NCBI RefSeq assembly: GCF_028712165.1
Contig: NZ_JAQTQR010000005.1
Span: forward strand, 1 to 58,119
DNA from: Sulfuricurvum sp.
GTDB lineage: Bacteria > Campylobacterota > Campylobacteria > Campylobacterales > Sulfurimonadaceae
Direction of reading: 5' to 3'
Length of the DNA stretch: 58,119 bases
The notes under the pieces are model-generated. The model searched no databases. It saw only the letters and a list, made by a program, of their open reading frames with translations, and was not told the DNA's origin. The position numbers and the translations under genes are program-made. This document shows, one piece after another, positions 1 through 58,119 of this stretch. The stretch's first letter is position 1; every line of letters begins with the position of its first letter.

Positions 1-1
1 G

Positions 2-73
2 AGCGGGAAACGAGGTTCGAACTCGCGACCCCAACCTTGGCAAGGTTGTGCTCTACCACTGAGCTATTCCCGC
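2..73 (-). tRNA. tRNA-Gly (anticodon GCC)
   Basis: Read on the minus strand, the acceptor GCGGGAA (73-67) pairs with TTCCCGC (9-3), and the T-arm carries GTTCGAA. The D-arm reads AGCTCAGTGGTAGAGC and the anticodon loop reads TTGCCAA, giving anticodon GCC for glycine. Base 2 is the discriminator T. Base 1 is a C, so a genomically encoded CCA may continue outside the window. No other tRNA was seen nearby. Confidence 0.95.
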
Positions 74-183
74 ATTGTTTTTGTGGACTGGAAGTATAGC
101 AAAAAAAATATGGCGTGTAAAGAGTTTGGTTTTAATTTTTGCTATTTTTTTTGTGGCATATCTTTTTTAGAGTTCCACTGCGC

Positions 184-189
184 TATAAT
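184..189 (+). promoter_or_regulatory. Putative -10 box of ilvD
   Basis: A perfect TATAAT lies 38 bases upstream of the ilvD start in an AT-rich stretch. No good -35 box is visible, as is common for sigma-70 promoters in Campylobacterota. The placement leaves a leader of about 30 bases that contains the AAGGAAT ribosome site. No leader peptide or attenuator of the kind seen in enteric ilv operons is apparent. Confidence 0.5.
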
Positions 190-227
190 CGCGTCAATTA
201 AAAACTATATTATACTAAAGGAATCCC

Positions 228-1916
228 ATGCGTAGTGATACCATTAAACGTGGATTTGATAAAACCCCTCACCGTAGTTTGCTCCGTGCAACCGGACTTA
301 AAGATGAAGATTTTGATAAACCTTTTATCGGCGTAGCCAACTCCCATATTGATATTATTCCGGGACATTTTTTCCTCCAAGAGTACGGCAGAATCGTCAA
401 AGAGGCAATTCGTGAAGCGGGCGGGGTTCCGTTTGAGTTTAATACCATCGGGGTTGATGACGGAATCGCTATGGGACATGACGGGATGCTTTATTCGCTT
501 CCGAGCCGTGAATTGATCGCTGATTGTATTGAGACAGTGATGAATGCCCATAAACTCGATGGTCTCATCTGTATCCCTAACTGTGACAAGATCGTTCCGG
601 GGATGTTGATGGGTGCGTTGCGTGTTAACGTCCCGACGATTTTTGTTTCCGGTGGACCGATGAAAGCAGGGCATAAAAAAGACGGTACCCCGATCGATTT
701 GGCAACGGCGTTCGAAGCGGTCGGCAAGCATGCTGACGGTAAAATGAGCGATGAAGAGCTGTATGAGATCGAGTGTGAAGCGTGTCCGAGCGGCGGAAGC
801 TGCTCTGGTATGTTTACGGCTAACTCGATGAATACCCTTTGTGAAGCGATGGGGGTTGCCTTGCCGGGGAACGGTACGGTTTTGGCGATGACACCGGAAC
901 GTATCGAGATGGTCAAAACGGCGGCACGCCGTATCGTCGAGATGGTCAAAGATAAAAATGCCGAAAAATGGAATATGCGCAATATTTTGAACGATAAAGC
1001 GATCCATAATGCATTTGTTATTGATATGGCAATGGGGGGAAGTTCCAATACCGTATTGCATTTGTTGAGCATTGCCAAAGAAGCAGAGGTTGATTTTGAT
1101 ATTACCAAGATCAATGAAATCTCTGAAAAAGTAGCCCATATCGCGAAAATATCTCCATCCCTTTCAACGGTTCATATGGACGATATCAACCGTGCCGGCG
1201 GTGTTAATGCCGTTATGAAAGAGGTGAGCCGTCGCGGCGGTGTTCTCGAACTCGATGCAATGACGATTACAGGCGAGACGTTGGGCGAGCGTATCAAAGA
1301 CGCGGTGATCAAAGATACAACGATCATCCATACGAATGAAAATGCCTATTCTCCGGTCGGCGGTCTTTCAATCCTTTTCGGTAATCTTGCCGAAGAGGGA
1401 GCCGTTGTAAAAACAGCGGGAATTACCCCGAATATGCGCAAGTTTAAAGGCTCTGCAGTTTGTTTTAACTCTCAAAACGAAGCCATTGCCGGGATTATGA
1501 GTCATAAAGTCAAAGCGGGTGATGTTGTTGTCATCCGTTACGAAGGGCCAAAAGGCGGACCGGGAATGCAGGAGATGCTTGCACCTACATCCCTCATCAT
1601 GGGTATGGGATTGGGTGAGAGCGTTGCTCTTATCACTGATGGACGTTTTTCCGGTGCAACCCGCGGAGCCTCTATCGGGCATGTCAGCCCTGAAGCGGCT
1701 GAGGGTGGTCTGATTGCTTTGATCGAAGACGGTGATGAGATCGAACTCGATGTTGATTCTCATCTTTTACAACTCAATGTGAGCTATGAAGTTCTCGAAC
1801 AACGACGACTCCATTGGAAACCGGTCAAAAAAGAGATTACGTCCAAATGGCTCAAACGCTACAGCCTTCTCGTCTCAAATGCTTCTAACGGTGCTGCTTT
1901 AAAAACAGAACTATAA
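228..1916 (+). CDS. ilvD: Dihydroxy-acid dehydratase
   Basis: Cytoplasmic iron-sulfur enzyme that dehydrates 2,3-dihydroxy-isovalerate and its methylvalerate homologue in valine, leucine and isoleucine synthesis. The 562 residues are full length. CIPNCDK (about 115-121) and [12 protein letters not shown] (about 183-194) hold cluster and metal ligands, and VDDGIAMGH (about 76) holds the metal-binding Asp. Near residue 47 the protein has PGH, as in E. coli IlvD, where [2Fe-2S] homologues have a Cys; this suggests the oxygen-sensitive [4Fe-4S] class, which would suit a microaerophile (inference). The ATG follows AAGGAAT by 3 bases. It is monocistronic, with no other ilv genes adjacent. Confidence 0.96.
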
Positions 1917-1938
1917 ATCTCTTTTCTGTCACCAAATC

Positions 1939-1956
1939 GTAATCCTTCGGGGTTAC
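1939..1956 (+). terminator. UUCG-capped hairpin between ilvD and the phosphoesterase gene
   Basis: GTAATCC (1939-1945) pairs with GGGTTAC (1950-1956) around a TTCG loop, giving C(UUCG)G, a very stable tetraloop. No long T-run follows, so it may be a weak ilvD terminator. It could also be a hairpin affecting translation of the next gene, which starts 10 bases later; the only Shine-Dalgarno-like GGGG lies inside the stem. Confidence 0.4.
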
Positions 1957-1965
1957 ACTTTCTTC

Positions 1966-2718
1966 ATGAATGAATCATTACGTTACCGAAGTGTGTTTAT
2001 CTCTGACCTCCATTTGGGAACTCGCGACGCTCAATCGGATCATCTTTTAGACTTTATCCGTGACGTTGAGTGTGAAAATCTCTATCTTGTGGGTGATATT
2101 ATCGATGGCTGGGAACTTCGCCGTAATTGGCGCTGGAGTCAAGCACAATCCGATGTCCTCCAAAAAATCCTCCGAAAAGCCAGAAAAGGGACGAAAGTCT
2201 ATTATATCATCGGCAATCATGATGAGTTTTTACGCCCATTTTTACCAATGGTGATGGGGGATAATATTACCATCGCACATGAAAAAATCCATTACGGTGT
2301 GAACGGAAAACGCTATTTGGTCGTTCACGGTGATATGTTTGATGCGGTAACAATGACGAAAAAATGGGTTGCCCATCTAGGGGATCGATGTTATCTTTTT
2401 ATGTTGAGACTGAATCGCCCGATCAATACGGTACGCCGATGGTTCGGAATATATCATTATTGGTCGCTCTCTAAAATGGCCAAACAAAGTGTCAAGCAGG
2501 CTGTCAGCTTTATTACCGATTATGAAGATGTTCTCTCGTCTCATGCGGATGAAAAGGGGTTTGACGGTGTCATTTGCGGACATATCCACCATGCCGAGAT
2601 GCGAATCATAAATGATATCGAATATCTCAATTGCGGAGATTGGGTGGAATCGTGTACGGCGATTGTCGAGCATCATGACGGGAGGTTTGAGATTTATGAA
2701 CACCACAAAAACGGTTAG
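1966..2718 (+). CDS. LpxH-like UDP-2,3-diacylglucosamine diphosphatase family metallophosphoesterase
   Basis: Calcineurin-like phosphoesterase of the LpxH group (COG2908-like). The dimetal motifs occur in order: SDLHLG (about 13-18), VGDIIDGW (about 42-49), GNHDE (about 83-87), VVHGDMFD (about 123) and GHIHHAEM (about 206-213). The family removes UMP from UDP-2,3-diacylglucosamine in lipid A synthesis, but some members act on other substrates, so the exact reaction is inferred. At 250 residues the length is typical. There is no clear ribosome site before the ATG, only a hairpin. The 3' end overlaps the next gene by 23 bases, suggesting translational coupling. Confidence 0.82.
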   Translation: MNESLRYRSVFISDLHLGTRDAQSDHLLDFIRDVECENLYLVGDIIDGWELRRNWRWSQAQSDVLQKILRKARKGTKVYYIIGNHDEFLRPFLPMVMGDNITIAHEKIHYGVNGKRYLVVHGDMFDAVTMTKKWVAHLGDRCYLFMLRLNRPINTVRRWFGIYHYWSLSKMAKQSVKQAVSFITDYEDVLSSHADEKGFDGVICGHIHHAEMRIINDIEYLNCGDWVESCTAIVEHHDGRFEIYEHHKNG

Positions 2719-3220
2719 TATTATCTTCTACAAAGGCCCGGGAACGTTGGGGGAAAAGCTGGTGCGTCTCTGGACGTCCAGCCCCTATGCACACTGTGAA
2801 TTCGGGCGGAGTGACGGCTTGTACCATTCCAATGACCGCTTTCGCTTTATATCCCGTACTCACACGCTGGAGATTGATCCTCTGGATTGGGAAGTTTGTG
2901 AGATCGAATTGCCCAGTGAAATCATTGAGAGGGTCGAGCGTCGGCAACTGCGTAAAAACGGGACAAAGTACGACTGGATCGGAATCATTTTTTCACAGAT
3001 TTTTCGATTGGGGTATCACGACAAAAAGCGGTGGTTTTGTTCCAAAAGCAATGCGGATGATTTAGCGTATGCGTATCGGTTGATGCAGCGGAGTAAAAAA
3101 GAGCAATATGGTTCGTATGTGGAGCGTTTTAGTGTCTTCGGTGAAATGTCACCGCAGAATTTTTCTCCAAAACAGCTTTATTCCGTGATTCAGAATATTA
3201 TTCATTCTCATATGTATTGA
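2696..3220 (+). CDS. Predicted permuted papain-like (YiiX/NlpC-P60 superfamily) cysteine hydrolase
   Basis: A 174-residue cytoplasmic-looking protein without signal peptide. The start at 2696 is chosen because GGAGG lies 10 bases upstream; a longer reading frame begins at 2612 but lacks this. The order of putative catalytic residues, His first in SSPYAHCEFG (His33) and Cys late in WFCSKSNADDL (Cys115), is the circularly permuted arrangement of YaeF/YiiX-type papain-like enzymes. These are thought to cleave amide or ester bonds in lipids or peptides. The overlap with the LpxH-like gene suggests a shared role, perhaps with lipid substrates (inference). The last 23 bases overlap the convergent cyclase gene. 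Confidence 0.55.
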   Translation: MNTTKTVSIIFYKGPGTLGEKLVRLWTSSPYAHCEFGRSDGLYHSNDRFRFISRTHTLEIDPLDWEVCEIELPSEIIERVERRQLRKNGTKYDWIGIIFSQIFRLGYHDKKRWFCSKSNADDLAYAYRLMQRSKKEQYGSYVERFSVFGEMSPQNFSPKQLYSVIQNIIHSHMY

Positions 3221-4301
3221 CACATATGCAGTTTTTACCGCTTTTTTTTGCTTTGTAGAGGGCACTGTCAGCGCGGTCGACAATCATCTCTGTATCGGTA
3301 TTTTGACAGCTTTGAACGATTCCGAAACTGCAGGTAACTTTTGTATTATGGGGATAGTCGGTTTCTTCAACTGTTTGACGCAATTTTTCGGCAATAGCCG
3401 CCGCTTCTTCACTCAATGTATTCGGTAAAAGGATAAGAAATTCTTCCCCTCCCCATCGGCTGATATGGTCGGTTTTGCGCAATACACGCTTGGCAATATC
3501 GGAAATAAATATCAACACCTGATCGCCTACATTGTGCCCATGATGATCGTTGATGAGTTTAAAATCATCAATATCAAATAGGATAAGCGAAAAGGGAGTG
3601 TTATAGCGGTTGCTTAGATCGATATGCTCTTGGAGCAGCTCATTCATACGGCGTCGATTATATAACTCGGTAAGGGAGTCCGTAGCAGAGAGACGGTGGA
3701 GCTCTTCGAGGTATTTTGCCTCGTTCTCACGTGTAAGAGCCAATTCCATATTGGAACGATAGAGAGTTTCTTCATACAGATAAACAACATATGTTAAAAC
3801 ACTGGAAGCCAAACTGAAGCGTATGAAGCTATGGAGATTCCACGTCCCATTATCCCATACGCCTATACCGATATAGGCAAGGATAAAAAGAATGGCATAA
3901 AAAAGTACAACAACAAAACCTCCCCGTTTGTGTCCCATCAATGTAATGACAAAAATAGGGAAAAAGATGGTCCAAATCAATCCAAAATCGTGATTTTGGT
4001 TGCTAAGGGCATATGAGATAAAAAAGAAAAAGAGGGTTGCCGTTCCGACAATGACAGCACGATTTATTTTTTTGTTGCGTTGCAAATCGATTAATGCGAT
4101 AAAGGATGCGATCGCAGAAATCCCATCCAATATACCGATGATCGGAGAATTAAAAAAGATCGGATTGACGTACGAAAAGATGATAAAAATAATAGTTTCG
4201 ATGAATAAAAAAGCATTGCTCATCATTAGTGCCCGCCGCTTCGTCAAATCTGTTACAACGATGCCGGCGGTTAAAAAATGATAAACATATTCTTTTAACA
4301 C
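3198..4301 (-). CDS. Membrane-bound GGDEF diguanylate cyclase
   Basis: Predicted to make cyclic di-GMP from two GTP. Residues 1-180 hold about six hydrophobic segments with no recognised sensor motif, and a short helix leads into a GGDEF domain (about 205-365). The active-site motif is GGEEF (284-288). RKTD (275-278) sits five residues upstream as a product-inhibition I-site, so the enzyme should be active and feedback-controlled. The start is GTG at 4301 with AGAGG 8 bases upstream; the nearby ATG at 4305 is in another frame. It is a single gene on the minus strand. Confidence 0.88.
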   Translation of the reverse strand: MLKEYVYHFLTAGIVVTDLTKRRALMMSNAFLFIETIIFIIFSYVNPIFFNSPIIGILDGISAIASFIALIDLQRNKKINRAVIVGTATLFFFFISYALSNQNHDFGLIWTIFFPIFVITLMGHKRGGFVVVLFYAILFILAYIGIGVWDNGTWNLHSFIRFSLASSVLTYVVYLYEETLYRSNMELALTRENEAKYLEELHRLSATDSLTELYNRRRMNELLQEHIDLSNRYNTPFSLILFDIDDFKLINDHHGHNVGDQVLIFISDIAKRVLRKTDHISRWGGEEFLILLPNTLSEEAAAIAEKLRQTVEETDYPHNTKVTCSFGIVQSCQNTDTEMIVDRADSALYKAKKSGKNCICVNTYENE

Positions 4302-4358
4302 CCATTAACCTCTTTTGTGCTTGTGGCTTATTGTATAAACTTATAGCTAAAATCTACA

Positions 4359-6137
4359 TCAATCCATCGGAGTATATTCGGGAACGATTTTTTGCAGAAG
4401 CATTTTAGGCTCTGAACTCTCGGTGAGAAGAGCAATTTGCGATTTTAGTTGATCAATATCGTAGTGTGTTGTCCCTGCAATGAGAATGGAATCAAAAGCC
4501 GTTTTTTGCTCACTTTCATCGATCAATAACTCCTCAAAGAGTTTTTCTCCGTTTCGCAGACCTGTGGTGACAATCTCGATCGGATGGGTTGCGTAAAGAC
4601 GTATCATGGTATGGGCAAGATCAATGATTTTAACGGGATTTCCCATATCCAGAATAAAGAGTTCTCCGCCTCTGGCAATCGAAGCAGCCTGCAGAACAAG
4701 CTGACACGCTTCGCTGATGAGCATAAAATAGCGCTCGACATCCGGATGCGTTATTGTAATTGGACCGCCGGACTCGATTTGGGATTTGAATTTCGGTATG
4801 ACGCTTCCGCTGGAGCCCAAAACGTTTCCGAAGCGGACAGCGACGATTTCGCTGTTGTGAGGATCGACGTTTTGGGCATAGAGTTCGACAATTCGCTTTG
4901 TAGCACCCATCACATTAGTAGGTCGTACCGCTTTATCGGTAGAGATAATGACAATTTTCGGGACATTAAATTTAATGGCACTGTCAATCACATTTTGGCT
5001 GCCGATGATATTGTTCATGATCGCAGCATTGATGTTGGCTTCGCACAGCGGTACATGTTTATAGGCCGCGGCATGGATAAGAATATCGGGATTCACGTCT
5101 TTAATAATGCTTTCAAGGGTTGAGCGTTCCAGAATATTGCACAATCGTAAAGTGGCTGAGGGAAGTATCTCTCCGATCTGGTAGAGATTGTATTCGCTGT
5201 GATCGATCAAAATCAGATTTACTGCTCCGAATCGGTGACATTGGATCGCGATTTCGCTTCCGATACTCCCGCCTGCACCGGTGATCAAGACGGTTTTGCC
5301 GCGAATAAAGTCTCTGATAGTTCCGGTATTGAGATCTTTGGGATGGCGGGCGAGAAGCTCTTCGATCGAGAGGGCTTCGATACGATTGTGGGCATCATCC
5401 AGTAAACGTGAACGTTTGATTTCACGTACCCCTGCATCACTGAGGACCTGATAGGCTTCACGCAAATAGTCATTCGGCAATGAGCCGTCAATGATTGCAG
5501 CGGTGATCGATTTCGATCCGATGAGTGCAGGTATATCGTCTATCCCGAATATTTTTATGTTGTTGAGATAGGAGCCGATCATATTGTGGTTTTTTTCTTG
5601 GAGTACAATGATCCCCAGCGGATAGTATTCGCTGGAATCTTCCAACATACTTTTAATCAGATTGGCACTATTAGGAGAAACTCCGATAAGCAAAGTAGGT
5701 TTCAGATCGGAACGAGGCGCACCGATTTCGAGGATGGAACGTTTTAAGAGGCGAAGACCTCCTAAAAAAATAAAGGAAAGCAAAAGATCGATAACGATGA
5801 CACTTCTGGGAAACGGAAAAAACAAGGTAGGGAATCCGGTATGGATCAGTGCAAAAATCCCATACGTGACAAGATGGGCAAAAAACAGATTTTTGGCCTC
5901 TTGCAAGCCGTAAAAACGCCAGATTATCGTATAGTTTTTAAACCAATGGATAAAAAACAATTTAATCGAAATCAAGGTTACCGCAACCCAGAAAAACGGA
6001 ACTAAAAACGGATCCGGTATATCAAAGTTGAACCGTAGAAGATAAGAGACATAAAGACTTATGAGAGATAAAAAAATATCGGAAACGAGAAAAAAAGCGA
6101 TCCGTTTGGCATTGCTCGGACGGAGCCATCCGATCAT
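4359..6137 (-). CDS. pglF: Membrane UDP-GlcNAc 4,6-dehydratase, PglF/WbpM type
   Basis: Starts bacillosamine-type sugar synthesis by converting UDP-GlcNAc to the 4-keto-6-deoxy sugar. The N-terminus has about four membrane helices (10-130), then a CoA-binding-like Rossmann region (about 145-240). The catalytic extended SDR domain contains GAGGSIGSE (287-295), AAYKHVPL (about 357-364) and STDKAV (399-404), followed by MGATK. These are the hallmarks of the large PglF/WbpM/FlaA1 dehydratases, in which Asp-Lys with a Met replaces the usual Tyr. At 592 residues it is full length. Its ATG overlaps the stop of the aminotransferase gene (ATGA). It is the last gene of the glycan operon. Confidence 0.9.
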   Translation of the reverse strand: MIGWLRPSNAKRIAFFLVSDIFLSLISLYVSYLLRFNFDIPDPFLVPFFWVAVTLISIKLFFIHWFKNYTIIWRFYGLQEAKNLFFAHLVTYGIFALIHTGFPTLFFPFPRSVIVIDLLLSFIFLGGLRLLKRSILEIGAPRSDLKPTLLIGVSPNSANLIKSMLEDSSEYYPLGIIVLQEKNHNMIGSYLNNIKIFGIDDIPALIGSKSITAAIIDGSLPNDYLREAYQVLSDAGVREIKRSRLLDDAHNRIEALSIEELLARHPKDLNTGTIRDFIRGKTVLITGAGGSIGSEIAIQCHRFGAVNLILIDHSEYNLYQIGEILPSATLRLCNILERSTLESIIKDVNPDILIHAAAYKHVPLCEANINAAIMNNIIGSQNVIDSAIKFNVPKIVIISTDKAVRPTNVMGATKRIVELYAQNVDPHNSEIVAVRFGNVLGSSGSVIPKFKSQIESGGPITITHPDVERYFMLISEACQLVLQAASIARGGELFILDMGNPVKIIDLAHTMIRLYATHPIEIVTTGLRNGEKLFEELLIDESEQKTAFDSILIAGTTHYDIDQLKSQIALLTESSEPKMLLQKIVPEYTPMD

Positions 6138-7243
6138 CGTAGAGCCTTTTTAAGGATGTCACAGACGCGATCGACATCGTTACGATTCATTTGGGTTCCG
6201 CTTGGGAGACAAAGCCCTTTTTCAAAAAGACTTTGGGCTGTGCCGTTTTGGAAACAAAGTGAATCTTTGAAGAGCGGTTGCATGTGCATCGGTTTCCAAA
6301 GAGGGCGACTCTCTATGTTTTCTTCTTCGAGAGCAAGGCGGATACGGGTCGGATCAGAGTGCTCGAATGTGAGTGTGGTAAGCCACCGATTTCCTTGTGT
6401 ATTTGAGAGTTCCGGCATAAAGGTTATCTCTTCGATAGGTTCCAAAACTTCTCGATACCACTCAAAAATCTGCCGTCTGGCCGCTATTCGCTCCTGCAAG
6501 ACTTCCATTTGTGCTACGCCGATAGCGGCTAAAATATTGCTCATTCGGTAATTGTACCCGTAGTCGGTATGCTCATAATGGGGTGCATCGTCGCGGGCTT
6601 GGGTTGAATAAAAACGGGCTTTGTCGATGAGTTCTTTATTTTTCGAGATCAGCATCCCTCCGCCGGAGGTAGTGAGTATTTTGTTTCCGTTGAAACTGTA
6701 GATGCCGAAGGTTCCAAATGTTCCGGTTTGTTGATTATTATAGGTGGCTCCCAGACTTTCGGCAGCATCTTCGATAATAGGAATGCCGTAATGGGCGCAA
6801 AGTGCAATGATTTTTTCCAAATCGGCACATTGTCCGTAGAGATGGGCGAGAATGAGTGCTTTCGGTTTTAGCGGCGATTCGATTATGGCTTTTTCAAGAA
6901 GGGCAGGATCGAGATTCCAGCTCACAGAATCGCTGTCTATAAAAACAGGAGTCGCATTTTGATAGAGAATCGGTGCGACTCCGCCGATAAACGTAAAGGA
7001 TGAGGTTAAAACGATATCGCCTGCTCCTACTCCGAGAATGCGCAGGGCCAAATGCAATGCCGCAGTAGCACTGCTGAGTGCAAGTGCATGCGGGGTAAGA
7101 GTTAGATCACGGATGCTTTGCTCAAACCGCTCAACCATTGGCCCAAGCGGAGCGATGTAGTTGCTCTCAAACGCTTCGGCAATATAGATTTGTTCTTTTC
7201 CGCTCATATGCGGAGGGGAGAGAAAAAGGCGCTGCTGATTCAT
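6134..7243 (-). CDS. pglE: PLP-dependent sugar aminotransferase, PglE type
   Basis: DegT/DnrJ/EryC1-family enzyme predicted to aminate the 4-keto product of PglF. It has 369 residues, with the PLP lysine in FNGNKILTTSGGGM (Lys188) and IIEDAAESLG (about 156-165) holding the cofactor-pyridine Asp. The start at 7243 is chosen because GGAGA precedes it and the protein aligns naturally from MNQQRLFLSPP; an upstream extension to 7333 would overlap pglC by 94 bases. The gene sits between pglC and pglF, as expected for a bacillosamine module. Its start overlaps the end of pglC by four bases. Confidence 0.88.
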   Translation of the reverse strand: MNQQRLFLSPPHMSGKEQIYIAEAFESNYIAPLGPMVERFEQSIRDLTLTPHALALSSATAALHLALRILGVGAGDIVLTSSFTFIGGVAPILYQNATPVFIDSDSVSWNLDPALLEKAIIESPLKPKALILAHLYGQCADLEKIIALCAHYGIPIIEDAAESLGATYNNQQTGTFGTFGIYSFNGNKILTTSGGGMLISKNKELIDKARFYSTQARDDAPHYEHTDYGYNYRMSNILAAIGVAQMEVLQERIAARRQIFEWYREVLEPIEEITFMPELSNTQGNRWLTTLTFEHSDPTRIRLALEEENIESRPLWKPMHMQPLFKDSLCFQNGTAQSLFEKGLCLPSGTQMNRNDVDRVCDILKKALR

Positions 7244-7836
7244 TTTGATAGTGTTCTCCAAAGATAAATAAGATCGGTCCAAAATGTCCATTCTTCCAAA
7301 TATTGACGATTTATACGGACTTTGTCCGGCCAAATAATTTCATTATTGTACTGTTTTGGATCTTTTTGTGCTGCTAACAATGCTTCTTCATTTTTATATT
7401 TGAGTGTTGCAGGCCCTGTAATTCCAGGGCGTAGGGTTAAAATAGAGGTATTGTCTCCACTGAGTTTGTCTGCGTAGCCAGGCACATCCGGACGAGGACC
7501 TACTAAACTCATGTCCCCGATTAAAACATTAATGAGTTGTGGCAGTTCATCAATTTTAGTTCGTCGGAATAGGGCTCCGCTTACTGTGATACGAGGATCG
7601 TCAGCTGTCGTAATGGTTGTTGTTAATGTTTTGCTTTGGTGCATTGTTTTGATCTTAAAGAGAGAAAAAAGGCGTCCGTCTTTGCCCACCCGTTTTTGAA
7701 CAAAAAAACCGTTACTGCGTGTTTCAATCGTCGCAATTATGAAAGCAATCACAATTAGCCACCATACTAAAATTAACCCGCACAAAGAGGCAACGATATC
7801 AAACACGCGTTTAAGAAATCGTTGTCTAAGAGTCAT
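7240..7836 (-). CDS. pglC: Initiating phosphoglycosyl transferase, PglC type
   Basis: Small monotopic phosphoglycosyl transferase (198 residues) that moves a phospho-sugar, probably a diacetylated bacillosamine-type sugar, from UDP to undecaprenyl phosphate at the inner face of the membrane. There is one hydrophobic re-entrant helix (about 10-35), then FKIKTM (about 60-65). The catalytic Asp-Glu lies in KIDELPQ (Asp96, Glu97) and is followed by MSLVGPRPDVP. Its size matches PglC, not the larger WbaP/WsaP-type enzymes with extra membrane domains. The ATG shares a base with the pglB stop, so the two are translationally coupled. Confidence 0.9.
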   Translation of the reverse strand: MTLRQRFLKRVFDIVASLCGLILVWWLIVIAFIIATIETRSNGFFVQKRVGKDGRLFSLFKIKTMHQSKTLTTTITTADDPRITVSGALFRRTKIDELPQLINVLIGDMSLVGPRPDVPGYADKLSGDNTSILTLRPGITGPATLKYKNEEALLAAQKDPKQYNNEIIWPDKVRINRQYLEEWTFWTDLIYLWRTLSK

Positions 7837-9929
7837 TAAATTTTAAGCCTATACAATTTAGTCATCGGATCGAGAGAAACCGGCTCAAAGAGATTTTTAT
7901 CATAGTGTTCAAATATAAACATCTGGATGTAAGTTGAATTAAGATAATAATCGTCCATTACCAAAAAGCGTCCATAGCTTTCAAGATAGATGACGTTTAG
8001 TCCATCGGAAGCAAAAGTTTGTTCATTAACCTGTAAGTGATTATTTTGATCGTAGCCAACCTGATAAAACTTTTTAATAGGAATATCCTGTTGCCCAATT
8101 TTTAAAGTACTTTTTGCTTTATTTATGGATAAGCCATTCCCTAATTCAATCGTCTGGCCGGTGTCCTGCATTGAAGAAGAAGAGAAAAAGAAAGGTTGCT
8201 GCCGATTATCAGGATGATTGAGATCGAGATTGCCAAATAAGGCAACGGTTGGAAAAATATCGATCATGCGCCATGGAAGATAAAAATAGATATCACGCGT
8301 TTTTAGCGGTAATGGTATGGAGTCTTCATATCGTAGGGTATCAAGATAGTCTGACACATTGATTGCTGAGGTGTTTTTGTCATAGAAGAGAGTGTCGGCG
8401 ATCTCTTTATATCCTGATGAAATATACGTTTCTGTAACGATTCGAGCTAATCTTGCTGCTTCAATTTGTGATGATGTGGTCAGTATTTCTGAAACTAAAA
8501 AATTATCATGATCATGTTTCCCTCCATCGATGAGGGTATTTGTATGGGTATAGAACCATATCGGATAACCGTAATCCCACCATCCGATGGTATAGTCTTT
8601 GGTTTGTGAAACATTTTTTAATTTTTCGAGAGAGGCTACCTCTTTGGCAGTGAGTACGGTTGGTGTCTTGTATTCTATAATATGGGCAATATTTGGATAG
8701 ATCATTAATGCGGTTAAGATCGTAATCAAACTATATTTGAGTGTTTTGTTTGCAATTGTTTCACTGATAAGATAGGCAAAATATAAGGCGCCTAATGCAG
8801 CTACAGGAACTGCATAAATCGTAAAACGCAATCCGCCCCAAAAAGAAAACAAACCGATTCCGATTAGCGGGAGGGCAAGTATGAAAGCACGATGTCGGAT
8901 TACTAATGCCCCGTAGCCGATAAATGCGATAAAAAATGTCAACATACTCCCACTGATACGATTGGCAATCTCGCTAAAGGGGATTTTACCTGCTTCACGA
9001 ACCGTTTGTGCTACCTGAAAAAAGTGAAGAGCTTCATTTTCGGTTCCTTTGGCTGTATACCCGGTTATTTTGGCTAGGATTAGAGAGAGAACATTGCCGT
9101 TGAATAAAAAGAGGGCAAATGCCAATATCGAAAGAATGAGAAGCAAACGAAAATTGAGTCGCTCTTTTTGGTATGCGATACTCAAGGATGCTATTAAAGG
9201 TATTTTGATTAGAGGAGAGAAAGAAAACAGTGCAATAGCGATAATGGCAATAGAAAAATAGGTAAATGCTTCTCGACGGTGAAAAATCACCATATAAGCC
9301 ATATAGAAAAGGCTGATCGCATAGACAATTGAGAGACCTTGATCATACAAAAATGGATAGAGCATTATAGAGAATGCACTAAGCAGTACCCAAAGAATAT
9401 TTTCTTTGATGGTTGTAGCCATTAAAAAATAAACGATCAACATTGGAGCCATCGCAGAGAACATATCGGTATCATAATAACCGGCCATCGTTCGGTTGTA
9501 ATAACTCCAGCCAATGGAGGCTAAAAGTGCCGAGAAAAATCCAAAATATGGGGCGTTATACAATCGTCCGATCAAAATAAGAGGAATCACGACTAATGAT
9601 GAGATAAAAATGGGGAGATATAAAATGATTGTTTCTATTGGCATGACTTTGGATAAAAGAGCAGTTATAGCAACGGTTGCGGTAGCCCATTCATTATCTA
9701 TTCGGGGATTATTACCGTAGATTTGCGTCAGTGCATTTTGTGCAGAGGCCGCAAAATAATATCCGTCATTGGTATTAATCATGATTTGATGGTTCCATGA
9801 AAACTCCGGAATACCTGATGCCCAGTGTATCCAAATAAGACGTAAACCTACACTAAAGGTATATGCGATAATGAGTAAGATAATGAGATGCAGGGCTGTG
9901 TGTTTTTCATTAGGCAGAGAGAAATTCAT
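7836..9929 (-). CDS. pglB: PglB/STT3 oligosaccharyltransferase
   Basis: Transfers a lipid-linked glycan onto Asn in D/E-x-N-x-S/T sequons on the periplasmic side. At 697 residues it has a membrane half of about 13 helices and a soluble C-terminal half. Visible catalytic features are NTNDGYYF (Asp55), the YYDTD motif (about 151-155), TVRE (about 309-312, matching the external-loop Glu), GGLRFTIY with the sequon-binding Arg (about 365-372), WWDYG (450-454) and DGGKHDHDNF. All key residues of the Campylobacter enzyme appear present. It lies between a GT2 gene and pglC, with ATGA-type overlaps. Confidence 0.95.
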   Translation of the reverse strand: MNFSLPNEKHTALHLIILLIIAYTFSVGLRLIWIHWASGIPEFSWNHQIMINTNDGYYFAASAQNALTQIYGNNPRIDNEWATATVAITALLSKVMPIETIILYLPIFISSLVVIPLILIGRLYNAPYFGFFSALLASIGWSYYNRTMAGYYDTDMFSAMAPMLIVYFLMATTIKENILWVLLSAFSIMLYPFLYDQGLSIVYAISLFYMAYMVIFHRREAFTYFSIAIIAIALFSFSPLIKIPLIASLSIAYQKERLNFRLLLILSILAFALFLFNGNVLSLILAKITGYTAKGTENEALHFFQVAQTVREAGKIPFSEIANRISGSMLTFFIAFIGYGALVIRHRAFILALPLIGIGLFSFWGGLRFTIYAVPVAALGALYFAYLISETIANKTLKYSLITILTALMIYPNIAHIIEYKTPTVLTAKEVASLEKLKNVSQTKDYTIGWWDYGYPIWFYTHTNTLIDGGKHDHDNFLVSEILTTSSQIEAARLARIVTETYISSGYKEIADTLFYDKNTSAINVSDYLDTLRYEDSIPLPLKTRDIYFYLPWRMIDIFPTVALFGNLDLNHPDNRQQPFFFSSSSMQDTGQTIELGNGLSINKAKSTLKIGQQDIPIKKFYQVGYDQNNHLQVNEQTFASDGLNVIYLESYGRFLVMDDYYLNSTYIQMFIFEHYDKNLFEPVSLDPMTKLYRLKI

Positions 9930-10954
9930 TGAGTTTTCCGAAATAAGATTTTTTTAATGAGCGCTATTATACCGTTGATTCCACCAATGCCGTAACTAAA
10001 GTGCAAGACAATAAAAGCGGCTATTTGATGAAGCCATGTGGTATTTTTTTTGATTTTATAACTCCGAACAGTTATGATTGTAAGATAGAGAAAAAACAAT
10101 CCGGCACTTATCCATAAAAAGTGAAAATCCAAAATGGAAAAGAATAGAGGAATAATAAGAGACAGCATGAACAATAACGGGATGAAATGCCGTAGGCTCA
10201 AGGATCGCAAACTCCCTGAATAATAAGGGGTGAGAATGTTCCAATAACCATTCAAAAAATTATTTTTTGCCAGTTCCCGATACGTTTCACGGGCATAATA
10301 GCTGCATTCGACACTGGGAATCAGATAAATTTTGCCTCCGCCTCGGATGATTCGTTTATTCAGTTCAATGTCTTGATTGCGAACAAGACATTCATCAAAA
10401 AGGCCGAAACGAGTAAAAATATCTCTCGGGTAGCATCCGAAAGCGACGGTGTCTACCTCTATGATTTTATCTGTACCGCTTCGAAATTGACTTGCAGTAC
10501 CGAAACGATCGCTTAATACGTTGATGATGGATTGGGATGTTGTGTCGGTTTTTGATGATTTGGTTCTCATAACTCCGCCGACACAGCTGGCATTGAGTCG
10601 AATGGCTTCTTCGACGAGCCGGAAACAATACTCTTTCGGATAATCGGCATGCGCTGAAAGGATAATAATAAACTCTCCGGATGCTGCTGTTACACCGGTA
10701 TTAAGTGCTGTTGGTGTGATTTTTTTAGGATTATCCAAGATCCGTATGAACGGATATTTTTGACTGTAATCAGTAACAATTTGTCGAGTGGAATCTTCAC
10801 TCATTCCGTCAACAACTAAAATTTCAACCGACTCTTTCGGATACGTCATCTCTAAAAGTGAGTTTAGGCATTGCGCAATGTAGCGTTCTTCATTGCGGCT
10901 GGGAATGACGACGGAGAGTTTTGGCTGAGAGACGGGAAAATTATGACCGTTCAT
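9926..10954 (-). CDS. Family 2 glycosyltransferase, membrane-anchored
   Basis: GT-A fold transferase of 342 residues. The N-terminus reads KLSVVIPSRNEERYIAQCL, followed by ILVVDGMSEDSTRQIV, the typical nucleotide-sugar binding start of GT2. Later motifs are QDIELNKRI (a QxxRW-like region) and a C-terminal hydrophobic part with about three membrane helices (about 255-335). It probably adds one sugar to the lipid-linked glycan at the cytoplasmic face; donor and acceptor cannot be read from sequence. It overlaps the upstream FemAB-like gene by 14 bases and pglB by four. Confidence 0.85.
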   Translation of the reverse strand: MNGHNFPVSQPKLSVVIPSRNEERYIAQCLNSLLEMTYPKESVEILVVDGMSEDSTRQIVTDYSQKYPFIRILDNPKKITPTALNTGVTAASGEFIIILSAHADYPKEYCFRLVEEAIRLNASCVGGVMRTKSSKTDTTSQSIINVLSDRFGTASQFRSGTDKIIEVDTVAFGCYPRDIFTRFGLFDECLVRNQDIELNKRIIRGGGKIYLIPSVECSYYARETYRELAKNNFLNGYWNILTPYYSGSLRSLSLRHFIPLLFMLSLIIPLFFSILDFHFLWISAGLFFLYLTIITVRSYKIKKNTTWLHQIAAFIVLHFSYGIGGINGIIALIKKILFRKTQ

Positions 10955-11786
10955 GGGTTCTGCAAAGCTCCTCTTGAATTAAAAGGGTGGATAGTTTGCG
11001 CAGCAGCGGATGCTGAAAATGTGTCAGCCGATGACGAAACGGATAAAGCATCTTTACTAAATACCCAATGTCTTTTCGATAAGCAAGATGTAAATTGCAA
11101 AAGGCTTTTCGAAATTGAAATTTTTGTATGAGAAACTCTTGAATATTGGTTGAATGTGCGATGCTGCGCGCACCGTCACTGACATAGTTGAAATGACGTT
11201 CATTGAGATAGTGGGTATTCATGGCAAATATCAGGGCATATCCTCCATACAGATGAAGATAGTCCGGATCAAATTTGATACTGGAATATGAACACATATT
11301 TCCATCTAAAATGGTATGCGCATATGCAATCACCTTTTCGCTTGCACGTTCTTTCACAACCCAAAATTCGTGGTTTTTATCGTTTTGAAGAGCAAAGTAC
11401 TGATTTTTAAATAGACTCTCTTGGATCGGTTCGTCATTGTGTTGATAACCGATTACGGCTTTGCGATAGACTGTATAACCGGTTTCTGAAATTTCATATG
11501 CACTTGCTGGCTCAACAATGCAGAGATTAAGCCCTTTTTTAATTTGGTTTCTGACTTTGCTTTTATAGGATTCAAGCGATTCAGGTTTATCTTTTATAAC
11601 ATACCAGAATGAACTCTCTTTTGGTAAATCAAAATGGTCTGTCCAGCGAATAAAATAAGCACCGCTTTTTACTAAAAGTTCCTGTTGTGTTTGTTTGTCA
11701 AGTGTTATGTTGTGATGAGGCGGAACACTGGGCAGCAGTGCACCGTGGTAGGTATACCATTTAATATCCCCAAGGTATAACGTCAT
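10941..11786 (-). CDS. FemAB/GNAT-like acyltransferase-fold protein of the glycan locus
   Basis: A 281-residue soluble protein with no signal peptide. KSKVRNQIKKGLNLCIVE (about 94-111) resembles the Arg/Lys-rich strand of FemAB-like proteins. EFWVVKERASEKVIAYAHT followed by a variable strand and GGYALIFAMNTHYL fits a GNAT acyl-CoA binding core. A likely job is N- or O-acylation, or aminoacylation, of an amino sugar in the glycan. This is inferred from fold-like motifs and neighbours; I recognise no characterised homologue. A distantly similar gene lies at 13658-14377. The start overlaps the GT4 stop (ATGA). Confidence 0.5.
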   Translation of the reverse strand: MTLYLGDIKWYTYHGALLPSVPPHHNITLDKQTQQELLVKSGAYFIRWTDHFDLPKESSFWYVIKDKPESLESYKSKVRNQIKKGLNLCIVEPASAYEISETGYTVYRKAVIGYQHNDEPIQESLFKNQYFALQNDKNHEFWVVKERASEKVIAYAHTILDGNMCSYSSIKFDPDYLHLYGGYALIFAMNTHYLNERHFNYVSDGARSIAHSTNIQEFLIQKFQFRKAFCNLHLAYRKDIGYLVKMLYPFRHRLTHFQHPLLRKLSTLLIQEELCRTHERS

Positions 11787-12901
11787 TTCAAATTTCTCGA
11801 GAGATTTGAATATAAAGCAAAAAGTTTTTTTTCTTCTTTTCCCCAGTTGTAGAGGTTTTTGACGGCATTGATTCCATTTTCCCCCATGGCTTCAGCTTCT
11901 ATTGGATGATCAATGATCCAATTTATCGCTTCTACTATCGCTTTGGGGTCTAGAGGGTTAACGCAAATACCGCATTGGTTCCCTTCGACAATCTCTTGCC
12001 ATAGAGGAAAGTTCGAAGCAATGACCGGTATTCCCGCTATCATGTATTCAAACATTTTAACTGGTAAAGCATCTGGATAATTACTCGTAGGATGGAGCGT
12101 TACTAATCCCGCTTTACTATTGGAAAGGATTTGAGCTACTTCGTTTCGGTTCAAAAATCCGAGTTCATTAACATTTTTCCATCCATCATACGATTGAACT
12201 TCTTTGTAGGTGTCGTCTTCATGGACAATCCCGCCTAAATTGAGTCTGGCATTTTTAACAAGACCCATTGCGAGTGTCATCTCTTTTATTCCGCGCACGG
12301 CAGCGATAGCTCCGAGGTATACGACTTCATTTTTTTTGAAATTCCACGCAATGGGATGAGCGAACTCCTCGATAATCGGGAAATTATTAATATCGACAGT
12401 ATTGGAATTGACAGTAAGCAGTTGATCTCGGATGTAAGGAGTCGCAGTTACCAAAGCGTCTATTCTGGAACAGATGTATTTCTGATAATGGGTAAATACA
12501 AACGAAAGTGTTTTAGCCGCAAAAGGGCTCAGATACGGTTTGTTTAGGAGTTGTTTAGGGTAATCTTCATGGGAATCAAAAATAACTTTTTTACCCTGTT
12601 TTTTTAATTTGAGTGCTATTGTAAGAAGTTCCGGGTCATGCAGATGGTAAATATCTGAATCGAGATGCAGGGCTTGGCGGTAAACATTTTGAACGGTTTT
12701 CGTCATCCGTGCTATTCTACCGGATTTATCAATCCCGATATCGATGATTGAGACACCGTTCTTTATCTCATCTCCTTTGCCGTCGGCAACGATAAGAGAG
12801 ACATTATAACCTTCGATTCTTGCCAGCGAGCAGCACATTTTTACAAAAATACGTGTGTCATATCTTGGATGAGCAGAGGTAAGATGGGTGATTTTTACCA
12901 T
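11783..12901 (-). CDS. Family 4 glycosyltransferase
   Basis: GT-B fold transferase of 372 residues. The N-terminal acceptor half begins VKITHLTSAHPRYDTRIF and includes DIYHLHDPELL. The C-terminal donor half includes VVYLGAIAAVRGIKEM and a GT4-type segment LPVKMFEYMIAGIPVIASN, with the donor-binding Glu in MFEYM. It most likely extends the lipid-linked oligosaccharide. It is one of three glycosyltransferases in the locus, so with PglC the repeat or glycan could have about four sugars (inference). It overlaps the deacetylase-like gene by seven bases. Confidence 0.87.
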   Translation of the reverse strand: MVKITHLTSAHPRYDTRIFVKMCCSLARIEGYNVSLIVADGKGDEIKNGVSIIDIGIDKSGRIARMTKTVQNVYRQALHLDSDIYHLHDPELLTIALKLKKQGKKVIFDSHEDYPKQLLNKPYLSPFAAKTLSFVFTHYQKYICSRIDALVTATPYIRDQLLTVNSNTVDINNFPIIEEFAHPIAWNFKKNEVVYLGAIAAVRGIKEMTLAMGLVKNARLNLGGIVHEDDTYKEVQSYDGWKNVNELGFLNRNEVAQILSNSKAGLVTLHPTSNYPDALPVKMFEYMIAGIPVIASNFPLWQEIVEGNQCGICVNPLDPKAIVEAINWIIDHPIEAEAMGENGINAVKNLYNWGKEEKKLFALYSNLSRNLK

Positions 12902-13677
12902 TTGGCACCTTCATATAATCGTGTTAAATTTTCTTTCGTGTTGTAAAAAAAACTGGATCTCCATTGTTTGGGATGTACGAGAAAATAAATTTTTTGTTTG
13001 TTTTGTTGCAAAGCGTTGATGGGCGATAGCGGTTCATAATAGACAGGGTAGGGAGCATCATTTATACGGGTATCAAAATGCTGCATTAGGCCTTGATCAT
13101 AACATTCGCAGACAATACCGCATTTTTCACGAAAGTCTTTATCTTTGAGAAGTTCTAAATTGACAATGTTAAGTTTTCTGTTGGCAAAATCCCCATGACT
13201 CGCTACGGTTGTCATTTTATAATCTAATCGGTTCTCTAAGCGGGTAAGGTTTTGAAAAAAGAGTTCTTTTATTATAGGAAGTTTTTGGATGATCTCATCA
13301 GGGGCTTTAATGTGTTTTTGTTTTGCAAACGTCGCAATCTCCTCAAAATGGTAGCTCGCTTCGCTGCCGAATATCTCAATCTCTTTCATTAAATCTATGT
13401 TCACGGTTGACAAGCGAAAATAATAGCTTGAACGGACATTGTGTTTTTTCTCTATTTCAAACATTTTTCTGGCCGTAATCGGGTCACTGTCAATATCGTG
13501 CCGATAAACGATATATCGAGCGGGCAATTGGTTTGAAGCAGACAAAGTACAGACATCCCTTACGGATAAAAAAGTGAATCCCTGATTTTTGGTTTCTATG
13601 ATAATGTTTTCATACTCTTTCATTCTTGAAGGCATCAAGTAATCACCATAAAGTCTATTAAAAAGTTTTTTGATCAT
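12895..13677 (-). CDS. NodB-like polysaccharide deacetylase-fold protein
   Basis: A 260-residue protein. The start at 13677 (MIKKLFNRLYG) is chosen because GGAAA lies just upstream and it limits overlap with the previous gene to 20 bases; an in-frame extension reaches 13713. IVYRHDIDSDP (about 55-65) resembles the first NodB motif (the metal-binding Asp-Asp region), VRSSYYFRLS fits the following strand, and TTVASHGDF and YFLVHPKQW fit later His motifs. Such proteins occur in surface-glycan loci and may remove an acetyl group from a sugar. No catalytic test can be made from sequence, and some relatives are inactive. Confidence 0.6.
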   Translation of the reverse strand: MIKKLFNRLYGDYLMPSRMKEYENIIIETKNQGFTFLSVRDVCTLSASNQLPARYIVYRHDIDSDPITARKMFEIEKKHNVRSSYYFRLSTVNIDLMKEIEIFGSEASYHFEEIATFAKQKHIKAPDEIIQKLPIIKELFFQNLTRLENRLDYKMTTVASHGDFANRKLNIVNLELLKDKDFREKCGIVCECYDQGLMQHFDTRINDAPYPVYYEPLSPINALQQNKQKIYFLVHPKQWRSSFFYNTKENLTRLYEGAKW

Positions 13678-14377
13678 CGTATTTCCATCTAACGCGATAC
13701 GGGACAAACCCAAGTTTTTGTTTAAACAGTTTTAACCCTTCGCCCGCGCCATAAAAAGTATCGTACATTAAGTAGGGGACTTTTTGTTCTTTGATGAGCT
13801 CACAGACAATCTCACTCATCATCAAATACATGATCCCGTCGTTCAAATACTCTTTGTGCCCAAGTAATTGCGAGACTATAGCGAAGTTTCCATAATAGCC
13901 GATATAACAGTAGCTTCGAAGCTTGCCATTCGCATCAATAACACCGAAATATTTATAATTTGTTTTATCGTCTAAGTGTTCGCTTTTTTGACAGTAGGGA
14001 GAGGACATTTTTTTCCCCTGACGTTCAGGTGCGGATGTGTTGATATCAAAAATATCGTTCAGATAGGAATTTCTGTCGATTTGAGAGAAGCGGTAGTGAC
14101 GATTTTTCGCTTTTCGCGCATAATAAGATGCAGAGTTTTTGCCGTTTATAGAGGCCAGATATTCCTCACATGTACGGAAAGTTTGCAAATGAATCAGGCT
14201 GACACCCAGTTCTTTGTTTTGGACTATTTTGTATTTTGGATGAGGTTTTATAAAAGAATCAAAAAGGGTTTTTGTTTCTTGTTCATTGTTATAAAGCCGA
14301 GGCATAAATATGAGTGTAACACGCGGCAATTTTCGAATTTCATTCAATAAAGCCAAGAATTTGATCAATTTGTTCAT
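13658..14377 (-). CDS. GNAT/FemAB-like protein of the glycan locus
   Basis: A 239-residue soluble protein. Motifs NGKNSASYYARKAKNR (about 80-95) and YKYFGVIDANGKLRSYCYIG (about 145-164) match the substrate-strand and core beta-strands of FemAB/GNAT-like folds. YLMMSEIVCELIKEQKVPYLMYD leads to a final GLKLFKQKLGFVPYRVRW, typical of the GNAT C-terminus. A role in acylating an amino sugar is plausible from neighbours only. It is the second such protein in the locus besides 10941-11786. Its stop lies inside the start of the deacetylase-like gene, and its ATG overlaps the GT4 stop. Confidence 0.5.
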   Translation of the reverse strand: MNKLIKFLALLNEIRKLPRVTLIFMPRLYNNEQETKTLFDSFIKPHPKYKIVQNKELGVSLIHLQTFRTCEEYLASINGKNSASYYARKAKNRHYRFSQIDRNSYLNDIFDINTSAPERQGKKMSSPYCQKSEHLDDKTNYKYFGVIDANGKLRSYCYIGYYGNFAIVSQLLGHKEYLNDGIMYLMMSEIVCELIKEQKVPYLMYDTFYGAGEGLKLFKQKLGFVPYRVRWKYDDQKTF

Positions 14378-15426
14378 TTGACCTCATGCGGCGTGAAGGA
14401 TTCAGATTTTAAGAGCTTCCGGTACAGATCGAAATAAAGCTGTCGATTGTATTTCTTGGAAAAAAGTTTTTTGGTTTCCGATTTTTTTGTGCCTAGCGTC
14501 TCTTGATCGATTGTTTCAAATCGATTAAAATCGATATTTTCTAAATCCTGTTCGATAAAGCCGTTTAGCCCATCCGTAATTAGCTCATGATTTGCCGGAA
14601 GATCGGAGACAAAAGGGATACAGTCAGATACGATTGACTCGACTAAGCTCAATGAGACGGAATCACTGCTTGGAATAGAAACATAAATTTTAGAACGGCA
14701 ATAAAAACTGTAGTTTGTTTCTCGATCCACAAATCCGATGAATTGTACATAATCTGTGAGCCCGAGCTGAGAAGCTAATTGTTTTAAACTTTCATGCTCT
14801 TCTCCATCGCCGGCAATAACAAGCTTCCAATCGCTGTTTTTCTGAAGAAATTTTGAAAATGAGATCAGGATTTTGTCAATATTGTACAATTTTTTATGAA
14901 GGCGGTTGGAATAGATTATGTTTTCTTTCGGCATAGTGCATTCAATCGGATCGATCCCGAAATTAATATTATGCATATCCAGCCGTTTATCTACCAATGC
15001 CTGCGCACTGTCAAGTACATAACGAGAATCGGCTGTCAGGGCATCAATACGGCATAAAACGAATTGAACCAATTTCTTTAAAAACAAATTTTTTTTTGGG
15101 TTGACCAGAATATCGCTTCCCCATGCAGTGAGGACAATAGGGATACCCATAGATTTTAGAGCCAATATGGTAAAGAATGCGTACGAGTTCGCTTGGTGTA
15201 TATGAATAATAGAAGGTTGAAAATCATTGCAGAGTGCTCGTAAACGAGATATTGTTTGAAATAGACGGAAACTGAACGAAAAGTCCAGTTGGTAAGCAGG
15301 AATATTAAACCGCTCATTTATCTCATCGGTTATAAGTATGATTTCATCAAAACCGTCTTTGACCAGATTAATAAAGTTATGCGTATGTATGGAAGAACTA
15401 GCAATGACAAGAAGCTTTTTACCCAT
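14374..15426 (-). CDS. Family 4 glycosyltransferase
   Basis: GT-B fold transferase of 350 residues. The N-terminal half has the pattern SIIHIHQANSYAFFTI and VLTAWGSDILVNPKK, as in GT4 enzymes of polysaccharide loci. The donor half has WKLVIAGDGEEHESLKQLA and SVSLSLVESIVSDCIPFVSD, where the Glu of LVES is the usual donor-phosphate contact. The linkage and the sugar are not predictable. It overlaps the hexapeptide acyltransferase by eight bases and the downstream GNAT-like gene by four, so it belongs to the same transcript. Confidence 0.87.
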   Translation of the reverse strand: MGKKLLVIASSSIHTHNFINLVKDGFDEIILITDEINERFNIPAYQLDFSFSFRLFQTISRLRALCNDFQPSIIHIHQANSYAFFTILALKSMGIPIVLTAWGSDILVNPKKNLFLKKLVQFVLCRIDALTADSRYVLDSAQALVDKRLDMHNINFGIDPIECTMPKENIIYSNRLHKKLYNIDKILISFSKFLQKNSDWKLVIAGDGEEHESLKQLASQLGLTDYVQFIGFVDRETNYSFYCRSKIYVSIPSSDSVSLSLVESIVSDCIPFVSDLPANHELITDGLNGFIEQDLENIDFNRFETIDQETLGTKKSETKKLFSKKYNRQLYFDLYRKLLKSESFTPHEVK

Positions 15427-15958
15427 TCTTGTATAGTTCCTTTAACGGCTGTGCCGGATTTCCTCCATAAAGCCATCCATTCTTGATAACTCCTTTAACG
15501 GTAGAGTTTGCTGCGATTACTGCATTGTCTTCAACGACCGTATTTGGCAATATGACGCAGTGCGCTCCAATAAAAACATTATTCCCGATCACAATAGTGC
15601 CTTTTTGATAGGTATCGGTGTGTAATTTGTTGGGATCTTCGGAAATATGGTTTGTAACGCAAAAAAATGAACAAAAAGGTCCAATAGCGGCATTATCTCC
15701 AATACTTATTTGCTGCTCTTCGATTAAAAAATATCCATAGGGCGCAATATGCGACGAATGGCCGATTTCTAACCGTCCGCAATCATCTTTATAAATCGTA
15801 ATATTTTTATAAAGAGAGGTGTTGTCTTTTAGGATGATATTGCTCTTTTTATTCAATTCTACCCTGTAATCAATCCGGCATTTGTCGCCTATTCGGATAC
15901 CAGGGTAGAGATATTTTAGAGCCAAAGTATACAGACGGGTTAACATTGTTTTTATCAT
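15419..15958 (-). CDS. Left-handed beta-helix (hexapeptide) O- or N-acetyltransferase
   Basis: A 179-residue protein with hexapeptide repeats from about residue 20 (IRIGDKCRIDYRVEL) to 170. ISIGDNAAIGPFCSFFCVTNH holds the putative catalytic His, and NNVFIGAHCVILPNTVVEDNAV is followed by GNPAQPLKEL. It resembles WcaF/maltose O-acetyltransferase-like enzymes of capsule and O-antigen clusters. It lacks the N-terminal nucleotide-binding-like domain of PglD. AAGGGG lies 5 bases before the ATG. A 49-base gap separates it from the flippase gene, the widest gap inside the operon. Confidence 0.82.
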   Translation of the reverse strand: MIKTMLTRLYTLALKYLYPGIRIGDKCRIDYRVELNKKSNIILKDNTSLYKNITIYKDDCGRLEIGHSSHIAPYGYFLIEEQQISIGDNAAIGPFCSFFCVTNHISEDPNKLHTDTYQKGTIVIGNNVFIGAHCVILPNTVVEDNAVIAANSTVKGVIKNGWLYGGNPAQPLKELYKNG

Positions 15959-16007
15959 GGATGCCCCTTCTGTTTAGATATCACTGTTTCTAGCATAGTA
16001 TTATAGG

Positions 16008-17291
16008 TTAATGCAAAGGCTGATGCAACTGGTCTTTTGGAAGTTTTCTCAGATATATCCAAAACAGTCCAAAGCAGATCACTCCCGAAACAATAAGCAT
16101 TAGTGACGTTGCCCATGCTGCTCCCTCAACCCCTTTCCATTCCACCATGAAATAGACGACGGCTGCAGAAACTGGTGTAAGAAATGTAGCATGCAGTGCA
16201 TTCCAGTCTGCCCGTCCGACTGCGTGAAGTATGTTCCCAAAAGGAATTCGAAGGAGGAATGTTCCCGCTACACCGATTAATAAGATGTCTTGTAAATGGG
16301 GAGTAATAGGATAATTGTCACCAAAACAAAGGGCTATTAGAGGTTCTGAAAAGGCAAAAAGAGTGATGACGATCAAAAAAGTAAGTAACCCAAATAATAC
16401 GAAGTAAGAACGCAGATATTTTATAAGTGCCATACGGTTATCTGCATGATGCGTCAAATAGACAAAATCTGCGGTTAGAAATGCTCCCGGAAGGAAAAAT
16501 AAACTGTACGGAATGATGGTCGCAATTTTATAGGCTGCAATAAGTGCCGGATCAACTTTGAGAATGACCAACACAATCACATCCATAGAAACAAATAGTT
16601 GATTGATGACCGAACCGGCACCGACATAAAGGCCGTAACGCCAATATGAGATATCAGGTACATTTCCTTTTTTCCATATACCAAGCATTTTATAGAGTGT
16701 TGTAGAGATGACGAAGATTGGAATAAAGGCTAATATTAGGACAAAAGCGATAATCCCTTTAGCGGACAAAATCCATCCGAAGAAGACTATGAGAACGGAA
16801 TAAAAAATTCCGAAGATTGCATATTGGCGATTGTTGTGGATTAGACGGAAATGATTTTTAATGATTTCATAAAAATTGTATGAGATGATACTGAAAACAA
16901 TAATCGCATAAGCAAATTCCCCTTCCTTTGATAGCTGAATAGGAGAAAAAAAATTCCAGCAAAGTAGCCCGCCGATCGGGATTAATGATAACAGAGCCCC
17001 AAACAAAAGCGTATTGGAAGTTAAAAGCTCTTTTTCTTCAAGTGTTTTTAGTTTTGACCCAAAATGAAGAAGGGCATATTGTCCTCCGCCTCCGGCAAGC
17101 GGCTGGGCAATACTGGTAATTGTGCGTATTGCTGTAAATTCACCGAAACTAAAAGGGGTTATTGCTCTTGTCATAATAGCTATAAAAATAAAACTACCGA
17201 TTCGCTCAATTAAAATGGACATAACAACCCAAAAACCATCTCTTTGGTAAAACGTACGAATTGTTTGAATAATTGTATAGAGATGGTTCAT
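16008..17291 (-). CDS. Wzx-like polysaccharide/oligosaccharide flippase
   Basis: An integral membrane protein of 427 residues with about 12 predicted helices and few charged segments, matching the MATE-like/MOP flippase family (RfbX/Wzx). The N-terminal RDGFWVVMSILIERIGSFIF and ITPFSFGEFTAIRTI are typical. It probably moves the undecaprenyl-linked glycan to the periplasm, where PglB acts. Campylobacter N-glycan systems use an ABC flippase (PglK) for this, and none is present here, so this is the only flippase candidate in the locus. It overlaps the hexapeptide transferase gene upstream by four bases. Confidence 0.85.
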   Translation of the reverse strand: MNHLYTIIQTIRTFYQRDGFWVVMSILIERIGSFIFIAIMTRAITPFSFGEFTAIRTITSIAQPLAGGGGQYALLHFGSKLKTLEEKELLTSNTLLFGALLSLIPIGGLLCWNFFSPIQLSKEGEFAYAIIVFSIISYNFYEIIKNHFRLIHNNRQYAIFGIFYSVLIVFFGWILSAKGIIAFVLILAFIPIFVISTTLYKMLGIWKKGNVPDISYWRYGLYVGAGSVINQLFVSMDVIVLVILKVDPALIAAYKIATIIPYSLFFLPGAFLTADFVYLTHHADNRMALIKYLRSYFVLFGLLTFLIVITLFAFSEPLIALCFGDNYPITPHLQDILLIGVAGTFLLRIPFGNILHAVGRADWNALHATFLTPVSAAVVYFMVEWKGVEGAAWATSLMLIVSGVICFGLFWIYLRKLPKDQLHQPLH

Positions 17292-17815
17292 TGAGGGTTG
17301 AATTTCAATGTTATGTCTTGAAATATATTGATATCGGCTTGAGTCAGATCTTTACCGTCAAAAATTTTTTGGAATGAATCAGGAGCTTTTATAAGAATGT
17401 TTCGTTGTCGGCATTTCACAATGTAGTCATTAACCGAGCTGATGATTTTAGCCGGATTTCCGGCAACAACCATTCCATCGGGAATGTCTTTGGTTACAAC
17501 ACTTCCTGCACCGACAATCACTCCATCGCCAATAGTAACACCCGGCAAGACAACCGCATTGGCCCCTAAAAAAACATTATTACCGATTATCGTTTTTTGA
17601 ACACGATAATGTCCGGTGTGATAAAGGAGGCTTGCGTCATGGGCAAGGATGATAGACCCTGGTGCAGAAATAAAGTTGTCGCCTATTTGGACAAATTGCG
17701 GTACCAATGAATCGATAAGGGAATTATGCGATTTTATATTTCCAATCGTATATTTTGGTTTTTGAGATAGATTTAACCCAAAATAACGGAGAATTTTATA
17801 AAGAACTCTTAACAT
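17288..17815 (-). CDS. Hexapeptide-repeat acetyltransferase (serine acetyltransferase-like, LbH)
   Basis: A 175-residue left-handed beta-helix enzyme. FISAPGSIILAHDASL and KTIIGNNVFLGANAVVLPG hold the active-site region, and GVIVGAGSVVTKDIPDGMVVAGNPAKII is the classic end of the helix. It probably acetylates a sugar of the glycan, either free, nucleotide-bound or lipid-linked. It is distinct from the WbpD-like acetyltransferase of the same locus (18900-19475). It could supply the PglD-type acetylation missing from the pglFEC set, but it lacks the PglD N-terminal domain. It overlaps the WbpE-like gene by seven bases. Confidence 0.8.
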   Translation of the reverse strand: MLRVLYKILRYFGLNLSQKPKYTIGNIKSHNSLIDSLVPQFVQIGDNFISAPGSIILAHDASLLYHTGHYRVQKTIIGNNVFLGANAVVLPGVTIGDGVIVGAGSVVTKDIPDGMVVAGNPAKIISSVNDYIVKCRQRNILIKAPDSFQKIFDGKDLTQADINIFQDITLKFNPQ

Positions 17816-18903
17816 TTAGTGAGCTTTTCGGCAACAAAAAGAATCTCTTCATCGCTCAAATACGGGTTCATTGGCAAACTCATGATCTCATGGGAAATTT
17901 TTTCACAGACAGGAAAATCACCTGCCTTGTACCCTAGATATTTAAAACATTCCTGAAGATGCAGAGGGATAGGATAATGGACTGCAGTTGGGATTCCTTC
18001 GTCTTTGAGTCTGGATTGTATACTGTCACGATTCTGTACTCGGATAGAATACTGAGCCCATGCGGAAGTTCTGTCGGGTTGAACGATCGGTAAAATTATA
18101 TTTTTTTCTTTTAGCATTTTTGTATAGGACTCAGCAACATGCTGTCGGAGAGCAAGATCGTCTTTGTAGTGCTTCAATTTGACATTAAGCACGGCAGCTT
18201 GAATTGTATCGAGACGACCGCCTATTCCAATGTACTTGTGATGGTAGCGCTTGGTTTGACCGTGCAAACGGAGAGATCTGAGTTTGTCGGCCAATTTTTC
18301 ATTATTGGTAAATACTGCACCACCGTCACCGAAACACCCAAGCGGTTTTGCAGGGAAAAAACTGGTGCAGCCGATATCGCTAAGGGCACAGGAACGTTGG
18401 CCTTTATACGTTGCTCCAAAGCTTTGAGCCGCATCTTCTATAACAATGAGGCTATGTTTGGCAGCAATGACGTTGATCGAATCCATATCGGCAGTTTGTC
18501 CGTAAAGGCTAACCGGGATAATTGCTTTTGTTTTTGAGGTAATTTTTTCTTCAATTTTTGAAACATCAATGTTGTATGTTGTTTCATCGATGTCGACAAA
18601 CACCGGTATGGCACCCAAATGGGCGATCATTTCCGCGGTTGCGATAAAAGTGAAAGGCGTGGTAATTATTTCATCACCTGGCACGATATCGATCGCCATA
18701 AGTGAGAGCTGTAGCGCATCAGTTCCGCTGGAACAGGTAATGGTATGTTTGACTCCTACATATTGTGCAAGATCATTTTCGAGTTGTATGACTTCTTCAC
18801 CCATAATGAAATTGCATTTATCCATGACGGCATGTATTGCAGCATCGATCTCGTTTTTGTAAAGGAGATAGTGTTTTTGGAGATTGGCAAAATCTATGTT
18901 CAT
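17809..18903 (-). CDS. wbpE: UDP-2-acetamido-2-deoxy-3-oxo-glucuronate aminotransferase (WbpE/WlbC type)
   Basis: PLP enzyme that aminates C3 of UDP-3-keto-GlcNAcA using glutamate, the third step to UDP-GlcNAc(3NAc)A. It has 364 residues: TCSSGTDALQL (about 56-66), VIEDAAQSFGA (about 154-164) and the PLP lysine in FFPAKPLGCFGDGG (Lys186). The start MNIDFANLQKHYLLYK and the FFPAKPLG motif match WbpE/WlbC, in contrast to the NGNK motif of the PglE-like protein in the same operon. It lies next to wbpD and wbpB, the expected pathway partners, with a four-base overlap. Confidence 0.87.
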   Translation of the reverse strand: MNIDFANLQKHYLLYKNEIDAAIHAVMDKCNFIMGEEVIQLENDLAQYVGVKHTITCSSGTDALQLSLMAIDIVPGDEIITTPFTFIATAEMIAHLGAIPVFVDIDETTYNIDVSKIEEKITSKTKAIIPVSLYGQTADMDSINVIAAKHSLIVIEDAAQSFGATYKGQRSCALSDIGCTSFFPAKPLGCFGDGGAVFTNNEKLADKLRSLRLHGQTKRYHHKYIGIGGRLDTIQAAVLNVKLKHYKDDLALRQHVAESYTKMLKEKNIILPIVQPDRTSAWAQYSIRVQNRDSIQSRLKDEGIPTAVHYPIPLHLQECFKYLGYKAGDFPVCEKISHEIMSLPMNPYLSDEEILFVAEKLTKC

Positions 18904-19475
18904 AGGACTACTTCCAAGGTATCATTGATAAGTTTATACCGGCTTCCGTCACTTGTATCTTCCGCTTCGCTCTTATCATCGAAATGAAGTGTATTGCCTG
19001 CACGGCTGACCCATCCGATTTGACGGGCAGGGACTCCGACCATAAGCGCATAGGGTTTGACATCACGATTCACCACGGCACCACTGCCTATTAGGGCGTA
19101 TTCTCCGATTGTGATTCCGCAGACGATTGTTGCATTGGCACCAATACTGCACCCTTTTTTTAGAAGAGTTTTTTTAAACTCATCACGGCGGACGATAAAG
19201 GCTCTAGGATTGATCACATTGGTGAATACCATGCTTGGACCTAAAAACACATCATCTTCGCACTCTACCCCTTCATAGACACTGACGTTATTTTGCACTT
19301 TAACACCATTGCCAATTTTTGCTTTCGGTCCAACGACACAGTTTTGCCCAAAAGAAGCGTTTTCTCCAATCCAAGTACCACTTAGAATATGGCAAAAATG
19401 CCATATTTTTGTATGGTTGCCGATGGAAACGCCTTCATCGATATAAGCGCTCTCGTGTACAAAATAATCAGACAT
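18900..19475 (-). CDS. wbpD: UDP-2-acetamido-3-amino-glucuronate N-acetyltransferase (WbpD/WlbB type)
   Basis: Acetylates the C3 amino group made by WbpE. It is a left-handed beta-helix protein of 191 residues that starts YFVHESAYIDEGVSIG and continues with TKIWHFCHIL. ASFGQNCVVGPKAKIGNG, VFTNVINPRAFI and GANATIVCGITIGEYALIG then follow, all in the order found in WbpD/WlbB. The C-terminal tail with SRAGNTLHF and a short extension is also typical. It shares one base with the wbpB stop and overlaps wbpE by four. Confidence 0.88.
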   Translation of the reverse strand: MSDYFVHESAYIDEGVSIGNHTKIWHFCHILSGTWIGENASFGQNCVVGPKAKIGNGVKVQNNVSVYEGVECEDDVFLGPSMVFTNVINPRAFIVRRDEFKKTLLKKGCSIGANATIVCGITIGEYALIGSGAVVNRDVKPYALMVGVPARQIGWVSRAGNTLHFDDKSEAEDTSDGSRYKLINDTLEVVL

Positions 19476-20431
19476 CAGATAACTTTCTCACAAAATGGAT
19501 GATAGTTTCCGCTCAATCCGATCGGTTCAAGGTTACGAATAGCCGAAACAATTTCAATTGAATTGCGTGCTTCATCCAATCCGAATCCACCGCCTTTCAA
19601 TATGTCCTTATAGCTTGTCGTATGGAGGTCAGTAAAGCCTTCACTGAATTCAAATGCATCGTTGTCAACTGTAATGTTTCTGTATGTTCGACTGCCGGTA
19701 GTTTTGATCTCATCAGGGATATAATCGTAGTTGACGGAAAGAAACCATCGCACCCGAGCATTTTTCAATTTCATAAATCCTGCATTTGTATCAGGTTGTT
19801 TTACATGGACGATATTTTCTTCTACAGAACCAAAAATCCAGCTCAGCATATCGAAAAAATGGACTCCGATATTGCTTGCGATCCCTCCAGATTTAGCATT
19901 ATCACCCTTCCAGCTGACAAAATACCAACGTCCTCGGCTTGTTAGATATGTTAAATCAATATCGTAAACTTTATCAGGATTTGCAGCGAGTTCGGTTGCA
20001 ATTTTTTCTTTTAGGGCAATGATTGAGTCATGCAGGCGAAGCTGTAAGATTGTATAGACCTTTTTACCGGTCTCTTCTTCGATCACTTTGAGCTGATCGA
20101 TGTTGTGAGGATTGAGGACAAGCGGTTTTTCGCAGATGGCATGTGCTCCACTTTTTAGGGCAAAACGGATGTGACTGTCGTGCAAGTAATTGGGACTTGC
20201 TATCGATATATACTCAATCTTTTTATCATTTTCTCGATGAAATTTATCTATAAAACGGTCAAAGCGTTCAAACTCAGTGAAAAAATGAGCTTCAGGAAAA
20301 TGACTGTCCATAATGCCGATTCCGTCATACTTATCTAATGCTGCAATAAGGTTGTTTCCTGTCTCCTTAATCGCTTTCATATGACGTGGAGCAATATATC
20401 CGGCTGCACCGATAAGGGCAAAGTTTTTCAT
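19475..20431 (-). CDS. wbpB: UDP-GlcNAcA 3-dehydrogenase (WbpB/WlbA type)
   Basis: NAD-dependent Gfo/Idh/MocA-family oxidoreductase that oxidises C3 of UDP-GlcNAc-uronic acid. At 318 residues the N-terminus MKNFALIGAAGYIAPRHMKA is nearly identical in pattern to WbpB/WlbA. YISIASPNYLHDSHI is followed by CEKPLV (about 117-122, with the catalytic Lys), then TILQLRLHDSIIALK and SGGIASNIGVHFFDML with the late His. It works with WbpE, which regenerates its cofactor partner in the characterised system. It sits three bases downstream of the 6-dehydrogenase gene. Confidence 0.92.
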   Translation of the reverse strand: MKNFALIGAAGYIAPRHMKAIKETGNNLIAALDKYDGIGIMDSHFPEAHFFTEFERFDRFIDKFHRENDKKIEYISIASPNYLHDSHIRFALKSGAHAICEKPLVLNPHNIDQLKVIEEETGKKVYTILQLRLHDSIIALKEKIATELAANPDKVYDIDLTYLTSRGRWYFVSWKGDNAKSGGIASNIGVHFFDMLSWIFGSVEENIVHVKQPDTNAGFMKLKNARVRWFLSVNYDYIPDEIKTTGSRTYRNITVDNDAFEFSEGFTDLHTTSYKDILKGGGFGLDEARNSIEIVSAIRNLEPIGLSGNYHPFCEKVI

Positions 20432-20434
20432 TTT

Positions 20435-21706
20435 TTAGAGTCTCCATGTAGCATTCGGAATAATTCCTTTGACATCGATAATAACGGGTGCATCGGTTGA
20501 TATAGCGTGGAAATCTTCTTCCCGCAGTTTTCTGAATTGGTCATGCGCAACCGCTAAAATAATGGCATCGTATCGCTTAGTATGGGGAAATGGGTCATCA
20601 ATAATGCCATGTTTATAATGTTTTTTATTTTCATTCGGATCAACCCATGGATCAAAAACGTCTACTTGGCACCCGTAACTTTTGAGTTCATCTATAATGT
20701 CAATCACTTTTGTATTGCGCATGTCAGGACAATTCTCTTTAAAGGTAACGCCCAGTACTAATATGGCAGAGTTTTTGATTTTTTTATCAGCTGAAATCAT
20801 ACTTTTAATTGTCTTTTCAGCGATAAATTTCCCCATGCTATTATTGATTTGACGTGCACCCAAAATGAGATTGGGTTTGTATCCAAGTTCTTCGGCTTTG
20901 TATGTGAGATAATAAGGATCTACCCCGATACAGTGCCCACCGACAAGCCCTGGTTTAAGGTTAATAAAATTCCATTTTGTTGCGGCGGCATCAAGAACTT
21001 CATTCGTATCGATTTTCATAGTGTCGAAAATAAGTGCTAACTCATTTATTAAGGCAATATTAACGTCACGCTGTGTATTTTCAATGACTTTAGAAGCCTC
21101 GGCAACTTTAATGCTGCTGGCCAAATGGGTTCCGGCTGTAATAACACTTTTGTATAAATTATTGATTTTTTGAGCGATTTCAGGAGTACTTCCTGAAGTG
21201 ACTTTAAGGATTTTAGTAACAGTGTGCTCTTTATCTCCAGGATTGATTCGTTCCGGGCTGTATCCGCAAAAAAAATCTTTATTGAATTGTAAACCGGAAA
21301 CAGATTCCAGCTCTGGTACACAAACTTCTTCTGTTACCCCCGGATAGACGGTACTTTCGTAGATAACAATATCATCTTTTTTGAGGAGTGTAGCGACGGC
21401 ACGAGAAGAAGAGATAAGCGGAGTAAGATCTGGACGATTACTTTCATCGATTGGGGTAGGAACGGTAATAATAAAAACATTACACGATTGGAGCTGATTA
21501 AGTTCCGATGTAAATTTCATTTTACCAGATAAATGGGAAAGCTCAGAAGAAGACAATTCCAACGTACGATCGTATCCTTCGACCAATTCTTGAACACGTT
21601 CAGTGTTAATGTCAAATCCGATTACATTATATTTTTGTGCAAAGGCACCAGCTAAAGGAAGGCCGACATATCCTAAACCGACAACAGCAATTTTATAATT
21701 ATGCAT
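20435..21706 (-). CDS. UDP-N-acetylhexosamine 6-dehydrogenase (TviB/WbpO-like nucleotide sugar dehydrogenase)
   Basis: Oxidises C6 of UDP-GlcNAc (or UDP-GalNAc) twice to the uronic acid, supplying the substrate of WbpB. It has 423 residues: IAVVGLGYVGLPLAGAFA (about 5-22) binds NAD, FCGYSPERINPGDKEHT is the middle motif, and GGHCIGVDPYYLTY holds the catalytic Cys. The sequence resembles TviB/WbpO more than WbpA, so GlcNAc versus GalNAc specificity is uncertain; the wbpB-wbpD-wbpE neighbours favour GlcNAc. It begins two bases after the stop of the unknown gene upstream. Confidence 0.88.
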   Translation of the reverse strand: MHNYKIAVVGLGYVGLPLAGAFAQKYNVIGFDINTERVQELVEGYDRTLELSSSELSHLSGKMKFTSELNQLQSCNVFIITVPTPIDESNRPDLTPLISSSRAVATLLKKDDIVIYESTVYPGVTEEVCVPELESVSGLQFNKDFFCGYSPERINPGDKEHTVTKILKVTSGSTPEIAQKINNLYKSVITAGTHLASSIKVAEASKVIENTQRDVNIALINELALIFDTMKIDTNEVLDAAATKWNFINLKPGLVGGHCIGVDPYYLTYKAEELGYKPNLILGARQINNSMGKFIAEKTIKSMISADKKIKNSAILVLGVTFKENCPDMRNTKVIDIIDELKSYGCQVDVFDPWVDPNENKKHYKHGIIDDPFPHTKRYDAIILAVAHDQFRKLREEDFHAISTDAPVIIDVKGIIPNATWRL

Positions 21707-21708
21707 AA

Positions 21709-22578
21709 TTATTTCTTCCCTACGCGATCACAATAGTTTTTGGCGATAAGGAGCCGTTCCTTGTGCCCTTTATCCGAGAGAGCTTCGGGGATAACGTTGC
21801 GCAGATAATATTCTACGTATTTGCATAGGTTGATATCCCCTTGTATCCCAGCCTCTTTTTTAAAACTTTGAATGGAACTTGAACGTTCGGAGTTGCGAAA
21901 GAGCGACTCGTTGAAATCATATCCGAAATAATTGAGCGCTTCGGTAAACTGGTAGGTGAGTTTGTCTTTGATTTCATTGAAGTATTTGAGAAATTCTTCG
22001 CGATGCTGATCTTCAAATGTTTTGAGGCTAATGAATCGCTCATCCAGTTCGTGTTTATGATTTCCGATCATATGGATCGTATCGACTTGTTCACGGCGTA
22101 CTTTTTTCAGCTCGTGTTCAAATGCCACCTTATCTGAAATAAGATTGGCTTCGTCGATAAACTGACGTTCCATTATTTCCCGTCTTGCAGTGAGGTTTTG
22201 TTCTTTTGTAATCAGCATTTGAAGTTCGGCTTTGAGGAGTTCAAATTGATGTTTTTCGGCAACATACCCATCCTGTGCAAGCAAGAAGTCTTTTGTGTAG
22301 ACTCTTTGAACATAGCTGGTACGCTGCTCAAAATCACTGTAGCGCTCACTGAGATAGCGTATAGTATTGAACTTGGCAACAAGTTCTTGATTGTAAATGG
22401 TCGTGTCCAAATCTTTGAACATACCGGCTGCGGAGTAGATAAACTCTTTAAAAACATCAAATCGGAACTCTTCGTCAAAATCAAAACCGATGGAGTTAAA
22501 ATATTTTTTTACGATTTTGATATCTTCTGCGAAAAAGTTCATAACTACTTGTTTTTGAGATATAGAAAGCGGTATCAT
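21709..22578 (-). CDS. Unknown coiled-coil-rich protein at the head of the glycan operon
   Basis: I do not recognise this family. The 289-residue protein is charged, has no signal peptide or membrane helix, and is mainly helical. Its middle (about 110-190) looks like a coiled coil (FELLKAELQMLITKEQN, then FEHELKKVRREQVDTI). The C-terminus is Arg/Lys-rich. The start is uncertain: ATG at 22578 or the internal MNFFAEDIK at 22542, and neither has a strong ribosome site. It is divergent from asnB and its stop lies two bases before the 6-dehydrogenase gene, so it is probably the first gene of the transcript. A scaffold or chain-regulating role would be pure guesswork. Confidence 0.6.
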   Translation of the reverse strand: MIPLSISQKQVVMNFFAEDIKIVKKYFNSIGFDFDEEFRFDVFKEFIYSAAGMFKDLDTTIYNQELVAKFNTIRYLSERYSDFEQRTSYVQRVYTKDFLLAQDGYVAEKHQFELLKAELQMLITKEQNLTARREIMERQFIDEANLISDKVAFEHELKKVRREQVDTIHMIGNHKHELDERFISLKTFEDQHREEFLKYFNEIKDKLTYQFTEALNYFGYDFNESLFRNSERSSSIQSFKKEAGIQGDINLCKYVEYYLRNVIPEALSDKGHKERLLIAKNYCDRVGKK

Positions 22579-22623
22579 CAATTGGGCTCACTCACACGTA
22601 CTTATGGTTGAGTTATGATAGCG

Positions 22624-22629
22624 TATAAT
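22624..22629 (+). promoter_or_regulatory. Putative -10 box of asnB
   Basis: A perfect TATAAT lies 21 bases before the GTG start of asnB in the 71-base divergent region between asnB and the unknown minus-strand gene. Transcription would start near 22636, leaving a short leader with AAAAGG as the ribosome site. This supports the GTG over the further upstream TTG, which overlaps the -10 box. Confidence 0.5.
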
Positions 22630-22649
22630 TGCGAAAAAAAAGGTTTCAC

Positions 22650-24455
22650 GTGTGCGGTGTATTTGGAATTATCGGTGATTATTCGCCACATAAAGCACGT
22701 GAAGCGCTAAAGACATTGCTTCACCGAGGCCGAGATCATTGCGGAATCATAGAACGTGATGGCGTGTTTTTGGCTCATCAGCGTCTCTCCATTACCGATC
22801 CGCATCCCAGATCGCATCAGCCGATGAGCAGAGGAAAGAGGCTGATCAGCTTTAACGGAGAGATCTATAATCACAATGAACTTCGCAAACGTTTAAGCTT
22901 GAGCGAATGGGAGAGCGCGAGTGATACCGAAGTCATATTGGCCGCCTATGAGGCGTGGGGAATCGAGTGTGTCAATCATTTTGAAGGGATGTTTGCCTTT
23001 GCGTTGATGGATGGTGAAAAGTTTTATCTTGTTCGCGATCGCTTCGGTAAAAAGCCCCTTTTTTACCATCAGGGAAAGGAAGCCTTCGTATTTGCATCGG
23101 AAATAAAAGCGATCAAACCTTTTTTAACCTCAGTGGAGATGAATAAGGACGCCCTTCATTCGTATCTCTCTTTTTTGGCACCGACTCCGCCGCACACGTT
23201 TTATAGAGGAATTGAGAAATTAGAAAGCGGTGAGTGGCTCTGTTTTGAAAAAAACAAACTGTCCAAATACCGCTATTATGATGTGCTTCAGACACCTTCC
23301 TCGGAAATTACGGATAACAATGAAGCCAAACGACGGATAGAGGAAGAGCTTCATCGCTCGATTGCCATACGTCTTAACACGGAGGCACCGACAGCTGCAT
23401 TGCTATCAGGTGGGTTGGACAGTGCTATGATCTGTGCCATAGCGGCACGTCAGGGAAAAAAACTCCCTGTATACACGTTGGGATACAACGAGTACGGTGC
23501 GTATGATGAGCGGGCCAATGCTGCCGTTACGGCTGATTATTTGGGGCTGGAACATACGGAAGTGATTATTTCACAGGATGATTTCCACGAACATCTGGAC
23601 GATTTACTTATCCATATGGATGAGCCGTTGAACGATCCTGCGGCATTACCGCTCTATTTACTGATGAAAAAAATCGGGGGGGATGGATATAAGGTTGTAT
23701 TGAGCGGTGAGGGGAGTGACGAGCTATTCTTAGGGTATAGGCAATATTTTGAGTACCTGGATATCGAAAAAGCAGCCTCTTTGCACCATAAAAATTGGCT
23801 CAAAAAATATTTTCATTCCCATTTCTCGATGAACCGGGAGTGGGAATGGTATAAACGGGTTTTTGATGATACGCTCCTGTTTCGTACTTCGGGAGAAAAA
23901 TTTACCGATTTACAGCAAAACAAACTCTTTCGACAAAATGTTCGGGATAATGAATCGCTCCGATTTTTAAACGGTTATCGTCAAATATTTGAACAAAGCT
24001 CCCATAGCGATCCGAGCATGTGGTACAGCATGATCGATCTGAAACTCTTTGTCGGAGAACATTTCCTTGCTAAACTCGATCGGGTTTCGATGGCGCATAC
24101 GATTGAAGCCCGTACCCCGTTTTTGGATCATCGGTTGGCGGAAACGGTATTGTCTATCGATCCGAGATTACGTATCGGTGATGGAGAGACAAAAGCACTC
24201 TTAAAGCAGATTGCCCGAAACTATCTCAGTGATGCAATTATCGATCGGAAGAAAAAAGGGTTTGCGAACCCCTATATGGAATGGCTGATTGCCTCAGGGC
24301 GTCTGGAACTGATACGGGAAGTGAATACTAAAACGGGATTGTTTTATCCCGAAGTGATAGAAGAGTATCTCGATTTGGCTCGCCGTGGACGGTTCAAGCA
24401 ACACGTATGGGGATTATACGTATTGAGCCACTGGATTAACAGAGAATTGTTGTAG
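22650..24455 (+). CDS. asnB: Asparagine synthetase-type glutamine amidotransferase
   Basis: A 601-residue two-domain enzyme. Class II glutaminases need Cys right after the initiator Met, and only the GTG at 22650 gives M-CGVFGIIG; a TTG at 22629 would bury the Cys. AAAAGG precedes the GTG. The glutaminase domain covers about 1-200 (RGRDHCG, SFNGEIYNH). The synthetase domain follows with LLSGGLDSAMI (ATP pyrophosphatase loop, about 257) and VLSGEGSDELFLGY. It could be the housekeeping asparagine synthetase, or it could amidate the uronic acid made by the adjacent Wbp enzymes, as related proteins do in O-antigen loci. Confidence 0.9.
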   Translation: MCGVFGIIGDYSPHKAREALKTLLHRGRDHCGIIERDGVFLAHQRLSITDPHPRSHQPMSRGKRLISFNGEIYNHNELRKRLSLSEWESASDTEVILAAYEAWGIECVNHFEGMFAFALMDGEKFYLVRDRFGKKPLFYHQGKEAFVFASEIKAIKPFLTSVEMNKDALHSYLSFLAPTPPHTFYRGIEKLESGEWLCFEKNKLSKYRYYDVLQTPSSEITDNNEAKRRIEEELHRSIAIRLNTEAPTAALLSGGLDSAMICAIAARQGKKLPVYTLGYNEYGAYDERANAAVTADYLGLEHTEVIISQDDFHEHLDDLLIHMDEPLNDPAALPLYLLMKKIGGDGYKVVLSGEGSDELFLGYRQYFEYLDIEKAASLHHKNWLKKYFHSHFSMNREWEWYKRVFDDTLLFRTSGEKFTDLQQNKLFRQNVRDNESLRFLNGYRQIFEQSSHSDPSMWYSMIDLKLFVGEHFLAKLDRVSMAHTIEARTPFLDHRLAETVLSIDPRLRIGDGETKALLKQIARNYLSDAIIDRKKKGFANPYMEWLIASGRLELIREVNTKTGLFYPEVIEEYLDLARRGRFKQHVWGLYVLSHWINRELL

Positions 24456-24457
24456 TT

Positions 24458-24952
24458 CTATTTCTTTTCCATCAAGAGTGCAAGTTCCAAGGTTCCGCTG
24501 ACATAGTTAGCGAAAAAGCTCATGATCCCTTCGTCTTTGTCGGTGAAATCTCCGTTGTATTTGTTGAGCAGCTGAATAACACCGATTACGTCTTGACGGG
24601 AATTGAAAATAGGTACTGCCAGAATATTTCGGGTGACAAAACCGCTTTTTTCATCAATTTTTGGCAAGAAGTGGGCATTTTCATACGGATTATTAACCAA
24701 TTTAACGGTTTTGGTACGAACCGTATCTCCGACAATTCCTGAATCAAGTCCGATAGCGATTCTCCCTATTCCGTCACTCAGTTTGGTCCAAAGCATGTTG
24801 CCGGGCAGATCGACAATAAAGATCGAGCACCGTTCAGCACTTACAATCGCTTTGGCTTCTTCCGAAATAGTCGGCAATGCATCTTCGATGCGATCCAGTC
24901 CCGAGAGACGTTTTCCAAAATCGGCAATTCGTTTATAGATTTCAAGACTCAT
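24458..24952 (-). CDS. Stand-alone GAF domain protein
   Basis: A 164-residue soluble protein consisting of little more than one GAF domain (about 20-160). Motifs are AERCSIFIVDLPGNMLWT, IGRIAIGLDSGIVGDTVRT and TRNILAVPIFNSRQDVIGVI followed by QLLNKYNG, the conserved GAF core. GAF domains bind small ligands such as cyclic nucleotides, or sense redox or light; no ligand can be assigned. It is a paralogue of the gene immediately upstream, with which it overlaps by four bases (ATGA). It is convergent with asnB, with only two bases between them. Confidence 0.85.
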   Translation of the reverse strand: MSLEIYKRIADFGKRLSGLDRIEDALPTISEEAKAIVSAERCSIFIVDLPGNMLWTKLSDGIGRIAIGLDSGIVGDTVRTKTVKLVNNPYENAHFLPKIDEKSGFVTRNILAVPIFNSRQDVIGVIQLLNKYNGDFTDKDEGIMSFFANYVSGTLELALLMEKK

Positions 24953-25464
24953 TTCGTCTCCTTGGCAAGTAATTTGGCATCATCATCAAACAGCATGGCA
25001 AGTTCGAGATAACCGCTGATGTAGTGGGCAAAAAAGATCATAAATTTAACATCTTCATTTGAAAATCCGCCGGGTTTATTCAGCAGTTGAAACACCCCTA
25101 TAATACGGCGGGCTGAATTAAAGATGGGTATTGACGCGATGTTTTCGGTAACAAAACCGGTTTTATTGTCAATCGTGTGTAAAAACCGAGGATCATCATA
25201 CGGATTGTTGACCATAATCGGTTTAGCCTCTTTGAGCGTATGTCCGACAATCCCGTCGTCTTGATGCACCATAATTTTTTCTGTTTCGTCTGCTAATGTC
25301 GTCCAAAGCATTTGAATATTCGGATTGTAAATAAAGATGGAACACCGCTGTGCTCCGCTGACTTGTTTCGCATATTCTGAGATAATCGGAAGCCCTTCAC
25401 TTAGAGTCGGGCGTTTTAACAAGGATCGTCCAAATTCGGACAGAGCAGCGTAAGACGTTATCAT
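24949..25464 (-). CDS. Stand-alone GAF domain protein
   Basis: A 171-residue soluble protein and tandem paralogue of the downstream gene. The same core is visible: AQRCSIFIYNPNIQMLWTTL, VHQDDGIVGHTLKE, FVTENIASIPIFNSARRI and GVFQLLNKPGGF. No output domain is present in either protein, so they probably act on a partner or as a heterodimer (inference). The ATG at 25464 has AAGGGG 7 bases upstream. The pair is likely one bicistronic unit. Confidence 0.85.
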   Translation of the reverse strand: MITSYAALSEFGRSLLKRPTLSEGLPIISEYAKQVSGAQRCSIFIYNPNIQMLWTTLADETEKIMVHQDDGIVGHTLKEAKPIMVNNPYDDPRFLHTIDNKTGFVTENIASIPIFNSARRIIGVFQLLNKPGGFSNEDVKFMIFFAHYISGYLELAMLFDDDAKLLAKETK

Positions 25465-25559
25465 AAGAGTACCCCTTGAAGTGTGTGAGGAAAAGATAAA
25501 TCGTATCCACTTAAAGCTAAAAAGTAAATCAATTCAGTTGAAAAAAGTGACAAATGAAG

Positions 25560-25573
25560 CCCCCAAATGGGGG
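25560..25573 (-). terminator. Hairpin downstream of the DUF465 gene
   Basis: CCCCC (25560-25564) and GGGGG (25569-25573) enclose an AAAT loop. On the minus strand it lies 13 bases after the DUF465 stop, so it fits a terminator for that gene, although only a short interrupted T-tract follows. Confidence 0.45.
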
Positions 25574-25585
25574 ATTGAGGAAAAA

Positions 25586-25822
25586 TTAGAGGTTGTGTTC
25601 TTTTTTGTATTCGATGATCATCGCGTACGCTTCGTCTTTGAGCAACAATTTCTCTTTTTTGAGTTTTTCAAGCTCAAGATCGGTCATTGGAAGCTCTCCG
25701 TTTTCACCTTTGGCGATTTGAGTGTCAAGATCATTGTGTCGATCAAAAATTTTCAAAAAGTGGGCATTTGCCGCATCATTTTGTTTCATATGGGTGATAA
25801 CATCGCGGTATTCGTGCAACAT
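25586..25822 (-). CDS. DUF465 (YdcH-like) small helical protein
   Basis: A 78-residue charged helical hairpin. The start MLHEYRDVITHMKQ at 25822 is preferred because AAGGA lies six bases upstream; the frame could extend to 25861. The pattern FLKIFDRHNDLDTQIAKGE, then MTDLELEKLKKEKLLLKDE, is the DUF465 signature. Function in this family is not established. It lies downstream of dcd on the same strand, separated by 42 bases. Confidence 0.8.
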   Translation of the reverse strand: MLHEYRDVITHMKQNDAANAHFLKIFDRHNDLDTQIAKGENGELPMTDLELEKLKKEKLLLKDEAYAMIIEYKKEHNL

Positions 25823-25864
25823 TGTATGTCCTTGCGTGGAATTTTGCCGGAATTGTACCACTAG

Positions 25865-26425
25865 TTAATTTAAAATCCGTGGAAGCGTGATCCCTTCTTG
25901 TCCTTGATACTTTCCGCTTTTGTCTTTATAACTGGTTTCACACATTTCATCTCCTTGTAAAAAGAGTACTTGTGCAATCCCTTCGTTAGCATATATTTTA
26001 GCCGGGAGAGGAGTGGTATTTGAAATCTCGATCGTGATGTGCCCTTCAAATTCGGGTTCAAACGGAGTGACATTGACGATAATCCCGCAGCGGGCATAGG
26101 TTGATTTACCCAAACAGATCGCCAAGACGTCGCGAGGGATTTTAAAATACTCCACAGTTCGCGCTAGTGCGAACGAGTTTGGCGGTACGATACAGACATC
26201 ACCGACAAAGTCGACGACGTTCATGTCATCAAAATGTTTCGGATCGACAACTGTGGAGTTTAGATTGGTAAAAATCTTAAATTCATTCGTCACACGGATG
26301 TCATATCCGTAAGAGCTAAGTCCGTAACTGACGACACCCACACCCACTTGATCTTCGCAAAACGGGGAGATCATCCCCTCGTTTAATGCTTTTTCCCGTA
26401 TCCATCCATCACTTTTGAGACCCAT
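25865..26425 (-). CDS. dcd: dCTP deaminase
   Basis: Converts dCTP to dUTP, feeding dTMP synthesis. It has 186 residues with [14 protein letters not shown] at the start, [12 protein letters not shown] (about 37-48), [13 protein letters not shown] (about 99-111), [28 protein letters not shown] with the catalytic Glu, and a C-terminal tail ending QGITLPRIL-like. The second ATG (26425) is chosen because GGA sits seven bases before it and family members begin at MGLK; the other ATG is at 26431. It is divergent from accB across 73 bases. Confidence 0.93.
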
Positions 26426-26498
26426 CTTCATATCCGTTGTTAATTTTATTTGTGGTAGTATAACACATCTATTACCCTACTTTTAGGAGCATTTTCCG

Positions 26499-26951
26499 AT
26501 GGATATGAAACAAATTAAAGCTCTTTTGCAAGAGTTTGATGCAAGTACTCTTTCAAAATTAAAAATAACTCAAGACGCTTTTTCGATTGAACTTGAAAAA
26601 AATATCGGTGCAGTCGCTGCACCTGTTATGGTCGCTGCACCTGTTGCAGCAGTGGCAGCCCCGGTAGCGGCAGCAGTTGAATCTTCAGCCCCTGCGGCTG
26701 TTGTTCCCTCAGGTGATATGATCCTTTCTCCGATGGTAGGGACATTTTATTCGGCTCCGTCACCCGATTCGGCTCCATTTGTAAAAGTGGGTGATCGCGT
26801 TAAAAAAGGGCAGGTGATCGCAGTGTTGGAAGCGATGAAAATCATGAATGAACTTGAGGCGGAATTTGATTGTAAGATTCTCAGTGTTCTTGTCTCTGAC
26901 TCTCAGGCTGTCGAGTATGATATGCCACTTTTTGCGGTTGAGAAGCTTTAA
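26499..26951 (+). CDS. accB: Biotin carboxyl carrier protein of acetyl-CoA carboxylase
   Basis: Carries biotin between AccC and the carboxyltransferase in the first step of fatty acid synthesis. It has 150 residues: a short N-terminal helix, an Ala/Pro/Val-rich swinging linker (about 38-70), and a biotinyl domain with EAMKIMNE, where Lys114 is the biotinylation site. AGGAG lies nine bases before the ATG. accC follows two bases after the stop, the usual accBC operon. Confidence 0.95.
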   Translation: MDMKQIKALLQEFDASTLSKLKITQDAFSIELEKNIGAVAAPVMVAAPVAAVAAPVAAAVESSAPAAVVPSGDMILSPMVGTFYSAPSPDSAPFVKVGDRVKKGQVIAVLEAMKIMNELEAEFDCKILSVLVSDSQAVEYDMPLFAVEKL

Positions 26952-26953
26952 TT

Positions 26954-28294
26954 ATGGCGGAAATTAAACGTATTTTAGTCGCTAATCGGGGCGAAATTGC
27001 GCTACGCGCCATCCGAACGATTAAGGAAATGGGCAAAGAAGCGGTTGCAGTTTATTCGACTGCCGATAAAGATGCTTCTTATCTGAAACTTGCCGATGCA
27101 GCTATTTGTATCGGTGCGGCTCCGAGTTCTCAGAGCTACCTTAATATCCCCTCTATAATCGCGGCATGTGAAATCAGCGGATGTGATGCGGTATTTCCCG
27201 GTTATGGTTTTTTGAGTGAAAATCAGCATTTTGTTGAGATTTGTACCCATCACGGGATCAAATTTATCGGACCGACTCCTGAAGTTATGGTGATGATGTC
27301 GGATAAATCCAAAGCCAAAGATGTAATGATCGCAGCAGGTGTTCCTGTTGTTCCGGGTTCAGACGGCGCTATCAAAGACATTGCGGAAGCAAAGGTACGC
27401 GCCAAAGAGGTCGGTTATCCGGTTATTCTCAAAGCGGCTGCCGGCGGCGGCGGACGCGGGATGCGTGTCGTCGAAGATGAGAGTTATATTGAAAATGCTT
27501 TTTTGGCGGCGGAAGCGGAAGCAATCGGTGCATTCGGTGACGGGACGATTTATATGGAGAAATTCATCAAAAATCCTCGTCATATTGAAGTGCAGGTAAT
27601 TGCAGATTCTCATGGGAATGTCTTGCATATCGGTGAACGTGATTGTTCGATGCAGCGTCGTCACCAAAAGTTGATCGAAGAGTCTCCTGCGGTGGCATTA
27701 ACTCCTGAAATCCGTGCAGAATTGCATGCTTCAGCGGTTCGTGCGACTAAATACATCAAGTACGAAGGGGCAGGGACGTTTGAGTATCTGCTCGATGCGG
27801 ATAAAAAATTCTATTTTATGGAAATGAATACCCGTCTTCAAGTTGAACACACTGTTTCTGAAATGGTAAGCGGTTTGGATCTAATCGAGATGATGATTCG
27901 TGTTGCAGAGGGGGAAGCCCTTCCTCCGCAAGAGAGCGTTGTACTCAGCGGTCACTCAATCGAGTGCCGTATTACGGCAGAAGATCCGATCAAATTTTTA
28001 CCGTGTCCCGGGAAAATCACTCAGTGGATCTCTCCTGGCGGGAGAAATGTTCGTGTGGATACGCATGCTCATGGGGGTTATATCGTTCCACCGACGTATG
28101 ATTCGATGATTGGAAAACTGATTGTGTACGGAACAGACCGCAATGATGCGATTGCCAGAATGCATCGGGCATTGAGTGAATTTACGATTACGGGTATTAA
28201 AACCACAATCCCTTTTCACCTAAAAATGATGCAAAATCCTGATTTTATCAATAACAACTTTGATACTAAATACCTCGAAAATTACAGTGGCTGA
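26954..28294 (+). CDS. accC: Biotin carboxylase subunit of acetyl-CoA carboxylase
   Basis: ATP-dependent carboxylation of the biotin on AccB. At 446 residues it is full length. KRILVANRGEIALRAIRT (about 5-22) opens the N-terminal domain, KAAAGGGGRGMRVV (about 158-171) is the ATP-grasp Gly-rich loop, and ERDCSMQRRHQKLIEESP and MEMNTRLQVEHTVSE carry metal- and bicarbonate-binding residues. The 236 bases after it are AT-rich, hold no gene, and probably contain the chemoreceptor promoter. Confidence 0.96.
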   Translation: MAEIKRILVANRGEIALRAIRTIKEMGKEAVAVYSTADKDASYLKLADAAICIGAAPSSQSYLNIPSIIAACEISGCDAVFPGYGFLSENQHFVEICTHHGIKFIGPTPEVMVMMSDKSKAKDVMIAAGVPVVPGSDGAIKDIAEAKVRAKEVGYPVILKAAAGGGGRGMRVVEDESYIENAFLAAEAEAIGAFGDGTIYMEKFIKNPRHIEVQVIADSHGNVLHIGERDCSMQRRHQKLIEESPAVALTPEIRAELHASAVRATKYIKYEGAGTFEYLLDADKKFYFMEMNTRLQVEHTVSEMVSGLDLIEMMIRVAEGEALPPQESVVLSGHSIECRITAEDPIKFLPCPGKITQWISPGGRNVRVDTHAHGGYIVPPTYDSMIGKLIVYGTDRNDAIARMHRALSEFTITGIKTTIPFHLKMMQNPDFINNNFDTKYLENYSG

Positions 28295-28530
28295 TTGCCG
28301 CTGTATAATCTAGAAATCATCCTCAATTTTTTTACTCTACAAACCTTCTTTATAACAATATACTACTAAAAGTATTTCTTATAAACATATATATCCTGTT
28401 TTTTTACATTTTACATTACTTAGCTACTTTTTACACAAATTTTACGTCAAATTTACGTTATATTATTATGATCTGTTTATAAACAACATTCCTAATATAT
28501 CGGGAAAATATTATTTAGAAGAGGGATACC

Positions 28531-30663
28531 GTGAATAATCTTAGCATTGCACAAAAGGTACATGTTCCGTTAATCGCATCGATTATCATCGGGTTTGTGA
28601 TCGTCTTGATCAATTATTGGCTATCGGTGGATCAATTGCGCTCCGACGTTTATACCGCGCAATCTAAGGAGATGACAACGGCATTTGATGAAGCCATTGA
28701 ATCAAAAAAGAATGTCGGAATTACAAATGCCATCGGCATTTCCAAAAACAGTGCCATCGTTAACGGTTTGGCAAGCGGTGATCGTGAGTCAACGCTTAAA
28801 AGTTTAAAATCTCTATCCAATGAGTACAAAGAAAATACGAAATTCGGCAATATTAAGATTCATGTGCACGATAAAGATGTGCATAGCTTTCTTCGGGTTT
28901 GGAAGCCGGAAAAATACGGTGATGATCTTTCTGGGTTTCGTAAAACCATTCTTGCGGTAAAAGAGAGCCGCAAGCCTCTTGTAGCTATTGAAATGGGTGT
29001 TGCAGGTTTGGAATTGAGAGGAATAGCACCGATTGTTTCCGGTGCTGAATATTTGGGTTCTGTTGAGTTTATGCAGGGGCTCAATTCGATAGTAAAAGAT
29101 ATGCAGCAAAATTATTCAGCTGCCCTGATCGTAGCAGTTGATAACGGCTATTTGGATGTTGCGAAAGAATTAAAAGATGCTCCAAAAGTAGGGGACAAGT
29201 ATACACTGGCACTCAAAGAGAACACCATTGATAAAGATTTTTTTAAAGAGTTGGTCAAGGCATCGTTTGATCCCCAAAAAGGATCTTTCAAAACCGAACA
29301 TTATTTTGTAACTCCAATTGCGATTAGAGATTTTTCGAAAGCTGTAGTCGGATATGCATTTGTCGGAGAAAAGCTGGATGCTGTTGAGATGATGATTAGC
29401 CAGTCGGAAAATTCATTGTTACGACAAGTCGTGATTATGTCTGCCATGGATATCGTCATCTTGATATTATTGATCATTATAGTGCGCCGGGCAGTAACCG
29501 AACCGATCAAAAATCTTGATCATATTGCACAAGAACTGGCGAGTGGCGATGCCGATTTGAGTAAACGGCTCCGTATTTCATCCAAAGACGAAATCGGAAA
29601 AGCAGCCGAGAGCTTTAATATCTTTATTGAGAAAGTAGAAAAAATTGCCCTTGAAGCGCAGGAGAAAGCACAAGAAGCATCTTCCGCGAAAGCTAAGACA
29701 GAAGAACAAAATCGTAAAAATGAAATTTCTTTGTCGCTTGCGCATGGGATGATTGGCGGAACAATCGATAATGCGGGAAATTTGCGCAATTCTCTTGAGA
29801 GTAACATCCAAAACTTGCATCAAGTGAATGACCTGAATGCTGAAACCGGAAAAGTTGTTGATCAAGTTAATGTACAAACGGATGAAATTATGAGCAGTAT
29901 GACTAATATTACTGAAATGATTAATGATTCCCGCAGCAACTCGGAACAGCTAAACCACAATGTGAGCGAGATTTCAAATGTCATTACGCTGATTAAAGAT
30001 ATCTCGGATCAAACAAATCTGTTAGCGCTCAACGCGGCTATTGAAGCGGCACGAGCCGGAGAACACGGGCGTGGGTTTGCCGTGGTTGCCGATGAAGTAC
30101 GTAAATTGGCAGAGCGGACACAGAAAGCGACCAGTGAAGTGGAAGCCAACATCAGTGTATTGAAACAAAATTCGGTCGGCATGCTCGAAAACAGTGAACG
30201 TGTTGAAGAATACGCAGTTGATTCAACACGTCGTCTGGATGAATTCAAGCAAGTTATGGCGCATTTGATCAATAACGTTGAAAAGATAAAAGAAGACAGT
30301 CAGGCCATCAGTCATGAAATTTTTACCAATATGGCAAAAATAGATCATATGATTTTTAAAGCACGTGCGTATGAGGCTGGATTTGAAGGGAAAGTGGAGC
30401 AGGGGAGTGCATTTAGTGACCACCATGCCTGCGCCCTTGGGCATTGGTACGAACAAGGGGACGGTAAAACCGTCTTCGGACAATTACCTGCGTACGGAAA
30501 ACTGTTAGAACCGCATAAAAAAGTGCATGACGAGATTCGAAAAGCGATGGAATTGCTGAAAAAAGATCCGGTTGCTAACGATAAAGAGATTATCGGATGT
30601 TTTAGAGCGGCGGAAGAGGCAAGTAAAGAGCTCTTTGTTATTTTATCTGAGATGGTGAGATAA
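28531..30663 (+). CDS. Methyl-accepting chemotaxis protein with double-Cache sensor and C-terminal zinc-binding (CZB) domain
   Basis: A 710-residue chemoreceptor starting at GTG, with AGAGGG nearby. The first membrane helix is at about 12-30 and a periplasmic dCache-like sensor spans about 35-295 ([19 protein letters not shown] is typical). The second helix at about 298-318 leads into a HAMP and a signalling domain whose tip reads [20 protein letters not shown]. The C-terminal 90 residues contain [16 protein letters not shown] and a later His, the CZB zinc motif, which in other receptors senses zinc or oxidants such as HOCl. No che genes are nearby. Confidence 0.9.
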
Positions 30664-30693
30664 TAGAAATCTAAATGCGAGGAACGGCGTTAA

Positions 30694-30715
30694 CCTTCCT
30701 TTTTATTGAGGAAGG
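30694..30715. terminator. Bidirectional hairpin between chemoreceptor and SurA-like genes
   Basis: CCTTCCT (30694-30700) pairs with AGGAAGG (30709-30715) around an eight-base loop. It lies between the convergent chemoreceptor and SurA-like genes and overlaps the last codons of the latter. It could serve both strands, but there is no long T-run outside the stem. Confidence 0.45.
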
Positions 30716-31539
30716 CGAAGCACTTTGATATCGGCACTGAGGCGTAAGCGGGTAAAATAATCGTTTAACACTTGATTGCGTTTTTCCCCCATGATCGAAT
30801 TATCAATCTGAGGTCGTACCGAATCCAGGTTTTCAGTAATGACATTTTGTTTATCGCGCATGTAGAAGCTCATAAAACCGTTCTTACCGTTAGGAAGGAT
30901 GGGGCCGAAGCTCCCGTTAGGGATTTTGTTGAGAATCTGTGCGAGTTGAGGATTGATCCCTTTGTAAGGGATGTTTTCTTCTTTTGATTTGATATTTTGG
31001 ACATTGCGCATCGGATCCGCTATTTTTTCGGCTAATGCTTCTTGTGAGGATGCTATGTACGTGGTGACGTCAAAACTCTCAGGACGTGAAAACTCATCCA
31101 TATGGAGCTGATAATATTCGGCTTCTTCATCAGCGGTCGGCTGTCCCATTTTAGAAAACGCAATGGCACTGTATAATTTTTGCCCTTTGATACTCTCTTC
31201 GACTCTGGCTCTAAGATCTTTTTCGTTTAATCCGCGAACCGTTTGCATTGCGCTGATCAATTGATCGACGGTCAGTTTGTTTTGAGCAGCCATCCGACCA
31301 AGCTCTTCTTGTACTTCGGCAGACGAGACGGTAATTTTTTTCTCTTCCGCCTCAAGTTGCTCCAACTTTTTGCGGATCAGCGTATCGGAACTGGTTTGTG
31401 CATCGGTTCCGCTTTGTTTCATCTCCTGCTGGACTTCATAGAGGGTAATGGGATTGTTTTTGACTAATACGGCAACACCCCCGATAGGGGCACTCCATAA
31501 GAATGTGGCCAATAAAGCAGAAAGGGTTAGCGATCGCAT
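30703..31539 (-). CDS. SurA-like periplasmic peptidyl-prolyl isomerase/chaperone
   Basis: A 278-residue protein with an N-terminal signal peptide (about 1-22, RSLTLSALLATFLWSAPIG). A SurA_N-like chaperone region follows (VAVLVKNNPITLYEVQQEM, then the EEKKITVSSAEVQEELGRM region). The second half (about 150-255) resembles a PpiC rotamase domain, but the conserved core is degenerate, so chaperone activity is better supported than isomerase activity. It probably helps outer-membrane proteins cross the periplasm. AAGGAG precedes the ATG. Divergent from gltX. Confidence 0.75.
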   Translation of the reverse strand: MRSLTLSALLATFLWSAPIGGVAVLVKNNPITLYEVQQEMKQSGTDAQTSSDTLIRKKLEQLEAEEKKITVSSAEVQEELGRMAAQNKLTVDQLISAMQTVRGLNEKDLRARVEESIKGQKLYSAIAFSKMGQPTADEEAEYYQLHMDEFSRPESFDVTTYIASSQEALAEKIADPMRNVQNIKSKEENIPYKGINPQLAQILNKIPNGSFGPILPNGKNGFMSFYMRDKQNVITENLDSVRPQIDNSIMGEKRNQVLNDYFTRLRLSADIKVLRLPQ

Positions 31540-31629
31540 CGAAGCTCCTTGTAAAAGTCTCCTATTTTACCCGCTTTTAACATAGCCTTAACTAAAATTG
31601 CGCAATTGCATCCAAAAAGGATTTACAAC

Positions 31630-33012
31630 ATGGTAGTCACCAGATTTGCCCCAAGCCCGACGGGGTATTTACATATCGGCGGTTTGCGCACCGCACTGCT
31701 GAGTTATCTTTGGGCGCGCCGTAACGGCGGAAAATTTTTGCTTCGAATCGAGGATACCGATTTCAGCCGTAACGATGAAGCTGCGGCTCTCGCAATCGTC
31801 GAAGCGTTTAAATGGGTCGGATTGGAACATGACGGGACAATTGAGTATCAATCAAACCGTTTGCCGATTTACCAAGAGTACGCTCAAAAATTGCTCGATT
31901 CGGGAAAAGCGTACAAATGTTATATGTCCAAAGAAGAACTCGAAGCGCTTCGCGAAGAGCAAACGGCTCGTAAAGAACGCCCGAAATACGATAATCGATA
32001 TCGCGATTTTACAGGGACTCCTCCTGAAGGACGCGAAGCGGTTATCCGAATCAAAGCGCCGTTAGAGGGATCAATTACGGTACATGACGGTGTCAAAGGG
32101 GACGTTGTCTTCAACGTTGCCGATATCTTGGATGATTTTATTATCGCCCGTGCCGACGGCACACCGACGTATAACTTCGTAGTAGCGGTTGATGATGCAC
32201 TTATGGGGGTTACGGATGTTATTCGAGGAGACGATCACCTCTCTAATACTCCGAAACAAATCGTTGTCTATCAAGCACTCGGATTTCCGATACCGAAGTT
32301 TTTCCATGTACCGATGATCCATAATCACGAAGGGAAGAAACTTTCCAAACGTGACGGTGCAACGGATGTCATGGCGTACAAAACGCTTGGGTATACTCCT
32401 GAAGCACTGCTCAACTTCTTGGTACGTTTGGGTTGGAGTCACGGGGATCAGGAAATATTCTCAATGAAAGAGATGTTGGAGCTTTTCGATCCGAGCGATA
32501 TCAACCGTTCCGCGTCAGTGTATAACGTCGAGAAACTTGATTGGCTCAACAGCCACTATATCAAAAATACACCGAATGAAAAATTGTGTGAGCTTCTCGA
32601 ATTCCATGGTGTTGTCTTGATCAGTCATGACAAACGCGAAATTATCCTCGACGCGATCAAAGAGCGTGCGAAAACACTTGTGGAAATGGCGACTTTAATT
32701 ACTGAGATGTTGACCCGTCCTGCAGTATTTGATGAAGCGGCACTTAAAAAAGGGTACAAAGAAGAGAGTAAAGCAATCTTGGAAGCCTTTGCGGAAGCAC
32801 TTAAAAATGCTACAGAACTCCATCTTCCGAGTGATTATCATCATGTGATGGAAGAGGTTGTTACCAAACTTGAAATCGGATTCGGGAAAATCGGTCAACC
32901 GCTCAGAATTGCCCTTATGGGAAAACTTTCGGGACCGGGGCTTGATAGTGTTATGGCCATTATCGGAGTAGAAGAGACGTTGGCTCGGATCGATGCACTG
33001 TTAAATCACTAG
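31630..33012 (+). CDS. gltX: Glutamyl-tRNA synthetase
   Basis: Class I synthetase of 460 residues that charges tRNA with glutamate. The ATG at 31630 is chosen over an upstream TTG (31606) because AAGGA lies nine bases upstream and MVVTRFAPSPTGYLHIGG is the family's N-terminus. HIGG is the HIGH motif and KLSKRDGAT (about 236-244) is the KMSKS-like motif. Campylobacterota often carry two GltX paralogues, one charging tRNA-Gln for amidation; which one this is cannot be told here. It is followed by a strong terminator. Confidence 0.94.
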   Translation: MVVTRFAPSPTGYLHIGGLRTALLSYLWARRNGGKFLLRIEDTDFSRNDEAAALAIVEAFKWVGLEHDGTIEYQSNRLPIYQEYAQKLLDSGKAYKCYMSKEELEALREEQTARKERPKYDNRYRDFTGTPPEGREAVIRIKAPLEGSITVHDGVKGDVVFNVADILDDFIIARADGTPTYNFVVAVDDALMGVTDVIRGDDHLSNTPKQIVVYQALGFPIPKFFHVPMIHNHEGKKLSKRDGATDVMAYKTLGYTPEALLNFLVRLGWSHGDQEIFSMKEMLELFDPSDINRSASVYNVEKLDWLNSHYIKNTPNEKLCELLEFHGVVLISHDKREIILDAIKERAKTLVEMATLITEMLTRPAVFDEAALKKGYKEESKAILEAFAEALKNATELHLPSDYHHVMEEVVTKLEIGFGKIGQPLRIALMGKLSGPGLDSVMAIIGVEETLARIDALLNH

Positions 33013-33024
33013 TATCTAATCTTT

Positions 33025-33057
33025 GAAAGGGAGGGATTCAACCCCCTCTTTTTATTT
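33025..33057 (+). terminator. Rho-independent terminator of gltX
   Basis: AAAGGGAGGG pairs with CCCCCTCTTT around ATTCAA, with one mismatch and one wobble, followed by further T residues. It begins 13 bases after the gltX stop and ends just before the convergent restriction-modification gene. Confidence 0.75.
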
Positions 33058-33067
33058 CAAAAATTTC

Positions 33068-36000
33068 TTACAAATATTTTTTTAAAACTGCTTCTTTTTG
33101 TTTTGGAATCTCTGCAATTTGAGTCTCCAAAAGAGCTATTTGCGTTTCAATCTTTTCTATTTCAGAAACAATTTTTTGCTGTTCGGAAAGAGGTGGAAGT
33201 GGGACTTTAATATTGGATAATAAAGTTTGATTTAAACTTTTAATATTTGAGCCTGAGCTGTCTGTTACGATTTTATTTCTTACTAAATCTGTTTTCAAAT
33301 AATAGCAAAGAAATTTTGCGTTGACATCTTCGGTTTGAACACGAACCCTAATAGTAAAACCTGAAAATGATGTTTTTGTTTTTACATCATCAATAAATAA
33401 AAATCTACCGACTAAATTAGAGGATCCATTAGATCTAACAACTAATATGTCATTTTTCTTTAATAAATAATCATCAGATATATTACCATCAATTTGGATT
33501 TTTTCTAATATGTCTAAATCAGGTGAAAATCTGTTTTGAAAATCACTAACCCCGACAATATTTATTGACTCACCTAAACTATTTCTTGAGTAATTAAGAC
33601 CATTTTTAAAATCTGAAATTGAACCTAAATTCATTTTTTGGTAATTAAGATTTATAAAAAATGTAGATATATTATTTTTTAAACCGTAAACTTCGTCTTT
33701 CGCATTTTTCTCTTTTACTTCTAAAGTTTTTATTTCGGAAACTATTTTTTTTTGAATATCGGAAGATGGGAGGGGGATTTTGATTTTGGAAATATCTTCT
33801 GCATATACATGTGGCTGTGCTTGCCCTCGTTGCAAACCATATATTTCTTTTTGAATTGATTTTAGAAATTCATAGATCAACTTAGTTGATATTTTTTTTT
33901 CGTCTTTAGAAATAACGGTATTGCAATCTGATGCAAAAATTGGTTTATCAAAATAATTTACGAAGCCAGAATATGCACCTGATGCACTAATTGTTATGAT
34001 ATTTCCATCACGGTTAGATTCATTATGAAAATAAGCTGGTTCTTGTCCTCCCGCAACTACGGGGATATGCCCATCTTTTGTTTTTTCCTTTGTTATGGAA
34101 GTTCCTTTTCTTATTTCAGAAATTTCAGCAAGAGAAATAATTTGTTGGCTATTCCAAAGTTTTTCAAAGTTTAGTTTTTTTTTAACCGAAAGCGAAATAT
34201 TTTTTTCAAATTCCACACGGTCAAACGTGAGCATATCTACTAAATGATGACGACTTACATTATTTATCATCGTCTTATCTATCGGAGTATCAAAATCTCC
34301 CTCGAACGCTTTGTAGATATAAGTACTTGCTTTGGTTGGATTATCAAAAACATTAGAGTCAAAGAGTTGCGTGCATTCATCTATGCTTTTGCCTCTTTGT
34401 ATCGGATGAATCCCTTCGCTTCCTCTGCGGTTACTAAATTCATAACCTAAGAAGCGTTTTTCTGCATCTTTTTCACCACTTTTTATCAGTACTACTTTTT
34501 GTGGGTAGGTAAGAATGAAATAGTAGAGTTTTTCAGCTTCTCGTTCTAATAATAGATTCCAAAACTCTTTGTCATTTTTAACTTTTAGTTTTTTGCGATA
34601 TTCGGTATAAATATCATGTTTAGCTATATTTTCATTTGGCTCGCATTTAAGCATAGATATATAGTCATCAAATGAAATATTTTCCCAAACATGATTTACA
34701 TATTTAGTTATAGGTTTTTCAATACCACCCAGTGTAACATCTTGATATACGTTAAAAAACTTTTCGATAGCTATTCTGAGATTGATACTGTCATAGTTAT
34801 TTCTTCTTCGCATAAATAAAGTGACAGTATTGGTTCCTGTTGCCATAAAAGTATTAGACCCGAGTTCTGCAATGCCTACAATTTCAAAATACTGTAAGAT
34901 TATTTCTCTAGTTTTAGCATAAATCCCAGTATTACTCAAAATTGAACTCGGCAATATCACACCAGCCACACCACCGTCTTTCAAGAGTTGCTTGGTTCGC
35001 TCAACAAATAAGCACTCAATTTCTGAGCTATTGTCGGTGAGTTTATCATATAGCTCAAAATCATTCTCTCTGTAGTATTCGCGTGATGTGTTTTTAAATG
35101 CAGATACTGAATAAGGGGGATTTGAAACCAATATTTCAAATTGTTTGTTTTCTTGGGAGAAGTCTTTGTCCGTTTCGTTTAATTTGCCTTTGTAATCTCT
35201 GTGTTTGAAATTGGATAATCCATCAGAATGAATCACGTTTGCCAGTCCATCTCCATGTAGATAACAACCAACTTTCCCAACTTTTACTAATCGGTAATCT
35301 TTTTCTACACCATAGACATATTGTGATGCCCAATCAAAATGTCTAATCTTGGAAACATCAATAAAACTTTTTGCTTCTGATTTGAGTTTAGTTGTATCTA
35401 TTTTTAAAAGTAATCGCTGAATTTCGTGCATACTCTCAGTGAGAAAATGTCCACTTCCTGCGGCATAATCTATGATAAAAGGGAGTAAATCATCTTTTTT
35501 ACCGGATTTCAATTTCTCTTCTACCATTTTGTCAATCGGTAAACTTTTTATAATAAATTGCGCAATAGGAACAGGTGTAAAAAATTGTCCAGACTCTTGT
35601 TTGAGTCCGGTTGTTAAAAGTAATTCAAAGAAATCAGATAGATACTGTTGTTTTTGAGTATAGCGGATTTTGAACCCTTGTAATAGTTCCACTACTTCTT
35701 TGACAACTTTTGCATTTTCTAAAAATGATTTTTGATCATAAACTTCTTTGATAGCAAATTCATTATTTTTTTCTAAACGTAGTCTTGCAATCTCAGTTTT
35801 AAGTGATTTTTTTAGTTGTTCATCTCCACCAAAGAGTGATGCATACTTTGAATCGAAATCTTCATCTGAAAAGTCTGTTACACTTTTATCTAAAAAATCT
35901 TTCATTCCATTTTTATATAAATCAGTTAACCGAAGCTGAAAAGAAACATTATCATCTTTCCCTTCAATCCATTGAAAATCTAACTCTTCATCTGTATCAT

Positions 36001-36787
36001 GTTTTGATTTTTCATCATAAATTTTACAAAGAAATAGTGTAAAAATTTTATTAAAAGCATTTGGTTTATCTGAAACGACATTGTGACGAAGGATTTCAAG
36101 AAAACGATTGAAAATAAAGCTACTATCTTCAGGTCTTATCTCTTCTAGTTCATTTATAGTTAATGCTTTGCTTTCAAAATTATAAGGGTTAACCCAAGGG
36201 TCAAATACTCCATTATCTTTTGTAAGTTTATTCCATTTGTCATAGAAATCTTTTACATCACCCGTTTTATAGTCATCTTCAATTTTTACAATCTCATTTT
36301 TATATACGAGTGTATCGGCTTTTAGTTCGGAAGCATAAAGCATGATAATATCTGCATTGTTGCTAAATTTAAAGTAGGTAAAAAGTTGCCCACCATCTTT
36401 TTTCATACGGTTAAATTCTTTATCAAACTCTTTGCCGTATGTTTTGCATTCGATTAATAAGTATTCAGTTCCATCATCATGAGTGACACAAATATCCAGT
36501 CTTCCTGAAAAACCATGCCCAGCAGGATATACTTTTTCTAACTGAATATTTTCAGGTTTATATCCTTTTTCAAGTAAACGATTTACACACTCTAAAACAA
36601 CTAAATCTTCTGGTTTTACAATGTTTTGTGTAAATTTATCATACACTTTAATTTTACCACCATAGTTGATGGTATGGTTTTTTATATCTATATCGATGAA
36701 GTAGTTGTTAGGATATGTTTTTGTGTATATATTGGTAGTATTTTCTTTTGGTCGAAAGCCTATAGTAAAAAATAAATTTGTATCCAT
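33068..36787 (-). CDS. Single-chain restriction-modification-specificity protein (type IIB/IIG, AloI/CjeI-like)
   Basis: One 1239-residue protein predicted to both methylate and cut DNA. In order it has: a PD-(D/E)XK nuclease at about 85-165 (RLDICV with Asp98, IECK with Glu113/Lys115); a helical linker; an N6-adenine methyltransferase with QFFTPVPIAQF (about 401), AAGSGHF (about 442) and NPPY (556-559); and two HsdS-like target-recognition domains joined by coiled coils (about 905-1070 and 1080-1239). Two recognition domains imply a split recognition sequence. GGAGG precedes the ATG. It is more AT-rich than its neighbours, with no hsdR/M/S partner genes, suggesting horizontal acquisition. 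Confidence 0.85.
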   Translation of the reverse strand: MDTNLFFTIGFRPKENTTNIYTKTYPNNYFIDIDIKNHTINYGGKIKVYDKFTQNIVKPEDLVVLECVNRLLEKGYKPENIQLEKVYPAGHGFSGRLDICVTHDDGTEYLLIECKTYGKEFDKEFNRMKKDGGQLFTYFKFSNNADIIMLYASELKADTLVYKNEIVKIEDDYKTGDVKDFYDKWNKLTKDNGVFDPWVNPYNFESKALTINELEEIRPEDSSFIFNRFLEILRHNVVSDKPNAFNKIFTLFLCKIYDEKSKHDTDEELDFQWIEGKDDNVSFQLRLTDLYKNGMKDFLDKSVTDFSDEDFDSKYASLFGGDEQLKKSLKTEIARLRLEKNNEFAIKEVYDQKSFLENAKVVKEVVELLQGFKIRYTQKQQYLSDFFELLLTTGLKQESGQFFTPVPIAQFIIKSLPIDKMVEEKLKSGKKDDLLPFIIDYAAGSGHFLTESMHEIQRLLLKIDTTKLKSEAKSFIDVSKIRHFDWASQYVYGVEKDYRLVKVGKVGCYLHGDGLANVIHSDGLSNFKHRDYKGKLNETDKDFSQENKQFEILVSNPPYSVSAFKNTSREYYRENDFELYDKLTDNSSEIECLFVERTKQLLKDGGVAGVILPSSILSNTGIYAKTREIILQYFEIVGIAELGSNTFMATGTNTVTLFMRRRNNYDSINLRIAIEKFFNVYQDVTLGGIEKPITKYVNHVWENISFDDYISMLKCEPNENIAKHDIYTEYRKKLKVKNDKEFWNLLLEREAEKLYYFILTYPQKVVLIKSGEKDAEKRFLGYEFSNRRGSEGIHPIQRGKSIDECTQLFDSNVFDNPTKASTYIYKAFEGDFDTPIDKTMINNVSRHHLVDMLTFDRVEFEKNISLSVKKKLNFEKLWNSQQIISLAEISEIRKGTSITKEKTKDGHIPVVAGGQEPAYFHNESNRDGNIITISASGAYSGFVNYFDKPIFASDCNTVISKDEKKISTKLIYEFLKSIQKEIYGLQRGQAQPHVYAEDISKIKIPLPSSDIQKKIVSEIKTLEVKEKNAKDEVYGLKNNISTFFINLNYQKMNLGSISDFKNGLNYSRNSLGESINIVGVSDFQNRFSPDLDILEKIQIDGNISDDYLLKKNDILVVRSNGSSNLVGRFLFIDDVKTKTSFSGFTIRVRVQTEDVNAKFLCYYLKTDLVRNKIVTDSSGSNIKSLNQTLLSNIKVPLPPLSEQQKIVSEIEKIETQIALLETQIAEIPKQKEAVLKKYL

Positions 36788-36926
36788 CTCTTAAGCCTCC
36801 TCCCTAAATTTATCTATAATATTATAGTATCGAAAAGTTACTAAAAAATATGACAATTTGTCATATGAAATTTTCAAAATAAAGTAAAACAATTACGTTT
36901 ATTCGCAATAACCTGTCATTTTGTTT

Positions 36927-37607
36927 TTAATAACGGATTTTACTCAAAGAGGGATTTATCCCCCTCTTTTTTGCTTCTCTCACAAACCGTTTATATCCTT
37001 GCATTTCTTTCACACCCACTTTATAACTGATAAATTTTAGATAGTGAATAATTTGTGCCGGAGTGAGCCCGCTTTTAAGAGAAGCATTCATCAATATATA
37101 ATAGGGGATTTTGACCTTTTTTGAGACAAATGCATGGCTTAATCGATGAAGCTCATCGGTATGGTTGTGCGTGGAAAGAAGAGCAAAAACAAACGGCAGC
37201 CCTGTTCGCTCATGCCATAGCTCTCCCAAATCGATGTGATTGCCGCCGCTGTAGTAATAGCGCAGTGCTTTATCCCCGATCAATACCTCTCCGTGAATAT
37301 CGAGTATTCGGGCGAGGAGATTGGAGGTTGCCGAATCACTGTCGTCTTTGTTGGCATTAGGGAGCGATAATACGCTCAGGACTTCTCTCTGGGCAACAAT
37401 CCCGACACCGAAATGGCGGCAGTTTTGTGCTGTAATACTGGAGACAAATGCCGCATCGATTCGTCGCATTGCGAATTCTCGGTTAAGCGCCGAGGGAACC
37501 CCTTTGTGGTAATGGAGGCATTGCTGGAACTGGGTGCTTCGTGCATAACGTTTGATAAAAACATGAAACGGGAGGAGATTCAAAAAATCTATTTTTCCGA
37601 AAATCAA
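36927..37607 (-). CDS. mqnA: Chorismate dehydratase (futalosine pathway)
   Basis: First step of menaquinone synthesis by the futalosine route, dehydrating chorismate to 3-enolpyruvyl-benzoate. It has 226 residues of the MqnA periplasmic-binding-protein-like fold but no signal peptide. GKIDFLNLLPFHVF (about 4-17), then VPSALNREFAMRRIDAAFVSS (about 37-57, split by me at fewer than 20) and LLARILDIHGEVLIGDKALR, match the family. The start is TTG at 37607 with AGGAG six bases upstream. The enzyme replaces MenF/MenD, consistent with Campylobacterota. Confidence 0.88.
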   Translation of the reverse strand: MIFGKIDFLNLLPFHVFIKRYARSTQFQQCLHYHKGVPSALNREFAMRRIDAAFVSSITAQNCRHFGVGIVAQREVLSVLSLPNANKDDSDSATSNLLARILDIHGEVLIGDKALRYYYSGGNHIDLGELWHERTGLPFVFALLSTHNHTDELHRLSHAFVSKKVKIPYYILMNASLKSGLTPAQIIHYLKFISYKVGVKEMQGYKRFVREAKKRGINPSLSKIRY

Positions 37608-37680
37608 ACTGTCTCCTCTGCAAAAATAAAAGTCATTATACTAATTGATCCCTGACAAGGGACTGTTAGTTCTCTTTCGC

Positions 37681-37686
37681 TATAAT
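37681..37686 (+). promoter_or_regulatory. Putative -10 box of the moaDE-moeA operon
   Basis: A TATAAT lies 37 bases before the moaD ATG, on the far side of the divergent region from mqnA. No molybdenum-cofactor riboswitch structure was apparent in the short leader. Confidence 0.5.
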
Positions 37687-37722
37687 TTTCTTCAATATAA
37701 CTACCCAAAAAGGGGAATTGTC

Positions 37723-37944
37723 ATGGTGACAATCGAATTTTTAGGGCCGATTCAAAAGGCTCCGTTAACGTTGGAAGCTTCATCATTGCGTGATGTTGCA
37801 GAAGTATTGAAACAAGATACAGAAATGGCACAATGGTTAGAAAACTGTGCAGTTGCGGTCAATGATACCCTCGTCGCAACGCTCGATACTGCTTTGAAAG
37901 CAGGGGATAAAGTTTCTTTACTTCCTCCGGTGTGCGGCGGATGA
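37723..37944 (+). CDS. moaD: Molybdopterin synthase sulfur-carrier subunit
   Basis: Ubiquitin-fold sulfur carrier of 73 residues ending in the C-terminal Gly-Gly (VCGG) that is thiocarboxylated. Start at ATG 37723 with AAGGGG eight bases upstream; a longer frame from 37645 lacks support. VTIEFLGPIQKAPLTLE opens the fold and LKAGDKVSLLPPVCGG closes it. It works with MoaE, whose start overlaps its stop (ATGA). Confidence 0.92.
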   Translation: MVTIEFLGPIQKAPLTLEASSLRDVAEVLKQDTEMAQWLENCAVAVNDTLVATLDTALKAGDKVSLLPPVCGG

Positions 37945-38393
37945 GTATGCTAGAACTCTATGACGGTGCACTTAACGTCCCGGAAATTATTACCCGATGG
38001 TATAGCGAAGAGGCCCAATACAACTACGGCGCATATATCCCGTTTATCGGAACGGTACGGGAGGAAGACGGGATCGAGGGACTTAGTTTCGATGTGTATG
38101 AACCGATTCTCAGTGCATGGTTTGAAGCGTGGCAGGCCAAAGCGGAACCGTTGGGTGCAAAGCTGAAAATGGCGCATAGCCGTGGCGATGTGCTGGTACA
38201 TGAAAGCTCTTATATCGCGGCGGTATTTTCTCCGAAACGGCGTGTGGCTTTGGAGACGATTGAGAAATTTGTCGAAGATTTTAAAGCATCTGCCCCGATT
38301 TGGAAATACGATCTTAAAAATGGAGAACGTATTTATGCACGTGAGCGTTCAACTGCGATCAGCGGTGCAGGAATACTAGGGAGTAATACATGA
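37941..38393 (+). CDS. moaE: Molybdopterin synthase catalytic subunit
   Basis: Transfers sulfur from MoaD to cyclic pyranopterin phosphate to make molybdopterin. It has 150 residues: YNYGAYIPFIGTVREEDG (about 28-45) is the MoaE core, HSRGDVLVHE (about 77-86) and APIWKYDLKNGERIYARE (about 119-136) hold the conserved active-site lysines. ATG at 37941 overlaps the moaD stop; a GTG at 37932 is also in frame. The stop overlaps the moeA start by four bases. Confidence 0.93.
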   Translation: MSMLELYDGALNVPEIITRWYSEEAQYNYGAYIPFIGTVREEDGIEGLSFDVYEPILSAWFEAWQAKAEPLGAKLKMAHSRGDVLVHESSYIAAVFSPKRRVALETIEKFVEDFKASAPIWKYDLKNGERIYARERSTAISGAGILGSNT

Positions 38394-39589
38394 TTTCATA
38401 CGAGACTTCCCGAAATATGATTACCCTTTTAAGTATGGGACAGGCACGAAGTGAACAGGTTTTTTTAACGGCTTCTTTGGGACGGATTTTGGCAGAAGAT
38501 ATTATCGCGGGCGAAGATTACCCGACGCATCCGACATCGTCTATGGACGGTTATGCCATAGTACACAGTGATTTAGAGCAATTTGATTCGCTCGAGATTT
38601 TCGGTGATAATCCCGCCGGAGCCGACAGTGTCGCGGAAGTGACGAGCGGCATGTGCATTAAAACCTTTACCGGTTCATTGATGCCCTCAGGTGCAGACAC
38701 TCTGATTCCGATTGAGAATGTCCGTGTTGAGGGTGAGTATATAGTTATTGAGAAAACAGTTTCAAAAGGGTTTGCGGTTCGTCCGGTCGGTGAAAGTTAT
38801 CGCGAGGGAGAAGTATTGATCCCAAAAGGGACAAAACTCGGATTTGCAGAGATTGGAGTGTTGGCAGGGGTGAACCGCGTGATGATACGTGTCGCTCAGC
38901 GTCCCCGTGTTTCGATCATCGCAACGGGAAGCGAGATCCTCGATATCGGCGAAGAGTCTCGTCATGCAGGACAAATCCGAAGTTCCAATAGCTATACGCT
39001 GCAAGCTCTGGTCGATTCTTTGGGCGCAGAGAGCGTTCAGATGGGAATCGTCGGAGATGATAAAAATGCTATTATGGAGCGGTTTGAAGCGGCAATGCAC
39101 GCAAGCGATATTATTGTAAGCACAGGCGGAGTGAGTGTCGGGGATTACGATTTCGTTAAACATATCGTCCCGAAATTGGGTGCCGAAGTGATTTTCAAAG
39201 GGGTCAATATTAAACCCGGTCAGCACGTGATGGTGGCGCAGCGGGGAGAGAAATTCATTATTTCATTACCGGGATTCGCGTATTCTTCTGCCGTAACCTT
39301 CATCCTCTATGTGGCGCCGCTGATAGCGCGAATGATGGGGCGTGAGAATCCTTACGAACCTATCGAAGCGACACTCAAAGTCCCTTTTTCCAAACGTTCC
39401 AATAAAAGCGAATTTACCGCGTGTAATCTGAATTTCGAAGACGGGCGGTACTGGGTCGATTTCGAGGGGAAAAAGACGGGAAGTTCTGCGATTTTAACCA
39501 ATCTGCTCGGCAATGCTGGACTCATGATCTGCGGTGAAGAGGATGGAGATTTGGAAGCGGGAACATTGGTTCGAGTTATCAAACTCTAA
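38390..39589 (+). CDS. moeA: Molybdopterin molybdenumtransferase
   Basis: Inserts molybdate into adenylated molybdopterin. At 399 residues it has the four MoeA domains. ILAEDIIAGEDYPTHPTS (about 29-46) and MDGYAI, FTGSLMPSGADTLIPIEN (about 93-110), PRVSIIATGSEIL (about 173), IIVSTGGVSVGDYDFVKH and KPGQHVMVAQ are all visible. It completes a three-gene cofactor operon. The following hairpin at 39594-39620 is a plausible terminator. Confidence 0.94.
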   Translation: MISYETSRNMITLLSMGQARSEQVFLTASLGRILAEDIIAGEDYPTHPTSSMDGYAIVHSDLEQFDSLEIFGDNPAGADSVAEVTSGMCIKTFTGSLMPSGADTLIPIENVRVEGEYIVIEKTVSKGFAVRPVGESYREGEVLIPKGTKLGFAEIGVLAGVNRVMIRVAQRPRVSIIATGSEILDIGEESRHAGQIRSSNSYTLQALVDSLGAESVQMGIVGDDKNAIMERFEAAMHASDIIVSTGGVSVGDYDFVKHIVPKLGAEVIFKGVNIKPGQHVMVAQRGEKFIISLPGFAYSSAVTFILYVAPLIARMMGRENPYEPIEATLKVPFSKRSNKSEFTACNLNFEDGRYWVDFEGKKTGSSAILTNLLGNAGLMICGEEDGDLEAGTLVRVIKL

Positions 39590-39593
39590 GTGC

Positions 39594-39620
39594 TTTGTCA
39601 ATCCCAAATGGGATGACAAA
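39594..39620 (+). terminator. Hairpin after moeA
   Basis: TTTGTC-A-ATCCC (39594-39605) pairs with GGGAT-GACAAA (39610-39620), with one bulged A and an AAAT loop, starting five bases after the moeA stop. An imperfect T-tract follows. It fits a rho-independent terminator for the mo operon. Confidence 0.5.
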
Positions 39621-39623
39621 AGT

Positions 39624-39681
39624 TTATTTTACGATCTTCGCTTTAATCGCTTCTTCTTCAACCATATCTTTATGATATTTT
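39624..39681 (-). repeat. Relic copy of the MFS gene 3' end (left copy of 58-base direct repeat)
   Basis: These 58 bases match 40706-40763 at 57 positions (only 39673 versus 40755 differs). The right copy is the last 19 codons of the MFS transporter gene and its stop. Read on the minus strand, this left copy still encodes KYHKDMVEEEAIKAKIVK-stop, with no gene upstream of it. The unit between the copies, including the right repeat, is 1082 bases and contains only aat. Confidence 0.9.
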
Positions 39682-39790
39682 TGTTTTATCAAAAATAAGA
39701 CTTTTACATTTAGGGACCTTTTCGATAGAGACTGGAATATAGGATCTTTTTAAACATACTCTTTGTAATTGTTAAGATAGTAAGAATGTG

Positions 39791-39796
39791 TATAAT
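39791..39796 (+). promoter_or_regulatory. Putative -10 box of aat
   Basis: TATAAT preceded by GTG, 24 bases before the TTG start of aat. It would give a leader of about 17 bases and lies inside the unit bracketed by the direct repeats, so aat seems to carry its own promoter. Confidence 0.45.
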
Positions 39797-39819
39797 TGTA
39801 AGAAAAAATTGGAATTAAA

Positions 39820-40704
39820 TTGATACTGGCTAAAATTAAACTGAAAATATTACAAATAGATGAACTTTTTTTTAAGGGATATATTAAAGCATTCCACTCT
39901 CGTTATTTCGCGTACAGAGGAAAAGCGTATGTGTTAACCAAGGATTTATATTTTCCTCCGCATACCTCTTCAAATAAAAGCGTACGACTGGGACCGGAAG
40001 GAGAATTATTGGCTATAGGAGGAGATCTGACACCGGAACGAATGGTCTATGCATTTAAAAATGGAATTTATCAAATATCTTTTAAAGATCAGCCGATTCT
40101 TTGGTGGACATCAGAAATTCATTGCGTTTTGTTTCTGGAAAACATTCATATTAGCAACGATGTTCAGAAATTTATCAAGAAAGAAAATTTTCGCCTGACT
40201 GTAGATAAAGCTTATTATGATGTTGTCAGAGCTTGTTCAGAATCAAGAAATAGCTGGCTTACTCCTGAACGGATGACATCATCTTTTGAACTGCATGAAT
40301 TGGGTTTTACTCACTCTGTTGAAGTCTGGCAGGGTGAAAAACTGGTTGGCGGGTTGTTTGGGATTGCATTAGGATCATCTTTTTATGGAGAATCAATGTT
40401 CGCTCGAGTGAAAAACAGCTCAAAAGTAGCTTTTACGGCGTTATGTATCCGATTGAAGGAAATGAATTATTTGATATGTGATTGTGGAATTTGGCCAACT
40501 GATCATTTGAAAAGTTTTGGCGCAGATATTATTCCGCGTGATGAGTTTCTTGGAATTCTGGATCAAAGTGTGAAAACTCCCAATATCGACAAAGATTGGG
40601 AAAACTTATTTGAAGACTGGGATTTTAAATCTGCTATCAAAAACTATGTGTCTTTAGCACAAAAAAATAAAGAGGTCTCCCCGATTGGGTCGGGGAAAGC
40701 ATAA
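39820..40704 (+). CDS. aat: Leucyl/phenylalanyl-tRNA--protein transferase
   Basis: Adds Leu or Phe from tRNA to N-terminal Lys or Arg of proteins, marking them for Clp degradation. It has 294 residues if started at the TTG (39820), which has GGAA six bases upstream. LYFPP, LAIGGDLTPERMVYAFKNGI and QPILWW (about 87-93) form the family's first block. SWLTPERMTSSFELHELG, VEVWQGEKLVGGLFGIALG and FYGESMFARVKNSSKVAF form the core. It has about 45 extra N-terminal residues, and after WW it lacks the usual SPxPR block. Bracketed by direct repeats. Confidence 0.85.
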   Translation: MILAKIKLKILQIDELFFKGYIKAFHSRYFAYRGKAYVLTKDLYFPPHTSSNKSVRLGPEGELLAIGGDLTPERMVYAFKNGIYQISFKDQPILWWTSEIHCVLFLENIHISNDVQKFIKKENFRLTVDKAYYDVVRACSESRNSWLTPERMTSSFELHELGFTHSVEVWQGEKLVGGLFGIALGSSFYGESMFARVKNSSKVAFTALCIRLKEMNYLICDCGIWPTDHLKSFGADIIPRDEFLGILDQSVKTPNIDKDWENLFEDWDFKSAIKNYVSLAQKNKEVSPIGSGKA

Positions 40705-40705
40705 C

Positions 40706-40763
40706 TTATTTTACGATCTTCGCTTTAATCGCTTCTTCTTCAACCATATCTTTACGATATTTT
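40706..40763 (-). repeat. Right copy of the 58-base direct repeat (true 3' end of the MFS gene)
   Basis: Begins exactly at the TAA stop of the MFS gene and runs into its last 18 sense codons. It is duplicated at 39624-39681 with one substitution (Arg to His in the relic). The repeat boundary coinciding with the gene end suggests the duplication arose when aat was inserted here. Confidence 0.9.
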
Positions 40764-42028
40764 ACTGCGACGATATTTTCGGTTTCGTTGATAAACCATT
40801 CCGCGATATGCTCATGTTCCAATGCGTTTAATTTATCCATATCTACATGATCCAATGAGAGATACAGATGGGAATATCGGTGCGGATTTTGCATTTTAAA
40901 GGTCCACAAAAGCCATAATGTAGTGATGACGAGCAAAGCGATGGTGAACACTTCACGAGTGGAGTATTGCAGTGCGATACCCGCAGCAGCTCCGCCGATA
41001 AAGGTCATAAAGTAGGCAAACCCGTTGGCGATACCGAGTGCCGCCCCTTTTTGGTGCACTTTGGCATATTTGGAGATCATCGATTGTACGAGCGGCTCCA
41101 TCATGTTAAATGCCATAAAGAAACTCACTACCCCTATGATAAATTCCCATCCTTTATTTGCAAAGCCCATAAGGGTAAATGCGAGGATGAATAAAACGAT
41201 GGAAATTAAAAATATTTCACGCGGTTTATTGTATTTTTCACCGAACACTGCTGCAGGTCCCATAGCCAACAGCCCCATAACCATTGCCGGTACAAATGCT
41301 TGCCAAAGATCTTTTTTATCCCACAAAAAGCCGTATTCAGGCTTGGTCAAAAAGATAGGGATGAGAACGAACGAAACCGTCATAAGTCCTTTTTGCATAC
41401 CGTTGGTAATAATCATACTAAGGAGATTCGGATCTTTTAGAATATCTTTGGTCGTTGTTGTCGAATGGTAGATATGACGAATACGCGGAGGTGTCGGGAC
41501 ATTGGTAAAGAGGACGATCATTGATAGGATCGATAAAGCTCCGGCAATCCAAAACAGTGAGGAAAATCCGAATCCTGCGGCAATAACCGGTCCCAAAGCC
41601 ATAGCAGCGGCAAAACTGATTGCAATGGTTCCTCCCATAAGCGCCATCGCATGTCCCCGTTTTTCTTCAGTGACCAAATCACTGATCATGGCAGGGATGA
41701 CTGCACCGATCGCTCCGGCACCTTGTAAAAAGCGTCCTACCATCAGTGTATAGATATCGGTGCTTACCGCACAGATGATCGATCCGACCAAAAAGATGAC
41801 TAATCCTATAAGAAGTGTAGGCTTGCGACCGATTTTATCACTCAGTACACCAAAGGGTACTTGAAAGATCGCTTGTGTCAGCGCATATCCTCCAACAATG
41901 ACACCGATGAGAAGAGGGGTGGCACCCGGAAGGTTGAGTGCATAGGCAGAAAGGACAGGAAGAACTAAAAATAGACCGAAAAAGCGGAGCGATAGAATCG
42001 CCGAGAGTGGGAGAACCGTTTTAAACAC
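40706..42028 (-). CDS. MFS transporter, YajR-like, with C-terminal soluble extension
   Basis: A 440-residue inner-membrane protein with 12 predicted helices. It starts FKTVLPLSAILSLRFFGLFLVLPVLSAY (shown here in part: RFFGLFLVLPVL). Motif A reads GVLSDKIGRKPT (about 60-71) and the following QGAGAIGAVIPAM is also typical of YajR-type drug/proton antiporters. The last 45 residues form a charged tail (LNALEHEHIAEWFINETENI) that recalls the YajR C-terminal domain. The substrate is unknown. Its 3' end is duplicated beyond aat. Confidence 0.85.
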   Translation of the reverse strand: MFKTVLPLSAILSLRFFGLFLVLPVLSAYALNLPGATPLLIGVIVGGYALTQAIFQVPFGVLSDKIGRKPTLLIGLVIFLVGSIICAVSTDIYTLMVGRFLQGAGAIGAVIPAMISDLVTEEKRGHAMALMGGTIAISFAAAMALGPVIAAGFGFSSLFWIAGALSILSMIVLFTNVPTPPRIRHIYHSTTTTKDILKDPNLLSMIITNGMQKGLMTVSFVLIPIFLTKPEYGFLWDKKDLWQAFVPAMVMGLLAMGPAAVFGEKYNKPREIFLISIVLFILAFTLMGFANKGWEFIIGVVSFFMAFNMMEPLVQSMISKYAKVHQKGAALGIANGFAYFMTFIGGAAAGIALQYSTREVFTIALLVITTLWLLWTFKMQNPHRYSHLYLSLDHVDMDKLNALEHEHIAEWFINETENIVAVKYRKDMVEEEAIKAKIVK

Positions 42029-42128
42029 CGTGCAACCTTAGATACGTTAAAATTTTCAGTATTATATTACACCCTTAGATGAAACATCGGGTAAACACCG
42101 ATAGTTAAAGTCTACTGTAAGGAATGAA

Positions 42129-42734
42129 ATGAAAATCGTCTTGGCAACGTCGAATAAAGGGAAAGTTCGTGAGATTATCGAACTGTTACACGATCGGGAA
42201 GTTTTCCCCTATACCGATCTGATCGAAGGATTCGAGATCGTTGAAGACGGCGATACGTTTAAAGAAAATGCATTGATCAAAGCCCGTGCGGTTTATACGG
42301 CATTGGGTGATCCTGAAGCGATTGTAATGGCGGATGACAGCGGTATCAGTGTGGATGCACTCTCTGGGGCTCCGGGGATTTACAGCGCCCGTTACAGCGG
42401 AGAGGGTGCGAGTGATCGGGATAATCTGCTTAAACTTGTCGAAGGGTTAAAGGAAAAAGGGCTAGATACTTCTCCAGCTCACTATACGGCGGCGATAGCG
42501 ATTGTTTCTCGTGAGGGGGAGAGCTGTGTTCACGGATGGATGTATGGCGATGTCATTACCGAGCTGCGGGGCGAAAACGGTTTTGGATATGATCCGATCT
42601 TTATCCCTGCAGGGTTTGACCAGACACTTGGGGAGTTGGGAAACGATGTGAAAAAAGGGCTTTCTCACCGTTCTAAAGGATTGGAACTGGCAAAAATTTT
42701 GATCGATCAGATTAAGTTTTTACGGACAAAATAA
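42129..42734 (+). CDS. rdgB: XTP/dITP (non-canonical purine NTP) pyrophosphatase
   Basis: Ham1-family housecleaning enzyme that hydrolyses dITP and XTP to monophosphates. It has 201 residues: [14 protein letters not shown] (about 3-16) binds nucleotide phosphate, [20 protein letters not shown] (about 67-86) holds the catalytic Asp, and [10 protein letters not shown] and SHRSKGLEL are the later motifs. AAGGAAT precedes the ATG. It is divergent from the MFS gene. A dRS3-like palindrome begins 11 bases after the stop. Confidence 0.94.
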
Positions 42735-42745
42735 TTATTTGATTT

Positions 42746-42774
42746 CGTCATTCCCGCGTAGGCGGGAATCCAGC
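42746..42774. repeat. dRS3-like palindromic repeat, copy 1
   Basis: The core ATTCCC-N8-GGGAAT spans 42750-42769 inside a longer stem CGTCATTCCCGC/GCGGGAATCCAGC followed by a T-run, so it may also terminate rdgB. The form is that of Neisseria dRS3 elements, dispersed 20-base repeats used as integration sites by filamentous phage. Two more copies in opposite orientation lie at 44136 and 44801. Confidence 0.75.
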
Positions 42775-42852
42775 TTTTTAAACAACATTAATTCATGTTT
42801 TTATTTTATATTGTGATCAGATATAATAATCGCTATATTTTATTCTAAATCT

Positions 42853-42957
42853 ATGGAGTTTTTAATGCGTTTATTTTTTTATGGACTACTTGTTGATCAT
42901 CATCAGAATGTTTTGATGCGTGTAATAAATAAGGGATATTATGACTCTCAATGCTAA
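42853..42957 (+). pseudogene. Possible gamma-glutamylcyclotransferase-like gene remnant
   Basis: A 34-codon frame whose second half starts MRLFFYGLLVDHHQNVLMR. FFYGLL is reminiscent of the N-terminal motif (YGSL-type) of GGCT/AIG2-like proteins, after which the frame ends. It overlaps the start of the next gene. The resemblance is short and could be chance, so this is a weak call for a degraded gene. Confidence 0.2.
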
Positions 42958-43501
42958 TAAAATAAAATCATTTATCGCTAAGGAGTGGTTAGTAATTTTA
43001 TCGGTGGTAATAATAAGTACGCTGGGATTATTTGTTCTTGATAAAACTTCTAAGCCGATATTTAATTACTATACGGCAAGAGATAATGGATATTCAGATC
43101 AAGACATCCAAGAAGCCACTGGCGTAGATATTGCTCAAATTCGTAAAGATGGATATGAAGATAGCGATATAGCAAAAGCTTTTAATCAGCCATCAGAAAA
43201 ATCAATAACCAATACAAAAATATTGGCGCAATTTAATGGTACTATCAAAAAAAAAGTTACATCTTCAAAAAAATTAAATTCAAATAATGTTAAGGAAATC
43301 GATATTTCAGATATGGATGAGTTCTTCAAGGAAAGGGAAACAGTATATATAACTATTTTGAATACAAATAGGGATGAATTGCCAACTCCTATAAAAACAA
43401 TTATTTATTTATATCTCTCTACCTTATTTTTTAGAGTAACATTTTGGGCTATAAAGTGGGTTAGAAACGCAAGTAAAGACGATGAAATATCCAACAGATA
43501 A
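42941..43501 (+). CDS. Unknown two-helix membrane protein
   Basis: I do not recognise this gene. It has 186 residues: an N-terminal membrane helix (about 15-33, WLVILSVVIISTLGLFVL), a hydrophilic middle of about 110 residues and a second helix near residues 148-172 (IIYLYLSTLFFRVTFWAI). Just after the first helix, NGYSDQDIQEATGVDIAQI and DGYEDSDIAKAFNQP look like two copies of a short helical repeat (GYxDxDIxxA). AAGGG lies seven bases before the ATG. It is AT-rich with many AAA/AAT codons, unlike rdgB. It overlaps the next gene by 20 bases, so the two form a pair. Confidence 0.65.
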   Translation: MTLNANKIKSFIAKEWLVILSVVIISTLGLFVLDKTSKPIFNYYTARDNGYSDQDIQEATGVDIAQIRKDGYEDSDIAKAFNQPSEKSITNTKILAQFNGTIKKKVTSSKKLNSNNVKEIDISDMDEFFKERETVYITILNTNRDELPTPIKTIIYLYLSTLFFRVTFWAIKWVRNASKDDEISNR

Positions 43502-44021
43502 TCTCAATAATTTAGTTGATTTATTTAACTGTAATTCTAAAAGAGAATTAGAAAAACTCGCTAAAGATATAATTATTCATCAACAAGATTTTGTTGAAAT
43601 AATTTTAGCCGCACAACATAACGAATTAAGTCCATATAATTATGCAAATTATTTTGATAGACGCATTCCTGACCATTTAATGCCCACTGAAGAAGAACAC
43701 GAAGCAATTTCTAAGAATGGAGTGGGCAAGTATAAAACACGAAAAGCACAAAAATTCGCAAATAAAATATTTCAGCTTCCAATCCAACAAAGAATTACAG
43801 CAGCACATTTGTTTTATACATCTGATCAGAAGTATTGGAACCTATTTTACTTCGACGATAAAGATAGATCAAAATATGATAATCACTGGAAATATGGCCC
43901 CCATATTCATTTTGTGTCTGATCTGTGGCCAAATTTATCTTTGTCATCTGTATGGGAAAAAGTATGCAGTGGGAAATTTTCTTTTTCAAACAAGCTTCAC
44001 TTGAAATATGAAGATAAATAA
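43482..44021 (+). CDS. Unknown soluble protein paired with the upstream membrane protein
   Basis: I do not recognise this family. It has 179 residues, no signal peptide or membrane helix. The first half is helical (LVDLFNCNSKRELEKLAKDI). The second half has aromatic-rich segments DQKYWNLFYFDDKDRSKYD and HWKYGPHIHFVSDLWPN, where conserved-looking His and Trp residues might form a binding or catalytic site. It is translationally coupled to the membrane-protein gene and is AT-rich. Position in a repeat-bounded accessory module next to a toxin-antitoxin pair suggests a mobile cargo function, not a housekeeping one. Confidence 0.6.
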   Translation: MKYPTDNLNNLVDLFNCNSKRELEKLAKDIIIHQQDFVEIILAAQHNELSPYNYANYFDRRIPDHLMPTEEEHEAISKNGVGKYKTRKAQKFANKIFQLPIQQRITAAHLFYTSDQKYWNLFYFDDKDRSKYDNHWKYGPHIHFVSDLWPNLSLSSVWEKVCSGKFSFSNKLHLKYEDK

Positions 44022-44066
44022 TGGCCTAAAAAAGTGGAGGGGGCAAGTTACTTTATTATCTCGTTT

Positions 44067-44130
44067 CCCCGTTCGTGGTGAGCTTGTCGAACCATGAACG
44101 CCTACCCTTCGATAAGTATAGGGCGAACGG
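44067..44130. repeat. Complex palindromic intergenic repeat
   Basis: Outer arms CCGTTCG (44069-44075) and CGAACGG (44124-44130) enclose two smaller inverted repeats: GTTCGTGGT/ACCATGAAC with one mismatch (44071-44099), and CCCTTCG...AGGGCG-like arms (44104-44124). The second overlaps the outer arm. Sequences of this type are widespread dispersed repeats in proteobacteria. It directly adjoins the second dRS3-like element. Confidence 0.6.
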
Positions 44131-44135
44131 AGATA

Positions 44136-44166
44136 GCTGGATTCCCGATCAAGTCGGGAATGACGG
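44136..44166. repeat. dRS3-like palindromic repeat, copy 2
   Basis: ATTCCC-N9-GGGAAT spans 44141-44161, in a longer context GCTGGATTCCCG/CGGGAATGACGG. It is the reverse orientation of copy 1 and shares its outer bases (GTCATTCC and GGAATCCAGC). It separates the two unknown genes from the toxin-antitoxin pair. Confidence 0.7.
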
Positions 44167-44179
44167 TGAAAATATGCCA

Positions 44180-44208
44180 TTGACAAACAATCCACATTAG
44201 AATAAAAT
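44180..44208 (+). promoter_or_regulatory. Sigma-70 promoter of the toxin-antitoxin operon
   Basis: TTGACA (44180-44185) and TAAAAT (44203-44208) are separated by exactly 17 bases. Transcription should start near 44215, shortly before the toxin ATG at 44233. This is the only near-consensus -35/-10 pair noticed in the window. Confidence 0.65.
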
Positions 44209-44225
44209 ACATTGTATATATAAAA

Positions 44226-44267
44226 AGGCTGTATGATGATTAGAACGAAAGTAATACGATACAGCCT
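44226..44267 (+). promoter_or_regulatory. Inverted repeat over the toxin ribosome site and start codon
   Basis: AGGCTGTAT (44226-44234) is exactly complementary to ATACAGCCT (44259-44267). The left arm contains the AAAGG ribosome-site end and the first two bases of the toxin ATG (44233). In RNA it would hide the start; in DNA it could be an operator for the ribbon-helix-helix antitoxin. Confidence 0.5.
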
Positions 44268-44532
44268 AGAGAAAAATGAGTTGTTGAAAGAACAACGAAA
44301 TATCGGTTTTGAGGATGTTCTTTTAGCGATAGAGAATGGTGGACTGCTCGATGATATTGAACACCCCAAGAAAGAGAAATATCCGAACCAAAACATCTTT
44401 ATTATTTTGGTAGAGATAAAAGAGTACGTTTATTTGGTTCCTTATGTAGAGGATGATGAATCAATTTTTTTAAAAACGATCATCCCATCGCGTCAAATGA
44501 ACAAAAAATACAATATAGGAGCCCCAAAATGA
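44233..44532 (+). CDS. BrnT-like toxin of a type II toxin-antitoxin pair
   Basis: A 99-residue protein. IRYSLEKNELLKEQRNIGFE (about 8-27) matches the K-N-x-W/L-L-K-x-x-R-G-I/V-F-E start of BrnT-family proteins. LLDDIEHPKKEKYPNQNIF and VYLVPYVEDDESIFLKTII then PSRQMNKKY are the family's middle and end. BrnT toxins are RelE-like ribonucleases that stop translation. Encoding toxin before antitoxin is the BrnTA order. A second ATG follows directly. The ribosome site is within an inverted repeat. The stop overlaps the antitoxin ATG. Confidence 0.8.
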   Translation: MMIRTKVIRYSLEKNELLKEQRNIGFEDVLLAIENGGLLDDIEHPKKEKYPNQNIFIILVEIKEYVYLVPYVEDDESIFLKTIIPSRQMNKKYNIGAPK

Positions 44533-44795
44533 TTCCTTTGGACGAATACGAAAATGAACTTTTAGAGAGTGTCGAAAAAGGTGAATGGGTGAGCAAAGGG
44601 AACGTAGATGAGCGATTAAAATCGTTGCAATTTTACATCAAGAATCAAAACAAAAAAGCGATTTCTATTCGAGTCAATGAGAATGATATTTATGAACTCA
44701 AAAAGAAAGCGTTAGAAAACTCAATCCCTTATCAAAATATCATTCAGATGTTAATACATCAATTTGCGACCAATAAAATCAAATTGAGTGTCTAA
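44529..44795 (+). CDS. BrnA/CopG-like antitoxin
   Basis: An 88-residue protein with an acidic N-terminal part (LDEYENELLESVEKGEWVS) that likely binds the toxin. A ribbon-helix-helix C-terminus follows (KKAISIRVNENDIYELKKK, then ALENSIPYQNIIQMLIHQF), typical of CopG/BrnA DNA-binding antitoxins. It should neutralise the toxin and repress the shared promoter. AGGAG lies upstream and its ATG overlaps the toxin stop (ATGA). Confidence 0.8.
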   Translation: MIPLDEYENELLESVEKGEWVSKGNVDERLKSLQFYIKNQNKKAISIRVNENDIYELKKKALENSIPYQNIIQMLIHQFATNKIKLSV

Positions 44796-44800
44796 AAAGG

Positions 44801-44829
44801 TTGGATTCCCAATAAAGTGGGAATGACGA
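44801..44829. repeat. dRS3-like palindromic repeat, copy 3
   Basis: ATTCCC-N8-GGGAAT spans 44805-44824 in the context TTGGATTCCC/GGGAATGACGA, the same orientation as copy 2. It lies between the antitoxin stop and the convergent uppP stop and marks the right border of the accessory module. It may also act as a terminator hairpin. Confidence 0.7.
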
Positions 44830-44836
44830 GTAGTAA

Positions 44837-45616
44837 TTATGCCGGAAGTTCCGTAACCATATAAAAGAATATAATCCCTACGATGATTCGGTAAATCGCG
44901 AATGGGACAAAGGTGTGGCGGCTGACAAAACCGACGAATGCTTTGACGGTTGCGAACGCAAAGATAAATGCGGTGACAAAGGCGATGATCAGCATTGACC
45001 AGTCGTCTACGACGAGTTCGCTGCGATGTTTAAACAGATCGTATGCGGTCGCAATAAACATCGTCGGGATCGCCAATAAAAATGAGAACTCCGCGGCACT
45101 TTTACGATTGAGTCCTGAAAATAGACCCCCGATAATCGTTGCACCCGATCGGCTGGTTCCGGGAACCATCGAAAGACTTTGGAAAATACCGATAACAAAA
45201 GCTTCTTTCATCGTCAGTTCGCTCAAATCTTTCCCGTCTTCGATCGCTTTGTCACGGCGCAGATATTCGACGAGTAAAAAGATTATCCCTCCGGCTATAA
45301 GCATGATACTGACTGTTTCAACCCCAAAAAGTGCTTTGATGTGCTTATACAATAAAAAGCCCAGTGCTCCGGTCGGAAGAAAAGCAACCGCAATTTTAAA
45401 CCAAAGGGTTTTGTCCTGTAGAAGTCTTTGGGCATACAAAAAGAGTACGGCTAATATACTTCCCAGTTGAATAGAAACTTCAAACGCCTTATGTGCGGCA
45501 GTCTGTTGAAGCCCTAAAAGCTGTGAAGCCAATATGAGATGACCCGTCGAGGAGATAGGTAAAAACTCGGTTACTCCTTCTAGAGCACCTAATATCAATG
45601 AATCAAATATAGTCAT
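44837..45616 (-). CDS. uppP: Undecaprenyl-diphosphatase (BacA family)
   Basis: Membrane phosphatase of 259 residues with about eight helices that recycles undecaprenyl diphosphate to the monophosphate used for peptidoglycan, lipopolysaccharide and the Pgl glycan. EGVTEFLPISSTGHL (about 13-27) and PGTSRSGATI (about 155-164) are the two active-site motifs of the BacA/UppP family. The ATG at 45616 is chosen because AGAG lies before it; a TTG at 45622 is also in frame. Monocistronic and divergent from the aminotransferase gene. Confidence 0.94.
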   Translation of the reverse strand: MTIFDSLILGALEGVTEFLPISSTGHLILASQLLGLQQTAAHKAFEVSIQLGSILAVLFLYAQRLLQDKTLWFKIAVAFLPTGALGFLLYKHIKALFGVETVSIMLIAGGIIFLLVEYLRRDKAIEDGKDLSELTMKEAFVIGIFQSLSMVPGTSRSGATIIGGLFSGLNRKSAAEFSFLLAIPTMFIATAYDLFKHRSELVVDDWSMLIIAFVTAFIFAFATVKAFVGFVSRHTFVPFAIYRIIVGIIFFYMVTELPA

Positions 45617-45730
45617 ATACAACTCTTTTTTTGGCGCAATTGTAGCACACGAAAGTAACTTAAACCTCCCCTAACCTCACATAGGATAAAATTCGCGGAT
45701 TTGTGACACTTTCCATCAAGGAATTTTTTA

Positions 45731-46834
45731 ATGCTACTTTTTACTCCCGGACCTACCCCTGTACCTGAGTCGGTACGTATTGCCATGGCTGGTGAAACGC
45801 TACACCACCGAACTCCCGAATTTGAGGCAATTTTTGAGCGAACCCGCACATTGCTATTTGAACTTTTGGGGATGGATGAAGTATTAATGCTCGCTTCATC
45901 GGGTACCGGTGCAATGGAAGGTGCCGTGATTAATCTAGCCCACTCCAAACTTCTTTCGATCAATTCGGGAAAATTCGGAGAGCGTTTTGGCAAGATTGCC
46001 GTGGCTCACGGGATTGCAAATGTTGAGATTAAACATGAATGGGATACTCCTGCTACAGTTGAGGAAGTTCAAGCGGCACTTAATGCGAACCCTGATATTG
46101 ATGCACTTGCGATTCAAATCTGTGAATCAGCAGGTGGACTTCGTCACAATGTAGAAGCGATTGCAGCGGCAGTAAAAGCGTATAACCCTGCCATTATGGT
46201 TATTGCTGACGGTATCACAGCTGTCGGTGTCGAAAAAATCGATGTAACGAATATCGACTGTCTGATCTCAGGAAGCCAAAAAGCATTAATGCTTCCTCCT
46301 GGACTCGCGATCATGGGTCTATCGAATGCTGCGATTGAGAAAATCGGAAGCGGTAAAGGGTATTATTTTAACCTTGCAACCGAGATCAAAAATCAGCGTA
46401 AAAATACGACGGCATGGACTGCAGCAACGACAATTACCATTGGTTTGGAATCGGTTTTAAACCGTATTAAAGCCGAGGGTGGACTTGATAAGCTCTACGC
46501 CGATACGGCGCGCCGTGCGCAAGCGACTCGCGAAGCGATGAAGGCAATCGGCCTCTCTATTTATCCGACAACTCCTGCCGATTCGATGACGACGGTAGGA
46601 GACGCCGAAGCGAAAAAAATCCGCTCAACTCTTAAAGAATTCGATGTGAATGTGGCCGGCGGACAAGACCATATCAAAGATTCGATTTTCCGTATCAACC
46701 ATATGGGCCTTATTGCTCCGTATGAAGCATGTTGGGCAGCCAACAGTGTAGAATTGGCATTGGCAAAAATGGGTCGACGCTCTTTCGACGGAACCGCGAA
46801 CCGCGTGTTTAATACCGTCTATTTCGGACTCTGA
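45731..46834 (+). CDS. Class V aminotransferase (alanine/serine--glyoxylate aminotransferase family)
   Basis: PLP enzyme of 367 residues. LLFTPGPTPVPESVRIAMAG (about 2-21) is the family's N-terminus, SSGTGAMEGAVINL follows, VIADGITAVGVEKID holds the cofactor Asp and SGSQKALMLPPGL holds the PLP lysine (about 185). Relatives act on alanine, serine or phosphonate substrates with glyoxylate or pyruvate; the real substrate is not clear. AAGGAA precedes the ATG. It opens a run of plus-strand genes and is followed four bases later by hisZ. Confidence 0.85.
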   Translation: MLLFTPGPTPVPESVRIAMAGETLHHRTPEFEAIFERTRTLLFELLGMDEVLMLASSGTGAMEGAVINLAHSKLLSINSGKFGERFGKIAVAHGIANVEIKHEWDTPATVEEVQAALNANPDIDALAIQICESAGGLRHNVEAIAAAVKAYNPAIMVIADGITAVGVEKIDVTNIDCLISGSQKALMLPPGLAIMGLSNAAIEKIGSGKGYYFNLATEIKNQRKNTTAWTAATTITIGLESVLNRIKAEGGLDKLYADTARRAQATREAMKAIGLSIYPTTPADSMTTVGDAEAKKIRSTLKEFDVNVAGGQDHIKDSIFRINHMGLIAPYEACWAANSVELALAKMGRRSFDGTANRVFNTVYFGL

Positions 46835-46838
46835 TATT

Positions 46839-48949
<2,111 letters not shown>

Positions 48950-48968
48950 TCATTCATGAGGAGCCGTT

Positions 48969-49391
48969 ATGGGAAAATCGCGTTACGAGCCTTTGGTTAA
49001 ACTCAAAAAAAAGAGTTTAGACAATGCCGAACGCGCCCTTATCGGTGCCAATAATGCCCTTTCCTCCGCTTCTGACAAACTAAATCGTGCCTATGAATAC
49101 CTTTCACATATGACACTTCCGACACACGGTTCGGTAAGTGAATTTTCCCAAGCAACGGCTATGATACATGCGCAACATTTAAGCATCGAACAGTGCCAGC
49201 AAGCGTTTCAAGCTGCACAGATGAAACAGCAGCAGATGAGGGACCATTTTAAAGCGGCGATGATTGAGTATGAGAAGTTCAAATATTTGGAAGTCCAAGA
49301 GATGAATGCTCAGATTAAAATGCTCAAGGATCAAGAAGCAAAAATGCTCGACGAAATAGGGACTATGATCTATAAAAGAGAGGTTTTATGA
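48969..49391 (+). CDS. FliJ-like flagellar export coiled-coil protein
   Basis: A 140-residue soluble protein predicted to be almost entirely coiled coil. It begins YEPLVKLKKKSLDNAERAL, as FliJ proteins do, and ends KMLDEIGTMIYKREVL. FliJ links the export ATPase FliI to the export gate. Sequence conservation in this family is low, so the call rests on length, coiled-coil form and position after purA and before motE. AGGAG lies upstream. The stop overlaps the motE start (ATGA). Confidence 0.7.
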   Translation: MGKSRYEPLVKLKKKSLDNAERALIGANNALSSASDKLNRAYEYLSHMTLPTHGSVSEFSQATAMIHAQHLSIEQCQQAFQAAQMKQQQMRDHFKAAMIEYEKFKYLEVQEMNAQIKMLKDQEAKMLDEIGTMIYKREVL

Positions 49392-49912
49392 AATTTATTT
49401 TGCTATTGATATTAGGTCTAGTTTGGCTTCAGGGGGCGGAGAATACGAAATCGTATGAATGTACCAAAATTTTTGAAGATCGCAAGAATGAACTTTTGGT
49501 GCAGTTGGAGCGTTTGGATGAACAGCGCCAATCGCTAGACACGCTCAAAAAGGCGACAGAAGAGCTTTTACGCAAAAAAGAGGCATTAGTTCAGGGGAAA
49601 GATACAAAAGTTGATCAAAAGTTGAGTGAAATCAAATCAAGAGAAGCATCCATTAAAAAGATGCTGGATGAAAATAAAAAAGTATTAGACGAGATGAAAC
49701 AGCTCAAAGCAAATAAAGTTTCTCAGGCATATGCAAAAATGAAACCTGCCGCGGCGGCATTGATACTCTCTGAAATGTCAGCTGATGATGCGGCAGCGAT
49801 ATTGACAACACTAAACAGCAAAGGTGTCGGACAGATATTGGCAAAAATGGATCCGAAAAAAGGGTCCGATATTACCAGTAAATTGCGAAAAGTACCTGAA
49901 CCTGTAAAATAG
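49388..49912 (+). CDS. motE: MotE-like flagellar stator chaperone (MgtE-N-like domain)
   Basis: A 174-residue secreted or membrane-tethered protein: a hydrophobic N-terminus (about 1-17), a long coiled coil (about 25-115) and a C-terminal MgtE_N-like helical domain (KMKPAAAALILSEMSADDAA, then ILTTLNSKGVGQILAKMDP). MotE stabilises the periplasmic domain of the stator protein MotC/MotB in Campylobacterota and others. Position directly after the fliJ-like gene supports a flagellar role. Confidence 0.78.
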   Translation: MKFILLLILGLVWLQGAENTKSYECTKIFEDRKNELLVQLERLDEQRQSLDTLKKATEELLRKKEALVQGKDTKVDQKLSEIKSREASIKKMLDENKKVLDEMKQLKANKVSQAYAKMKPAAAALILSEMSADDAAAILTTLNSKGVGQILAKMDPKKGSDITSKLRKVPEPVK

Positions 49913-49986
49913 AAATCTAGATTGCTCTAAGCGATTTGAGAGGTGTTTTAGAGTAAAATGCAAAAAATTTCACTCCAGGGCTGGCA

Positions 49987-50538
49987 ATGAAGGTTTCACT
50001 GACACACGTACCCCACATCGCGACACGAATCGCCGTCGATCTTAGCCGCAGCGGTTTGGTTACCATGACCAAAGGGCTTGAAAGCACTGCTAAAGAGGCC
50101 GAAAAAGTGTTGGCTGCAAACATTAAAAAAGAGATCGCTTTGGAAGAAAAAGTTAAAGAGATCGTCAACGCCAACGAAGAGCAGATCGATTTTTATCTCG
50201 CCGATGAGCGACAACTCTTTTTTATGATCAAAAAGAAATTGGCACCGGAATTCGGAGTCGTTCTTTCCTATGAAGACCGTTATTCAGACATCGCACATCA
50301 GATTCTCAATGAATTGTACGAAGAAGATTTGATTAATTACGATGTCAGCGAAAATCGTATCAAAAATATCATTTATGATGCGATAACAGGATCTATCGCC
50401 GATTCAAGCGAGATTGAATCCGCAGTGTATCAAAAGCTTAAAAGCTATAAACGTGATCTTATTCCGGGAACCGATGAATATGAAATCGTGTATGAAAAAC
50501 TCTATAAAGATGAATTGGTTAGACGGGGGATGGCATAA
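49987..50538 (+). CDS. DUF507 family protein
   Basis: A 183-residue soluble helical protein of the DUF507 family, function not established. Recognisable parts are KVSLTHVPHIATRIAVDLSR near the start, NEEQIDFYLADERQLFFMIK in the middle and IAHQILNELYEEDLINYD, which repeats a similar pattern in the C-terminal half. It has no membrane segment. Its stop codon overlaps the carA start (TAATG), so it is co-translated with carA, an order also seen in Campylobacter. Confidence 0.8.
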   Translation: MKVSLTHVPHIATRIAVDLSRSGLVTMTKGLESTAKEAEKVLAANIKKEIALEEKVKEIVNANEEQIDFYLADERQLFFMIKKKLAPEFGVVLSYEDRYSDIAHQILNELYEEDLINYDVSENRIKNIIYDAITGSIADSSEIESAVYQKLKSYKRDLIPGTDEYEIVYEKLYKDELVRRGMA

Positions 50539-51665
50539 TGCGTGATGTTTGGATTTATCTCGAAAATGGGACGTATCTAAGTGCCAAAAGTTTCGGAGCA
50601 GACACAACTGCTGTAGGCGAAATCGTTTTTAATACCTCTATGAGCGGATATCAAGAGATTATTACCGACCCTTCATATGCAGGGCAATTTGTAACATTTA
50701 CGATGCCTGAGATCGGTAATGTCGGGGTGAATGATGAAGACATGGAGAGTTCTAAAGCCCATTGTAAAGGGGTAATCGTTCGCCAATATCAAAGTCATTA
50801 TTCAAATTTTCGCGGAAAAGAAGCATTACACACTTTTTTAGAAAAACACGGAATCATTGGAATTTGTGACATCGATACCCGCTATATCACCAAAATGCTG
50901 CGAACCGAGGGGGCAATGATGATGATTGCTTCGACAAAAGTAAGTGACAAAGAGGAACTCAAAAAACTTCTTGAGAATTCACCTCGTATTGAAGAGATTA
51001 ACTATATCGAAGAAGTGAGTACGAAAACGTCATACGTTCATAAGAACGGTATTTATGATCCGTTTAACTTCCGTTATAACGACGCTCCGGCACCTAAGGC
51101 TAAGATTGCGGCAATCGATTTCGGTGTCAAACGCAATATCCTTAATGAATTGACTGAAGCTGGATTGGAAGTCGAAGTTTTGCCGAACTCATTTAGTGCA
51201 GATGAGCTTATCGGACGTTATGATGCCAAAGAGATTGACGGTGTTTTTCTCTCAAACGGTCCAGGAGATCCATTGGTTCTAAAACGTGAACAAGATGAGA
51301 TAAAAAAACTCATCGAGCGTAAAATACCGCTATTCGGGATCTGTTTGGGACACCAGCTTTTGAGTATAGCACACGGTTACGACACGCATAAACTTAAATT
51401 CGGTCATCACGGCGGAAATCATCCGGTGAAAAATATTAAGACTGGAATGGTAGAAATTACTGCACAAAATCATAATTATAATGTTCCTGAATCAGTACGT
51501 GAGATTGCTGAAGTAACGCATGTAAATCTTTTCGACAACACGATCGAAGGGCTTCGCTATAACAGCGGACATGTTTTCTCGGTTCAGCATCACCCTGAAT
51601 CCAGCCCGGGTCCTAAAGAGAGCCGATACATCTTCAGCGAATTCCTTCAACTTCTTCAACGCTAA
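50538..51665 (+). CDS. carA: Carbamoyl-phosphate synthase small (glutaminase) subunit
   Basis: Releases ammonia from glutamine for carbamoyl phosphate synthesis (arginine and pyrimidines). It has 375 residues: the CarA-specific N-domain with GEIVFNTSMSGYQEIITDPS (about 28-47), then a class I glutaminase with SNGPGDP (about 238), the nucleophile in FGICLGHQLLS, and HPESSPGP near the end for the His-Glu pair. carB is not adjacent in the window. Starts in the stop of the DUF507 gene. Confidence 0.95.
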   Translation: MRDVWIYLENGTYLSAKSFGADTTAVGEIVFNTSMSGYQEIITDPSYAGQFVTFTMPEIGNVGVNDEDMESSKAHCKGVIVRQYQSHYSNFRGKEALHTFLEKHGIIGICDIDTRYITKMLRTEGAMMMIASTKVSDKEELKKLLENSPRIEEINYIEEVSTKTSYVHKNGIYDPFNFRYNDAPAPKAKIAAIDFGVKRNILNELTEAGLEVEVLPNSFSADELIGRYDAKEIDGVFLSNGPGDPLVLKREQDEIKKLIERKIPLFGICLGHQLLSIAHGYDTHKLKFGHHGGNHPVKNIKTGMVEITAQNHNYNVPESVREIAEVTHVNLFDNTIEGLRYNSGHVFSVQHHPESSPGPKESRYIFSEFLQLLQR

Positions 51666-51672
51666 ATTAACT

Positions 51673-51716
51673 CTTTGGGAATCCCAAAGGGTGATTTGAC
51701 GAAAAATTTACCCTTT
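51673..51716 (+). terminator. Overlapping alternative hairpins after carA
   Basis: CTTTGGGA (51673-51680) pairs with TCCCAAAG (51682-51689). Alternatively AAAGGGT (51686-51692), which includes part of that right arm, pairs with ACCCTTT (51710-51716), followed by a T-run at 51725-51730. The two are mutually exclusive. The second looks more like a terminator for carA. Confidence 0.5.
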
Positions 51717-51840
51717 AGTGTTACTTTTTTACCCCTATTTCTGTAAATAAACTTAAATATATCGTTAAGTTTTCATATAGCGAAAAACATTTAATAATTT
51801 AAGATTGATTAAAAGCTCGTATTGCTATCATTAGAGTGTC

Positions 51841-51927
51841 TAATAGCCTACTTTTGTTACAAAAGTGTTAAGGGCATCTTTGATTTCACAAGTTTTGCGA
51901 AGTCAGAGGTGCCCTAATAGGCTCTTA
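51841..51927 (+). promoter_or_regulatory. Structured leader (three-way-junction-like) upstream of ccoN
   Basis: An outer stem TAA-T-AGCCTA (51841-51850) with TAGGCT-C-TTA (51918-51927) encloses two hairpins. Hairpin one is CTTTTG-TTA-CAAAAG (51851-51865). Hairpin two has a 17-pair stem (51871-51887 with 51899-51915, three G-T pairs, no mismatches) and an 11-base loop. The element ends 27 bases before the ccoN ATG and just before its AAGGAGG ribosome site. It could be a structured RNA or a set of operators. Confidence 0.6.
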
Positions 51928-51954
51928 TGCTTTGAATCTTTAAGGAGGTCGTAA

Positions 51955-53436
51955 ATGGAGAATCGTCCATTGGAGTATGATTACACGGTTGCGAAGATGT
52001 TTATGCTTACAACGGTGTTACTCGGAATCGTCGGGATGCTTGTCGGCGTTATTTTGGCGTGGGAAATGGCATTTCCTGCAGTCAATACAATTGCGGGATC
52101 AGGATTGGCAGAATATACAAACTTCAGCCGTCTTCGTCCGTTGCACACCGATGCAGTAATTTTTGGATTTACCTTTAGCGGTATCTGGGCAACATGGTAC
52201 TATGTTGGTCAACGTGTATTAAAAGTATCGATGGCTGAATCAAAATTCTTGATGTTCCTCGGTAAATTACATTTTGGACTCTACTTATTAGTAGTTGTTT
52301 CAGTTGTAGTTTCATTGTTGTTGGGGATTACAACATCAAAAGAATATGCTGAATTCGAATGGCCTATCGATATCGCAGTTGTTGTGGTTTGGGTTATTTG
52401 GGGTATGTCAATTTTCGGTTTGATCGGTATCCGCCGTGAAAAATCATTGTATATCTCTATTTGGTATTACATTGCTACTTTCTTGGGTATCGCAATGTTG
52501 TATCTATTTAACAATATGGAAATTCCAACGTATTTCGCATCAGGCGGAATCGGTGCATGGTATCACTCTGTTTCAATGTACTCCGGTACAAATGACGCGT
52601 TGGTACAATGGTGGTATGGACACAACGCGGTTGCGTTCGGATTTACTGTACCTATCGTTGCAATGATCTATTACTTCCTTCCAAAAGAATCAGGTCAAGC
52701 GGTTTATTCATATAAATTGTCTCTTCTTGCATTCTGGGGCTTGATGTTTGTTTACCTTTGGGCCGGCGGACACCACTTGTTGTTCTCGACTGTACCTGAC
52801 TGGATGCAAACAATGGGTTCTGTATTCTCTGTTGTATTGATTCTTCCGTCATGGGGTTCTGCGATCAATATGCTTTTGACCATGAAGGGTGAATGGCAAC
52901 AAGTTGCTGCAAGTCCATTGATCAAATTCATGATCTTGGCTTCTACATTCTATATGTTCTCAACTCTTGAAGGTCCGATCCAAGCGATCAAATCTGTTAA
53001 TGCACTTGCTCACTTTACAGACTGGATCGTAGGTCACGTACATGATGGTGTTCTTGGATGGGTTGCATTCATGATCATGGCTGCATTGTTCCATATGGCT
53101 CCGCGTGTATTCAAACGTGAGATTTATTCTAAATCATTGATGAATACTCAATTCTGGATTCAAACTCTAGGTGTTGTATTGTATTTCACTTCTATGTGGA
53201 TTGCCGGTATTACACAAGGTATGATGTGGCGTGCGCATGATGAATTCGGTAACTTAGCTTACTCGTTCATCGATACAGTTGCTGTATTGCACCCATATTT
53301 CACTATTCGTGCGGTAGGTGGTACATTGTATCTCCTAGGTATGTTCTTGTTTGCATACAACATGTACAAAACCATGACAAGTGGTCGTCGTGTTGAAGAA
53401 TCAGAGCTTCAATCAGCATCGCCGATGGGCGCATAA
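51955..53436 (+). CDS. ccoN: cbb3-type cytochrome c oxidase subunit I
   Basis: The catalytic haem b/b3-CuB subunit of the high-affinity terminal oxidase, in the inner membrane. It has 493 residues and about 12 helices. Conserved parts include HTDAVIFGFTFSGIWATWYY with the low-spin haem His, WWYGHNAVAFGFTVP with the CuB His and cross-linked Tyr region, GGHHLLFSTVPDW with the His pair and HVHDGVLGW with haem b3/b ligands. A strong AAGGAGG lies seven bases before the ATG. It is the first gene of ccoNOQP. Confidence 0.96.
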   Translation: MENRPLEYDYTVAKMFMLTTVLLGIVGMLVGVILAWEMAFPAVNTIAGSGLAEYTNFSRLRPLHTDAVIFGFTFSGIWATWYYVGQRVLKVSMAESKFLMFLGKLHFGLYLLVVVSVVVSLLLGITTSKEYAEFEWPIDIAVVVVWVIWGMSIFGLIGIRREKSLYISIWYYIATFLGIAMLYLFNNMEIPTYFASGGIGAWYHSVSMYSGTNDALVQWWYGHNAVAFGFTVPIVAMIYYFLPKESGQAVYSYKLSLLAFWGLMFVYLWAGGHHLLFSTVPDWMQTMGSVFSVVLILPSWGSAINMLLTMKGEWQQVAASPLIKFMILASTFYMFSTLEGPIQAIKSVNALAHFTDWIVGHVHDGVLGWVAFMIMAALFHMAPRVFKREIYSKSLMNTQFWIQTLGVVLYFTSMWIAGITQGMMWRAHDEFGNLAYSFIDTVAVLHPYFTIRAVGGTLYLLGMFLFAYNMYKTMTSGRRVEESELQSASPMGA

Positions 53437-53450
53437 CAGAAGGGGGAAAT

Positions 53451-54143
53451 ATGTTTCACTGGTTAGAAAAACACCCGTTCTTTTTCGCGGTAGCGGTATT
53501 CGTTACCATCGCGTTTGCGGGACTTATTGAAATTTTGCCAAACTTTGCGGAAGCGTCTCGACCGGTTATCGGTACGAAACCTTACAGCACACTTGAGTTG
53601 GCTGGTCGACATGTTTACATCAAAAACAGCTGTAATGCATGTCACTCACAATTAGTTCGTCCATTCAAATCTGAAACTGACCGTTACGGTCACTACAGCT
53701 TGAGCGGTGAATATGCGTATGATCGCCCATTCCTTTGGGGTTCAAAACGTACCGGTCCGGATTTGATGCGTGTAGGAAACTACCGTACTACAGACTGGCA
53801 TGAAAACCACATGAAAGATCCTGCAGCAGTTGTTCCAGGTTCAATTATGCCGGCATATGGCTGGTTGTTTAAAAACAGTGCGGATATTGATACTGCGTAT
53901 GCAGAACAGGTAACCGTAAATAAAGTTTTTGCTGTTCCATACAATGCAGAAATTCCAATGGCAGACGGTTCAAAATCGACTGTTAAATTGGCAGCTACAT
54001 TAGATGAAGCACATGCGGATGCTCTCGAAGAGGCAAAAGTGATTGCAGCAGATATGAAAGATCAAGATGTTAAAGATGCGGTAGCAGCGGGTAATATCCC
54101 TGAGATCGTTGCGCTAATTGCGTACCTTAACAGCTTGAAATAA
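53451..54143 (+). CDS. ccoO: cbb3-type cytochrome c oxidase monohaem subunit II
   Basis: Membrane-anchored cytochrome c of 230 residues that passes electrons to CcoN. An N-terminal helix (about 8-30) is followed by the haem site CNACH (Cys61, Cys64, His65) and the axial Met in GSIMPAYGW (about 128). QLVRPFKSETDRYGHYS and the GPDLMRVG segment are typical of CcoO. It starts 14 bases after the ccoN stop, with AGGGGG upstream. Confidence 0.95.
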   Translation: MFHWLEKHPFFFAVAVFVTIAFAGLIEILPNFAEASRPVIGTKPYSTLELAGRHVYIKNSCNACHSQLVRPFKSETDRYGHYSLSGEYAYDRPFLWGSKRTGPDLMRVGNYRTTDWHENHMKDPAAVVPGSIMPAYGWLFKNSADIDTAYAEQVTVNKVFAVPYNAEIPMADGSKSTVKLAATLDEAHADALEEAKVIAADMKDQDVKDAVAAGNIPEIVALIAYLNSLK

Positions 54144-54153
54144 GGAGCAGTGC

Positions 54154-54357
54154 GTGGATATTAGTACATTTCAAGCTTATGCTTACTTTTTCTTTACGGC
54201 CTTTATGGTGGTAGTACTGTATTCGTACATTTATCATTTGTACAGTTCACAGTGGAAAGGGAAGCGTGATTACGAAAAGTACGGAGATCTTGCGCTGCAT
54301 GATGAGATTGACGATCATCCGATCGAGAAAATCTCAGAGAATGATGAGAAAAAGTAG
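54154..54357 (+). CDS. ccoQ: cbb3 oxidase accessory subunit CcoQ
   Basis: A 67-residue protein with one membrane helix (about 8-28, YFFFTAFMVVVLYSYIYHL) and a charged cytoplasmic tail (KRDYEKYGDLALHDEIDD). Its position between ccoO and ccoP is diagnostic of CcoQ, which stabilises the CcoP association in other bacteria. The start is GTG with AAGGAG eight bases upstream. Confidence 0.88.
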   Translation: MDISTFQAYAYFFFTAFMVVVLYSYIYHLYSSQWKGKRDYEKYGDLALHDEIDDHPIEKISENDEKK

Positions 54358-54366
54358 GAGGCATAA

Positions 54367-55296
54367 ATGAATAAGACAGTACTTGCTGCTATCATAGTTG
54401 TAATTGCAATGCTTGGCTTCACTTACGTTGCTGTCGGTGGTGCCGGCGGTATGGGTGGTGAAGGTGATTGGGTTAACAAACTCGCCGTTCTCGGTGCAGT
54501 TGTCCTTGTCATTGTTACAGCATTTGTAGTAACCAAATATGTTCGACAAATGCAATTTGACCGTGCAAGCGGTAAACTTGCAGATGAAAACTGGGACGGC
54601 ATCGGAGAATATAAAAACGAACTACCTTTTGGTTGGGCAATTATTTTTCTTGGTCTTGTAATTTGGGCGATCTGGTATTTCCTTGTAGGATATCCGGTTA
54701 ATGCATATTCACAAATCGGTGAATATAACGAAGAAGTAGCGGCGCACGATGCAAAATTCGAAGCGCAATATGCTAATATGGACGATGCTACTCTCAAAGA
54801 GATGGGCGGATCAATCTTTATCGTACAATGTGCTCCATGTCACGGTCTTCAGGCTGACGGTATGGACGGAAAAGCGGCAAACTTGAATCACCGTATCGCT
54901 GAAGCGTCAGTCAAGCACGTTATTCAAAACGGTTCAAACAATCAACTTCTCGGTATGGAAATGCCAATGCCGGATCGTAACGGTTTGATGAATGCTAATA
55001 CCGGTGCTTTGATTACGGATGCTGAGATTGACTCTGTAGCAAAATATGTTGCAGGCGGAATGAAAGGCACTGCAGGTGCTGATGTATTTGCAGGCGTTTG
55101 TGCTGCATGTCACGGACCTGACGGTAAAGGTATGGATATGGTTGCACCAAATATTGCTGAATTTAATCCTACGCTTATTGCGAATGTATTGAAACACGGT
55201 AAAAAAGGTGTAATCGGTCAAATGCCGGCATTTAATAACTTGACAGACGTTCAAGTAAAAGCGCTTGGTGCTTATGTCACCGGCCTTAGCAAATAA
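54367..55296 (+). CDS. ccoP: cbb3-type cytochrome c oxidase dihaem subunit III
   Basis: Dihaem cytochrome c of 309 residues that accepts electrons from soluble cytochrome c. It has two membrane helices (about 5-25 and 38-57) and a third hydrophobic segment (about 89-108). The two haem sites are CAPCHG (Cys155, Cys158, His159) and CAACHG (about 241-246). The extra N-terminal helices before the usual anchor fit the long form seen in Campylobacterota. ATG is nine bases after the ccoQ stop with AGGAGG upstream. Confidence 0.95.
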   Translation: MNKTVLAAIIVVIAMLGFTYVAVGGAGGMGGEGDWVNKLAVLGAVVLVIVTAFVVTKYVRQMQFDRASGKLADENWDGIGEYKNELPFGWAIIFLGLVIWAIWYFLVGYPVNAYSQIGEYNEEVAAHDAKFEAQYANMDDATLKEMGGSIFIVQCAPCHGLQADGMDGKAANLNHRIAEASVKHVIQNGSNNQLLGMEMPMPDRNGLMNANTGALITDAEIDSVAKYVAGGMKGTAGADVFAGVCAACHGPDGKGMDMVAPNIAEFNPTLIANVLKHGKKGVIGQMPAFNNLTDVQVKALGAYVTGLSK

Positions 55297-55307
55297 GGAG
55301 AGTCATA

Positions 55308-55514
55308 ATGGAAAATCGTAGTATTTTTGCATTGGACGGTATCACTGGTATGTTAATTGCGACCGTATTGCTCCTCTCTATCCTCGTCGGTTTGACCGTT
55401 TGGGGATTGGGTGTACAACAAGGTAGTGCAAATAATTTTTACCAAATTCAAAATGAAAAAGAGATCCAAATGATTAGCACTGAAAATGCTACTCATAAGA
55501 TCGATGTAAAATAA
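55308..55514 (+). CDS. DUF4006 family small membrane protein
   Basis: A 68-residue protein with one membrane helix (about 13-34, GMLIATVLLLSILVGLTVWG) and a polar tail. FALDGITGMLIATVLLLSIL matches the DUF4006 family, which sits after ccoP in Campylobacterota and is presumed to help cbb3 assembly. The exact function is unknown. AAGGAG lies upstream, and it is 11 bases after the ccoP stop. Confidence 0.8.
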   Translation: MENRSIFALDGITGMLIATVLLLSILVGLTVWGLGVQQGSANNFYQIQNEKEIQMISTENATHKIDVK

Positions 55515-55524
55515 GGAGTTTAGT

Positions 55525-55626
55525 ATGGCAAGTATCATGGATAAACTCATCACCATCGCTTTGGTGATATCAGCAGCTGTCACATTGTGGGCAGTTGTTA
55601 CACCTAATCATCTTTTCGTCGGGTAA
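55525..55626 (+). CDS. 33-residue single-helix membrane protein in the cbb3 operon
   Basis: A short frame: MASIMDKLITIALVISAAVT and then LWAVVTPNHLFVG. It has AAGGAG eight bases before the ATG, starts ten bases after the DUF4006 stop, and is one predicted membrane helix. Coding spacing and ribosome sites match its neighbours, so I consider it a real gene, perhaps an extra small cbb3 subunit or assembly helper. No family is recognised. Confidence 0.65.
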   Translation: MASIMDKLITIALVISAAVTLWAVVTPNHLFVG

Positions 55627-55635
55627 GGGTAGCTT

Positions 55636-56337
55636 TTGTTACTCTCACGAGGGCTAGCGGCCCTCACCTTTATCACACTTTTTTCTTTCTCCCTTCATGC
55701 GGAATATTTATATAAAGACGATGTTGTTAATAATCCTAAGTTTGCGGAACAAATCAATGCGATCGGTACTGAGCTTAAAGCGAAAACAGGCGTTTCTCTT
55801 TATCTTGTAATGGTACGGGACCTAGATGAGAATCAAAGTATTGCGGATTTTGAAAAGCAAGTAGTTGCACAGGTAAAAGAGCCTGCAGTGATTATGACAT
55901 TTATAGAGCTTCAGCAGGAAGTTGATATTTTAGCTCGTCCCGTCTCTTTATACGAACATTTTAATAAAGCTCAAATTCTAAGCCCGAATGCCACATTCAT
56001 TGGCTCCGTTGTCAGTGCGATTATGTTTGCACGCAGTTATGACGAAGCAAAAGAACTAATCACTAACCGTGGCGGTACTATTTTGCCTATTTTGGCTGAA
56101 AAAACAAAAGACGGTGAAACCGTTAAGAAGTATTCAGTTGCGATGTTTAACGGATACAGCGATACGGCGGATCAAATCGCGGCGGCACAAGGGGTCACAC
56201 TCAGCTCATCTGCCGGAAACGGAAGTAAAAACTTTATCGATATTATTCGGTTAATTTTTTACGGTATTATTCTGTATGGTATTTCGCGATACGTATACGG
56301 ACGTTTTTTTCGTCCTAAGAAGGATAAGAATGTTTAA
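55636..56337 (+). CDS. TPM-domain-like exported membrane-anchored protein
   Basis: A 233-residue protein with an N-terminal signal peptide (about 1-22, GLAALTFITLFSFSLHAEYL) and a C-terminal membrane helix (about 208-226, DIIRLIFYGIILYGISRYVY) followed by a Lys/Arg-rich tail. The middle (about 25-190) resembles TPM/YgcG-like domains (KAKTGVSLYLVMVRDLDENQ). Start is TTG at 55636 with AAGGG upstream. Position between the cbb3 genes and fixH suggests oxidase assembly; this is inference. Confidence 0.65.
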   Translation: MLLSRGLAALTFITLFSFSLHAEYLYKDDVVNNPKFAEQINAIGTELKAKTGVSLYLVMVRDLDENQSIADFEKQVVAQVKEPAVIMTFIELQQEVDILARPVSLYEHFNKAQILSPNATFIGSVVSAIMFARSYDEAKELITNRGGTILPILAEKTKDGETVKKYSVAMFNGYSDTADQIAAAQGVTLSSSAGNGSKNFIDIIRLIFYGIILYGISRYVYGRFFRPKKDKNV

Positions 56338-56836
56338 AAATCCCGGTACAAAATGGCCTATTATTATTGCACTTGCGATCGCCGGTGTAATAGGGATGTC
56401 AGTTGTAACGCTTAAAATTGCAGCTAATAACCCGGTAGAAATGTCTAATTTTGAAATGCACAGCTATCATGATTACGATCATGGGATCAATGATATTATT
56501 GAAGCTAAAATTGCATTTGATAAAAAATACAACATTGCTTTTTTAACCCCTCAGATATCAGAAAAAGGGACGGTTATCGAGTATAAGGTAACGGATAAAT
56601 CGGGTAACGCTGTTAATGATGCAAAGGTGGAAGCGGTTCTTATGCGCCCTGATGTGAATCAACACGATATCAATCTTACCAATCCTGTTGTGAGTGAAGG
56701 CAGATATGCTTTTAATCCGGTGGATCTTCCAAAAGCAGGACGTTGGGATATTACAGCAAAGGTGACTGTCGGTGCAGACAGTCGATATTATAACCTCAAA
56801 GCGGATACACGCTACCCGAATACGTTCGAATTTTAA
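56330..56836 (+). CDS. FixH family protein
   Basis: A 168-residue membrane-anchored periplasmic protein: one N-terminal helix (about 8-28, WPIIIALAIAGVIGMSVV), a linker, and a beta-rich domain (about 60-165) with SGNAVNDAKVEAVLMRPDV and LPKAGRWDITAKVTV typical of FixH/YtkA-like folds. FixH acts with FixG/I/S in copper delivery to cbb3 oxidases; those partners are not in the window. ATG at 56330 with AAGGA upstream, overlapping the stop of the previous gene. Confidence 0.82.
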   Translation: MFKNPGTKWPIIIALAIAGVIGMSVVTLKIAANNPVEMSNFEMHSYHDYDHGINDIIEAKIAFDKKYNIAFLTPQISEKGTVIEYKVTDKSGNAVNDAKVEAVLMRPDVNQHDINLTNPVVSEGRYAFNPVDLPKAGRWDITAKVTVGADSRYYNLKADTRYPNTFEF

Positions 56837-56865
56837 TATAACTGCTTTATAATTACTATCACTTC

Positions 56866-56879
56866 TCCCCTTTAGGGGA
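56866..56879 (+). terminator. Short hairpin after fixH
   Basis: TCCCC (56866-56870) pairs with GGGGA (56875-56879) around TTTA, 30 bases after the fixH stop. There is only a weak T-tract, so it is a modest terminator candidate for the cbb3 operon. Confidence 0.4.
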
Positions 56880-56980
56880 AATTTACTACAATATTCACAA
56901 TCGTAACAAATCAAAATTTACACGTTTTTTTATATTAACTGTGAGTAGGTATTTTTAGGAAAAAGAGAGGGAACATCGCA

Positions 56981-58119
56981 GTGAATAAAGAGTGTATTGT
57001 TTATCCTACTGCGAGATGCATCCGTGAAGCGGTAACTGTTTTAGATGAATGTTTTCTCTCTCACATGATGAGCATGGGAGAGTTTCTCTCCCGTGCGTAC
57101 GTGGCAGTCGGCAAAACGGTCCCTGATGAGGATTTACGTCTTTTGGCAATGCACGAAGCGAGTGACTTTTCAGGTTTCAGTGCACTTAACATCGAGCGTA
57201 ATTTTTTTAGTTTCATCCAAAATTCGGAATATTTATTTCGTTTTTTTGAAGAGTTGAGCTCGGAACAGGTTTCCGTTGAAACCCTTCAGTCGGTTGATGT
57301 ATACGGTGAATACGAAGAGCATATTAGTATACTCAGACGCTTGCGTGAACGATACGGCGATATTTGTTCACGTGAAGGGTGGGCGGATAGAATTTTCAAT
57401 TCAGAGCACACGACAATACAACACGATTTTTTGCGAAACTTTGAGAAGATAACAATAATCGTCGAAGGGTATCTAAGTCGATATGAGATAGCTCTGCTTC
57501 GAGAATGCGCCGTCCATTTAAAGGTTATTCTCAACTACAACACAACGGCATATAACCGAAAAATGACGGCGCGGTTTGAGGAGATGGGATTTGAATTAAA
57601 AGAGGAGATGGAATATCGACTATCACTTAGTGACATTCAGATTATAGAGGAAAAACCACTCCATATCAACCGTTCCCTAAGATGCGAAATCTTCCACACA
57701 CGATTGGCACAAATCGGATTTATCAAAGCCTCTGTCGAATCGTTTGTAGAAGAGGGGATTGAGCCGGAAAAAATAGTGGTTGTTTTGCCTGATGAAGATG
57801 CGGCTGCCGTGTTAAAAGAGTTCGATACTGAGGGAAATTTCAACTTTGCGATGGGAGAGTCGTTTGTTAACAGCGCTCTCTATCGTAAAATGGAGAGCAT
57901 CACCCTTTTTTTAGATGAAGCAAGTGTTCTTAACCGTGAACGTATCCGAAATATCAATGTATCTACTATCGATTGGTTTAAATCGCATTACCCTAAAAAG
58001 TTTCGTTTTGCTCAGTTGGAAGAATTGATAGGATTGTTCGAAGATGCTGATCCGGAGTCGATTGAAATGATTCGTGATGAACTGCACCGGTTCAGTCATT
58101 TGTCCCATGCGTTGGAGGA
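56981..58119 (+). CDS. addB: AddB-like nuclease/helicase-fold protein (5' part, truncated by the window)
   Basis: An open frame of 379 codons that continues past the end. It starts at GTG with AGAGAGG upstream. The start IVYPTARCIREAV is the degenerate Walker-type opening of AddB in Campylobacterota, where the helicase part is inactive. IEEKPLHINRSLRCEI and IVVVLPDEDAAAVLKEF follow the pattern of these proteins. The C-terminal nuclease motif lies outside the window. AddB works with AddA in double-strand break repair. In Campylobacter these genes are also close to ccoNOQP. Confidence 0.7.
   Translation, partial: MNKECIVYPTARCIREAVTVLDECFLSHMMSMGEFLSRAYVAVGKTVPDEDLRLLAMHEASDFSGFSALNIERNFFSFIQNSEYLFRFFEELSSEQVSVETLQSVDVYGEYEEHISILRRLRERYGDICSREGWADRIFNSEHTTIQHDFLRNFEKITIIVEGYLSRYEIALLRECAVHLKVILNYNTTAYNRKMTARFEEMGFELKEEMEYRLSLSDIQIIEEKPLHINRSLRCEIFHTRLAQIGFIKASVESFVEEGIEPEKIVVVLPDEDAAAVLKEFDTEGNFNFAMGESFVNSALYRKMESITLFLDEASVLNRERIRNINVSTIDWFKSHYPKKFRFAQLEELIGLFEDADPESIEMIRDELHRFSHLSHALE

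Follow-up and report, generated by a model that had tools for sequence, protein, structure and literature searches.

The ccoN leader and its fold

The DNA analysed here, called the window throughout, is a stretch of 58,119 nucleotides from a Sulfuricurvum genome, with a ccoN 98% identical to its nearest named equivalent, that of Sulfuricurvum sp. STB_35. 3′ of carA and 5′ of ccoNOQP, in which Pfam places FixO, FixQ and FixP behind ccoN, positions 51841-51927 form three helices, just as an earlier, sequence-only reading had claimed. Pairs, loops and mismatch can be read directly from the sequence: the outer stem has nine pairs and one mismatch (51844/51924), arm 1 has an optional seventh pair (51850-51866), and the 17 pairs of arm 2 include three G-U and no mismatch, with 27 bases left between the end of the structure and the ccoN ATG at 51955. 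Two extra outer pairs, G51838-C51930 and U51839-G51929, precede and follow this stretch, and the functional element should be taken as wider, from 51838 to about 51939. The features, all on the + strand, are the following.

51798..51814, +: direct repeat TTTAAG-N5-TTAAAA, HP1043/HsrA-box-like, in the place of a -35 (exact match to TTTAAGNNNNNTTAAA)
51823..51831, +: extended -10, TG-C-TATCAT, read from sequence; a -10-like hexamer stands at the same spacing in relatives
51838, +: predicted transcription start and first base of the leader helix, a G 7 nt past the -10 hexamer
51838..51850, +: 5′ strand of P1, the conserved outer helix; pairs with 51918-51930 and covaries across 14 genera
51841-51843 with 51925-51927, and 51845-51849(50) with 51918/19-51923, +: outer stem, read from sequence
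51850..51866, +: arm 1 hairpin with UUA loop (sequence and genus alignment; limited covariation)
51851-51856 with 51860-51865, +: arm 1 stem, loop TTA, read from sequence
51855..51871, +: direct repeat TGTTAC-N5-TGTTAA, a likely DNA operator overlapping arm 1 (six exact genome copies)
51871..51915, +: arm 2 hairpin, variable cargo; compensatory change at 9 of 18 pairs in 22 sequences, short or absent in some relatives
51871-51887 with 51899-51915, +: arm 2 stem, 11-nt loop, read from sequence
51918..51930, +: 3′ strand of P1 (covariation in genus and family alignments)
51929..51939, +: conserved tail GCTTTGAATCT, overlapping the end of P1 (conservation in 86 leaders)
51942..51948, +: Shine-Dalgarno AAGGAGG, read from sequence; unpaired probability 0.61 in the predicted ensemble
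51955..53436, +: ccoN (COX1), first gene of ccoNOQP (Pfam PF00115, E 7e-103)

Folded as RNA, the + strand reaches -36 kcal/mol (z about -6.5 to -6.7), which none of 200 shuffles matched, and the minus strand is less stable at -29.3 kcal/mol. Among the 16 leaders in the window, that of ccoN is the most structured (the runner-up has a z of -2.6), and the element is single-copy in the genome. An inverted-repeat search with a minimum length of 16 listed none at the element, presumably because of its G-U pairs, and arm 2 was rejected as a repeat or MITE, its base TTAGAGGTGCCCT having no convincing second copy. The Rfam scan of the window, at gathering and permissive thresholds, left the element below the gathering threshold of every family, with only a tRNA at 2-73 and sub-threshold chance matches to report, and no published ccoN leader study for this group was found in the openly licensed literature. 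Elsewhere in the neighbourhood, a palindromic hairpin just past carA (51673-51689), terminator-like on the minus strand, separates carA from the ccoN promoter, and directly 3′ of ccoP (window 55308-55514) lies the gene of a 68-aa DUF4006 protein, possibly a small cbb3-associated protein.

Pairing in the genus and in the family

The upstream regions of ccoN were read from about 40 Sulfuricurvum genomes, and the 22 sequences with a long second arm make up alignment A1, whose RNAalifold consensus is the three-way junction, with compensatory changes at 13 of the 35 pairs. The three-helix structure is paired in 96.5% of cells against 88.2% in shuffles, double-change cells number 65 against 21.7 and covariation is 0.274 against 0.120, with 0 of 500 shuffles reaching the observed value in each case, figures which are not probabilities, as the shuffles keep the make-up of columns and not the relatedness of sequences. 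Slid versions of the same structure all score far lower. The signal peaks in arm 2, where one pair, for example, is AU, GC, UA or GU, and this arm evolves fast in sequence with its pairing kept. Arm 1 shows double changes at four pairs, all from one A1 sequence, and four more genomes (G120, G110, G070 and G126) carry a version of it, GAAUGUUACAUUUG, which also pairs by inspection. Outer-stem pairs are near-constant inside the genus, and arm 2 is short or missing in about a quarter of Sulfuricurvum.

At the level of the family we delineated 86 ccoN leaders from 14 genera, with stems misplaced by the script set by hand; G125 and G006, where a recognisable tail is absent, are excluded from the counts, and G011 and G111, unparsed by the start-codon filter, are absent from the set. 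In all 86 leaders the predicted transcript start is occupied by a helix, behind which come a near-invariant GCUUUGAAUC tail and then the Shine-Dalgarno, and in nearly all of them the helix takes the form GUYNANN-AGYYY...RRRCU-NUWAYGC. Counted over its six core pairs, 475 of 516 cells are paired, where the best of 2000 shuffles (whole 3′ strands redealt) gave 439, and reduction to the 46 distinct stems leaves 243 of 276 core-pair cells formed against 229 in the best of 5000 shuffles. At pairs 3 and 4 CG alternates with UA, at pair 2 GC alternates with AU, and pair 6 is AU, UA or CG. The 40 sequences of alignment A2 yield a covariation score of 0.434, against 0.228 in shuffles (0 of 500), with two of the five measures at shuffle level (pairs with double change, 308/500; further pair types, 398/500) and with one lower-stem pair, columns 5-56, unpaired in half of the sequences. 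The covariation that the sequence-only reading had asked of all three stems is thus strong in arm 2 and, family-wide, in the outer stem, and limited in arm 1.

Across the 86 leaders, the core strands are separated by a loop of 2 to 80 nt. Since most other genera, and about a quarter of Sulfuricurvum, carry a short hairpin or a simple loop as this cargo, the three-way junction, which stands as the consensus fold of the 22 Sulfuricurvum relatives and not as the conserved core, is, judged from these sequences, a lineage-specific (Sulfuricurvum) elaboration of a conserved core helix. G-U cells far exceed A-C cells, 34 against 10 in the core stem across the family and 47 against 8 in arm 2 (counted from the A1 pair tables), which bears out the earlier hint that the G-T pairs reflect selection on RNA and, because of this asymmetry, marks the + strand RNA as the selected one; the antisense-transcript element also envisaged has to be given up, the minus strand folding worse besides. 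The mean z of the leaders is -3.8, against -0.3 for the DNA upstream of the promoter.

A covariance model built from A2 gives a match in 37 of the 61 family genomes scanned, always a single one, a number to be read with the model's capacity to miss long-loop members and the stricter filters of the scan in mind, and by coordinates 36 of these 37 matches lie directly upstream of ccoN, including genomes outside the training set (e.g., G000, G011, G015, G026, G041 and G058). The match in G020:C45 (E 0.0015), with no known ccoN alongside, is likely false, as the partly read DNA there showed no ccoN leader. In 184 genomes from other families of the same order the model gave 0 matches.

Two observations concern other lineages. 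In another genus (g11) there is a long arm whose base (GCATCTGC...GCAGGTGCCC) resembles that of Sulfuricurvum arm 2. In other Campylobacterota families, 23 ccoN leaders show a clear TATAAT (mean z -1.85), and 13 of them fold at z < -2, with hairpins unrelated in sequence to the Sulfuricurvum element, which hints at a 5′ hairpin on the ccoN mRNA as a wider theme in Campylobacterota; some of these hairpins may be DNA operators.

Predicted transcript start, nested repeat and tail

The first conserved G stands exactly 7 nt past a -10-like hexamer in 71 of the 86 leaders, and G+1 and T+2 are present in all 86, and on these grounds helix and transcript are predicted to start together, at 51838 in the window. 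Such a start, lying ahead of the structure, supports together with the compensatory changes among relatives, as far as sequence can tell, the earlier interpretation of the element as a cis-acting RNA. The ccoN promoter is without a -35 and was not listed by the sigma-70 scan. A TTAAG-N6-TTAAA-like repeat starts at -39/-38 in 70 of the 86 relatives and, in the window, an HsrA/HP1043-like box, TTTAAGATTGATTAAAA (51798-51814), replaces the -35, a box that recurs across the family at about -40 to -24 of ccoN (70/86). HsrA, an essential regulator of H. pylori, has the consensus TTTAAG-N5-TTTAAG, and HP1043/HsrA target promoters have AT-rich motifs where the -35 would be (PMC5253667). The HsrA-like box would thereby agree with a start at 51838, short of proving it. 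If the position of the start is as predicted, the first paired base is at or before +4 in 86 of 86 MFE folds, against 58% of shuffled leaders; even so, the closed 5′ end is to be read as a tendency, because ensemble pairing of +1/+2 has a mean of 0.49 over the family (0.72 in this leader).

Nested in this leader is a likely second kind of signal. The genome holds six exact copies of TGTTAC-N5-TGTTAA, including the one in the ccoN leader: one stands before a TonB receptor, two between divergent TonB receptors, one before a DsbD_2 gene and one near the boundary between Amt and phosphomannomutase. Only the exact sites carry weight, because the one-mismatch total (16) is below that of a reversed-pattern control (26). 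The copy at 51855..51871 contains TGTTACA, the HP1021/CemR box sequence, which is the best HP1021/Cj1509 box (PMC6052347), and in H. pylori ccoN-Q is no longer controlled by oxygen once CemR (HP1021) is lost (PMC11334517). In relatives, sites of this kind are also found upstream of the promoter. Since arm 1 coincides with a direct repeat that also precedes other genes, its role as RNA is less sure, and it may be conserved mainly as DNA. A direct-repeat regulon can tentatively be proposed from these sites. The presence of the repeat before TonB receptors and DsbD_2 (cytochrome c biogenesis) raises the possibility of a metal/redox regulon shared with ccoN, and the TonB receptor with the single upstream copy has sub-threshold similarity to haem and copper receptors. 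At G000:C113 8494-8501 two neighbouring reading frames together make up one TonB receptor, the result of either a gene frameshift or an assembly error.

The tail, GCUUUGAAUCUU, is 92-100% identical at most positions across the 86 leaders, with the last C of GAAUC at 81%, and is conserved above most of the Shine-Dalgarno. This conservation is beyond what a pure 5′ shield explains, and the tail might act as a standby site for ribosomes or be recognised by a factor. The Shine-Dalgarno has a family mean unpaired probability of 0.54; no alternative fold hiding it was seen in the predicted ensembles, and the search for terminators came up empty on the + strand.

What the helix may do

The element is kept paired across the family, probably to protect or regulate the ccoN mRNA. 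The most likely reading, which we believe has about an even chance of being right, is that a 5′-terminal helix shields the ccoNOQP mRNA from decay by RppH and RNase J. Transcription would start at 51838, making the element the 5′-terminal leader of this mRNA, and the first bases would join a helix closed by the pairs U51839-G51929 and G51838-C51930, with little or no free 5′ end. Downstream of this helix, whose loop consists of one or more hairpins, would come a short tail, open in part, and then the ribosome site. The double-stranded 5′ end would hinder triphosphate removal by RppH and block the entry of RNase J, and the outcome would be a long-lived oxidase mRNA whose Shine-Dalgarno is still accessible. 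For the extra arms pairing would be the sole requirement, whereas the GCUUUGAAUC tail would probably help ribosome loading or bind a factor.

Both enzymes are encoded in the genome, RNase J (639 bits) and RppH (249 bits) scoring above cut-off. RppH of B. subtilis requires at least two unpaired 5′ nucleotides (PMC3997798), and in H. pylori RppH renders RNAs targets of decay, with RNase J as the main RNase of the degradosome (PMC8322730), and the vacA 5′ stem-loop prolongs half-life through its pairing, not its sequence (PMC4843948). Pairing conserved with sequence left free, as expected of 5′ stabilising stem-loops, is what the genus and family covariation displays. The loop is free in sequence and length (2-80 nt), and therefore a structural rather than a ligand role fits; the free exchange of cargo with pairing retained likewise suits 5′-end protection. 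Two features speak against a plain shield, a tail that hardly varies and a lower helix conserved in sequence, both beyond need, and the presence at a single gene in each genome hints at a role peculiar to the cbb3 oxidase.

The main rival takes up exactly these points, in that a dedicated RNA-binding protein or small RNA would bind to the GCUUUGAAUC tail and to P1, a helix with pyrimidine mismatches, and tune ccoNOQP translation to the supply of oxygen, copper or haem. We consider it unlikely, yet serious, because the tail is conserved, being near-invariant in 86 leaders, and the element is restricted to a single gene; the invariant G+1 and U+2 and the fixed places of the helix mismatches point the same way, and the cbb3 oxidase requires copper and haem. 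On the other hand, no candidate regulator was found, the motif is on no other gene and no alternative fold burying the Shine-Dalgarno was seen. It is tempting to speculate further, though we think it unlikely, that in Sulfurimonadaceae the invariant tail and mismatch-bearing helix bind an undescribed regulator setting cbb3 synthesis to oxygen or copper, with interchangeable arms and a nested transcription-factor operator in the same 100 bp.

That the element is an operator or palindrome selected as DNA, the RNA fold being a by-product, seems improbable. Arm 1 would suit it, given that TGTTAC-N5-TGTTAA occurs before other genes and, in relatives, upstream of the promoter, but arm 2 and P1 change freely in sequence with their pairing kept, with many G-U and few A-C, and are unrepeated elsewhere in the genome; for these two helices such a reading is already unlikely. 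Less credible again is a metabolite- or metal-binding riboswitch, the sequence-only reading having spoken of a riboswitch-like RNA. In its favour is a three-way junction, in outline like some aptamers, before the operon of a metal enzyme. Yet close relatives have lost this junction or carry something else in its place, a plain hairpin stands there in other genera, Rfam offers no match, the + strand has no terminator and a ligand-binding riboswitch is unlikely because no conserved unpaired pocket, the tail excepted, and no alternative fold sequestering the Shine-Dalgarno were seen. A mobile or repeat element, or a structure of an antisense transcript, would account for the gain and loss of arm 2 among relatives, but can practically be dismissed given the single genome copy, the constant position in relatives, the poorer folding of the minus strand and a G-U/A-C asymmetry favouring the + strand.

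In Campylobacterota, cbb3 serves as the high-affinity terminal oxidase, and two genera of this phylum, Sulfurimonas and Sulfuricurvum, are major oxidisers of sulfur where oxic and anoxic zones meet. A conserved RNA at the very start of the cbb3 mRNA would add a layer of post-transcriptional control, and the natural compensatory variants permit a direct test of 5′-end protection in an RNase J bacterium.

No described RNA family was found for the element, which would act like the known 5′ stem-loop stabilisers. HRC-8-4, a candidate structured RNA also linked to cbb3 oxidase genes, is found in Rhodobacterales only and mostly between ccoP and ccoG (PMC8632094), whereas our element lies upstream of ccoN in Sulfurimonadaceae; membership was rejected and a relation is unsupported. 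The stem-loop in the 5′ UTR of H. pylori vacA, from the same phylum, shares the conservation of pairing rather than sequence: it is a hairpin at +4 to +30 whose disruption reduces mRNA level and half-life (PMC4843948). It differs in gene and sequence, is a simple hairpin 80 nt before the ribosome-binding site, is known within one species and has no conserved tail described. The stabilisers of E. coli ompA and papA and of B. subtilis aprE (cited in PMC3997798) likewise slow decay by 5′-terminal pairing and have no evident sequence relation to the element. What sets the element apart from these known stabilisers is a conserved helix with fixed mismatches, an invariant tail and a variable loop cargo, tied across a whole family to one gene.
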